NCBI GenBank assembly: GCA_027483995.1 | Contig: JAIXTK010000190.1 | Coordinates: 1 to 33,800, forward strand | Source: Acetobacteraceae bacterium | Lineage (GTDB): Bacteria; Pseudomonadota; Alphaproteobacteria; Acetobacterales; Acetobacteraceae | DNA: 33,800 nucleotides | Reading direction: 5' to 3' | Part shown: positions 1-33,800 of the stretch, piece after piece | Position numbering within the stretch: position 1 is the stretch's first letter | How the letters are laid out: every line of letters begins with the position of its first letter | Translations under genes and position numbers: made by a program | The notes under the pieces: model-generated | The model's input: only the letters and a program-made list of their open reading frames with translations | Databases searched by the model: none | Told to the model about the DNA's origin: nothing

Positions 1-1470
1 CGCGAAGCTCAGCCGCCCCTTCCCCGTGCCGGTCACCGCATCGTAGCTGATCGGCGTGTGGCCGAGATGCAGCACGGACAATTCGTCCATCCCGTGCCCA
101 TGCGCCCCTGCCTCCATCGCGAAGGACACCAGCATCGTATCATCCACCGGCTCCGGCAGCGCCACGCCGGCCTGGCGGAACACCATCAGGTCGTATTTGG
201 CGTTCTGGAACACCTTCAACACGCAGGGATCCCCGAACAGGCCCGAGAGCGCGGCCAACGCGTCCGCCTCCGCCACCTGTGCCTCCACCCCCTCATGCCG
301 CAGCGGAATGTAGCAAGCCTTCCCCGCCGCCGTGGCCAGCGAGACCCCCACCAGCCGCGCCCGCATCGCATCCAGGCTGTCGGTCTCGGTATCCACCGCC
401 ACCACGCCCGCTGCCCGTGCCGCCGCGATCCAGCCCTGCAGCCCCTCCAGCGTCGTCACCGTCTCATACGGCCCGAACCCGCTGCCATTGTCCGGGGCCA
501 CCTGCACCGGCGCCTCGGCGAACAAGTTGCCCTGTGGCCCCCCCTGGGGCGCACCGGCCCGCACCGCCGCCGGCGGCGGCACGAACGCGCCGGCCGAAGC
601 CCCCGCCTCCATCCCCAACCTGGAGGCCAAGCTCCGGAACCCCTGCGCCGCCAGCCACGGCCCCAGCACCTCCCGGTCCGGCTCCCGCGCCACCAGCGCC
701 TCGATCGGCTCCGGCAACGGCACCTCACAGCACAGCTCCACCAGCTTGCGCGAAATCCGCGCCAGCTCCGCATGCTCGATCAGCAGATCGCGCCGCTTGC
801 TCGGCTTCATCCCCGGCGCCGCCGCCAGAATCCCCTCCAGGTCGCCGAATTCCTGGATCAACTGCGCCGCCGTCTTCGGCCCGATCCCCGGCACCCCCGG
901 CACATTATCCACGCTGTCCCCGATCAGCGCCTGCGCATCGATCAGCTTCTCCGGCCCAACCCCGAACTTCTCCATCACCTCGGCGAGCCCGATCGCCTTC
1001 TGCTTCATCGGATCGAGCATATCGATGCCCGGCCGCAGCAACTGCATCAGGTCCTTGTCAGAGGAAACGATCGTCGCCCGCCCCCCCTGCGCCACCACGG
1101 CCACGGCATAGCTGGCGATCAGGTCATCCGCCTCCCAATCCTCCAGCTCGATCGCCGGCACCCCGAACGCCCGCGTCGCCTCCCGCACCAAGGCAAACTG
1201 CGGCCGCAAATCCTCCGGCGGCTCCGGCCGCTGCGCCTTGTACTTGTCATACAGCCGATTGCGGAACGTCAGCCGCCCGGCATCGAAAATCACCGCCAGA
1301 TGCGTGCCCACATGATCCCTGAGCAACCGAGACAACATGTTGCTGAACCCAAACACCGCATTCACCGGCGTCCCATCCGGCCGGCTCATCGGCGGCAACG
1401 CATGATACGCCCGGAAAATGAACCCGGACCCATCCACCAGGATCAAATGCGGCGCCGCTGCGTCATTCAT
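1..1470 (-). CDS. polA: DNA polymerase I, N-terminal part (cut by left window edge)
   Basis: DNA polymerase I fills gaps and removes RNA primers during replication and repair. The gene reads off the left edge; 490 codons from the N-terminus are visible, so it is absent from the complete-ORF track. The start is the ATG complementary to 1468-1470, giving MNDAAAPHLILVDGSGFIFRA, typical of the 5'-3' exonuclease domain. That domain (about residues 1-290) includes the acidic and helix-hairpin-helix segments ALIGDSVDNVPGVPGIGPKT. After a Pro/Ala-rich linker the 3'-5' exonuclease domain begins, with VDTETDSLD around residue 360. The Asp and Glu of the proofreading metal site are therefore present. 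The polymerase domain lies outside the window. The upstream region is the palindrome block, and no strong ribosome binding site precedes the start. Confidence 0.97.
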   Translation of the reverse strand, partial: MNDAAAPHLILVDGSGFIFRAYHALPPMSRPDGTPVNAVFGFSNMLSRLLRDHVGTHLAVIFDAGRLTFRNRLYDKYKAQRPEPPEDLRPQFALVREATRAFGVPAIELEDWEADDLIASYAVAVVAQGGRATIVSSDKDLMQLLRPGIDMLDPMKQKAIGLAEVMEKFGVGPEKLIDAQALIGDSVDNVPGVPGIGPKTAAQLIQEFGDLEGILAAAPGMKPSKRRDLLIEHAELARISRKLVELCCEVPLPEPIEALVAREPDREVLGPWLAAQGFRSLASRLGMEAGASAGAFVPPPAAVRAGAPQGGPQGNLFAEAPVQVAPDNGSGFGPYETVTTLEGLQGWIAAARAAGVVAVDTETDSLDAMRARLVGVSLATAAGKACYIPLRHEGVEAQVAEADALAALSGLFGDPCVLKVFQNAKYDLMVFRQAGVALPEPVDDTMLVSFAMEAGAHGHGMDELSVLHLGHTPISYDAVTGTGKGRLSFA

Positions 1471-1501
1471 GTCGCGCACCCATCGAAGAGGAAAGGAAAG
1501 G

Positions 1502-1688
1502 CCAGGGGCCTTGCCCCTGGACCCCACCAGGGACCTGAGGTCCCTGGACCCACATCAGTTGTTCCGCCTTCGGCGGGAGGGGCCGTCTCGGCGCGCGACA
1601 CAGACCGGGTCGGCCCCTCCCGCCGAAGGCGGAAAAGGGAAAGGGGTCTGGGGCCTAAGGCCCCAGCGGGTCCAGGGCAGAGCCCTGG
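1502..1688. repeat. Cluster of five nested palindromes, including a 24-bp perfect inverted repeat
   Basis: The gap between polA and the zinc-finger gene is packed with inverted repeats. They are CCAGGGGC/GCCCCTGG (1502-1520), CCAGGGACC/GGTCCCTGG (1527-1547), a perfect 24-bp inverted repeat with arms 1562-1585 and 1611-1634 and a 25-nt loop, CTGGGGCCT/AGGCCCCAG (1648-1666), and CCAGGGC/GCCCTGG (1672-1688). Each 24-bp arm also holds its own small hairpin, CCGCC-TTC-GGCGG. The layout is roughly symmetric about the central loop, two short hairpins on each side. This resembles a REP/BIME-like intergenic element. It contains no convincing ORF and no long T-run, so a simple intrinsic terminator does not explain it. 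Confidence 0.85.
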
Positions 1689-1718
1689 CCTTCCTTCCGT
1701 CCTCGGCGGTGCGCGCCA

Positions 1719-1928
1719 TCAATGCCCGTGGTCGCCGCCGGCGTCGGCGTTCAGCACGTAGAGGCGCGAGCAGTACGGGCACAGCACCTGCTGTTCCACG
1801 ATGCGCAGGTACACGCGCGGGTGCCCCAGCGCGCCGCCGCCGCCGTCGCAGGGCACGGTGCGTTCGTCCACGTGGATGGTTTCGGTGGGCGTGATCCCGG
1901 GAATGGGCGAGGCGTTGCCGTCCGGCAT
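1719..1928 (-). CDS. CHCC-type zinc-finger protein (NDUFS6-like, zf-CHCC family)
   Basis: A 69-residue protein whose start is the ATG complementary to 1926-1928 (MPDGNASPIPG). The upstream extension in the ORF track is antisense to the neighbouring hydrolase and is not used. It has the spacing C27-x8-H36-x13-C50-x2-C53 (VPCDGG...LGHPRVY...LCPYC), which is the zf-CHCC pattern found in small alphaproteobacterial proteins and in the mitochondrial complex I subunit NDUFS6. The protein ends in a short His/Gly tail. By family it should bind one zinc; a link to complex I assembly is known for the mitochondrial homologue and is only inferred here. It is transcribed divergently from the alpha/beta hydrolase across about 70 bp, which contains TCGGTG repeated three times at 1939-1956. 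Confidence 0.85.
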   Translation of the reverse strand: MPDGNASPIPGITPTETIHVDERTVPCDGGGGALGHPRVYLRIVEQQVLCPYCSRLYVLNADAGGDHGH

Positions 1929-1998
1929 GATGCATCCTTCGGTGTCGGTGTCGGTGGGGGCACGGGGGCTGTCGTGCGATCTGGCCGGCATGATAGCC

Positions 1999-3003
1999 AT
2001 GGCCCGCATGCTTTCAACCGTTCCCCGCCGAGGCCTGCTGCTGGGCGCCGCCGCGCTGGCCGCCTGCACGCCCGCCGCCGCCCCGCCGGGCCCCCTGGCC
2101 CACGCGCCGGTGCAGGCGCAGGACCACTTCGTCATGGGCGACGGCATGCGCCTTCCGTACCGCGCCTGGCGCCCGCCCACGGAACCGCACGCCGTCCTCC
2201 TCGCCCTGCACGGCTTCAACGACAGCCGGGACGCCTGGGAGCTGCCCGCGCCCGCACTCGCCGAACAGGGCATCGCCCTCTACGCGCCGGATCAGCGCGG
2301 CTTCGGCGCCACCGAGGCCCGCGGCCTCTGGCCCGGCGCGGATGCCCTGGCCGACGACGCCCAGGCCATGCTCGCCCTGCTCCGCGCCCGCCACCCCAGC
2401 GCCCGCCTCGTCGCCATGGGCGAGAGCATGGGGGCGGCCGTGCTGATGCACATGGCCACCCGCGGCAGCGACATCCCGGCCGACGGCCTCATCCTCCTCG
2501 CCCCGGCCGTCTGGGGCCGCGCCAACATGAACCTGTTCATGCAGGCCGGCCTCTGGCTCGTCGCCTCCGCAACGCCGGGCCTCACCGTCACCCGCGCTCC
2601 CGGCATCCGCATCACCGCGTCGAGCAACACGGACGCCCTGCGTGCCCTGGGCCGCAACCCGCTCACCATCCGCGCCACCCGGTTCGACACGCTGCGCGGC
2701 CTGGTCGACCTCATGGACCTCGCCCTCGCCGCCGCCCCGCGCATGCCACCACTCCCCACGCTCGCCCTGTATGGCGCGCAGGACGAGATCATCCCCAAGC
2801 CCGCCACCCGCGCCACCTGGTCGCAACTGCCCGGCCCCCCGATCCGCCGCCTCTACTACCGGGAAGGCTACCACCTCCTCCTGCGCGACCTCGCCCGCGC
2901 CGCCCCGCTGGCCGACATCGCCGCCTGGCTGCGCGATCCCGCCGCCCCCCTCCCCTCCGGCGCCGAGGCCGCAGCCGCCGCCTGGCTCGCCACTCCTTCT
3001 TGA
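1999..3003 (+). CDS. Lipoprotein alpha/beta hydrolase (lysophospholipase / monoacylglycerol lipase-like)
   Basis: About 334 residues. The N-terminus is a lipoprotein signal: basic PRR, a hydrophobic run and lipobox LAAC, so the protein is probably exported and lipid-anchored. The serine hydrolase signature is clear: LALHGFNDS forms the oxyanion region, APDQRGFG follows, the nucleophile elbow is GESMG, and LYGAQDEIIP and GYHLLLRD supply the likely Asp and His. This is the Hydrolase_4/lysophospholipase-like family; the true substrate cannot be read from sequence. The start is uncertain among in-frame ATGs at 1990, 1999 and 2008; all keep the signal peptide, and no strong ribosome binding site decides. 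The longer track ORF from 1801 runs antisense through the zinc-finger gene. The stop codon overlaps a TTGACA hexamer at 3000-3005 upstream of the patatin gene. Confidence 0.9.
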   Translation: MARMLSTVPRRGLLLGAAALAACTPAAAPPGPLAHAPVQAQDHFVMGDGMRLPYRAWRPPTEPHAVLLALHGFNDSRDAWELPAPALAEQGIALYAPDQRGFGATEARGLWPGADALADDAQAMLALLRARHPSARLVAMGESMGAAVLMHMATRGSDIPADGLILLAPAVWGRANMNLFMQAGLWLVASATPGLTVTRAPGIRITASSNTDALRALGRNPLTIRATRFDTLRGLVDLMDLALAAAPRMPPLPTLALYGAQDEIIPKPATRATWSQLPGPPIRRLYYREGYHLLLRDLARAAPLADIAAWLRDPAAPLPSGAEAAAAAWLATPS

Positions 3004-3059
3004 CATCGTAACGAAACCTGCAACGCTGCCCCTGTTGAAGAATTCAACGCGAGGCAGAG

Positions 3060-5975
3060 ATGGCCGAGCCCACCCCGCCCCCGATCACCGCGCAGGACGC
3101 GCTGGCGCAGGAACAGGCCGCCCTGCACCTGCCACCGGGCGAGGCCACCGCGCTGTGCCTCTCCGGCGGTGGCATCCGCAGCGCCGCCTTCTGCCTCGGC
3201 GTTGTCCAGGGCCTCGCCCGCATGGGCGTGCTGAAGCAGTTCCACTACCTCTCCACCGTCTCCGGCGGCGGCTATATCGGCGGCTACCTCTCCGCCCGCC
3301 TGCGCGCCCTCGATTGGAACGCCGATGCCCTGCAGCAGGAGCTGAGGCAGGGCGGCAACGCCCCCTGGCTCACCCGTCTGCGCCAGTCCGGCAACTTCCT
3401 CACCCCCCAGCTCGGCCTGTTCTCGCTGGATACCTGGACCGGCCTCACCCTCTACACCCGCAACCTGCTGCTCACCTGGGCCTCCCTGCTGCCCTGGATG
3501 CTGCTGCTGGTGCTCGGCTTCATCGCCTACCGCACGCTGGTCGCGGTCGCCGGCACCGCGCATTTGTTCGCCTTCGCCGCCCTTGCCGCCGGCGCCATCG
3601 GGCTCGTTGTCAGCACCGTATGGCTCTGCACCGGCTTGCCGAGCCACCACCGCGATGCCAGCGGCGCGCCCCGCTCTTCCAGCCCCGGCCCCACCCCCAC
3701 CACGATCGCCCTCGTCGCCCTGCTTTGGCCGATGCTGCTCCCCTTCGCCCTGGGGAGCTGGCAGAACGATCACGGCGGGTTCGACCCGCGGCCGATCGAG
3801 ACATTCGCCGCCGTGAAGGTCGCGGGGCTCTACGCCGCTTGCGTCCTGGCCGGCTACGGCATTGCCCTCTCCCGGGCGGCCGAGGACGTGAAGGGGCGCT
3901 ACCACAGCAATTTTGCCCCCTGGCTCCTGGCCACGCTGTTCTCCGCCCTGCTCACCGCCACCGGCCCCTGGCTGCTCATCGCCTATGTGCCGCAGAAATC
4001 CTGGGTCGAGGTGCTCGCCGTTGCCGGCCCAGCCTGGTTCGCGCTCGCCATGATCATCCATGCCGGCACCTTCATGGGCCTGCGCCGCAAGGCCCCCGCC
4101 ATCACCGCCGAGCTGGACCGCGAATGGACCGCGCGCATGAGCGCCCGCATCCAGCTCCTCTCCGTCGCCGTCGCACTGGCCGGCTTCCCCATCCTTGCCA
4201 TGCCCGATTGGTTCATCCCCGAAGGCAATGCGGTCTGGACCACCGGCGCATGGCGCAGCCTGCTCACCCCGCTGCTCTCCGGCCCCGCCGTCGCCTGGCT
4301 CGGCCACCAGGCCTTCACCCGCATGTCCGCGCTGAACGAGCTGGATGCCGGCTGGCGCGACAAGGCGATGGATTTCGGCCTTGCCCTGCTGGCCGGCGTC
4401 TTCCTTGCATTCATGCTCGCCATTTCCAGCGCGGTGCTCCAGTCCTACGTGCTGGGCCCGGTGCAGCAGGGCATCATGGGCCTGGTGCAGGCACCGCCGC
4501 CGCCCACCTGCACCGTGGCGCCAGACCCGGCGCGCTGGTGCCTCACCAGCTTCTATTGTTCGGGCAGCGCCCTGCCGGCCCCCGCCCCCTCCTGCCGGCC
4601 CACGCCGCACAATGTTCCGATCCTCCTGATGCTGGGCCTCCAGGCCGGCCTCGCCCTGTTGCTGATCGCCGCCGCCCGCATCCTCTGCATCGACAACAAC
4701 CGCTTCACCCTGCACGCGGTCTATCGCAACCGCCTCGTCCGCGGTTTCCTCGGCCCCGCCCGCGACCCGCAAAACCCGGCCACCCGCCGCAATCCGGAGC
4801 CCGTCACCGGCTTCGACCCGAACGACGACCTCCGCCTCGCCGCACTGGGCCTGCACGAGGCCGAGGGAAAGCCGCGCCCGCTTTTCCCCGTCATCAACAT
4901 CGCGGTCAACGTCACCCGCACCTCCAATCCGCTCTGGGCCGAACGCAAGGCGCTGTCCTTCACCGCCACCCCGCTGCATTGCGGCTACTACCTGCCGCTC
5001 GCCGAGCCCCAGCCGGCCACGGCACCCCCCGCCACCTATGTCGCCACGCGGCATTTCAACCACAGCCTGCGCGGCGAGACGGACACCACGCCCAAGGACC
5101 AGCAGGGCCTCGGCCTCGGCACGGCCATCACCATCTCCGGCGCCGCGGCCAGCCCGAATTCCGGCTACCACTCGCGCCCGGCCACCGCCTTCCTGATGAC
5201 CCTGTTCAACGTCCGCCTCGGCCTCTGGGCACCCAACACGCACCACCTGCCACCCGCGCCCGATCACGCCCCCGGCGCGGTGTCCGCCTGGCTGGGCAAG
5301 GCGGCGCGCGCCGCCCTCGGCCTGCTGGCATCCACCCCCCACCGCCGCCCCGCGCTGGAGGGCCTGAACCCCGCCGAGCAGCGCCTTGCCCTGCTCAACG
5401 ACCTCACCGGCAATACCTCGATCGACCGCAGCGCCATCTACCTCTCCGATGGCGGCCATTTCGACAATCTCGGCCTCTACGAGATGCTGCGCCGCCGCTG
5501 CACCCGCATCGTCGTCGTCGATGCCGCGCATGATCCGGACTGCAGCTTCGCCGATCTCGGCCAGAGCCTGCGCAAGGCCGCGATCGACCTCGGCGCCACG
5601 GTTTCCATCACCGCCACCCATATCGGCCCGCGCAAGCCGGGCACCGAGAATCCCCGCCTGCTGGGCTTCGCCGTCGGCACCATCGACTACCCCGCCACCG
5701 ACACGGCGCCGGCCGCGAAGGGCGAGCTGCTCTACATCAAGCCCACCTGGCTCGCCGACCTGCCGATGGATGTGCGCGCCTATGGCGCCGCGGAGAAGGA
5801 GTTCCCCCAGCAACCCACCTCCGACCAGTGGTTCAGCGAAAGCCAGTTCGAAAGCTACCGCAGCCTCGGCACCCACCAGCTGCAGGCGCTGGCGCTGGAG
5901 ACCGGGCGGGATCTCTCCCTGGAAACCCTGTTCAAGCGCGCCGAAGCCAGGCTCGCCGCCACCCCCGCCCCCTGA
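3060..5975 (+). CDS. Large membrane-embedded patatin-like phospholipase family protein
   Basis: A 971-residue protein with a split patatin-type lipase domain. The N-terminal part has the oxyanion motif SGGGIRSA (residues 35-42) and the nucleophile segment LSTVSGGGYIGG with Ser68. Here the usual first Gly of GxSxG is Thr. The catalytic Asp motif DGGHFDNLG lies far downstream at Asp797. Between them, at about residues 130-545, are roughly eight to nine hydrophobic segments that look like transmembrane helices, e.g. LLPWMLLLVLGFIAYRTLV and LLMLGLQAGLALLLIAAA. The likely role is acyl-ester hydrolysis at a membrane; the substrate is unknown. The start ATG follows GAGGCAG. It lies 56 bp after the alpha/beta hydrolase on the same strand and may be co-transcribed, linking two putative lipid hydrolases. 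The long antisense ORF in the track is a GC-bias shadow. Confidence 0.88.
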   Translation: MAEPTPPPITAQDALAQEQAALHLPPGEATALCLSGGGIRSAAFCLGVVQGLARMGVLKQFHYLSTVSGGGYIGGYLSARLRALDWNADALQQELRQGGNAPWLTRLRQSGNFLTPQLGLFSLDTWTGLTLYTRNLLLTWASLLPWMLLLVLGFIAYRTLVAVAGTAHLFAFAALAAGAIGLVVSTVWLCTGLPSHHRDASGAPRSSSPGPTPTTIALVALLWPMLLPFALGSWQNDHGGFDPRPIETFAAVKVAGLYAACVLAGYGIALSRAAEDVKGRYHSNFAPWLLATLFSALLTATGPWLLIAYVPQKSWVEVLAVAGPAWFALAMIIHAGTFMGLRRKAPAITAELDREWTARMSARIQLLSVAVALAGFPILAMPDWFIPEGNAVWTTGAWRSLLTPLLSGPAVAWLGHQAFTRMSALNELDAGWRDKAMDFGLALLAGVFLAFMLAISSAVLQSYVLGPVQQGIMGLVQAPPPPTCTVAPDPARWCLTSFYCSGSALPAPAPSCRPTPHNVPILLMLGLQAGLALLLIAAARILCIDNNRFTLHAVYRNRLVRGFLGPARDPQNPATRRNPEPVTGFDPNDDLRLAALGLHEAEGKPRPLFPVINIAVNVTRTSNPLWAERKALSFTATPLHCGYYLPLAEPQPATAPPATYVATRHFNHSLRGETDTTPKDQQGLGLGTAITISGAAASPNSGYHSRPATAFLMTLFNVRLGLWAPNTHHLPPAPDHAPGAVSAWLGKAARAALGLLASTPHRRPALEGLNPAEQRLALLNDLTGNTSIDRSAIYLSDGGHFDNLGLYEMLRRRCTRIVVVDAAHDPDCSFADLGQSLRKAAIDLGATVSITATHIGPRKPGTENPRLLGFAVGTIDYPATDTAPAAKGELLYIKPTWLADLPMDVRAYGAAEKEFPQQPTSDQWFSESQFESYRSLGTHQLQALALETGRDLSLETLFKRAEARLAATPAP

Positions 5976-6043
5976 CATAAATTCACGCCGACACCACTTT
6001 TTTTCCTTGCCGCCGGATGCATCGTCAGTTATTAAAATTAACT

Positions 6044-6508
6044 ATGCAGCATCCCCTCCACCATCCGGCCGCCCTCCGGGGCAGGCCCGCCATAGGCGCG
6101 TCGGCGCACGCCCGAATTGCGCCCGCGGTGCTGCACCCGGCGCTGCAGGCCCTGCTGCTGTCCCTTTTCGCCCTCGCCGTCCTGCCCGTCTTCGCCGTCT
6201 CCCTCTCCGCCAGCCTCCTCCGCCGCACCGCTCTCGCCTGGGCCGCATCGGCCGAGGGCTGGGACGAGGAATGGGATGAAGACGAAGACGAAGATGAAGA
6301 CGAATACGGCCGGTACCACGCCCGAATTCCCACCCTCCCCACCTTTGGCCGCGCTCCCCACGCCGTCTCCGTCGAGTACGGCCTGCTCCGGGACTGGATC
6401 CTGCGCTGTCTCCCCGGCCTCGGCATGGCCCCCACTTCGGTCCCGCCGCCGCCCCGCCCGGCCCACCACCGCCCGGTCCGCGCGCCACCCCTCCCCATCC
6501 CCGCCTGA
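6044..6508 (+). CDS. Hypothetical short protein with a hydrophobic segment and Asp/Glu tract
   Basis: About 154 residues, not recognised. One hydrophobic stretch (ALQALLLSLFALAVLPVFAV) could be a membrane segment. It is followed by the acidic run WDEEWDEDEDEDEDEYG and a Pro-rich tail. Third codon positions are strongly G/C, as in neighbouring real genes, which argues for coding. The track ORF starts at 6017, but its first nine codons are AT-rich (TTA TTA AAA TTA) unlike the rest, so I prefer the ATG at 6044. That leaves the AT-rich stretch as likely promoter DNA. No clear ribosome binding site is seen before either start. Overlapping minus-strand ORFs read the acidic tract as poly-Ser or similar low-complexity sequence and look like shadows. 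It could also be a non-coding stretch. Confidence 0.5.
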   Translation: MQHPLHHPAALRGRPAIGASAHARIAPAVLHPALQALLLSLFALAVLPVFAVSLSASLLRRTALAWAASAEGWDEEWDEDEDEDEDEYGRYHARIPTLPTFGRAPHAVSVEYGLLRDWILRCLPGLGMAPTSVPPPPRPAHHRPVRAPPLPIPA

Positions 6509-6515
6509 CCCCCAT

Positions 6516-6539
6516 CCCCACCCCACGCCCCACCCCACG
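6516..6539. repeat. 12-bp tandem direct repeat (two copies)
   Basis: CCCCACCCCACG occurs twice in perfect tandem just after the stop of the short acidic-tract protein. It is followed at about 6547-6559 by a small GGGGG-CCG-CCCCC hairpin. Probably simple replication slippage in C-rich DNA. Confidence 0.7.
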
Positions 6540-6647
6540 CCGCACCGGGGGCCGCCCCCGCACGCCCTAATCGTTGCGTTATCGTAATTGCGACTCCGGA
6601 CAAACCCCTTTCGGCCAAAACCCATCCACGCTATGAAGCCCCGGCGT

Positions 6648-6724
<77 letters not shown>

Positions 6725-6781
6725 CCCCTCCCGATATCCCCTGGGCCGGCCTAAGCTCCCCCCACCCCAGGGAGAGCGCCC

Positions 6782-7978
6782 ATGCCCCATGTCGAGATCC
6801 GCCCGGCCCGCGCCGAGGAAATGGCCGACTACGCCCGCCAGGCCTCCCGCCAGCTCGCCATGGCCGATTCCCTCTTCGAAGGCATGGACCCCGCCTGGAC
6901 CATGTGCGCCGTCGTCGATGGCGCCATCGCCACCACCTACGCCGCCTGGCCGCTGCAGATCCGTCTCAATGGCCGCGCCGTTCGCATTGCCGGCGTCACC
7001 CAGGTCTCCACCCACCCCGCCCATCGCCGCCGCGGCTACCTCCGCGCGGTGAGCCAAAAACACTTCGAAACCCTGCACGAAAAGCGCGATGTCGCCTTCG
7101 CCGGCCTCCACCCCGCCTGGGTCGCCCTCTACCAGCGCTACGGCTACGGCACCGTCCACCAGCGCCACACCTACCGCATCGCCCCCAGGGACATCGCCTT
7201 CCACCGCCCCCTCGCCCCCACCGGCACGCTGCGCGAACTCCACCCGGAAGCCGATTTCGCCACCCTGGTGGACGTCTATCGCCAGTACCGCGAACCCCGC
7301 ACCGGCCTCGTCCATCGCGGCCGCGCCATGTGGCTCGCCGGCGCCCTGCAATCCCCACCCCCGGGCCACAAGCAGGTCATCCTCGCCTATCAGGAAGGCG
7401 CTACAACCCTCGGCTACGTCGCCTACCACCACGGCATGGCCCCCCGCCCGCGCCCCCTGGTCATCACCGACCTCTTCGCCCTCACCCCGCCCGCCCACCA
7501 GGCGCTCTGGCAGGCGCTGGCCAGCTACGACAATGTCGAGGACATTCTCTGGGACAACGCGCCCGCGGACGACCCCCTGCCCCTGATGCTCACCGAACCC
7601 CGCCACCTCAACCGCGGCGTGCGAGACGGCATCATGGCCCGCCTCGTCACCGTGGAAGACGCCATGGCCCAACGCCCCTACGCCGCCGCCTCCGAACTGC
7701 GCTTCACCCTCAAGGACAGCTTCTGCCCCTGGAACCAGGGCAGCTGGCGCATCGCCACCTCCCCCGAAGCCGGCCACGCCACCCGCATCGATGGCCAGGA
7801 CACCGACCTCACCCTCACGCCCGATACCCTCGCCTCCCTCGTCTTCGGCCGCCTCACCGCCACCGAAGCCGCCACCGCCGGCCTGCTGGAAAACATCCGC
7901 AACGCCGATGCGCTCGCCCGCTGGAACGAAGTGCTCCGCCTCGCCCACCCACCCCACGAAGCCGAGCACACCTGGTAG
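6782..7978 (+). CDS. Eis-like GNAT N-acetyltransferase with C-terminal SCP2-like domain
   Basis: A 398-residue protein, close to the usual length of the Eis family (about 400). The N-terminal GNAT half contains the acetyl-CoA pyrophosphate-binding stretch VSTHPAHRRRGYLRAV and the following FAGLHPAWVALYQRYGYG, typical of Eis-like proteins. The middle is a second GNAT-like fold and the C-terminal part (about 290-398) fits the sterol-carrier-like domain of this family. Known members acetylate amines such as aminoglycosides or lysines; the substrate here cannot be predicted. The ATG lies after CCAGGGAGAGCGCCC, a plausible ribosome binding site. The last codons, PPHEAEHTW, are repeated as DNA 981 bp downstream, beyond the prephenate-dehydratase-like gene. 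Confidence 0.88.
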   Translation: MPHVEIRPARAEEMADYARQASRQLAMADSLFEGMDPAWTMCAVVDGAIATTYAAWPLQIRLNGRAVRIAGVTQVSTHPAHRRRGYLRAVSQKHFETLHEKRDVAFAGLHPAWVALYQRYGYGTVHQRHTYRIAPRDIAFHRPLAPTGTLRELHPEADFATLVDVYRQYREPRTGLVHRGRAMWLAGALQSPPPGHKQVILAYQEGATTLGYVAYHHGMAPRPRPLVITDLFALTPPAHQALWQALASYDNVEDILWDNAPADDPLPLMLTEPRHLNRGVRDGIMARLVTVEDAMAQRPYAAASELRFTLKDSFCPWNQGSWRIATSPEAGHATRIDGQDTDLTLTPDTLASLVFGRLTATEAATAGLLENIRNADALARWNEVLRLAHPPHEAEHTW

Positions 7979-7980
7979 CC
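7952..7980 (+). repeat. 29-bp direct repeat, copy A (3' end of the GNAT gene)
   Basis: This stretch begins CCCCACGAAGCCGAGCACA and ends GGTAGCC. It covers the last codons and the stop of the acetyltransferase gene. It matches 8933-8961 at 27 of 29 positions. The two copies flank the prephenate-dehydratase-like gene. Confidence 0.85.
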
Positions 7981-8006
7981 CCGACAAGGGCGCCAAGAGC
8001 GGCCCG

Positions 8007-8879
8007 CTACCGCGTGCTGTAGGCGCCCACCAGAACATAAGGACCCTGCGCGAGCCGCGCCCTGATCTCCACCAGCGGAACAGGCCGCTCGGAGGCCGCC
8101 GCCACGGCATAGCGGAACGCAAACGGCGCCCCCGGCAACGGCGCGGCGTTGACGAAGGTCACGCAAAACCCGAGCCCATGCAGGGCGCTCACCGCCTTGC
8201 CCAGGGCGGCCGACTGCCCGGGCGCGTCGATCGACAGCACAACCCTGTCCGGCATCTCGGCCAGCGCCGCCGAAGCCGGGCCGATCACCCAGAACAGCGT
8301 GGTGTTGGTCGGATCGTCCTGGATCCCCTCGGCCAGCGCGACCAGCCCGAACAGCGGCATCGCCGCCGGCCCCGCCACCGCCGCCGACGTTCCGTCCCCG
8401 GCCGCCACCTCGCGCGCAGCCGCCGCGGTGGATGCGGTCTCGACCAGCTGAAGGTCCGCGTACTCCCGCCGCAGCACGACGGACGCCTCTTTCAGCGCAT
8501 TCGGATGCGACAGCACGCGCCGAAGGTCCTCGCGCCTTGTCCCCGGCTTCACCAGCAGGTGGGACACGATCGGAAGCTGAACCTCCCCCACCACGCGCCA
8601 TCCGGGATCGCTGGCGCCCAGCAGCGCCGCGTGCGCCGCCGCCGGGAATGCGCTCGTGGTCGCCACGATCGGAAGGATGCCCAGCCTGGCCCGCCCGTTC
8701 GCCACGGCCTCCGCCACCGCGCCCAGGCTGCTCTGGGCGCTGGGCAGGGCATCAATGCCGCGCTGCGCCAGGGCGGCGAGCGCCGCCTGCTCGGAGTAGG
8801 TGCCCCGCGGGCCGAGATAGGCGAGCTCGGCGGGCTGTGCCGGCTCGGTCGTGGCCGCACCGGCGGCTTGCTTCATCAT
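8007..8879 (-). CDS. Degenerate prephenate dehydratase-like protein (PheA paralogue)
   Basis: A 290-residue protein. Start MMKQAAG is the ATG complementary to 8877-8879; the longer track ORF is antisense to the downstream amidohydrolase. It shows the fold signature of prephenate dehydratase: AYLGPRGTYSEQAA (residues 20-33), EVQLPIVSHLL (99-109), LSHPNALKE (123-131) and GIQDDPTNTTLFWVIG (185-200). The C-terminal part (about 212-290) resembles an ACT regulatory domain. Key positions differ from the working enzyme. The ENS segment after the first strand reads VATTS, and the catalytic TRF motif reads TLF, losing the Arg. The ESRP phenylalanine-binding motif of the ACT domain is not recognisable. 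It may be a non-catalytic or altered-function paralogue rather than the enzyme of phenylalanine synthesis. It lies between two copies of a 29-bp direct repeat. Confidence 0.82.
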   Translation of the reverse strand: MMKQAAGAATTEPAQPAELAYLGPRGTYSEQAALAALAQRGIDALPSAQSSLGAVAEAVANGRARLGILPIVATTSAFPAAAHAALLGASDPGWRVVGEVQLPIVSHLLVKPGTRREDLRRVLSHPNALKEASVVLRREYADLQLVETASTAAAAREVAAGDGTSAAVAGPAAMPLFGLVALAEGIQDDPTNTTLFWVIGPASAALAEMPDRVVLSIDAPGQSAALGKAVSALHGLGFCVTFVNAAPLPGAPFAFRYAVAAASERPVPLVEIRARLAQGPYVLVGAYSTR

Positions 8880-8932
8880 GGCAAAGCCGCCTACCCGGCT
8901 CGAAACGCCCCTGTCAATCAATCCTCCTCCGG

Positions 8933-8961
8933 CCCCACGAAGCCGAGCACAGCCGGTAGCC
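8933..8961 (+). repeat. 29-bp direct repeat, copy B (remnant of the GNAT 3' end)
   Basis: CCCCACGAAGCCGAGCACA followed by GCCGGTAGCC, 27/29 identical to 7952-7980. In the matching frame it would read PHEAEHSR and stop, against PHEAEHTW and stop in the acetyltransferase. Similarity ends abruptly on both sides. It lies in the divergent spacer just upstream of the M20 amidohydrolase. Confidence 0.85.
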
Positions 8962-9009
8962 GCGCCCCGCGCCCGGTGGCAGATTGCGCCGCCTGACCCG
9001 GAGCCCCCG

Positions 9010-10182
9010 ATGACCGACACCCTCGCCCTGATCCAACCCCTCGTCCCCGAGCTCACCGCCATCCGCCGCGATATCCATGCCCACCCGGAAATGGGCCTGG
9101 AGGAAACCCGCACCGCCGCCCTGGTGGCGAGCAAGCTGCGCGAATGGGGCGTCGAATACGTGGAAGGCATCGGCAAGACCGGCCTCGTCGCCACCATCCG
9201 CGGCAAGCTCCCCGGCCAGCGCGCCATCGGCCTGCGGGCCGACATGGATGCGCTCGCCATCGTGGAGCAGACCAACGCGCCCCACGCCTCCACCTACCAA
9301 GGCGTGATGCATGCCTGCGGGCATGACGGCCACACCACCATGCTCCTCGGCGCCGCCCGCGCGCTGAAGGAGAACCCGGATTTTGCCGGTACCGTCCACC
9401 TGATCTTCCAGCCCGCCGAGGAAGGCCGCGGCGGCGCGCTCGCCATGCTGGCCGATGGCCTGCTGGAGCGTTTCCCCTGCGACACGCTCTACGGCATGCA
9501 TTGCTCCCCCGGCATGCCCATCGGCCAGTTCGGCATCCGCAAGGGCGCGGCCATGGCCGGCGGCTGCATGTTCCACGTCACCTTCACCGGCAAGGGCGGC
9601 CATGGCGGCGCCACCCCGCATCTCTCGATCGACCTCTCGATCATCCAGGCCCACTTCGTTCTCGGCCTGCAAACCATCGTCGGCCGCAACATCTCCGCCT
9701 TCGACCCTGCCGTGATCAGCGTTGGCCATATCGGCGGCGGCGACCGCCAGTCCGCCAACGTCATGCCCGCCGAAATGACCGTCTCCGGCACCGCACGCCA
9801 CTACAACGACGCCACCAAGGAGATCATCGAGCGCCGCATCACCGAACTCGCCGAAGGCCTGGCCAAGCTGCACGGCGCCGGCGTAACCGTGGACTTCACC
9901 TGGGTCGCGGAACCGCTGGTGAACGCCGATGGCCCCACCGATGTGGCCAAGGCCGCCGCCGCCTCCGTGGTGGGCGAAGCTGCGGTGAACCCCAACATGC
10001 CCGCCACCGGCGGCGGCGAAGACTTCGCCTACATGCTGAAGCAGAAGCAGGGCGCCTTCATCCGCATCGGCAACGGAGCCTCCTCCGGCGTGCATACGCC
10101 CACCTTCGACTTCAACGACGAGGCGATCCCGTATGGGGTGGCGTATTGGGTGGAGCTGGTGAAGCAGGAATTGAAGCTATGA
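9010..10182 (+). CDS. M20 family amidohydrolase (hippuricase / IAA-amino acid hydrolase-like)
   Basis: A 390-residue metallo-amidohydrolase of the M20D type. It hydrolyses N-acyl amino acids or related amides in known members, and the substrate here is not predictable. Visible motifs in order are RRDIHAHPEMGLEE, LRADMDAL, the metal-binding GVMHACGHDGHTTML, FQPAEEGRGGA with the catalytic Glu, the dimerisation-domain motif GKGGHGG, and the C-terminal GGGEDFAYM metal ligand. Length is normal for the family. The ATG at 9010 (MTDTLALIQP) is chosen because the upstream extension to 8851 crosses the divergent spacer and repeat copy B. Its TGA stop lies exactly where the first AT-rich intergenic element begins. 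Confidence 0.95.
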   Translation: MTDTLALIQPLVPELTAIRRDIHAHPEMGLEETRTAALVASKLREWGVEYVEGIGKTGLVATIRGKLPGQRAIGLRADMDALAIVEQTNAPHASTYQGVMHACGHDGHTTMLLGAARALKENPDFAGTVHLIFQPAEEGRGGALAMLADGLLERFPCDTLYGMHCSPGMPIGQFGIRKGAAMAGGCMFHVTFTGKGGHGGATPHLSIDLSIIQAHFVLGLQTIVGRNISAFDPAVISVGHIGGGDRQSANVMPAEMTVSGTARHYNDATKEIIERRITELAEGLAKLHGAGVTVDFTWVAEPLVNADGPTDVAKAAAASVVGEAAVNPNMPATGGGEDFAYMLKQKQGAFIRIGNGASSGVHTPTFDFNDEAIPYGVAYWVELVKQELKL

Positions 10183-10315
10183 AAGAGTCTTCTTTTTTCT
10201 GAAGAAAAAAGAAGCAAAAAAGACTTCATTCGCTTGCACGCGTGCCGGTCACCCAGCACGCGTGCCAGCATACAAAAGTTTTTTGGTTCTTTTTTTCAAA
10301 AAAGAACCTCTTTCC
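10183..10315. repeat. AT-rich intergenic hairpin element, copy 1
   Basis: First of three related elements. The left hairpin is CTTCTTTTTTC-TGAA-GAAAAAAGAAG (about 10190-10214). The right hairpin is GGTTCTTTTTT-TC-AAAAAAGAACC (10285-10308), preceded by AAAAGTTTTTT. The left hairpin is one base pair longer than in copies 2 and 3, with an extra T in one arm and an extra A in the other, so pairing is kept. The core holds GCACGCGTGC twice, a self-palindrome that can also pair with itself. The element lies between convergent genes, the amidohydrolase and the acetamidase-like gene, and could act as a bidirectional terminator. Confidence 0.88.
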
Positions 10316-11222
10316 TGAACCCTGCATTCGCCTTCGGAAACTCCATCCTGGCACTGCTGCCAATGCCGGTCAGACAGAGCTGGTTCACCTTCAGATCCCC
10401 AGCGATCGACAGCAGCGCGAACGCCTCGCTGGCACTGACGCCGAGCTTGGCTTGCATCAACTCCATCATCGACCGCGTGGCGATCTGCGCCGCTTCCTCG
10501 AAGCGCGGTGCCGCGGCGGTGGTGATCCACAGCCGGTCGGTTTCCATCCAGGGCCATTCGGTGGCCGCACCCTTGTCCACGCTCATCCGCAGGTGCACCC
10601 GCCCGCCGATCTCCACCCCGCTGCCGCTGATCTCGCCGTCGCCCATCGTGGCGTGCAGGTCACCGACGTAGAACTGCGCCCCGGGCACGCGCACCGGCAA
10701 ATGGATGCGGGTGCCCACGGCCAGGCGGTTGTTGTCCATGTTGCCGCCGTGCCGGCCGATATAGGCGGTAGCGATCGCCTCCTCTGGCGCGCAGGCCATC
10801 ACCCCGATCATCGGCCGGATCGGCAGGCGTAGGGACCCGAACTCGGCCTGGTTGTCCCGGATGTGCACGATGGTGGTCTCGGTGCGGTTCACCAGCCCGG
10901 TGATCAGCCCGGCATCCGGCTTCACCATCACGAAGCCCTGCTGGTCCAGATCGATGCGCAGCACCTCCACCACCAGCGCATCGCCGGGGGCGGCGCCCTC
11001 GATGCGGATCGGCCCGGTGGCGGGGTTGGTCCTGGGATACCGGTCGGTGAACACCGGCGCCGTCGGCGCCTCGTCCTCCGGCCGCTTCACCTTGCCGGAG
11101 CGCGCATCGTGCGTCTCCACCATCACCTCGCAGGGTGCCTGCACCACCAGCCTGGGCGGGGCATCGGGATCGATCGCGAAGGCAAGCTCGCTACGGTCGA
11201 GGAAGTGGATTGGCGCTGGCAT
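10296..11222 (-). CDS. Acetamidase/formamidase family protein
   Basis: A 308-residue protein of the FmdA/AmdA family, whose known members hydrolyse short amides such as formamide and acetamide to the acid and ammonia. Family landmarks are ATAYIGRHGGNMDNN, the GDLHATMGDGE segment and GGRVHLRMSVDKG, with a C-terminal part LLSIAGDLKVNQLC. The start MPAPIHFLDRSELAF is the first ATG after the divergent spacer. Nitrogen release fits the neighbouring M20 amidohydrolase, but a joint pathway is only inferred. Oddly, the last residues (EVLF) and the TGA stop are encoded within intergenic element copy 1. Confidence 0.9.
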   Translation of the reverse strand: MPAPIHFLDRSELAFAIDPDAPPRLVVQAPCEVMVETHDARSGKVKRPEDEAPTAPVFTDRYPRTNPATGPIRIEGAAPGDALVVEVLRIDLDQQGFVMVKPDAGLITGLVNRTETTIVHIRDNQAEFGSLRLPIRPMIGVMACAPEEAIATAYIGRHGGNMDNNRLAVGTRIHLPVRVPGAQFYVGDLHATMGDGEISGSGVEIGGRVHLRMSVDKGAATEWPWMETDRLWITTAAAPRFEEAAQIATRSMMELMQAKLGVSASEAFALLSIAGDLKVNQLCLTGIGSSARMEFPKANAGFRKEVLF

Positions 11223-11309
11223 GGCCCGGCTCCCGGCAGAGGTATCGGCAAGAGCAGCTTAACCCGAAACGGCGACACTGCCGCGCCCCTTCCGGTACCG
11301 GAGCCGCCC

Positions 11310-12107
11310 ATGCCAGTTCGCCCCTTGCTTGCCGGCGCCCTGCTGGCATCCCTGGCCTGCGCCGTCGTTCAGCCGGCGCAGGCCGCGGCGATCCTGCTAC
11401 AGCACTTCGCCAGCCAGGAGGCTTTCACCGAATACCTCGCCAAGCGCGGCCTGGATGCGGGTGCCGACATCCGCGCCATGGCCCAGGCCCGTGTGGGCGA
11501 CAGCCGCGCCGGCGGCACCTGGGAGCTTGGTTTGTTCGGCGCCGGTGCGGGTGCCGACGACAAGCCCGCCAGTTCGGCCCAGCTGGATTGGATCGCCCAG
11601 CAGGACAAGACCTCCTGGGTGCCATTCACCCTGTCGCGCTTCGGCGAGACGCTGGCCTTCACGATCGGCAGTGCCACCACGGCGCTGGCCTTGCCGAAGG
11701 GCGAGGAGATCTCCGCCCTGGCCTTGTCGGCGCTCGCCGGCACCAAGGACGGTCGGGTGATCCTGCGCGACCTGACGCTCGACGGCGCTACCCTGGACAA
11801 TGCCGACCTCAAGGCGGAGTCCGGCGCGCAGGACACGTCCCTGGTGGAAGGCCTGTCGGGCGACTTCTCGCTGACGGGCGAGGCGCGGATGCGTTGGGAT
11901 GTGCTGCCAAAGGACCCCTCGGCCCTGATGCTGCAGGTCTCCGCCTACACCCTCACCGGCGACGTGCTGTACACCACTGGCGCGCCGGTCACGAACACCG
12001 CGCAGGCGGCAATCCCGGAGCCTGCCAGTGCGCTGGTGCTGCTGGCGGCGTCCCTGGGCCTGATCGGCCATCGCCACATGCGCCGCCGTGGCGCGGGCAG
12101 GGGATGA
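11310..12107 (+). CDS. Exported protein with PEP-CTERM sorting signal
   Basis: A 265-residue protein of unknown function. The N-terminus is a signal peptide, MPVRPLLAGALLASLACAVVQPAQA, with a likely AQA cleavage site. The C-terminus is a PEP-CTERM signal: IPEPASALVLLAASLGLIG followed by the basic HRHMRRR. By established knowledge such tails are processed by an exosortase, and many PEP-CTERM proteins are linked to exopolysaccharide or biofilm. No exosortase gene is in this window. The body is Ala/Gly-rich and probably beta-rich, with no cysteines after the signal peptide. I chose the ATG at 11310 because the longer track ORF runs antisense through the divergent acetamidase-like gene. The spacer to that gene (11223-11309) must carry both promoters. 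Confidence 0.85.
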   Translation: MPVRPLLAGALLASLACAVVQPAQAAAILLQHFASQEAFTEYLAKRGLDAGADIRAMAQARVGDSRAGGTWELGLFGAGAGADDKPASSAQLDWIAQQDKTSWVPFTLSRFGETLAFTIGSATTALALPKGEEISALALSALAGTKDGRVILRDLTLDGATLDNADLKAESGAQDTSLVEGLSGDFSLTGEARMRWDVLPKDPSALMLQVSAYTLTGDVLYTTGAPVTNTAQAAIPEPASALVLLAASLGLIGHRHMRRRGAGRG

Positions 12108-12144
12108 CACCGACAGGAGCAGGAAACATCCGACGGGTCCGGGA

Positions 12145-12219
12145 TGGTAGCGGCGGACGGATTTGAACCGCCGACCAAGGGATTATGATTCCCCTGCTCT
12201 ACCGCTGAGCTACGCCGCC
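12145..12219 (-). tRNA. tRNA-Met (anticodon CAT, elongator type)
   Basis: On the minus strand the acceptor GGCGGCG pairs with the 3' arm CGCCGCT (one G-T wobble), and CCA is encoded. The anticodon stem GGGGA/TCCCT encloses ATCATAA, so the anticodon is CAT. The T arm reads GGCGG-TTCAAAT-CCGTC. Position 1 is G paired with position 72, unlike the C1/A72 mismatch of initiator tRNA. This makes it an elongator tRNA-Met; a tRNA-Ile2 with a lysidine-modified CAT cannot be fully excluded. Length is 75 nt. Confidence 0.93.
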
Positions 12220-12305
12220 ATCCCACCCGTGCGGAGGAGCGGCACATAGACCCGCCCGGCGCGGCCCGTCAACTGCGCAATGTCGCGGCCTGCCACTCAG
12301 CGGCT

Positions 12306-12322
12306 GCCACGCGTCGCGTGGC
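12306..12322. repeat. Small perfect hairpin downstream of mnmA
   Basis: GCCACGC-GTC-GCGTGGC, a 7-bp perfect stem 47 bp beyond the mnmA stop. It has no T-run on the minus-strand side, so its use as a terminator is doubtful. The rest of 12220-12368 shows nothing recognisable. Confidence 0.4.
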
Positions 12323-12368
12323 GCCGAAATGATGCCACCCACCCCTCGGGATCGGCATCAGCCTGCGG

Positions 12369-13427
12369 TCAGGCGGCGCAGATGAAGCCCCCGCCCAGCA
12401 CGCGGTCGCCCTGGTAGAACACGCAGGCCTGCCCTGGCGCGGCCAGCGCCGGCACCGCCAGATGCACCTCGGCCCCCCCGGCGGTGGGCACCACGCGCGC
12501 CGGGCGCAGCGTGTCGCGCGCACGCAGCTTCACGTGGCAATCGAACGCGGCGGGTGCCACCAGCCAGTTCACCTCGCGCAGCTTCACCACCGGGCTGCCG
12601 GCGGTGGGCGCACCCACGACCACCCGGCGGCGCGCGGCATCGAGCCCCACCACCACGCGGCGCGTGCCTTCGTGCTGTGCGGCGGCGCCGAGGCGCTTGG
12701 CCTGGCCAACCGTGTAGCGCGCCACGCCCTCATGCATGCCGATCACCGTGCCGGCTTCGTCGACGATCTCCCCGGGCTGCACCGCATCCGGGCGGAACCT
12801 GGCCACCACCTCGGCATAGCTGCCGGAGGGCACGAAGCAGATATCCTGGCTGTCCGGCTTGCGCGCCACCGGCAGGCCGAGCCTGGCGGCCTCTGCCCGC
12901 ACCGCGTCCTTGTTCGGCATGCCGCCCAGGGGAAACAGGCTGCGGTTAAGCTGCTGCTGCGTGGTGGCGAACAGGAACCAGCTCTGGTCGCGCGCTTCAT
13001 CCACCGCGCGGTGCAGCTCCGCCCCCTGCGCGCCATCGACGCGGCGCACATAATGACCGGTGGCCATCGCCTCCGCGCCCAGGTCGCTGGCCAGGGCGAT
13101 CAGGTCGCCGAACTTCACGCTCTGGTTGCAGCGCACGCAGGGCACCGGGGTTTGCCCGGCGGCGTAGCTGTCGGCGAAATCCTGCATCACCGCGGCGCGG
13201 AACCGTGCCTCGGCATCGATCACGTAATGCGGGATGCCCAGACGATCGGCGACGGAGCCGGCATCGTAGATGTCCTGCCCGGCGCAGCAGGCGCCCTTGC
13301 GGCCGACGGCGGCGCCGTGGTCGTAGAGTTGCAGCGTGACGCCGATCACGTCGTGGCCAGCCTCGGCCATCAGCCCGGCCACCACCGAACTGTCGACGCC
13401 GCCGGACATGGCTACCAGGATGCGCAT
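12369..13427 (-). CDS. mnmA: tRNA-specific 2-thiouridylase MnmA
   Basis: MnmA activates U34 of certain tRNAs (Lys, Glu, Gln) with ATP and inserts sulfur to make 2-thiouridine. The 352-residue protein has the PP-loop SGGVDSS (residues 8-14). The nucleophile C97 is in PVPCVRCN and the second catalytic cysteine C197 in SQDICFVPSG, both in the expected places. The C-terminal part includes ARYTVGQAKRLG and a beta-barrel domain. It is the last gene of the cysteine desulfurase-ferredoxin cluster, which would provide the sulfur. Its start codon lies 9 bp from the edge of intergenic element copy 2. The only Shine-Dalgarno-like sequence, AGGA, straddles that edge, so the element may shape its translation. 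Confidence 0.97.
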   Translation of the reverse strand: MRILVAMSGGVDSSVVAGLMAEAGHDVIGVTLQLYDHGAAVGRKGACCAGQDIYDAGSVADRLGIPHYVIDAEARFRAAVMQDFADSYAAGQTPVPCVRCNQSVKFGDLIALASDLGAEAMATGHYVRRVDGAQGAELHRAVDEARDQSWFLFATTQQQLNRSLFPLGGMPNKDAVRAEAARLGLPVARKPDSQDICFVPSGSYAEVVARFRPDAVQPGEIVDEAGTVIGMHEGVARYTVGQAKRLGAAAQHEGTRRVVVGLDAARRRVVVGAPTAGSPVVKLREVNWLVAPAAFDCHVKLRARDTLRPARVVPTAGGAEVHLAVPALAAPGQACVFYQGDRVLGGGFICAA

Positions 13428-13436
13428 GGGGGGATC

Positions 13437-13575
13437 CTAAGCAAGGATTCTTCTTTTTCTGAAGAAAAAGAAGCAAAAAGACTTTTATTCGTTTGCAGCG
13501 TAACCTGTCGGGAGCCCCCGGCCCAATTCGAAAAGTTTTTTGGTTCTTTTTTTCAAAAAAGAGCCGCTTGCTTAG
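13437..13575. repeat. AT-rich intergenic hairpin element, copy 2, with perfect 9-bp terminal inverted repeats
   Basis: Ends are CTAAGCAAG (13437-13445) and CTTGCTTAG (13567-13575), a perfect inverted repeat. The left hairpin is CTTCTTTTTC-TGAA-GAAAAAGAAG (13450-13473), then GCAAAAAGACTTTT. The right hairpin GGTTCTTTTTTTC...GAGCC spans 13542-13565, with one A-to-G change that leaves a G-T wobble on one strand. The core differs from the other copies and holds its own CGGG-AGCC-CCCG stem. Unlike copies 1 and 3 it lies between two same-strand genes, ferredoxin and mnmA. The TAA stop of the ferredoxin gene is inside its terminal repeat. Confidence 0.9.
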
Positions 13576-13904
13576 CCGGCCAACATGTTCCGACTGCCGG
13601 CCGGCAGCTTCACCACCAGCCCATCCAGCTCATCGCTCATCACGATCTGGCAGCCGAGGCGGGATGTCTTTTCCAGCCCGAAGGCGAGGTCGAGCATGTC
13701 TTCCTCATCCTCGGTTGGGTCGCCGAGCTTCTCAAACCACGCGGCGTCCACGATCACGTGGCAGGTGGAACACGCGAGGGAGCCTTCGCAGGCGCCTTCG
13801 ATATCCACGCCGTGCTTGTGCGCGATCTCCAGCACCGACAGGCCGAGCGGGGCGTCCACCTCGCGCCGGGCGCCGTCGCGATCGATGAAAATCATCTTGG
13901 GCAT
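13572..13904 (-). CDS. fdx: 2Fe-2S ferredoxin, adrenodoxin/ISC type
   Basis: A 110-residue plant/vertebrate-fold ferredoxin of the adrenodoxin group, an electron carrier usually serving iron-sulfur cluster assembly. Cluster ligands are C39, C45, C48 and C85 ([14 protein letters not shown] and SRLGCQI), with the spacing C-x5-C-x2-C-x36-C expected for the group. The acidic partner-binding helix is [13 protein letters not shown]. The start is [11 protein letters not shown] at 13904; the long track ORF upstream is the desulfurase region in another frame. It begins 8 bp after the stop of the IscS-like gene, so they are in one operon. The stop TAA lies within the terminal repeat of intergenic element copy 2. 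Confidence 0.96.
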
Positions 13905-13912
13905 GGGGGGCG

Positions 13913-15094
13913 TCAGGCCTCGGAAGAGTGGGACGGGGAAGCCGCGTGGGCGCGCGCCAGCATGGCGACGGCGGCATCGATATCGGCCGGGGAGGTAAAG
14001 CGTCCGATCCCGATGCGCAAGGTCCGCGCCGCCTGGTCGTCCGACAGGCCGAGCGCCTTCAGCACGTAGGAGGGCTCGACTTCCGCCGAGGAGCAGGCCG
14101 AGCCGGTGGAGACGCACAGCTCGGGCATCGCCGCCAGCATCGCCTGGGCTTGGGCGGCGGGGAAGGTGAGGTTGAGGTTGCCGGGAATGCGGTGCGTGGG
14201 GTCGGCATTGAGGTGAATGCCGGGAATGGCCTGGCCGAGTTCGGCCATCAGCCGGTCGCGCAGGGCGGCGATGCGCTGGTGATCGGCGTCCATCTCGGCA
14301 CGGGCGATGCGGCAGGCCTCGCCGAGGCCGACGATCAGCGGCGCGGGCAGGGTGCCGGAGCGCAGCCCACGCTCCTGCCCGCCGCCGGAGAAGAGCGGGG
14401 CAAGGCGCACGCGCGGGCGGCGGCGGACATAGAGGGCGCCCACGCCCTTGGGGCCGTAGAGCTTGTGGCCGCTGATGGAGAGGAGGTCGATCTTCATCGC
14501 CTCTACATCCAGCGCGATCTTGCCGGCGGCCTGGGCGGCATCGGTGTGGAACTGGGCGCCGGCCGCGTGGGCGAGGGCGGCGAGGGCGGCGATGTCCTGC
14601 ACCACGCCGGTTTCGTTGTTCACCGCCATGACGGTGAGCAACAGGGTGGGCACGGACAGGGCCTCGCGCACGGCATCGGGATCGAGCAGACCGTCGGGGC
14701 GGACGGGCAGCACCACGGGCTCGAACCCCTCGGCCGCGAGGTCGGCCACCGCCTCCAGCACGCATTTATGTTCGGTGGCGGCGGTGATGATGCGCTTTCG
14801 CGGGTCGCCCTGCCCTGCTGCGAAGCGGGCAAGACCCTTGATGGCGATGTTGTTGCTTTCGGTGGCGCCGGAGGTGAGCACGATCTCGCGCGCATCGGCG
14901 CCGATCAGGGCGGCGACATGGGCGCGGGCCGTCTCCACCGCCGCTTCCGCGAAGCGGCCCATGGCGTGCTCGGCGGAATGCGGGTTGCCGAAATGCTCGG
15001 TGAAGAAGGGCAGCATCACCTGCACCACGCGCGGGTCGCATTGCGTGGTGGCCTGGTTGTCCAGGTAGATCGGGCGGTTGGGGCGGTTGTTCAT
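13913..15094 (-). CDS. Cysteine desulfurase, IscS/NifS family (second of a tandem pair)
   Basis: A PLP enzyme that takes sulfur from L-cysteine and holds it as a persulfide for iron-sulfur clusters or tRNA thiolation. The protein has 393 residues starting [17 protein letters not shown]. It has [11 protein letters not shown] (His stacking on PLP), [11 protein letters not shown], the PLP lysine K211 in [12 protein letters not shown], and the catalytic loop VSTGSACSS with C334. RIGIGRFT is the usual C-terminal strand. Length and the long flexible loop fit class I (IscS/NifS). It lies 10 bp after the first desulfurase gene and 8 bp before the ferredoxin gene. I give no symbol because iscS and nifS cannot be separated from sequence alone. 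Confidence 0.95.
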
Positions 15095-15104
15095 CGCAAG
15101 GGCC

Positions 15105-16199
15105 TCACGCCGCGCGGCGCAACAGGCGCCTGGCCATCTCCAGATAGGCGGCGACGAGGCGATCTGCATCCTCGGCCGTGGCATTCCACGGCAGTGACAC
15201 GCGCACGGCGCAGCCGGCCAGCGCGCCCAACCCCATCGCGGCGAGCACGTGGCTGGCCGCGACCTTGCCGGAGGAGCAGGCGGCGCCGGCCGAGACCTGG
15301 AAGCCCGCGAGATCGAGCGCAATCACCTGCGTATCCGCCCGCACGCCGGGCAGGGCGAGGCAGGTGGTGTTGGCCAGCCGCGGGGCGGCGGCGCCCAGGG
15401 CGACAGCACCGGCGGCGGTGGCGGCGGCCTCGATCCGGTCGCGCAGGGTGGCGAGGTGGGGCTGGTGGGGCAGGTCGGCCACCGCGGCGGCGGCGGCGGC
15501 GGCGAGGCCGGCGATGGCGGGAAGCGGGGGCGTGCCGCCGCGGCGCCCGCGTTCCTGCCCACCGCCACGCATCAGCGGCGGCAGGGCGGGGTCGCCGGCC
15601 AGCAGCAGCGCACCGGCGCCCATTGGCCCGCCGAGCTTGTGGCCGGAGACGGCGATGCTGTCCGCGCCCAGGGCCGGAAGGTCGATGGCGAGGCGCCCGG
15701 CGGCCTGCACGGCATCCACGTGCAGCCGCGCGCCATGGGCACGGCACAGTGCAGCGGCGTCGGCGATGGGGTGCAGCACGCCGGTTTCGTTGTTGGCGAG
15801 CATCAGGCATACCAGGGCAGGCGGGCCGGCGGCCAACTGGCGGGCCAGGGCGGGGAGGTCGGCGACGCCGGTCGTGTCCACCGCCACCATTTCGGCGCCC
15901 GGGGCGGCGGCGCGCACCGCATCATGCTCCGTGGCGCCGATCAGAATGCGCCGCCCGATGCCGAGGCCGTGCAGGGCGAGCGCGTTGGCCTCCGTGCCGC
16001 CGGAGGTGAACACCACGCCGGCGGGGGCGGCCCCGAAGCAGCCGGCGAGGCGGGCGCGCGCCTCCTCCAGCACCCGGCGTGCAGCACGTCCGGCGGCATG
16101 GACGGAAGAGGGATTGCCGGCCGCCTCCATCGCCGCCAGCACGGCCGCGCGGGCGGCGGGGCGCAACGGTTCGGTGGCATTCGCGTCGAAGTAGGCCAT
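15105..16199 (-). CDS. Cysteine desulfurase, NifS-like (first of a tandem pair)
   Basis: A 364-residue PLP enzyme paralogous to its downstream neighbour but shorter and more Ala-rich. It begins MAYFDANATEPLRP. Visible motifs are FTSGGTEANALALHG, GATEHDAV, LHVDAVQAAGRL, the PLP lysine K188 in VSGHKLGGPMGAGAL, RGGGQERGRRGGTP and the catalytic GAACSSGK with C308. All catalytic residues are present, so both copies should be active. The start is preceded by GGGAGGCGGC, a good ribosome binding site, and the gene heads the operon desulfurase-desulfurase-fdx-mnmA. No iscU, iscA or Rrf2-type regulator gene is present in the cluster as seen here. Confidence 0.94.
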   Translation of the reverse strand: MAYFDANATEPLRPAARAAVLAAMEAAGNPSSVHAAGRAARRVLEEARARLAGCFGAAPAGVVFTSGGTEANALALHGLGIGRRILIGATEHDAVRAAAPGAEMVAVDTTGVADLPALARQLAAGPPALVCLMLANNETGVLHPIADAAALCRAHGARLHVDAVQAAGRLAIDLPALGADSIAVSGHKLGGPMGAGALLLAGDPALPPLMRGGGQERGRRGGTPPLPAIAGLAAAAAAAVADLPHQPHLATLRDRIEAAATAAGAVALGAAAPRLANTTCLALPGVRADTQVIALDLAGFQVSAGAACSSGKVAASHVLAAMGLGALAGCAVRVSLPWNATAEDADRLVAAYLEMARRLLRRAA

Positions 16200-16564
16200 G
16201 CCGCCTCCCTTCAGGCGCTACAAAAGCGAACAAACAGCCGAAAGCGCGCAGCCGGGGGCTGCACGCTCCGCGCAACAATATGGCCGAGAGTCACTGAAAG
16301 CCTAGCGACTTCTTCTCTCGCGCGTCAACGAATCTCCTTGTCTCACACCCTGCAAGGGTGGCATGCCTTTCTGGCGTTGGTATCTGCGCTGGCCGAAGGC
16401 GCACCTTATGACAGTCTCGCGAGGCCGTGATCTTCGTGCCCAGCAGACGCCCGGCGCGGCGCAGTTTTCGCGCGGGCAGGGGCATTATTCGACACGCCTC
16501 CATGTACGGTTCGCGGCGCTTCCTCCGCGGGCCTCCAGCAACAGGGATCGGAATTCCGCGCACC
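16200..16564. other. Divergent intergenic region (365 bp) between the sulfur operon and an alpha/beta hydrolase
   Basis: No convincing gene. It must carry the promoters of the desulfurase operon (minus) and the hydrolase (plus). Apart from the minus-strand promoter candidate at 16299-16328 and the ribosome binding site next to 16199, I see no clear operator, riboswitch or repeat. Short track ORFs here have atypical codon use. Confidence 0.6.
16299..16328 (-). promoter_or_regulatory. Candidate sigma-70-type promoter for the desulfurase-fdx-mnmA operon
   Basis: On the minus strand, TTGACG (complement of 16323-16328) is followed after 18 bp by TAGGCT (complement of 16299-16304), about 100 bp upstream of the first desulfurase start. 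The -35 matches five of six consensus bases; the -10 is weak. Inference only. Confidence 0.35.
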
Positions 16565-17230
16565 ATGCCTGAAGTCATGTTCGCTGGCCCTGACGGCCGC
16601 CTCGAGGGCCGTTACCACCACTCCAAGGAAACCGGCGCCCCGCTGGCGCTGATCATGCATCCGCACCCGCTGCATGGCGGGACGATGAACAACCGCGTTG
16701 CCTACACGATGTACCAGTCTTTCCAGAAGCTGGGCTTTTCCGTGATGCGGTTCAACTTCCGCGGCGTGGGCCGCAGCCAGGGCCGCTACGATGGCGGCAT
16801 CGGCGAGATCAGCGACGCCGCAGCGGCGCTGGACTGGATGCAGGCGGTGAACCCGAACCATGGCGGGCTGTGGATCAGCGGCTATTCGTTCGGCGCCTTC
16901 GTGGGCATGCAGCTGCTGATGCGCCGGCCGGAAGTCTCCGGCTGGGTGAGCGTGGCGCCGCCGGCCAACCACTATGATTTCGGCTTCCTCGCCCCCTGCC
17001 CCTGCGGCGGCCTGATGCTGCACGGCGACACCGACGAGCTGGTGCCGGAGCCCGCCGTACGGAAGCTGGTGGACAAGCTGAACACCCAGAAGGGCGTGAA
17101 GGTCGATTACCGCATCCTGGAAGGTGCGGACCACGTGTTCGCCGCCCAGGCCGACGATATCGGCGAGGCGATCGAGGACCACGTTCGCACCACCATGTCC
17201 CGCCGCACCATGGCGCTCGCCGCCGACTAA
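16565..17230 (+). CDS. Small alpha/beta hydrolase (COG2945-like)
   Basis: A 221-residue serine hydrolase. The start MPEVMFAGPDGRLEGRY is chosen over the track start at 16427 because the extra residues show no family similarity and cover likely promoter DNA. The family signature is the HPHPLHGGTMNN segment (residues 32-43), then RFNFRGVGRSQG. The nucleophile elbow is GYSFG with Ser108, followed by LHGDTDELVP (acid) and EGADHVF (His). Similar proteins are small cytosolic esterase-like enzymes of unknown substrate; there is no signal peptide. It diverges from the cysteine desulfurase operon. The neighbourhood may reflect conserved gene order, but a functional link to sulfur metabolism is unproven. 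Confidence 0.9.
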   Translation: MPEVMFAGPDGRLEGRYHHSKETGAPLALIMHPHPLHGGTMNNRVAYTMYQSFQKLGFSVMRFNFRGVGRSQGRYDGGIGEISDAAAALDWMQAVNPNHGGLWISGYSFGAFVGMQLLMRRPEVSGWVSVAPPANHYDFGFLAPCPCGGLMLHGDTDELVPEPAVRKLVDKLNTQKGVKVDYRILEGADHVFAAQADDIGEAIEDHVRTTMSRRTMALAAD

Positions 17231-17251
17231 GTCCGCCCGCCTACCCGGACT

Positions 17252-17286
17252 GAAGCAGCCCCGCACACCGTTCGCGGGGCTTCTTC
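17252..17286 (+). terminator. Likely intrinsic terminator between the hydrolase and tyrS
   Basis: GAAGCAGCCCCGC and GCGGGGCTTCTTC form a GC-rich stem with one bulge around the loop ACACCGTT. It sits 21 bp after the hydrolase stop. The 3' side is only moderately T-rich (CTTCTTCATGT), so termination strength is uncertain. Confidence 0.65.
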
Positions 17287-17339
17287 ATGTCTGGGCCCCG
17301 CGCTAGAAACCCGCCGACCCCACCCCGGAACCCACCTCC

Positions 17340-18581
17340 ATGCCCAGCAGCGACTTTCTGCACGAGGCCACCGAACGCGGCTTCGTCTTCCAGTGCACCG
17401 ATACCGAGGCGCTCGACGCAGCACTCAAGGCCGGGCCGGTGGCGGGCTATATCGGCTTCGACGCCACGGCCAATTCGCTGCACGTGGGCAGCCTGGTGCA
17501 GATCATGCTGCTGCGCCTGCTGCAGCGCACCGGCAACAAGCCGGTCACGCTGATGGGTGGCGGCACCAGCCGCATTGGCGACCCCTCCTTCCGCGACGAG
17601 GCCCGATCCCTGCTCACCGATGAGCAGATCGCCGCCAACCTCGCCGGCATACGGCGCTGCTTCGATCCGTTCGTGCGCTTCGGCGATGGCGCCACCGACG
17701 CGATCATGCCCAACAACGCGGATTGGCTGGACAAGCTCGGCTATATCCAGCTGCTGCGCGAGGTCGGTGTCCATTTCAGCGTGAACCGCATGCTGTCGTT
17801 CGACAGCGTGAAGTCGCGCCTGGACCGGGACCAGGGGCTGACCTTCCTGGAGTTCAACTACTCCATCCTGCAGAGCTACGATTTCCGCGAGCTGAACCGC
17901 CAGTATGGCGTCACCCTGCAGATGGGCGGCTCCGACCAGTGGGGCAACATCGTCTCCGGCATCGACCTGGTGCGCCGCACGGACGCCAAGCAGGTGTTCG
18001 GCCTGACTACGCCGCTGATCGCCACCGCATCGGGCGCCAAGATGGGCAAGTCCGCCCAGGGTGCGGTGTGGCTGACGGCCGACCGCCTGCCGGTGTTCGA
18101 CTATTGGCAGTTCTGGCGCAACACGGAGGATGCGGATGTCGGCCGCTTCCTGCGCCTGTTCACCGACCTGCCACTGGCCGAGATCGCGCGGCTGGAGGCG
18201 CTCGGCGGGTCGGAGATCAACGAGGCGAAGAAGATCCTGGCCACCGAGGCCACCACGCTGGCGCACGGCGCCGTGGCGGCGCAGGCCGCGGCCGAGGCGG
18301 CGCGCGGGCTGTTCGAGAGCGGTGGCAGTGGCGGCGAGATCCCGCTGGCCCTCATCCCCGCCGACAAGGTGGGCGAGGGTGTGCCGGCCTTCCTGCTGGT
18401 GGCGCTGTCAGGGCTGGCCGCCAGCAACGCCGAGGCGCGCCGCCTGGTGCGCGGCGGCGGGGTGCGGGTGGATGATGCCGTGGTGTCCGACGAAGGCCAG
18501 GTGTTCACCCCGGCACAGCTCGCCGCGGGCGTGAAGCTGTCGGTCGGGCGCAAGCACCACCGGCTGGTGAAGGCCGGGTAG
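17340..18581 (+). CDS. tyrS: Tyrosine--tRNA ligase
   Basis: Tyrosyl-tRNA synthetase attaches tyrosine to its tRNA. The 413-residue class I enzyme has [17 protein letters not shown], where HVGS stands for the HIGH motif (about residue 48). It also has [24 protein letters not shown] for tyrosine and ATP binding, and the KMSKS-like loop [10 protein letters not shown] near residue 234. The C-terminal S4-type RNA-binding domain carries [13 protein letters not shown]. Length is normal for the bacterial TyrRS type 1. The start ATG at 17340 gives [15 protein letters not shown], as expected. It converges with the small gene at 18588-18878 with only 6 bp between the stops. Confidence 0.97.
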
Positions 18582-18587
18582 CGGCTT

Positions 18588-18878
18588 TCAGCTCCGGCGC
18601 TTCGCCCGCAGCCAGTCCAGGTGCTCGCGGGCGTGGTTGACGGTGAAGGTCTCCCGCCGCCGGTCGCCGCCGAAGCGGCGGATGCGGCGTTCGGTGATCT
18701 TTTCCAGCGCCACCAGGATCTCCTCCGCCGCCTCCAGGTCGCCCACGCCGCAGGCGTGGTTGAAGGCGGTCAGGACCTTGTCGGCCACGCGCATGCCGCC
18801 GGGATACTCGGCGGGCGGGGTGGCGGCCGAGGGCGAGGCGTGCGGGCCGGCATCGGGCTTGGGCAGGATGTCCCGCAT
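18588..18878 (-). CDS. Small conserved-looking protein of unknown function
   Basis: A 96-residue soluble protein that I do not recognise by family name. After a Pro/Ala-rich N-terminus (about 1-28) comes a compact helical part, MRVADKVLTAFNHACGVGD, with LEAAEEILVALEKITERR and a basic C-terminus HAREHLDWLRAKRRS. The alternation of Ala/Leu and charged residues suggests a TPR-like helical hairpin. A strong ribosome binding site, GGAGGAACCCC before ATG, supports the start and real translation. It has no membrane segment or cysteine pair. It is monocistronic as far as visible, convergent with tyrS and separated by 130 bp from the esterase-like gene upstream. Confidence 0.75.
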   Translation of the reverse strand: MRDILPKPDAGPHASPSAATPPAEYPGGMRVADKVLTAFNHACGVGDLEAAEEILVALEKITERRIRRFGGDRRRETFTVNHAREHLDWLRAKRRS

Positions 18879-19008
18879 GGGGTTCCTCCGTTACGTGTGG
18901 CGGAGCGTATCCTTCGCCGGCACGGCTGAACGGAGTGTGAAGGAATGCGGGCCCAGGCCCGATGGCCTCATGCCGGCCGCCGCCGGCCAGCCCGGCGCGC
19001 GGTTGGTA

Positions 19009-20331
19009 TCAGTCGGGAACGGGCATGTTGAAGGCCACGCACCAGTTGGCAAGCGGCAGCCGCTGTCCCTGCCATTCCGGCAGATCGGCCGCCGCATCGT
19101 GCCCGGTGAGGGGGTCGTATTCGTAGGTGTCCTCGGCACGCGCGGGGTCGCTGTCGTGCAGGGCGCCCAGCCCGCCATGGCGGGCGCGGTCGGCATAGCG
19201 CACGCGCAGCGCCGGCCCCGGTGCGCGTGCCATGGTGATGGCCACGCGATCCGGCCCTTCCAGCACCACGGCGGCGATCGGCACCTCGCCCGCGGCGTCC
19301 ACCAGGGTGAATCCGCCATCGCGCGGTGCCACCTGCATGCGGTGGCGGAACGGCTTGCCCCAGGCCAGCGGCGGCACCGGAACGTGGAAGCGCAGACGCA
19401 CCACATCGCCCTCGCGCCGCACGGCCAGGGGGTGCAGCGGCTTCCAGGCCTCGCCGCGCGTGAGCACGCGGTGCATCACCTTGCCGAACTGCGCGCCGAG
19501 CCAGCGGTAGCCGTTCGGATCGAGGTGCCCCCCCTTGTCCGGCACCGGGTAGGCGGGGCCGACCATGAAGCAGCCGGGGTCGGAGAGCGCCACGTCCAGC
19601 TGGGCCATGGCCACCGCGTGGTCGTCCTGCGCGTAGACACCGCCGGTCTGGTAGAGGAACAGCGCCGGCGGCTCGGCCTGGCCGGCGATCCCGTGCACCA
19701 CGTCCTGCATCACGTCGTCGCGCCAGCGCCGCAGCGTGGCACGATATGCCTCGCGGTCGCCTCCGTTCCCGTCCGGGCCGCGCGTGTCCTGCTCGCCTTG
19801 CAGGAACAGCAGCGCCACGATGCCGTAGCTCTGCCCGGCGCCGGCGGCTGTCTGGCGCGCCAGGGCGGCACAATCGCGCAGGCGCAGGAACATCTCCGGG
19901 CGCGCGCCCTTGGACAGTGCGGCCAGGGTTCGCCCGCCCACGCCGCAGGTGCTGGCCAGCAGCGGATGCGCTGCCGCGCCTGGATCCTCGGCCAGCATCC
20001 GCCCGCGCCAGTGGTTCACCGCCGCTTCCAGCACTGTCTCGCCCAGCGCGGTGGCGCGCGGTGGCAGGCCGGCGGCCTGGGCGGGGGAGAGCAGCGCGCC
20101 GCTCTCGCGCTCCTGCACCGTGGCGGCCAGTGGGTGGAAGGCCGCTTCGCCCACTGGCCGCCAGGTGGGCCGGTTCTCGTCCCGTGGCCGCACGCTGCGC
20201 CCCAGCATCAGGCAATCATGCCGCGGCGTGGTGGACAGCGCCGGCCAGCCTTCCCAGCCACTGGCCAGCGACTGGCCGTAGGCGATCACATGGTTGATCC
20301 CGAAGACAGGCCGGGCCAGGGGCGGGCTCAC
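19009..20331 (-). CDS. SGNH / sialate O-acetylesterase-like hydrolase
   Basis: About 440 residues. The start is taken as GTG at 20331, whose GTGA overlaps the TGA stop of the upstream HAD gene by 4 nt, indicating translational coupling. The longer track ORF reads backwards into that gene. Near the N-terminus INHVIAYGQSLASGWEG resembles the first block of carbohydrate esterases of the sialate O-acetylesterase type, with the Ser as nucleophile. FLQGEQDTRGP resembles the QGE block, and GGHLDPNGYRWLG would provide the Asp/His block, though the His is not in the usual position. There is no signal peptide. The C-terminal part (about 300-440) looks like a beta-sandwich. Deacetylation of a sugar or another small ester is possible; the substrate is unknown. 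Confidence 0.78.
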   Translation of the reverse strand: MSPPLARPVFGINHVIAYGQSLASGWEGWPALSTTPRHDCLMLGRSVRPRDENRPTWRPVGEAAFHPLAATVQERESGALLSPAQAAGLPPRATALGETVLEAAVNHWRGRMLAEDPGAAAHPLLASTCGVGGRTLAALSKGARPEMFLRLRDCAALARQTAAGAGQSYGIVALLFLQGEQDTRGPDGNGGDREAYRATLRRWRDDVMQDVVHGIAGQAEPPALFLYQTGGVYAQDDHAVAMAQLDVALSDPGCFMVGPAYPVPDKGGHLDPNGYRWLGAQFGKVMHRVLTRGEAWKPLHPLAVRREGDVVRLRFHVPVPPLAWGKPFRHRMQVAPRDGGFTLVDAAGEVPIAAVVLEGPDRVAITMARAPGPALRVRYADRARHGGLGALHDSDPARAEDTYEYDPLTGHDAAADLPEWQGQRLPLANWCVAFNMPVPD

Positions 20332-21062
20332 AGGCCGAGCTGTGCGGCCATGTCCTCGATATCGGCCGCCACGATGTCCCAGTCGCTGTCGGCGGCGAAG
20401 TCGCGCACCTGCAGCGGGCCGTATTCGGTGGGGCGCGGCCAGAAGGCGGTGCGCAGGCCGCAGCGCCGGGCGGCGTGCAGGTCGTTGTTGTGGGCGGCGG
20501 CCATCATCACCTCGCCGGGCTGCAGGCCCAGGATGCGTGCGGCCCCCAGATAGGTTTCCGGATCCGGCTTGTAGTGGCCGAACAGCTCCGTGGAGCACAC
20601 CATGTCCCACGGGATGCCGGCACGCTTGGCCATGTTGACCAGCAGCGCCACGTTGCCGTTGGAGAGCGGGCCGATGATGTAGCGGGCCCGCAGGCGGGTG
20701 AGGCCCGGCACCGCATCCGGCCACGGGTTCAGCCGGTGCCAGCCGCGGTTGATGTGGTCCAGGTCGGCCTCCGACAGGCCGGTGATGCCGAACCGTGCCA
20801 CCAGCTGGTCCAGCGTGGCGCGGTGCAGGTCATCGAGGATGGTCCAGGGCAGCTCGCCGCGGCGGACCCGGTCCATGGAGGGGGCATAGGCGGCGCGCCA
20901 GGCATCCACCAGCCCGGCCCAGTCGCCGGCGATGCCGCGCGTGGCGGCCCAGGCGGACAGGTCCGCGATCAGGCTGCCACGCCAATCGACCACCGAGCCG
21001 AACGTGTCGAACAGGATGGCCTTCACCGGGGCGAGGTCGGGGCGGGGCAAGGTTGATGCCAT
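20328..21062 (-). CDS. HAD-superfamily haloacid dehalogenase type II-like hydrolase
   Basis: A 244-residue HAD enzyme. Motif I is ILFDTFGSVVDWRGS with nucleophile Asp19. Motif II is PLSNGN, the motif III lysine is in GHYKPDPETY, and motif IV is represented by MMAAAHNNDLHAAR. The DTFGxVVDWR pattern and SNGN are typical of L-2-haloacid dehalogenases, which remove halide by hydrolysis. HAD substrates are hard to predict, and phosphatase activity cannot be excluded. It starts 56 bp downstream of the AsmA-like gene on the same strand and overlaps the esterase-like gene by 4 nt. The three could form one transcript, although their roles do not obviously connect. Confidence 0.9.
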   Translation of the reverse strand: MASTLPRPDLAPVKAILFDTFGSVVDWRGSLIADLSAWAATRGIAGDWAGLVDAWRAAYAPSMDRVRRGELPWTILDDLHRATLDQLVARFGITGLSEADLDHINRGWHRLNPWPDAVPGLTRLRARYIIGPLSNGNVALLVNMAKRAGIPWDMVCSTELFGHYKPDPETYLGAARILGLQPGEVMMAAAHNNDLHAARRCGLRTAFWPRPTEYGPLQVRDFAADSDWDIVAADIEDMAAQLGL

Positions 21063-21118
21063 GGTGTTCCCTTTGTTGTATCCTTTTGCATCCGTATTCC
21101 CGCCGGGAGCAAGCCCCG

Positions 21119-24100
21119 TCAGTTCTGCCCGCCCTCGCGCGAGCCTGGCGTTGGCGTGGCCGGCCCGGCGCCGGCTGGCATTCCCTCGAAGATGCCGCGC
21201 AGGAAGCCGGGCGCCACTGCCGAGAGCGGATTCACCCGCACCGAGGGATCGTCGAACCCGCCGGTGACGACATAGGCCATGGCGAACAGCCCGCCGCCGG
21301 TCTCCGGGCTCACCAGCTTGCCGATCACCGGCACCCGGCCGAGCAGCGAGTTGAGGAAATAGGCCGGCACCACCGTGCCCTGCAGGTCGAACTGGCGCCG
21401 GATCATGTCGATCCGGCCCTTGATGGTGAGGCCGAGCGAGGCGCTGAACACCCGCGCATCGGCCAGCTCGATCATGTCGCCGCGGTAGCGGAACGGCCCC
21501 ACCAGGCGGGAGAAGCGCAGATCCGGCCCGCTGAACGCCTCGAAGGCGCCCACCACCGTCACCGCCTGCAGCAGCTTGGCCACCGCCGGGGCATCGCGCA
21601 CGCCGAACTCGGTGATCTCCGCCGTGCCCGACAGCAGGTGGTCGGTCCGCGTATCGTCGTAGCTGCCCGTGAGGTCGAGCCGGCCGCCGCGGATCTGGTC
21701 AGTGACATCGAGCGCCGCCAGGAGCCCGCCGGCATCCTGGGCGGTGATGGTCAGGCTGCGCCGCCGCGGCAGGCCTGATGGCAGGATGGAAAGCTCGAAC
21801 GGCCCCAGCCCGGCCCGGCCGGTGACGCGTGCGACGCGGGTGTTCAGCCCGTCATTCTCGCTGCGCGCGCGCACCGCGGTGATGATCCGCCCGGGGCCCA
21901 GCACCAGCCGTTCCACCTGCAGCTCCGCATTCCAGACCGGGCCGCGCTGCTCCTCGCCCGGTTTCACCGGGTCGCGCCGGGCCATCTCGCCGGTGAGGTC
22001 GAGGCTGGGGCCGGAGAGGCGCACCATCCACGGCTCGCCATCGGCGCGCGGCCATTGGATCTCGCCCTGCGCGTTCGTGCCGCTGCCCAGCACGGCGCGC
22101 GCCAGGCGCAGCTTGCGCGGGGCGCCGGCCGGCAGGTCCAGCGCCGCCTGCACCGAAATGCCGTCGCCCTCCACGCGCAGCCTTTCGATGGCGGCCAGCC
22201 GGTCGCGTTGCAGCACCGCCTGCAGCTCGGCGATCGCCGGCCGGCCGGCGGGCTTGCTCCAGTTGAGCCGATCGGCGCGCAGCCCCAGCCGGCCGATATC
22301 CGCGCGCACGGCCAGGTCGGAGCGCCCGTTGCGCCGCTCCACCAGGTCCAGCTTCAGCGCCGCCGACCCTTCCAGCACCAGTTCCTGCGTATTCAGCCCC
22401 AGCGCCACCATCTGCGCCGCCTCCGCCGTGCCGCTGAGCGTGACCTTCTGGATCACCTGGCTGGCCGGGCCGGCGGTGAAATCCGCCTCCACCGCCACCT
22501 GCGACGGGATGCCCGCCAGCGTGGCGGTGCCCGTCAGGCGCAGCCCGTCATTGCCGGCCTCGAAGGCCAGCGCCCCGTTGGTGAGGTCGTGCCCGGCGGC
22601 GATCCCGCCCAATGCCAGGGCCGAGAGCTTGCCGCGCGTGCTGATCCGCACCTCGTCCATCGGCAGGTCGTTGATCAGCGGCATGGAGGCGATCGTCACC
22701 CGCCCCTCCACCCGCCCGGCCGGGTTGCGCATCGGCACCGGGCGGCGGCTGAGCAGGTTCAGCCGCGGATGGTTCAGCACCGCCACCAGGTCCGGTACCG
22801 GGCCTTCCATGTCCACGGTGATGGTGGCGAACTGCTCGCTCTGCGCCAGCCCGGTCAGCCGCACCGTGCCGCCGGTCAGCACCAGCCCGGCCTGCACGCC
22901 GGAGCGGGCGGTGATCTCGATCTCGTTGGCCGACAGGAAGGCGAGCCGCGCGGCCACGCGCTCCGTCGGTGGCACCGGGCGCAGCCAGTGCACCACCATG
23001 TCGCGCCCTTCCACCGCGCCGGAAACCTCGGTCAGCTCCCCGTCCGACAGGTCGGGGGCGGCCAGCACGCGCAGCCGCAGATTGAGATCATGTGCCGTGC
23101 CGGCGGTGATGTTGGTGGTGACCCAGTCCTTCGCGCCGGGGGCGACCCCGTCGGGCCAGAGGTCCGCGAGGTCTGCGAAGCCCACCTGGTCCAGCTGCAG
23201 GTCGAGTAGGCCCGCGAGCATCGTGCCCTGTGGCCGCACCGTGGCCATGCCCGTCAGCACCGTCTGTCGCGCCCCGCCGCCGGTGGGCAGCGCGAGGCGC
23301 CGCAGCGCCACCCGAGCCCCCTCCGGCGAGCCCTCGATCTCGGCCAGCCCGCCCGACACCGCCAGTTGGCCCGTGCCGATGCGCAGGGTACCGGCGCCCA
23401 TGCGCGCCTGCAGCCGGCCATGGCGCGGCAGCAGGTCCGCCCCCAGCTCGGCCGTTGCCGTCAGCGCCACCGTGGCGTGCACGGCGGCAAGTGGGGCGAA
23501 GGCCGGGCTGAGGGATGCGAACTCCGCCGGCACCACGGCGGCGAGCGTGGCCGCCACCGCCAGGGTGGGTGGTCCGCTGGACCCATCGGTCTGCGGCTGC
23601 GCGGCGGGCAGGGACAGCTCGGCCGCGACATCCAGCCGGCGATCGCCCACCATCAGCTCCAGCGCCGCGGTGCCCTCCACCCCGCCGGCGGCGAAGCGGA
23701 TGAGGTCCAGCTCCAGCCGCGGCGTGCGCCAGACCACGCCCAGCGCGTCGTCCTGCACCGTGACGTTGATGTCGCGCAGCTGCAGCCGGCGCAGCTGGCC
23801 CAGCAGCGAGGCCCGCCCCTCTGCCGCGAACCCGGGCGGTTGGGCCAGCGCCTCGAACAGCCAGCCGAAATCAGGAGCCCGGTGCGCGGCGGGCAGCACC
23901 GTCTCATCCTCGCGCGGCGCGGTGAAATCCACTGCCAGGCTGCCATCCCGCTTGCGCACCGCGCGTACCCGGGCGCCCTGCACCAGCAGCGCGCGCGGCG
24001 CGATCGTGCCGGTGGCCAGCGCACGCACGGAAAGGGAGACATCCACCTCCGGCACCTGCGCCACGCGCCGCCCCTCGGCATCGTGCACCACGAGCTCGCG

Positions 24101-24376
24101 CACGCGGATGTCCAACGGCCGGTCCACGCCGCGGCTGAAGCCTTCCCACACCAGCGCCGCCTCGCCGACCTCGATGCGCATCGGCGCGATCTGGCGGTTG
24201 GCCGCCTCTACCAGCTGCTCGGCCAGCCACGGCACCGCAAGAGGCCCCTGGTCCAGCCGCCACGCCAGTGCGAGCAGCCCGGCCGCCGGCAGCACCAGCA
24301 GCAGCAGGGCGATGCGAAGCACCTGGTGCAGCGTGCGCCCGGCCGCCCCGGCGGCTTGACCGATCACCTGCCGCAT
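21119..24376 (-). CDS. AsmA/YhdP-like large envelope protein (DUF3971-type)
   Basis: A 1085-residue protein anchored by one N-terminal transmembrane helix (VLRIALLLLVLPAAGLLALAW, about residues 20-42) with a long periplasmic part. The C-terminus contains the AsmA-like signature: GTVVPAYFLNSLLGRVPVIG, then GGLFAMAYVVTGGFDDP and VNPLSAVAPGFLRGIF. Repetitive beta-strand sequence throughout fits the extended groove of AsmA-like bridge proteins. Homologues such as YhdP are implicated in moving phospholipids between inner and outer membranes; that role is inferred here. The start MRQVIGQAAG is 17 bp from the divergent glnE start, so each promoter probably lies inside the other gene. Length is normal for this family. 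Confidence 0.9.
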   Translation of the reverse strand: MRQVIGQAAGAAGRTLHQVLRIALLLLVLPAAGLLALAWRLDQGPLAVPWLAEQLVEAANRQIAPMRIEVGEAALVWEGFSRGVDRPLDIRVRELVVHDAEGRRVAQVPEVDVSLSVRALATGTIAPRALLVQGARVRAVRKRDGSLAVDFTAPREDETVLPAAHRAPDFGWLFEALAQPPGFAAEGRASLLGQLRRLQLRDINVTVQDDALGVVWRTPRLELDLIRFAAGGVEGTAALELMVGDRRLDVAAELSLPAAQPQTDGSSGPPTLAVAATLAAVVPAEFASLSPAFAPLAAVHATVALTATAELGADLLPRHGRLQARMGAGTLRIGTGQLAVSGGLAEIEGSPEGARVALRRLALPTGGGARQTVLTGMATVRPQGTMLAGLLDLQLDQVGFADLADLWPDGVAPGAKDWVTTNITAGTAHDLNLRLRVLAAPDLSDGELTEVSGAVEGRDMVVHWLRPVPPTERVAARLAFLSANEIEITARSGVQAGLVLTGGTVRLTGLAQSEQFATITVDMEGPVPDLVAVLNHPRLNLLSRRPVPMRNPAGRVEGRVTIASMPLINDLPMDEVRISTRGKLSALALGGIAAGHDLTNGALAFEAGNDGLRLTGTATLAGIPSQVAVEADFTAGPASQVIQKVTLSGTAEAAQMVALGLNTQELVLEGSAALKLDLVERRNGRSDLAVRADIGRLGLRADRLNWSKPAGRPAIAELQAVLQRDRLAAIERLRVEGDGISVQAALDLPAGAPRKLRLARAVLGSGTNAQGEIQWPRADGEPWMVRLSGPSLDLTGEMARRDPVKPGEEQRGPVWNAELQVERLVLGPGRIITAVRARSENDGLNTRVARVTGRAGLGPFELSILPSGLPRRRSLTITAQDAGGLLAALDVTDQIRGGRLDLTGSYDDTRTDHLLSGTAEITEFGVRDAPAVAKLLQAVTVVGAFEAFSGPDLRFSRLVGPFRYRGDMIELADARVFSASLGLTIKGRIDMIRRQFDLQGTVVPAYFLNSLLGRVPVIGKLVSPETGGGLFAMAYVVTGGFDDPSVRVNPLSAVAPGFLRGIFEGMPAGAGPATPTPGSREGGQN

Positions 24377-24393
24377 GGCCAGCCTGCGCCATC

Positions 24394-27300
24394 ATGCCGC
24401 ATTCGAGCGCCTTGCCCGCCACCCCCTCGCCCGACGCCAAGACCGGCCCGTCGCTGCTCTCCGGCACCTGGCCAAAACCGGCCGACACGGAAGCGGCCGG
24501 GCGGCTGGTGGAGCGTTTCTCGGACCTCGGCCGCAGCGAGGCGAAGCTGGCGCGCGACCCCGTGGTGCGCGCCATGCTGCTGGCGATCGGCGGCAACGCG
24601 CCCTTCCTGGCGGACCTCGCCATCCGCGATTCCGCCATGCTGCGCGCGGCGTTGCGGGATGGGCCGGATGCCGTGGTGGCCGGCATCATGGCCGGGCTGG
24701 CGGCGATCCCGCCCACCCTGGCCCGCGCCCAGCTCGCCAGCCGGCTGCGCGCGGCCAAGCGCGCGGTCTCCCTGCTGGTGGCGCTGGCCGATATCGGCGG
24801 GCTCTGGCCGCTGGACAAGGTGACGCAGGCGCTGGCGGACCTTGCCGAGGCCGGGCTTTCGCTGTCGGTCGCGCACCTGCTGCGCGCCGCCCACGATTCG
24901 GGGGAGCTGACCCTGCCGGATCGCGCCAATCCCGCTCATGCCTGCGGCTTCACCGTATTGGGCATGGGCAAGCTTGGCGCCCGCGAACTGAACTATTCCA
25001 GCGATGTCGACGTGATCCTGATCCATGACCCGGCGGCCGGAGTCTATCACGGAGACGCGCCGGTTGCATTCTACACCCGCATGGCACGCGGTCTCGTGAC
25101 CCTGATGGAGGCGCGGGACTCCGACGGCTACGTCTTCCGCACCGATCTGCGCCTGCGGCCCGACCCCGCCGCCACGCCGCCCTGCATCGCCCTGCCGGCC
25201 GCCATCGCCTATTACGAGAGCATGGGCCAGAACTGGGAGCGCGCCGCCATGCTGAAGGCGCGCCCGGTGGCCGGCGACCATGCGCTGGGCCACGCCTTCC
25301 TGGAGGCGATCCGCCCCTTCATCTGGCGCCGCCACCTCGATTTCGCCGCGGTGGCCGATATCCACGCCATGAAGCGCCGTATCGACGAGCATAAGGGCAA
25401 CCGCGAAAGCGCGGAGGTTGATCCGGTCGCCCGGCTGCTGGGCCACAATGTGAAGCTCGGCATTGGCGGCATCCGCGAGATCGAGTTCCTCGCCCAGTCG
25501 CTCCAGCTCGTCTGGGGCGGGCGCGACCCCACCCTGCGCGTGCTGCGCACCATCGAGGCACTGCGCCTTCTGGTGCGCGCCGGCCACGTGCCGCGCCGCA
25601 CCGCCGGCGAGCTGGCCGCCGCCTACCGCTTCCTGCGCCGCGTGGAACACCGGCTGCAGATGGTGCACGACCGGCAAACCCACTCCCTGCCCGAGAAGCC
25701 CGAGCAGATGGCGGCCTTCGCCACCTTCATGGGCTACGACAGCGCCGCCGCCTTCGCCGATGCGCTGCTGCGCCACATGGCCCGCGTGCGCACCGCCTAT
25801 GGCGCGGTGTTCGAGCAGATCCCGGAACTCGCCCCCGCCGCCGCCGGGCTGGTGCTGGATTTCCGCGGCGTGGGAGAGGCCCCGCCCGAGACCATGGCCA
25901 GCCTCTCCGGCCTCGGCTTCAAGGAGGTGGAGCGCATCGTCTCGGCCGTGCGCGGCTGGAAATCCGGCCGTGTCCGCGCCCTGCGCTCGCCCCGCGCGCA
26001 GGAGCTGATGGACCAGGTGCTGCCCGCCCTGCTTGCCGCCCTGGCCCGCCAGGCCCAGCCCGATGCCGCGTTCAACCGCTGGGACAGCTTCCTGGCCCGC
26101 CTGCCCGCCGGGGTGCAGCTGCTCTCCCTGTTCCAGCGCAACCCCGTGCTGCTCGACCGCATTGCCGGCGTGCTTGGTGCCGCGCCCATGCTGTCGGATT
26201 ACCTCGCCCGCACCCCCGCGGCCCTGGAAGGCCTGCTCGACCCCGCGCCGAGCCCCGACTACGCCCGCATGCTGCGCCTGCGCCTGGGCGATGCCCGCGT
26301 GCTGGAGGATGCCATCTCCATCATCCGCGCCACGGTGCGCGAGGAGGAGTTCTCGCTGGCCGTCGCCACCATGGAAGGCCGGCTGGATGCCGATGCCGCG
26401 GGGAAGCTGCGCGCGGCGCTGGCCGAAGCCGCCCTGGCCGCCCTGCTGCCCCCGGTGCAGGAGGATTTCGCCCGCCGCTTCGGCCGCGTCCGCGGCGGTG
26501 GCCTCGCCCTGGTGGTGATGGGCAAGGCCGGCGGGCGGGAGATGATGGCCGGCTCCGACCTGGACATGATGATCGTCTACGACCACCCGGAGGCCGTGGC
26601 GCAAAGCACCGCCCGCGCCCCCGCCCGCCCGCTCGCCGCCAGCCAATGGTTCATCCGCGCCGTGCACGCCTATGTCGCCGCCGTGACGGCACCGGATGCC
26701 GAAGGGCCGATGTTCGCGGTGGACATGCGGCTGCGCCCCTCCGGCAACAAGGGCCCGGTCGCCGTCTCGCTGGCCGCCTTCGAGCGCTACCACGGCCCGG
26801 CCGGCGCGGCGGAAGGCGGGGCCTGGACCTGGGAGCGCATGGCCCTCACCCGCGCCCGCGTCATCGCCGGGCCACCCAAGCTGCGCGCCCGCGTGGAAGC
26901 CGCAATCCAGGCCGCCATCGCCGGCGCCGGGGAGCCCGCGCGCATCCGCGCCGACGCCACCGCCATGCGCGCCCGCCTGCTGCGCGACCTGCCGCCCTCC
27001 GGCCCCTGGGACGTGAAGCTGCGCCCGGGCGGGCAGATCGAGGTGGAATTCGTCGCCCAGGTGCTGCAACTCGTCCATGCCGCTGGCGTGCCCAGCACCC
27101 CCACCACGCGCGAGGCCCTGGCCCGTCTGCGCGACGAGGGGCTGCTGCCGGCGGATGACGCCGCCCTGCTGATCCGCGCCGACCGCGTCTGGCGCACGGT
27201 GCAGGGCCTGCTGCGCATCACCTATGGCCGCCAGCCGGCGGAGAAGCTGTCGGAGGCCGCGGCCGCCACCTTGCTGCGCGCCGCCACCGCCGCGGGCGCG

Positions 27301-27399
27301 CCGGCGGTTGACGTGGCGCAATTGCACGCCACCTTCGCAGCGTTGGCGGAACAGGTGCGCGCATGCTTCGCGCGCCATGTCGGGGAGATCGACGGATGA
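24394..27399 (+). CDS. glnE: Bifunctional glutamine synthetase adenylyltransferase/deadenylase
   Basis: GlnE adds and removes AMP on glutamine synthetase in response to PII proteins, tuning nitrogen assimilation. The product is about 1001 residues. Both nucleotidyltransferase domains show their signatures: MGKLGARELNYSSDVDVILIHD in the N-terminal deadenylylase half, and VVMGKAGGREMMAGSDLDMM in the C-terminal adenylylase half. Each is followed by RLRP segments (DLRLRPDP and DMRLRPSG) and helical regulatory regions (GGIREIEFLAQ and GGQIEVEFVAQ). The start ATG at 24394 (MPHSSALPATP) is chosen because earlier in-frame codons run antisense into the AsmA-like gene; it has no obvious ribosome binding site. 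It overlaps the next gene by the 4 nt ATGA, indicating coupling. Confidence 0.96.
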   Translation: MPHSSALPATPSPDAKTGPSLLSGTWPKPADTEAAGRLVERFSDLGRSEAKLARDPVVRAMLLAIGGNAPFLADLAIRDSAMLRAALRDGPDAVVAGIMAGLAAIPPTLARAQLASRLRAAKRAVSLLVALADIGGLWPLDKVTQALADLAEAGLSLSVAHLLRAAHDSGELTLPDRANPAHACGFTVLGMGKLGARELNYSSDVDVILIHDPAAGVYHGDAPVAFYTRMARGLVTLMEARDSDGYVFRTDLRLRPDPAATPPCIALPAAIAYYESMGQNWERAAMLKARPVAGDHALGHAFLEAIRPFIWRRHLDFAAVADIHAMKRRIDEHKGNRESAEVDPVARLLGHNVKLGIGGIREIEFLAQSLQLVWGGRDPTLRVLRTIEALRLLVRAGHVPRRTAGELAAAYRFLRRVEHRLQMVHDRQTHSLPEKPEQMAAFATFMGYDSAAAFADALLRHMARVRTAYGAVFEQIPELAPAAAGLVLDFRGVGEAPPETMASLSGLGFKEVERIVSAVRGWKSGRVRALRSPRAQELMDQVLPALLAALARQAQPDAAFNRWDSFLARLPAGVQLLSLFQRNPVLLDRIAGVLGAAPMLSDYLARTPAALEGLLDPAPSPDYARMLRLRLGDARVLEDAISIIRATVREEEFSLAVATMEGRLDADAAGKLRAALAEAALAALLPPVQEDFARRFGRVRGGGLALVVMGKAGGREMMAGSDLDMMIVYDHPEAVAQSTARAPARPLAASQWFIRAVHAYVAAVTAPDAEGPMFAVDMRLRPSGNKGPVAVSLAAFERYHGPAGAAEGGAWTWERMALTRARVIAGPPKLRARVEAAIQAAIAGAGEPARIRADATAMRARLLRDLPPSGPWDVKLRPGGQIEVEFVAQVLQLVHAAGVPSTPTTREALARLRDEGLLPADDAALLIRADRVWRTVQGLLRITYGRQPAEKLSEAAAATLLRAATAAGAPAVDVAQLHATFAALAEQVRACFARHVGEIDG

Positions 27400-27854
27400 G
27401 CGTGGACGCAGGCGATACCGCACCAGACTTCACCATGGCCGCCAGCGGCGGCCGATCCGTGAGCCTGGCGGGCCAGAAGGGAAAGCCCTTCGTGCTCTAC
27501 TTCTACCCCAAGGCGGATACGCCAGGCTGCACCAAGGAAGCCTGCGGCTTCGAGGAATCGCTGCCGCAGTTCAAGGGCATCGACGTGATCGGCGTCTCGC
27601 CCGATGCGATGCCGCCGATCGAGAAATTCGCCAAGAAGTACAACCTCACCTTCCCGCTCGCCTCGGACGCGGACAATGCCGTGGCCACCGCCTATGGCGT
27701 GTGGGTGGAGAAATCCATGTACGGCAAGAAATACATGGGCATCGAGCGCTCCACCTTCCTGATCGACAAATCCGGCAAGATCGCGAAGGCCTGGCGCAAG
27801 GTGAAGGTGGATGGCCACGCGGCCGAGGTGATGGCGGCGGCGGCCAGCCTGTAA
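27396..27854 (+). CDS. bcp: Thioredoxin-dependent peroxiredoxin (BCP/PrxQ type)
   Basis: A 152-residue peroxiredoxin that reduces hydrogen peroxide and organic peroxides using thioredoxin. The active-site stretch YPKADTPGCTKEACGF has peroxidatic Cys45 and, five residues on, resolving Cys50, the atypical 2-Cys PrxQ arrangement. LYFYPK before it and ERSTFLIDKSGKI after it are typical. The start MSVDAGDTAPDF overlaps the glnE stop by ATGA, so translation is probably coupled; the track start at 27363 lies inside glnE. Pairing of glnE and bcp is a gene-order observation, not a known pathway link. Its stop codon TAA is the first three bases of intergenic element copy 3. Confidence 0.96.
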   Translation: MSVDAGDTAPDFTMAASGGRSVSLAGQKGKPFVLYFYPKADTPGCTKEACGFEESLPQFKGIDVIGVSPDAMPPIEKFAKKYNLTFPLASDADNAVATAYGVWVEKSMYGKKYMGIERSTFLIDKSGKIAKAWRKVKVDGHAAEVMAAAASL

Positions 27855-27980
27855 GCAAGAGTCTTCTTTTTCTGAAGAAAAAGAAGCAAAAAGACTTTTG
27901 TACCTTTGCGCCGTGGCTAGCCCGGGCGCAAAGGTGTAAAAGTTTTTTGGTTCTTTTTTTCAAAAAAGAACCGCTTCCTT
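27852..27980. repeat. AT-rich intergenic hairpin element, copy 3
   Basis: It starts TAAGCAAGAGTCTTC; the left hairpin is CTTCTTTTTC-TGAA-GAAAAAGAAG and the right hairpin GGTTCTTTTTT-TC-AAAAAAGAACC is at 27949-27972. The inner part is also an inverted repeat: ACTTTTGTACCTTTGCGCC pairs with GGGCGCAAAGGTGTAAAAGT with few mismatches. The whole element could therefore fold as one long stem or as separate hairpins. It lies between convergent bcp and the MsrQ-like gene. The bcp stop is its left end, and the MsrQ-like ORF ends inside it. Confidence 0.9.
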
Positions 27981-28795
27981 CCTATTGCGAGTAGCACCAC
28001 GGCGCCCGCCAGCAGCAAAACCTGCGAGGCAGGTCGCCCCCAGGGGTCGAACCCCAGATTGGCATTCAGCACCCTCATGTAGGGCACCTTGGTGGCCAGC
28101 CCGTACCACGCCACCTCGGTCACCGCCGTGATCAGCGCCGCTGCCGGCGCCAGTGCGGCCAGCCGCCACAGCCCCGGCCGCTTCAGCACGCGCCAGAGCA
28201 TCAGCCAGGCGAAGATCCCGAACCAGAACACCGCGTCGCTGGCGTTCACCTTGGCCTGCAGCGCGTAGTGGAACATCGCCAGCACGGCCAGCGCATAGGC
28301 CCAGCGATGCAGCGCCTTCCAGCGCTGCCGCAGCCGCTTCTGCCAGCCATCGGTGGAGGTCCAGGCCAGCACCGACAGCCCCAGCACGGCCACGAACCCC
28401 ACCGTGAGGTAGAAGCGCAGGACGATCTCGCTGGCCACCGTCCACAGGTTCCACTTCTGGTCCGCCACGTAGAGCAACAGGTGCAGCAGGGCATAGAGCG
28501 CCGCCGCCACGCCCAGGATGCGCCGCACCTGCAGGATGCGCGGCCAGTCCAGCACCGCGCGGGCCGGCGTCACCGCCAGGGAGAACACCAGGAACCGCAC
28601 CGCCCAATCGCCGCTGCGATGGATCGCCTCGGTCAGCGGCCGCGGGCCGAGATCGGCCAGGCCCCAGCGCAGCACCAGCCACAGCGCGGGATAGAGCGCA
28701 AAGGCCAGCACCGCCGCCTTCAACGCGGAGAAGCGGCCGGCATGGTCGGTCCAGGGAATCCACTCGTTGCGCATCATCGCCGCCATCCACACCAT
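27917..28795 (-). CDS. MsrQ/YedZ-like heme-binding membrane protein (ferric reductase-like domain)
   Basis: A 292-residue integral membrane protein of the ferric reductase-like transmembrane group. The hydrophobic segments include AVLAFALYPALWLVLRWGL, VRFLVFSLAVTPARAVL, ILGVAAALYALLHLLLYVA, FYLTVGFVAVLGLSVLAW, ALHRWAYALAVLAMFHYAL and LLLAGAVVLLAIG. Histidines in LLHLLLY, ALHRWAY and MFHYAL are candidates for heme b ligands. MsrQ passes electrons to the periplasmic methionine sulfoxide reductase MsrP; no msrP is adjacent, so the partner is unknown. The start (MVWMAAMMRNEW) is uncertain among several Met codons. The last residues after LLAIGRK (RFFFEKKNQKTFTPLRPG) are encoded by intergenic element copy 3, so the native C-terminus was probably different. 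Confidence 0.85.
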   Translation of the reverse strand: MVWMAAMMRNEWIPWTDHAGRFSALKAAVLAFALYPALWLVLRWGLADLGPRPLTEAIHRSGDWAVRFLVFSLAVTPARAVLDWPRILQVRRILGVAAALYALLHLLLYVADQKWNLWTVASEIVLRFYLTVGFVAVLGLSVLAWTSTDGWQKRLRQRWKALHRWAYALAVLAMFHYALQAKVNASDAVFWFGIFAWLMLWRVLKRPGLWRLAALAPAAALITAVTEVAWYGLATKVPYMRVLNANLGFDPWGRPASQVLLLAGAVVLLAIGRKRFFFEKKNQKTFTPLRPG

Positions 28796-28841
28796 CTCAT
28801 GCAGACAGACTCGGCGCTACGCGCGGCGTGACACGGGCGGC

Positions 28842-29477
28842 TCAGCGTCCTGGTGGGCGCGGACCGCCTCCCTGTGTTGCTCCCCCTTGCCCCATGCCCG
28901 GTGGCACATCCAGCCGCGAGAAATCCGCCGGCGGCTTGAACAGCGCGGCGGCTTGCGGGCCATATTTCACCGAGGTCGCCTCGATCCCGCCCTTGCCGTC
29001 GCTACCACGCCCGCGCAGCAGCACGCCGTCATCGGTCACGCAGGCGGTGCCGGCGCCTTCGCGCGAGGTCACTTCCCACAGCGTGCATTTCAGCCCGGCC
29101 ACCGTCTCCGCGCCGCGCTTCACGAAGGTCATGCTCTCGTTCAGCACGAAACCACGCGCGAAGGCGTCGCTGGCCGGCATTTCCACGTAGCGGCGGTCCT
29201 GCGGCATCACCATCACCATGCGCTGCGTGGTGCGATCGACGATCACATAGGCACCGCCCGCCCCCACGCCCTCCACGCGCAGCAACCGCCCGCCCTGGGT
29301 GGTGGCCACGCGGATGTCCTGCGCACCCTGCGGCACCTGCGCCCCGGCCTGGGCCGGCGCTGTCGCGCGATAGGCCACCATCACGTCGCGCGTCGGCGCC
29401 ACCGGCGGCCGGTCCTGCGCCAGGGCGGCGCCGCAGGAGGCGAGAACCCCAAGGGCCGCGAGAAGATAAAGATGCAT
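28842..29477 (-). CDS. Exported protein of unknown function
   Basis: A 211-residue protein I cannot place with certainty; the middle part resembles small periplasmic DUF4412-type proteins. The start MHLYLLAALGVLASCGAALAQ has GGAGGCATTCC just upstream, a good ribosome binding site, so I prefer it to the track start at 29513. The N-terminus is a signal peptide. LASC could be a lipobox, or ALA-QD a standard signal peptidase site. The mature part is beta-rich (LRVEGVGAGGAYVIVDRTT, MVMVMPQDRRYVEMP) with two cysteines, GLKCTLWEV and GTACVTDD, that could form a disulfide. The C-terminal tail is Gly/Pro-rich. It is 32 bp downstream of aat, probably on one transcript. Confidence 0.75.
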   Translation of the reverse strand: MHLYLLAALGVLASCGAALAQDRPPVAPTRDVMVAYRATAPAQAGAQVPQGAQDIRVATTQGGRLLRVEGVGAGGAYVIVDRTTQRMVMVMPQDRRYVEMPASDAFARGFVLNESMTFVKRGAETVAGLKCTLWEVTSREGAGTACVTDDGVLLRGRGSDGKGGIEATSVKYGPQAAALFKPPADFSRLDVPPGMGQGGATQGGGPRPPGR

Positions 29478-29509
29478 GGAATGCCTCCGCCGAGCCGGCA
29501 GGCAAGGTT

Positions 29510-30193
29510 TCACCCCGCCCCGCCAGCGTCAACCTTGCGCCCGGCGATGGCCCGTATCTCCGCAGCCAGCGCGACCGCGTCCGGTTCCACAAGCCACGAA
29601 GCCGGCGCTTCCAGCGCTGCCGCCAGCATCTGCTTGTAGCGGTCGCGCGGCACCTCCCGCGCCCCGAACCGTGTCAGGTGGCTGGTCACGAACTGCGTGT
29701 CCAGCAGCGTGAACCCGCCCAGCCGCAGCCGCGCCACCAGGTGCACCAGCGCCACCTTGGAGGCATCGGTGGCCCGGCTGAACATGCTCTCGCCGAAGAA
29801 CGCGCCGCCCAGCGCCACGCCGTACAGCCCACCCACCAGCGCGCCGTCGTGCCAGCTCTCCACCGAATGGGCCACGCCGCGCCGGTGCAGGTCGGTGAAC
29901 AGCCCCTCGATCACCGGGTTGATCCAGGTATCCTCCCGCCCCGGCGCGGGCTCCGCGCAGCCGGCGATCACGGCGGCGAAATCCCGGTCCACCGTCACGC
30001 TGAAGCCGCCGGATTCCACCGTGCGCAGCAGCCGGCGCGGCAGGTGGAAGCCATCCAGCGGCAGGATCCCGCGCTGCTCGGGGTCCAGCCAGTACAGCCG
30101 GTCCGCCTCGCGCGTTTCGGCCATCGGGAAGAACCCGGCGCGATAGGCCCTCACCAGCAGTTCGGGCGTGATCTCCATGCTGCGTCGCGACAT
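29510..30193 (-). CDS. aat: Leucyl/phenylalanyl-tRNA--protein transferase
   Basis: Aat adds Leu or Phe from charged tRNA to proteins with N-terminal Arg or Lys, marking them for ClpAPS degradation (bacterial N-end rule). The 227-residue protein shows the family pattern: [74 protein letters not shown] with AFFGESMFS, and the C-terminal [19 protein letters not shown]. The start is MSRRSMEIT at 30193 (an alternative Met five codons on); the track ORF start is far upstream inside the dehydratase gene. It is 41 bp downstream of that gene on the same strand. Confidence 0.96.
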
Positions 30194-30234
30194 GGTGCCA
30201 GTGTGCCCAGCCGCGCCGCCGAAGGCCAGACGGA

Positions 30235-31200
30235 TCAGGGCGAGTTGATGCCCAGCACCCAGGAGCGGAACAGCGCCAGGTCGATGTTCCCCCCGCACAG
30301 CACCACGCCCACGCGCTTGCCGGCCCAGCGCGCGCGCTCCTGCAGCAGGGCGGCCAGCGGGGCCGCGCCGGCGCCCTCGGCCAGGTTGTGCGTGTCGGTC
30401 CAGTAGGCACGGATGGCCTCGGCCACCTCGTCGTCGCTCACCGTCACCACGCGGGAGGCGCCGGCGCGGATGATCGCCAGCGCCTCCGCATCCGGCTGCC
30501 GCGTGGCCATGCCGTCGGCCATCGTATTCGCGCTGTTGGTCTCCACCACATGGCCGGCGGCGAAGGACAGGGCATAGGAGGGGGCCCCCGTGCTCTGCAC
30601 GCCGATGATCTCGGTGGAAAGCCCCAGCAGGTCGCGCGTGCGGATCGCCCCGCAAATGCCGGAGCCGAGCCCGATCGGCACATACAGCGCATCCAGCGCC
30701 GGTGCCGTGCGGAACAGCTCCAGCGCCCAGGTCGCCACCCCCACCACCAGGTCGGCATGGAAGCTGGGCGCGAACAGCAGCCCCTCCTGCTCCGCCAGCC
30801 GCTTGGCCTCCGCCCGCGCCTCGTCGAAATCGGCGCCATGCTCGATCAGCCGCGCCCCGAAGGCCTGCATCGCCGCGTTCTTCTCGGTGGAGTTGCCGCG
30901 CGGCACCAGGATCGTCACCGGAACGCCCGCACGCTGCCCGGCATAGGCCAGGGACTGGCCGTGATTGCCGCGCGTGGCGGAAATCACGCCGCGCACCTGC
31001 GTGCCGCGCTTGGCCAGCCGGTCGAAATAGGTGATCCCGCCGCGCACCTTGAAGGCGCCGGTGGGCGTGTGGTTCTCATGCTTCACCCACAGCTCGCACC
31101 CCGCCCGCTCTGCCAGCAGCGGCCAGCGGTAGGAGGGCGTGGGCCCGAAGGCGCCATGCACCAGCGCCAGCGCGGCTTCCAGCTCCTGCATCGAGAACAT
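30235..31200 (-). CDS. Threonine dehydratase-like PLP enzyme (fold type II)
   Basis: A 321-residue catabolic-type threonine/serine dehydratase without a C-terminal ACT domain. It would convert threonine to 2-oxobutyrate and ammonia or act on a related hydroxy amino acid; beta-hydroxyaspartate or hydroxyectoine-pathway dehydratases are alternatives. The PLP lysine is in [27 protein letters not shown] is the asparagine loop, GLGSGICG binds the phosphate, and LCGGNIDL is near the C-terminus. I chose the start [11 protein letters not shown] at 31200 because GGAG lies six bases upstream. Earlier Met codons (31212, 31260) have no ribosome binding site. Confidence 0.92.
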
Positions 31201-31296
31201 CGGCGGCTCCATCAACGAAAAGGGGCCGCCGCGGCTTACCGCGACGGCCCCGATCAGCATAGCCCTGCCCGGGTTGTCCCAGAGAGGGCCGCGCCG

Positions 31297-31500
31297 TCAG
31301 ACCAGCTTGAGGTTGGTGGCGGCGGCCTTGCCGCGCTCCATCGCCACGTCGTAGCTGACCTTCTGGCCGTCATTCAGGCCCTTCAGGCCCGCGGCCTGCA
31401 CGGCGGTGATGTGGACGAACACGTCCTTGCCGCCGTCAGACGGCATGATGAAGCCGTAGCCCTTGGTGGCGTTGAACCACTTCACGGTGCCCATAGCCAT
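31297..31500 (-). CDS. Cold-shock domain protein, CspA family (copy 1)
   Basis: A 67-residue single cold-shock domain that binds single-stranded RNA/DNA and melts mRNA structure. The RNA-binding motifs are KGYGFI (RNP1) and VFVHI (RNP2), after the conserved start GTVKWFNATKG. The start follows AGGAG with 9 nt spacing. It is about 81% identical by eye to the second copy 265 bp upstream; the C-terminal [14 protein letters not shown] is the same in both. They are probably products of a tandem duplication and may be differently expressed. The intervening 31501-31765 shows no gene and no clear promoter. Confidence 0.96.
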   Translation of the reverse strand: MAMGTVKWFNATKGYGFIMPSDGGKDVFVHITAVQAAGLKGLNDGQKVSYDVAMERGKAAATNLKLV

Positions 31501-31765
31501 GATCGTAGACTCCTGCGTTCAGCCGTGCGCCAGCGCGGCTGCTTGTGTTGCGTGGGTTGAAAGGTTGCGGGACGCCACGGCCGGACAGTTCCGACGCGCG
31601 GCGCGATTGGTCTGCAGGGGTCGCCGATGATCGATCAGGCGATGCCGTGGCAGTTCGCGCGCCATGCCGCCCGGGCACAGCTTGCGCCTGGGGCGCCTTG
31701 CCAACGGGCACGCCGCGGGCAAAGACAATTCCGTCGCTGACGGGTGGCGAGGCGGAGAAGGTGCC

Positions 31766-31969
31766 TCAGGCCAGCTTGAGGTTCGTGGCAGCGGCCTTGC
31801 CGCGCTCCATCGCCACCTCGTAGCTAACCTTCTGCCCCTCGGTCAGGCCACGAAGCCCGGCCGCCTGAACTGCGGTGATGTGCACGAACACATCCTTGCC
31901 GCCATCCTGGGGCATGATGAAACCAAAGCCCTTCGTGGTGTTGAACCACTTCACAGTACCGATAGCCAT
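31766..31969 (-). CDS. Cold-shock domain protein, CspA family (copy 2)
   Basis: A 67-residue CspA-family protein starting [18 protein letters not shown], with RNP1 KGFGFI and RNP2 VFVHI. It differs from copy 1 mainly around residues 10-25 and 38-52, e.g. [15 protein letters not shown] against GLKGLNDGQKVSYDV. The ribosome binding site is weak (GGAG 11 nt before the ATG). A 7-bp hairpin, CTGTGCA...TGCACAG, lies in the leader 25 bp upstream of the start. Some csp leaders are known RNA thermosensors; whether this one is cannot be told. It sits downstream of groEL on the same strand behind two stem-loops, so it probably has its own promoter. Confidence 0.96.
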
Positions 31970-31993
31970 AACTCGGTCGAACTCCGTAAGTCA

Positions 31994-32012
31994 CTGTGCA
32001 ACCCGTGCACAG
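31994..32012 (-). promoter_or_regulatory. Leader hairpin upstream of csp copy 2
   Basis: CTGTGCA and TGCACAG form a 7-bp perfect stem with a 5-nt loop, 25 bp upstream of the csp start codon on the same transcript strand. A role in cold-responsive translation is a guess by analogy to cspA leaders. Confidence 0.35.
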
Positions 32013-32274
32013 CTTGGGGTGACAACCGGCATTCAGGAGAGCGGACCGGAACCGGCGCACCCGCGGAATCTGTTGATCCCTGCCCGGATTTCCTCGCCCG
32101 CGTCGCGCGATCGTCACCAAAATGCGATTGCGGCGGCAATTTGGCGCAGAAACAGCGGCGAGAGTCAAACATTACCGCATCGGCTGTATCCCATGGCGTG
32201 CGCAAGGCCGCAAACGGGCCCTTCGCAAGGCACCCAAGGCATGCGCGCATGGCGTATGCGGAACAACGAAGAAC

Positions 32275-32298
32275 GGCCCCGGTGTTGCCACCGGGGCC
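32275..32298 (-). terminator. Second stem-loop downstream of groEL, likely terminator
   Basis: GGCCCCGGTG-TTGC-CACCGGGGCC is a 10-bp perfect stem. On the minus strand it is followed by GTTCTTCGTTGTTCC, moderately T-rich. It lies 63 bp after the groEL stop. Confidence 0.7.
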
Positions 32299-32325
32299 GG
32301 TTCCCAATCGTGTCGGCAAGGCTGC

Positions 32326-32353
32326 CTCCCTGCCCGGTTTCCCAGGCAGGGAG
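32326..32353 (-). terminator. First stem-loop immediately after groEL
   Basis: CTCCCTGCC and GGCAGGGAG form a 9-bp stem with a 10-nt loop, 8 bp beyond the groEL stop codon. No T-run follows directly, so it may protect the transcript end rather than stop transcription by itself. Confidence 0.6.
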
Positions 32354-32361
32354 ACCAGGAC

Positions 32362-33800
32362 TTAGAAGTCCATGTCGCCCATGCCGCCCATGCCGCCGCC
32401 CGGAGGGCCGCCAGCCGGGGCCTTGCGCTCCGGCTTCTCGGCGATCATGGCTTCGGTGGTCACCAGCAGGCCGGCGATCGAGGCCGCGTCCTGCAGGGCA
32501 GTGCGCACAACCTTGGTCGGGTCGATGATGCCGGCCTTGACCATGTCCTTGAACTCGCCGCTCTGCGCGTCGAAGCCCCAGGTGTACTCGTCCTTGTCCA
32601 GCACCTTGCCGCTGATCACCGCGCCGTCTTCACCGGCGTTCTCAGCGATCTGGCGCAGCGGGGTCAGCACCGCGCGGCGCACGATGTCGATGCCCACGCG
32701 CTGGTCGTCGTTGTCGGCCTTCAGCTTGGCGAGCACCAGCGAAGCGCGGGCCAGGGCCACACCGCCGCCAGGGACGATGCCTTCCTCAACGGCCGCACGG
32801 GTCGCATGCAGCGCGTCGTCCACGCGATCCTTGCGCTCCTTCACCTCAACCTCGGTGGCGCCACCGACGCGGATGACGGCCACGCCGCCAGCCAGCTTCG
32901 CCAGACGCTCCTGCAGCTTCTCGCGGTCGTAGTCGGAGGTGGTTTCCTCCACCTGCGCGCGGATCTGGTTGCAGCGGCCGGTGATGTCGGCCTTCTTGCC
33001 GGCGCCCTCGACGATCGTGGTGTTCTCCTTCTCGATCACGACCTTCTTGGCCTTGCCGAGCATGGCGAGCGTCACGGTCTCAAGCTTGATGCCGAGGTCT
33101 TCGCTGATCACCTGGCCACCGGTCAGGATCGCGAGGTCTTCCAGCATCGCCTTGCGGCGATCGCCGAAGCCCGGCGCCTTCACGGCGGCAACCTTCAGCC
33201 CGCCGCGCAGCTTGTTCACCACCAGGGTGGCAAGGGCTTCGCCCTCGATGTCCTCGGCGATGATCAGCAGCGGACGGCCCGACTGCACAACGCTTTCCAG
33301 CAGCGGCAGCATCGGCTGCAGGCCGGACAGCTTCTTCTCGTGGATCAGGATGTAGGGCTGATCCAGGTCGGTGATCATCTTCTCCGCGTTGGTGATGAAG
33401 TACGGAGAGATGTAGCCGCGGTCGAACTGCATGCCCTCGACAACGTCGAGCTCGGTCTGGATGCCCTTGGCTTCCTCAACCGTGATCACGCCCTCGTTGC
33501 CGACCTTCTGCATGGCTTCGGAGATCATCTTGCCGATGTCCGCTTCGCCATTGGCAGAGATCGTGCCCACCTGCGCCGTCTCGGCCTGGGTGGTGATCTT
33601 CTTGCTGCGCTTCTTCAGCTCTTCCACCAGCGCAACCACGGCCTTGTCGATGCCGCGCTTGAGGTCCATCGGGTTCATGCCCGCGGCCACGCTCTTGGAA
33701 CCCTCGCGCACGATGGCCTGGGCCAGCACGGTCGCGGTGGTGGTGCCGTCGCCGGCCTCATCATTGGTGCGGGAAGCGACTTCCTTCACCATCTGCGCGC
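32362..33800 (-). CDS. groEL: Chaperonin GroEL, C-terminal part (cut by right window edge)
   Basis: The 60-kDa chaperonin forms double rings that fold proteins with GroES. The gene reads off the right edge; about 479 codons are visible and roughly the first 70 are missing. The track ORF start ([12 protein letters not shown]) is an internal Met; AQ codons in frame precede it. [14 protein letters not shown] carries the ATP-hydrolysis Asp. [11 protein letters not shown] lies in the apical domain and [14 protein letters not shown] in the equatorial domain. The C-terminal tail is Gly/Met-rich, ending [11 protein letters not shown], as usual for a general GroEL. The stop TAA is at 32362, followed by two stem-loops. 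groES is expected just outside the window. Confidence 0.98.

Follow-up and report, generated by a model that had tools for sequence, protein, structure and literature searches.

Why should each of several copies of a repeated element begin precisely where a gene ends? In the 33,800-nucleotide stretch of an Acetobacteraceae bacterium genome analyzed here (GCA_027483995.1, contig JAIXTK010000190.1; hereafter the window), an earlier note had pointed out three copies of an element, each with one end at a stop codon, and had proposed either that the element targets or carries stop codons, so that its insertion is harmless, or that its end evolved as part of the gene's terminator. The coincidence itself is confirmed for the three copies (Table 1): copy 3 opens with the TAA of the bcp gene, copy 2 does likewise, from its opposite end, with the TAA of a ferredoxin gene on the minus strand, and the corresponding position in copy 1 is the TGA of an amidohydrolase gene. 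On the evidence described below we think it rather probable that the element belongs to the REP/REPIN type of repeat, being dispersed, non-autonomous and built of three hairpins, and that it lies behind pre-existing stop codons, owes its place mainly to the survival of copies and functions as a hairpin at the 3' end of transcripts.

Table 1. Element copies in the window, parts of copy 3 and adjoining genes.
Feature	Position	Strand	Remarks
Element copy 1	10183..10317	+	directly 3' of the TGA (10180-10182) of an M20 amidohydrolase gene
Acetamidase/formamidase-like (FmdA-like) gene	10296..11222	-	TGA stop in the H3 loop of copy 1
tRNA thiouridylase (MnmA-like) gene	12369..13427	-	start codon 22 nt from H1 of copy 2
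Element copy 2	13438..13575	+	TAAGCAAG at each end; ferredoxin stop in the right end
2Fe-2S ferredoxin gene	13572..13904	-	TAA (13572-13574) within the right edge of copy 2
bcp-like peroxiredoxin (AhpC-TSA) gene	27396..27854	+	TAA stop coincides with the left edge of copy 3
Element copy 3, full	27852..27983	+	from the bcp TAA through the right CTTCCTTCC edge
Copy 3, left (NAAG)n edge	27852..27862	+	first tetrad, TAAG, contains the bcp stop TAA (27852-27854)
Copy 3, hairpin H1	27863..27886	+	CTTCTTTTTCTGAAGAAAAAGAAG; 10-bp stem
Copy 3, variable middle hairpin	27889..27948	+	A-tract/T-tract base AAAAAGACTTTT...AAAAGTTTTTT; 24 pairs
Copy 3, hairpin H3	27949..27972	+	GGTTCTTTTTTTCAAAAAAGAACC
Ferric-reductase-like membrane protein gene	27917..28795	-	frame crosses H3 of copy 3 and ends in its middle hairpin

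Structure and distribution of the element

The element is composed, in this order, of an (NAAG)n edge, the hairpin H1 (CTTCTTTTTCTGAAGAAAAAGAAG), an A-tract, a variable hairpin that is usually GC-rich and has AAAAAGACTTTT/AAAAGTTTTTT at its base, the hairpin H3 (GGTTCTTTTTTTCAAAAAAGAACC) and a (CTTN)n edge. H1 and H3 are AT-rich, near-invariant and inverted with respect to each other on either side of the middle. The edges, inspected as putative terminal inverted repeats of the kind that MITEs have, are mutually complementary and vary both in sequence and in number; the left one comprises one to three tetrads, and the outermost tetrad often holds the stop codon. Since TAA stops occur as the first tetrad of one, two or three NAAG units, TAAGCAAG, which had been taken for the fixed beginning of the element, is instead a common form of this variable edge. 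The whole of copy 3 is predicted to fold with -58.7 kcal/mol (z = -7.2), and the middles alone, compared with mononucleotide shuffles, reach z values whose median is -3.3, 58 of the 83 falling below -2. A search of the window with Rfam covariance models gave no match to the element and recovered only two tRNAs. In two other stretches (L078, about 3100-3180, and L087, about 60-130) an unrelated repeat, GGATTGCTTCGCT(T/G)CGCTCGCAATGACGA, is nested in the middle hairpin. The element is also relevant to annotation, because facing genes read into it and end there, as observed in copies 1 (H3 loop) and 3 (middle hairpin).

In the source genome (G000; 5.0 Mb in 501 contigs) about 150-200 copies are present. 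H3 has 90 exact sites and, at up to two mismatches, 313 strand-wise matches, which correspond to approximately 155 sites because a single site can match both strands; H1 reaches a comparable number (168 sites at up to three mismatches). Like REP elements, therefore, this is an extragenic palindromic repeat of high copy number. Comparable copy numbers were found in all eight congeners searched, and many copies also in G012 and G028, which represent two other genera of the family. The exact H1 and H3 pair occurs, among the matches listed, in Roseomonas sp. GC11, Pseudoroseomonas cervicalis, Pseudoroseomonas aestuarii, several Gluconacetobacter, Nguyenibacter, Acidomonas methanolica and freshwater MAGs. 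Literature searches for the element sequence and for terminator repeats of Acetobacteraceae returned nothing specific. Many contigs of the source genome end near a copy (for instance C113, C129, C193, C220 and C346), and the repeat thus probably breaks the assembly at these points.

Position relative to genes

The distances between element ends and stop codons were tabulated for 83 full copies in 80 stretches (719 kb) taken around copies, with genes called by a simple codon-usage model; the stretches were selected for containing the element, and the position statistics consequently describe the copies and not the genome. Of the 73 copies for which both neighbors were called, 67 have a stop codon no more than 17 nt from the hairpin core, against 12% expected for random non-coding positions of element-free gaps (p about 1e-54) or 18% when divergent gaps are left out. 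Counted by sides, 100 of 103 stop-facing ones fall within this distance, and in convergent pairs both stops adjoin the element in 27 of 28 cases, an arrangement expected for 3% of convergent positions. The coincidence pointed out for three copies is hence a property of copies throughout the genome, and the lack of enrichment that the earlier note had named as contrary evidence is decisively contradicted. Where a side faces a start codon, the distance varies between -27 and 473 nt.

The copies lie downstream of open reading frames in convergent and unidirectional contexts, as REP elements do, with 28 copies between convergent, 41 between co-directional and four between divergent neighbors. Divergent gaps thus hold 5% of the copies, compared with 34% expected by non-coding length, and convergent gaps 38%, compared with 10% expected by length. 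In co-directional pairs the next start is often only 4-30 nt away; such tandem copies often leave no room for a promoter before it, and their sites are tight in the more distant congener G008 as well.

Enrichment in convergent gaps and near-absence from divergent ones would be expected of ordinary bidirectional intrinsic terminators, evolved in place and found behind stop codons for the reason that terminators belong there, an explanation that we consider somewhat unlikely. The likeness extends to structure: the middle hairpin presents an A-tract, a stem and a T-tract on both strands, its GC-rich stem being followed by TTTTTT on the plus strand and TTTTT on the minus strand, and a simple terminator scan flags H1 and H3 too as terminator-like, with weak tails. 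That same scan, however, gave nine terminator-like sites where 6.4 were expected, and the convergent excess becomes slight when counted per available stop codon (p = 0.047). Moreover, the 41 co-directional copies stand where a strong terminator would be costly, one of them inside a pair of dipeptide-permease-like genes (L103; identified by eye). In contrast to intrinsic terminators, the element is repeated near-verbatim at about 150 loci, also within tight co-directional pairs; H1 and H3 recur unchanged at hundreds of loci, also in different genera, and can be absent from orthologous sites, which identifies them as dispersed repeats. An origin of the end within the gene's own terminator is unsupported for this reason, even though the element could nevertheless work as a terminator.

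Much of the stop coincidence follows from the tight packing of genes, as the median length of element-free gaps is 11 nt in convergent pairs; it is 18.5 nt in tandem ones. With such gaps a tolerated insertion is often forced beside a stop codon, and compactness by itself, with insertion anywhere, purifying selection sparing the harmless copies and no link to stop codons as such, could in principle account for the pattern. We find this sufficiency of compactness as doubtful as an origin by terminator evolution. The proportion of copies near stops (92% within 17 nt) far exceeds that of non-coding positions given above, longer gaps and divergent regions are avoided, and the identity and spacing of the stop codons described in the next section require something more.

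Similar positions were observed in other genomes, where 86 of 104 copies with both neighbors called have a stop within 17 nt, although these are mostly from freshwater MAGs that may belong to the same genus. Copies in the named genera have different NAAG edges, yet many of them are close to stops. For two copies on plasmids of Pseudoroseomonas cervicalis, the distance to stops annotated by PGAP is 3 and 8 nt in one and 5 nt in the other.

Stop codons and orthologues without the element

Stops adjacent to the element are TAA in 64 cases, TGA in 23 and TAG in 12, that is, 65% TAA, compared with 14% (78/549) among all other genes of the fetched stretches. The TAA stops are mostly located 3/4, 7/8 or 11/12 nt from the hairpin, in a register of 4 nt, and the outermost tetrad of the edge usually makes the gene's stop codon TAA where the element is present. 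TAA is likewise the commonest adjacent stop in the other genomes (62/116, compared with 154/717 overall, a figure that includes the adjacent ones).

Gene ends without the element allow the codon and its position to be considered separately. Twenty-six gene ends of the source genome were queried against G008, in which 17 proved to be without element-like sequence. At these 17 the G008 orthologue stops at the identical residue in 12 cases and within three residues in the others, and the stop codons are TGA (13) and TAG (4), never TAA; the same genes in the source genome end with TAA in 13 cases, TAG in two and TGA in two (Fisher p = 5e-6; hand tally). The shared position argues that the stop would predate the element, and the contrast between none and 13 of 17 argues that the edge supplies or converts the codon, so that TAA appears to accompany the element. 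Judging from these orthologues, the element seems only rarely to truncate or extend a gene. A model in which insertion shortens genes was rejected, the C-termini being of equal length in 12 of 17 cases. The earlier note's proposal of an element that targets or carries stops for harmless insertion is accordingly sustained in one part, the provision of TAA by the edge, and fails in another, the position of the stop apparently being older than the element.

Where the same next gene follows and the G008 gap is compact, the net gain with the element is 68 to 140 nt; these compact gaps measure at most 35 nt in all but one case (68 nt). The change was probably a gain in the source genome and not a loss in G008. 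At the sites of copies 1 and 2, G008 lacks the element, and its stop codon, TAG, is identically placed. At the site of copy 3, bcp ends in L-R-stop in G008 and in L-stop in the source genome, and the facing gene, which reads into the element in the latter, has an orthologue in G008 that stops before it.

Apparent exchange of middles, and mobility

Against G006, which is approximately 95% identical to the source genome, 29 of 30 queried sites were found, 26 occupied and three empty. None of the three empty sites is clean, the differences exceeding the element, and therefore no target duplication can be read from them. In 24 measurable pairs, identity is 98.7% in H1 and H3, 94.7% in the flanks and 79% in the middles, several of which have been replaced outright. 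The site of copy 1 (10228-10275 compared with L132, L134 and L135) has a CACGCGTGCC-type middle in the source genome, whereas G006 and G001 share one of GATGCGG type and G002 carries one of TTTGCGCCCGG type, with H1, H3 and the genes hardly altered. These types are found again at other loci of the source genome. The pattern suggests that copies exchange their middles, with gene conversion as the probable route. Of the point changes that distinguish the middle stems of G000 and G006, most were uncompensated (one double change, 19 G-U pairs and 50 broken pairs), which is evidence against strong selection on the sequence of this stem.

A stronger version of these events may be envisaged, in which the element actively targets stop codons, or the TGA/TAG junctions of abutting genes, rewrites them to TAA and has its middles exchanged through gene conversion over H1 and H3. 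We regard this combination as improbable; if true, it would make the element a mobile, modular 3'-end cassette common to Acetobacteraceae. Chance or a gene-calling artefact, which a home-made, simple codon-usage caller and stretches chosen for holding the element might invite, is of negligible probability given p values of 1e-24 to 1e-54 and the agreement of conserved protein C-termini, window gene calls supported by Pfam matches and the PGAP-annotated Pseudoroseomonas plasmids.

No transposase or insertion mechanism was identified for the element. RAYT transposase genes (PF01797) occur in G000, G001 and G006, where no parts of the element flank them, but not in the element-rich G002-G005, G008, G012 and G028. 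RAYT was consequently rejected as the mobilizer, being patchy, uncorrelated with copy number and unflanked by copies, and the usual mobilizer of REPINs is thus unsupported here.

Another repeat family, GGCCAGGGGCCTTGCCCCTGGACCCC...GGGTCCAGGGCAGAGCCCTGGCC, which is GC-rich, forms several hairpins and has edges of the same AAGN/CTTN type, was seen at 1500-1780 of the window and at about 5140-5320 of stretch L076. A repeat of this type also occupies the site of copy 2, after the ferredoxin stop, in G005, G003 and G007 (L137, L138 and L144).

Comparison with known repeats and putative function

A survey of tagged REPs from 2013 reports that convergent REPs (conv-REPs) lie mostly under 20 bp from both 3' ends, that the termini of GTAG REPs often supply the TAG stop of flanking ORFs, and that CGTC repeats are missing from Acetobacteraceae (PMC3733652). 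The present element likewise hugs and donates stops; it differs from GTAG and CGTC REPs in having three hairpins, in donating TAA through its (NAAG)n edge and in lacking a tag, GTAG and CGTC being found beside the hairpins only 2 and 5 times over 83 copies. Stop-hugging and stop donation are therefore already published for GTAG REPs, and what is new is a tag-less Acetobacteraceae family that donates TAA, which extends this habit to repeats that do not track RAYT. A REPIN, as described in 2011 (PMC3116915), has a conserved palindrome at each end, the two being inverted, and between them a spacer that is less conserved, and the whole takes on a hairpin fold. The element shares the two inverted, conserved palindromic ends and the less conserved spacer; in contrast to REPINs, it is unlinked to RAYT, its ends are perfect, AT-rich hairpins, its spacer is a self-complementary hairpin that is apparently replaced wholesale, and its placement in extragenic space is not random.

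We hypothesize that placement is set mainly by the survival of copies, because, where genes are packed this tightly, the few bases behind a stop codon are the chief DNA that can be spared. A preference of insertion or recombination for stop junctions may sharpen this placement, and so may selection for TAA close to the hairpin. Once transcribed, the element would form a 3'-end hairpin that protects or processes the mRNA, and it could provide partial, two-way termination of transcription, as proposed for REP elements. From its sequence and context, such a transcribed 3'-end hairpin, with an mRNA-end role and partial termination, is the most likely putative function, favored over that of a dedicated terminator. 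Strong termination seems doubtful, since copies also occur within tight operon-like pairs.

An effect on ribosomes at stop codons within 15 nt is possible by analogy. According to PMC12306157, which cites its reference 17, a REP no more than 15 nt from a stop reportedly stalls ribosomes, and such E. coli REPs reportedly lower the expression of the upstream gene; the same source places 260 of 496 E. coli REPs, or 446 of 4,072 by RepRanger, that near a stop. The element resembles them in having a hairpin within 15 nt of the stop codon and differs in that nearly all of its stop-facing sides are near one.

The element leaves a clear, measured signature, a conserved stop position with the codon changed to TAA. 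Together, hairpins kept across genera and a middle that is apparently exchanged offer a tractable system in which to ask whether such repeats are selfish survivors or useful parts of 3' untranslated regions.

Two minor observations may be added. The window contains two 204-bp direct repeats, 84% identical (31297-31500 and 31766-31969), each overlapping a small minus-strand gene call. In a phage collection, a Microviridae record from cattle blood (MG945182.1:5907-5944) includes a 38-nt stretch that matches the element's H3 side at 97% identity.

Follow-up and report, generated by a model that had tools for sequence, protein, structure and literature searches.

The window, meaning the whole stretch of 33,800 nt analysed here, is an entire contig (G000:C483) of a 5.0-Mb Acetobacteraceae genome in 501 contigs (89% complete, 5% contaminated); among named relatives, the closest are metagenome assemblies, several of which come from lakes. 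It carries three copies of a folded repeat element of about 115 bases (Table 1). Copy 1 is located between a convergent amidohydrolase gene (9010-10182, plus strand) and an acetamidase-like gene, copy 2 lies 6 bp past the TAA codon of a 2Fe-2S ferredoxin-like gene (13572-13904, minus strand) and 21 bp ahead of an mnmA-like start (13427), and copy 3 is placed between the convergent genes of a bcp/PrxQ-like peroxiredoxin and msrQ. The product of the latter matched the NCBIfam MsrQ model with an E value of 3e-33, below the model cut-off, and its fair name is therefore MsrQ-like.

The sequence-only reading of this DNA had proposed that the MsrQ-like protein ends in residues encoded by copy 3, and that the acetamidase-like gene takes its last residues and its stop from copy 1 in a different frame. 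Both proposals were confirmed. The msrQ-like gene translates to ...VVLLAIGRKRFFFEKKNQKTFTPLRPG followed by the stop, with the frame staying open across the R half and core of copy 3; the 18 residues of the tail are coded by 27920-27973, the TAG stop occupies 27917-27919, and the codons just before the tail, GGA AGG AAG (GRK), already lie within the purine-rich NAAG flank of the element. The acetamidase-like protein ends ..NAGFRKEVLF, with its TGA codon inside the outer hairpin of copy 1. The R end is read one base apart in the two genes, as CGG TTC TTT TTT GAA in msrQ and as GAG GTT CTT TTT TGA in the acetamidase-like gene.

Elsewhere in the window, positions 31297-31500 and 31766-31969 form a 204-bp direct duplication (84% identical), each with a small called ORF of 62-65 aa. 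The adjacent same-strand genes at 13913-15094 and 15105-16199, cysteine-desulfurase-like by eye, have the direct repeats D4, D9 and D12 in common, which suggests a diverged tandem duplication.

Table 1. Coordinates of the element copies, the genes that adjoin them and other repeats (window positions unless a contig or locus is named)
Feature	Position	Strand	Evidence
Element copy 1	10188..10308	+	half-element search
Acetamidase/formamidase-like CDS; TGA 10296-10298 in copy-1 hairpin loop	10296..11222	-	Pfam FmdA_AmdA
Element copy 2	13449..13565	+	half-element search
PrxQ/bcp-like peroxiredoxin CDS; native-length end, TAA adjoins copy 3	27396..27854	+	
Copy 3 flank GCAAGAG (NAAG type), directly 3' of peroxiredoxin stop TAA 27852-27854	27855..27861	+	
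Element copy 3, L half to R half	27862..27972	+	blastn with half-element profiles; 40+ relatives in the same genome; fold z-score
Copy 3 L half: outer hairpin CTTCTTTTTCTGAAGAAAAAGAAG (27863-27886) plus GCAAAAAGACTTTT	27862..27899	+	
Copy 3 variable palindromic core GTACCTTTGCGCC..GGCGCAAAGGTGT	27900..27937	none	
Copy 3 R half AAAAGTTTTTTGGTTCTTTTTTTCAAAAAAGAACC; outer hairpin 27949-27972	27938..27972	-	
Copy 3 NAAG flank, minus-strand reading AGGAAGGAAGC; encodes GRK of MsrQ	27973..27983	-	
Element-coded MsrQ tail RFFFEKKNQKTFTPLRPG plus TAG	27917..27973	-	ORF translation; orthologue comparison
msrQ-like CDS	27917..28795	-	Pfam Ferric_reduct; NCBIfam MsrQ model
GTAG-tagged REPs	L078 1403-2048; G006 C61 95152, C31 240889, C66 8954		

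Architecture, distribution and proposed mobility of the repeat

The element consists of conserved T/A-rich hairpin ends, L (TCTTCTTTTTCTGAAGAAAAAGAAGCAAAAAGACTTTT) and R (GGTTCTTTTTTGAAAAAAAGAACCAAAAAACTTTT, inverted relative to L), with a variable palindromic core of mostly 35-48 nt between them and, in this genus, (N)AAGNAAG flanks. The L and R ends are imperfect inverted copies of each other, and thus terminal inverted repeats such as those of MITEs. As RNA, both strands fold into a hairpin, a long central stem and a second hairpin, with z-scores of -6.5 to -8.6 for copies 1 and 3 (-8.6 and -6.5 on the two strands of copy 3); copy 2 folds more weakly, its minus strand reaching a z-score of -0.9. 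Cores given arms from other elements folded at a mean of -12.1 kcal/mol, compared with -18.1 kcal/mol with their own arms (shuffle standard deviation 0.46): the arms pair within elements and not between them. Column-wise identity of the core arms yielded a weak signal (0.41 versus 0.38; 18 of 2000 shuffles), because the arm registers slip.

The genome of the window holds at least 40 scored copies among 367 candidates, and the exact 24-bp R hairpin occurs 98 times, as opposed to 0 times for its reversed control. The element matches at the ends of the msrQ-like and acetamidase-like genes represent a repeat family and not chance resemblance. Rfam matches to plastid 3'UTR and miRNA models were all sub-threshold and were judged to be chance hairpin hits. 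Over 36-37 nt, the L half of copy 3 is identical on plasmids of Pseudoroseomonas cervicalis, and hundreds of copies of the element are present in some Acetobacteraceae. The pattern AAGTYTTTTTGSTTCTTTTT was detected in 65 of 250 genomes of this family, patchily distributed over 33 of 102 genera, with up to 489 half-sites per genome (G003) and 0 for the reversed control; no match was obtained in about 286 alphaproteobacterial genomes of other families.

Single orthologous sites were found in filled, empty, half-deleted and core-exchanged states, and the empty sites contradict vertical descent of all copies. At copy 1, the window and the related genome G006 have the site and the R half in common; their cores are unrelated, both are palindromic, and both resemble cores located elsewhere in these genomes. 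Conversion between copies would be the simplest reading of this exchange. No target-site duplication was visible at pairs of empty and filled sites, where the target appears partly replaced. Where halves face each other 0.4-0.9 kb apart (L065, G006_C31, G005_C119), the stretches read enclosed no recognisable transposase, and at least one of these intervals holds a small unrelated ORF.

A family of small proteins (L157-L176; in G005, G003, G007, G008 and others, e.g. G005:C119:12643-12900) was also observed, several copies of which lie near element halves. Its members have a conserved N-terminal stretch (..LRxxA..ALxxLIxAxLARLFARLExMxxLWQxGxLPPP) and a Pro/Arg-rich tail, gave no match in Pfam, and number 32-68 per genome in G003, G005, G007 and G008 versus 5-8 in the other five genomes.

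Placement at gene ends and candidate functions

Placement was surveyed over about 1 Mb by means of a home-made codon-model gene caller and the half-element search. The copies were distributed as 36 between convergent, 36 between tandem and 3 between divergent genes, compared with 130, 613 and 139 gene pairs of these orientations. A stop codon lay within 15 bp of, or overlapped, 64 of the 75 copies with two neighbours, versus 6.4% of intergenic points, and the adjacent stop was TAA at 43 of 73 ends as against 62 of 579 elsewhere (p=1.5e-19), a bias that stems from the TAAG of the flank. When placement was examined again in other Acetobacteraceae records, which were fetched via the element peptide and are therefore not a random sample, 36 of 57 copies had a stop within 15 bp or overlapping; neither survey revealed a copy inside an ORF. 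PGAP-annotated genes on two P. cervicalis plasmids end equally close, with stops 4 and 9 bp from the copy in one case and 6 bp in the other. Three long G006 contigs carried a copy roughly every 11 kb, although density is uncertain since some sampled contigs were chosen for holding copies. A 140-kb stretch of the same genome (G006:C8 1-140000, L104-L110) contains only two element halves and has a low coding density (0.71) with the in-house caller; it is perhaps a plasmid or a foreign stretch.

These elements exhibit the layout of bidirectional terminators, with a GC-rich hairpin that leads into a T-tract on either strand, a site just past stop codons and an excess between convergent genes. Of 59 elements, 98% had a hairpin plus T-tract of -10 kcal/mol or below on both strands, versus 2.7% of 300 other gene ends scored on one strand, although a simple terminator scan picked up only the outer hairpin. 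Elements with swapped arms still passed this score at -10 kcal/mol in 92% of cases, owing to pairing of the A tracts with the T tracts, and the score therefore supports, without proving, selection for termination. We assign a probability of nearly 0.6 to the reading of the element as a REPIN-like mobile repeat that would act as a bidirectional terminator, both properties being deduced from sequence patterns. Against strong termination stand the close downstream starts in tandem pairs, which are awkward for it, the survival of stop-proximal halves, and the weak minus-strand fold of copy 2.

The leading reading, a putative bidirectional terminator, has as its main rival a REP-like stabiliser or processing site of mRNA 3' ends, in which the stop-proximal hairpin would block 3' exonucleases or be cut while read-through downstream is allowed. 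REPs, which have the same stop-proximal and convergent placement, have been discussed in such roles (PMC3733652), and two features of the survey fit them: where only one half survives, it is almost always the half next to the stop and not the distal half with the T-tract, and in about one-third of tandem pairs the downstream gene begins within 35 bp past the element, as does the mnmA-like gene. The T-tracts on both strands, however, are among the most conserved parts of the element, and the strong convergent excess likewise speaks for termination. A further indication comes from a Microviridae genome record, unverified and derived from cattle blood, that contains an intergenic R half (L156 701-738; MG945182.1 5907-5944) just after a strong, unrelated GC-rich hairpin; a T-tract set on an unrelated stem is the layout of a terminator. 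This R half could also point to a host among the Acetobacteraceae or to the borrowing of a terminator. On balance we regard mRNA end protection as rather unlikely, though it is the best placed of the alternatives.

A purely selfish repeat, inserted nearly at random and surviving only where it is harmless, at or just past stops, would agree with the high copy number, the patchy occurrence across genera, the lack of copies within genes and the tolerated C-terminal insertions. It accounts poorly for the 30 of 36 tandem copies whose distance to the stop is smaller than that to the following start, with a free spacer often longer than 50 bp, and for the core pairing preserved within elements, and we consider it unlikely.

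Mobilisation as a REPIN population by a resident RAYT transposase appears very improbable. REPINs are inverted doublets with a clover fold (PMC3116915), and the element resembles them and REPs in being a high-copy, extragenic palindrome whose halves form inverted pairs around a less conserved spacer near 3' ends, with a clover-like fold; moreover, a RAYT gene is present in G000, G001 and G006. However, several element-rich genomes, such as G003, G008, G004 and G002, gave no Y1_Tnp match, the NAAG-rich edge of the element contained no GTAG or CGTC tag, and the repeats on either side of the resident RAYT are GTAG repeats of its own (GTAGCCCGCATCTTGATGCGGGC) and not the element. Since it has neither these tags nor a link to the resident RAYT, the element was not filed as a REPIN, from which it also differs in its T/A-rich ends of 35-38 nt, its GC-rich core exchangeable as a whole and its confinement, within the searched samples, to Acetobacteraceae. 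GTAG-tagged REPs of two kinds were observed in the same genus, namely GTAGCCCGCATC.. flanking a RAYT gene and GTAGGGCGG..CGCGAAGCGG.. beside decayed elements. CGTC-type repeats (CGTCATTGCGAGC..GAAGCAATCC) occur in G006 (C31 70662 and 119711; C40 10487 and 82480; C61 1796), in contrast with the listing of Acetobacteraceae among families without CGTC repeats (PMC3733652).

Other known systems are related to the element in part. Rickettsia palindromic elements, which are likewise palindromic repeats of an alphaproteobacterium, contribute residues to host proteins (PMC3733652), whereas the element studied here has no copies inserted in frame inside ORFs and alters C-termini only. Bidirectional terminators, including those of the DNA uptake sequence type in Neisseria and Pasteurellaceae, are also hairpins flanked by A- and T-tracts with a tail-to-tail excess (PMC1852404), but in the uptake sequence type the repeated word is the stem, whereas in this element the stem is free and the tracts and outer hairpins are repeated. 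Bacterial MITEs have in common with it the short, non-coding nature, the inverted ends and the insertion polymorphism, and may differ from it, as neither a target-site duplication nor an autonomous partner was found for the element in the site pairs and stretches read.

Replacement of native protein ends

The sequence-only reading had further suggested that insertion removed or replaced the native ends of both genes, and comparison with orthologues upheld this: element-free orthologues with the same C-terminal residues were sought and none was found, and similarity is lost at the tail. For MsrQ, the element-free orthologues of G008, G003 and G012 (81%, 73% and 61% identical) stop resembling the window protein at the last transmembrane stretch and end in ..MRRVRRARPAVT (..RRVRRARPAVT), ..LRRRAEIVT and ..PRLARAI, respectively. 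The G008 acetamidase ends ..NAGFSAA, versus ..NAGFRKEVLF in the window and G006. The DNA of the empty sites has the native stops and no element, and in G008 the stops of msrQ and the peroxiredoxin gene almost abut. The msrQ insertion and tail are common to the window, G006 (96% identical) and G004, with the read-through frame conserved in both relatives; G002 has the R half in common at msrQ; and the sister species G005 carries an independent insertion, with the L half read in another frame to end ..SFSEEKEAKRLFVP. The change in MsrQ was probably near-neutral, as one basic tail after the last membrane stretch was swapped for another. A third replaced end was found in G002, where the product of 7265-8047 ends ..WIRIESK with TAA from the element flank, and its element-free relatives end, for example, ..WMKLPEGAA.

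It is scarcely credible that the tails, whose translation is predicted from sequence, are artefacts of gene calling or represent native C-termini with a chance likeness to the repeat, since element-free orthologues have other ends and the frame into the MsrQ tail is continuous with conserved MsrQ sequence and has no earlier stop. At the msrQ locus, contigs begin or end within or next to copies of the element (start of G004:C203, end of G004:C117, start of G002:C121), and the fragmentation of these metagenome assemblies is therefore partly caused by the repeat.

Replacement is nevertheless a minority outcome of element adjacency. Only 9 of the 73 gene 3' ends that adjoin an element in G006 or the window lie inside it (the two genes of the window and their G006 orthologues being counted separately), whereas in about 88% the protein stop precedes the element hairpin by 2-15 bp. 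Native length was mostly retained in the element-adjacent orthologue pairs checked, among them the amidohydrolase, ferredoxin, peroxiredoxin, pyrC-like and other neighbours, although element neighbours often acquired a TAA stop. Depending on the frame, the element contributes TAA from its TAAG(NAAG)n flank or TGA at the hairpin apex, or else it is read through into the core.

The source of the MsrQ tail is a single copy of a palindromic repeat, abundant and specific to the family, that landed a few codons upstream of the native stop and supplied an element-coded protein end. The repeat may have spread as a non-autonomous mobile element, its cores being swapped between copies by conversion, and it would be retained at gene ends as a candidate bidirectional intrinsic terminator or mRNA 3'-end former, with a GC stem and a T-tract both ways. 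More broadly, and tentatively, a transposable repeat could be the main supplier of two-way intrinsic terminators here; the tracts and outer hairpins would be its conserved mobile chassis, the stem a cassette exchanged under selection only for pairing, and gene ends would be continually rewritten, in both stop codons and C-termini, during its spread.

REPs lie less than 20 bp from 3' ends and are enriched where neighbouring genes converge or run in one direction; TAG stops are often supplied by the termini of GTAG REPs, and some REPs are located at ORF ends (PMC3733652). The donation of stop codons by REPs at gene ends is therefore already known. No published description of the present repeat was found in the open-access literature, within which the larger observation, namely this family of elements and its association with gene ends, is apparently undescribed. 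Annotators should expect tails such as FFFEKKNQKTF, SSFSEEKEAKRL or VLF followed by a stop to derive from the repeat, and assemblies to break at its copies. The filled, empty, core-exchanged and half-deleted sites of close relatives offer a clean natural series for the question of selection for termination. If the proposed reading is true, hundreds of gene ends would owe both stop codons and transcription stops to a mobile repeat, which alters C-termini as well, in a family of bacteria with freshwater, bog and cultured Roseomonas-type members.
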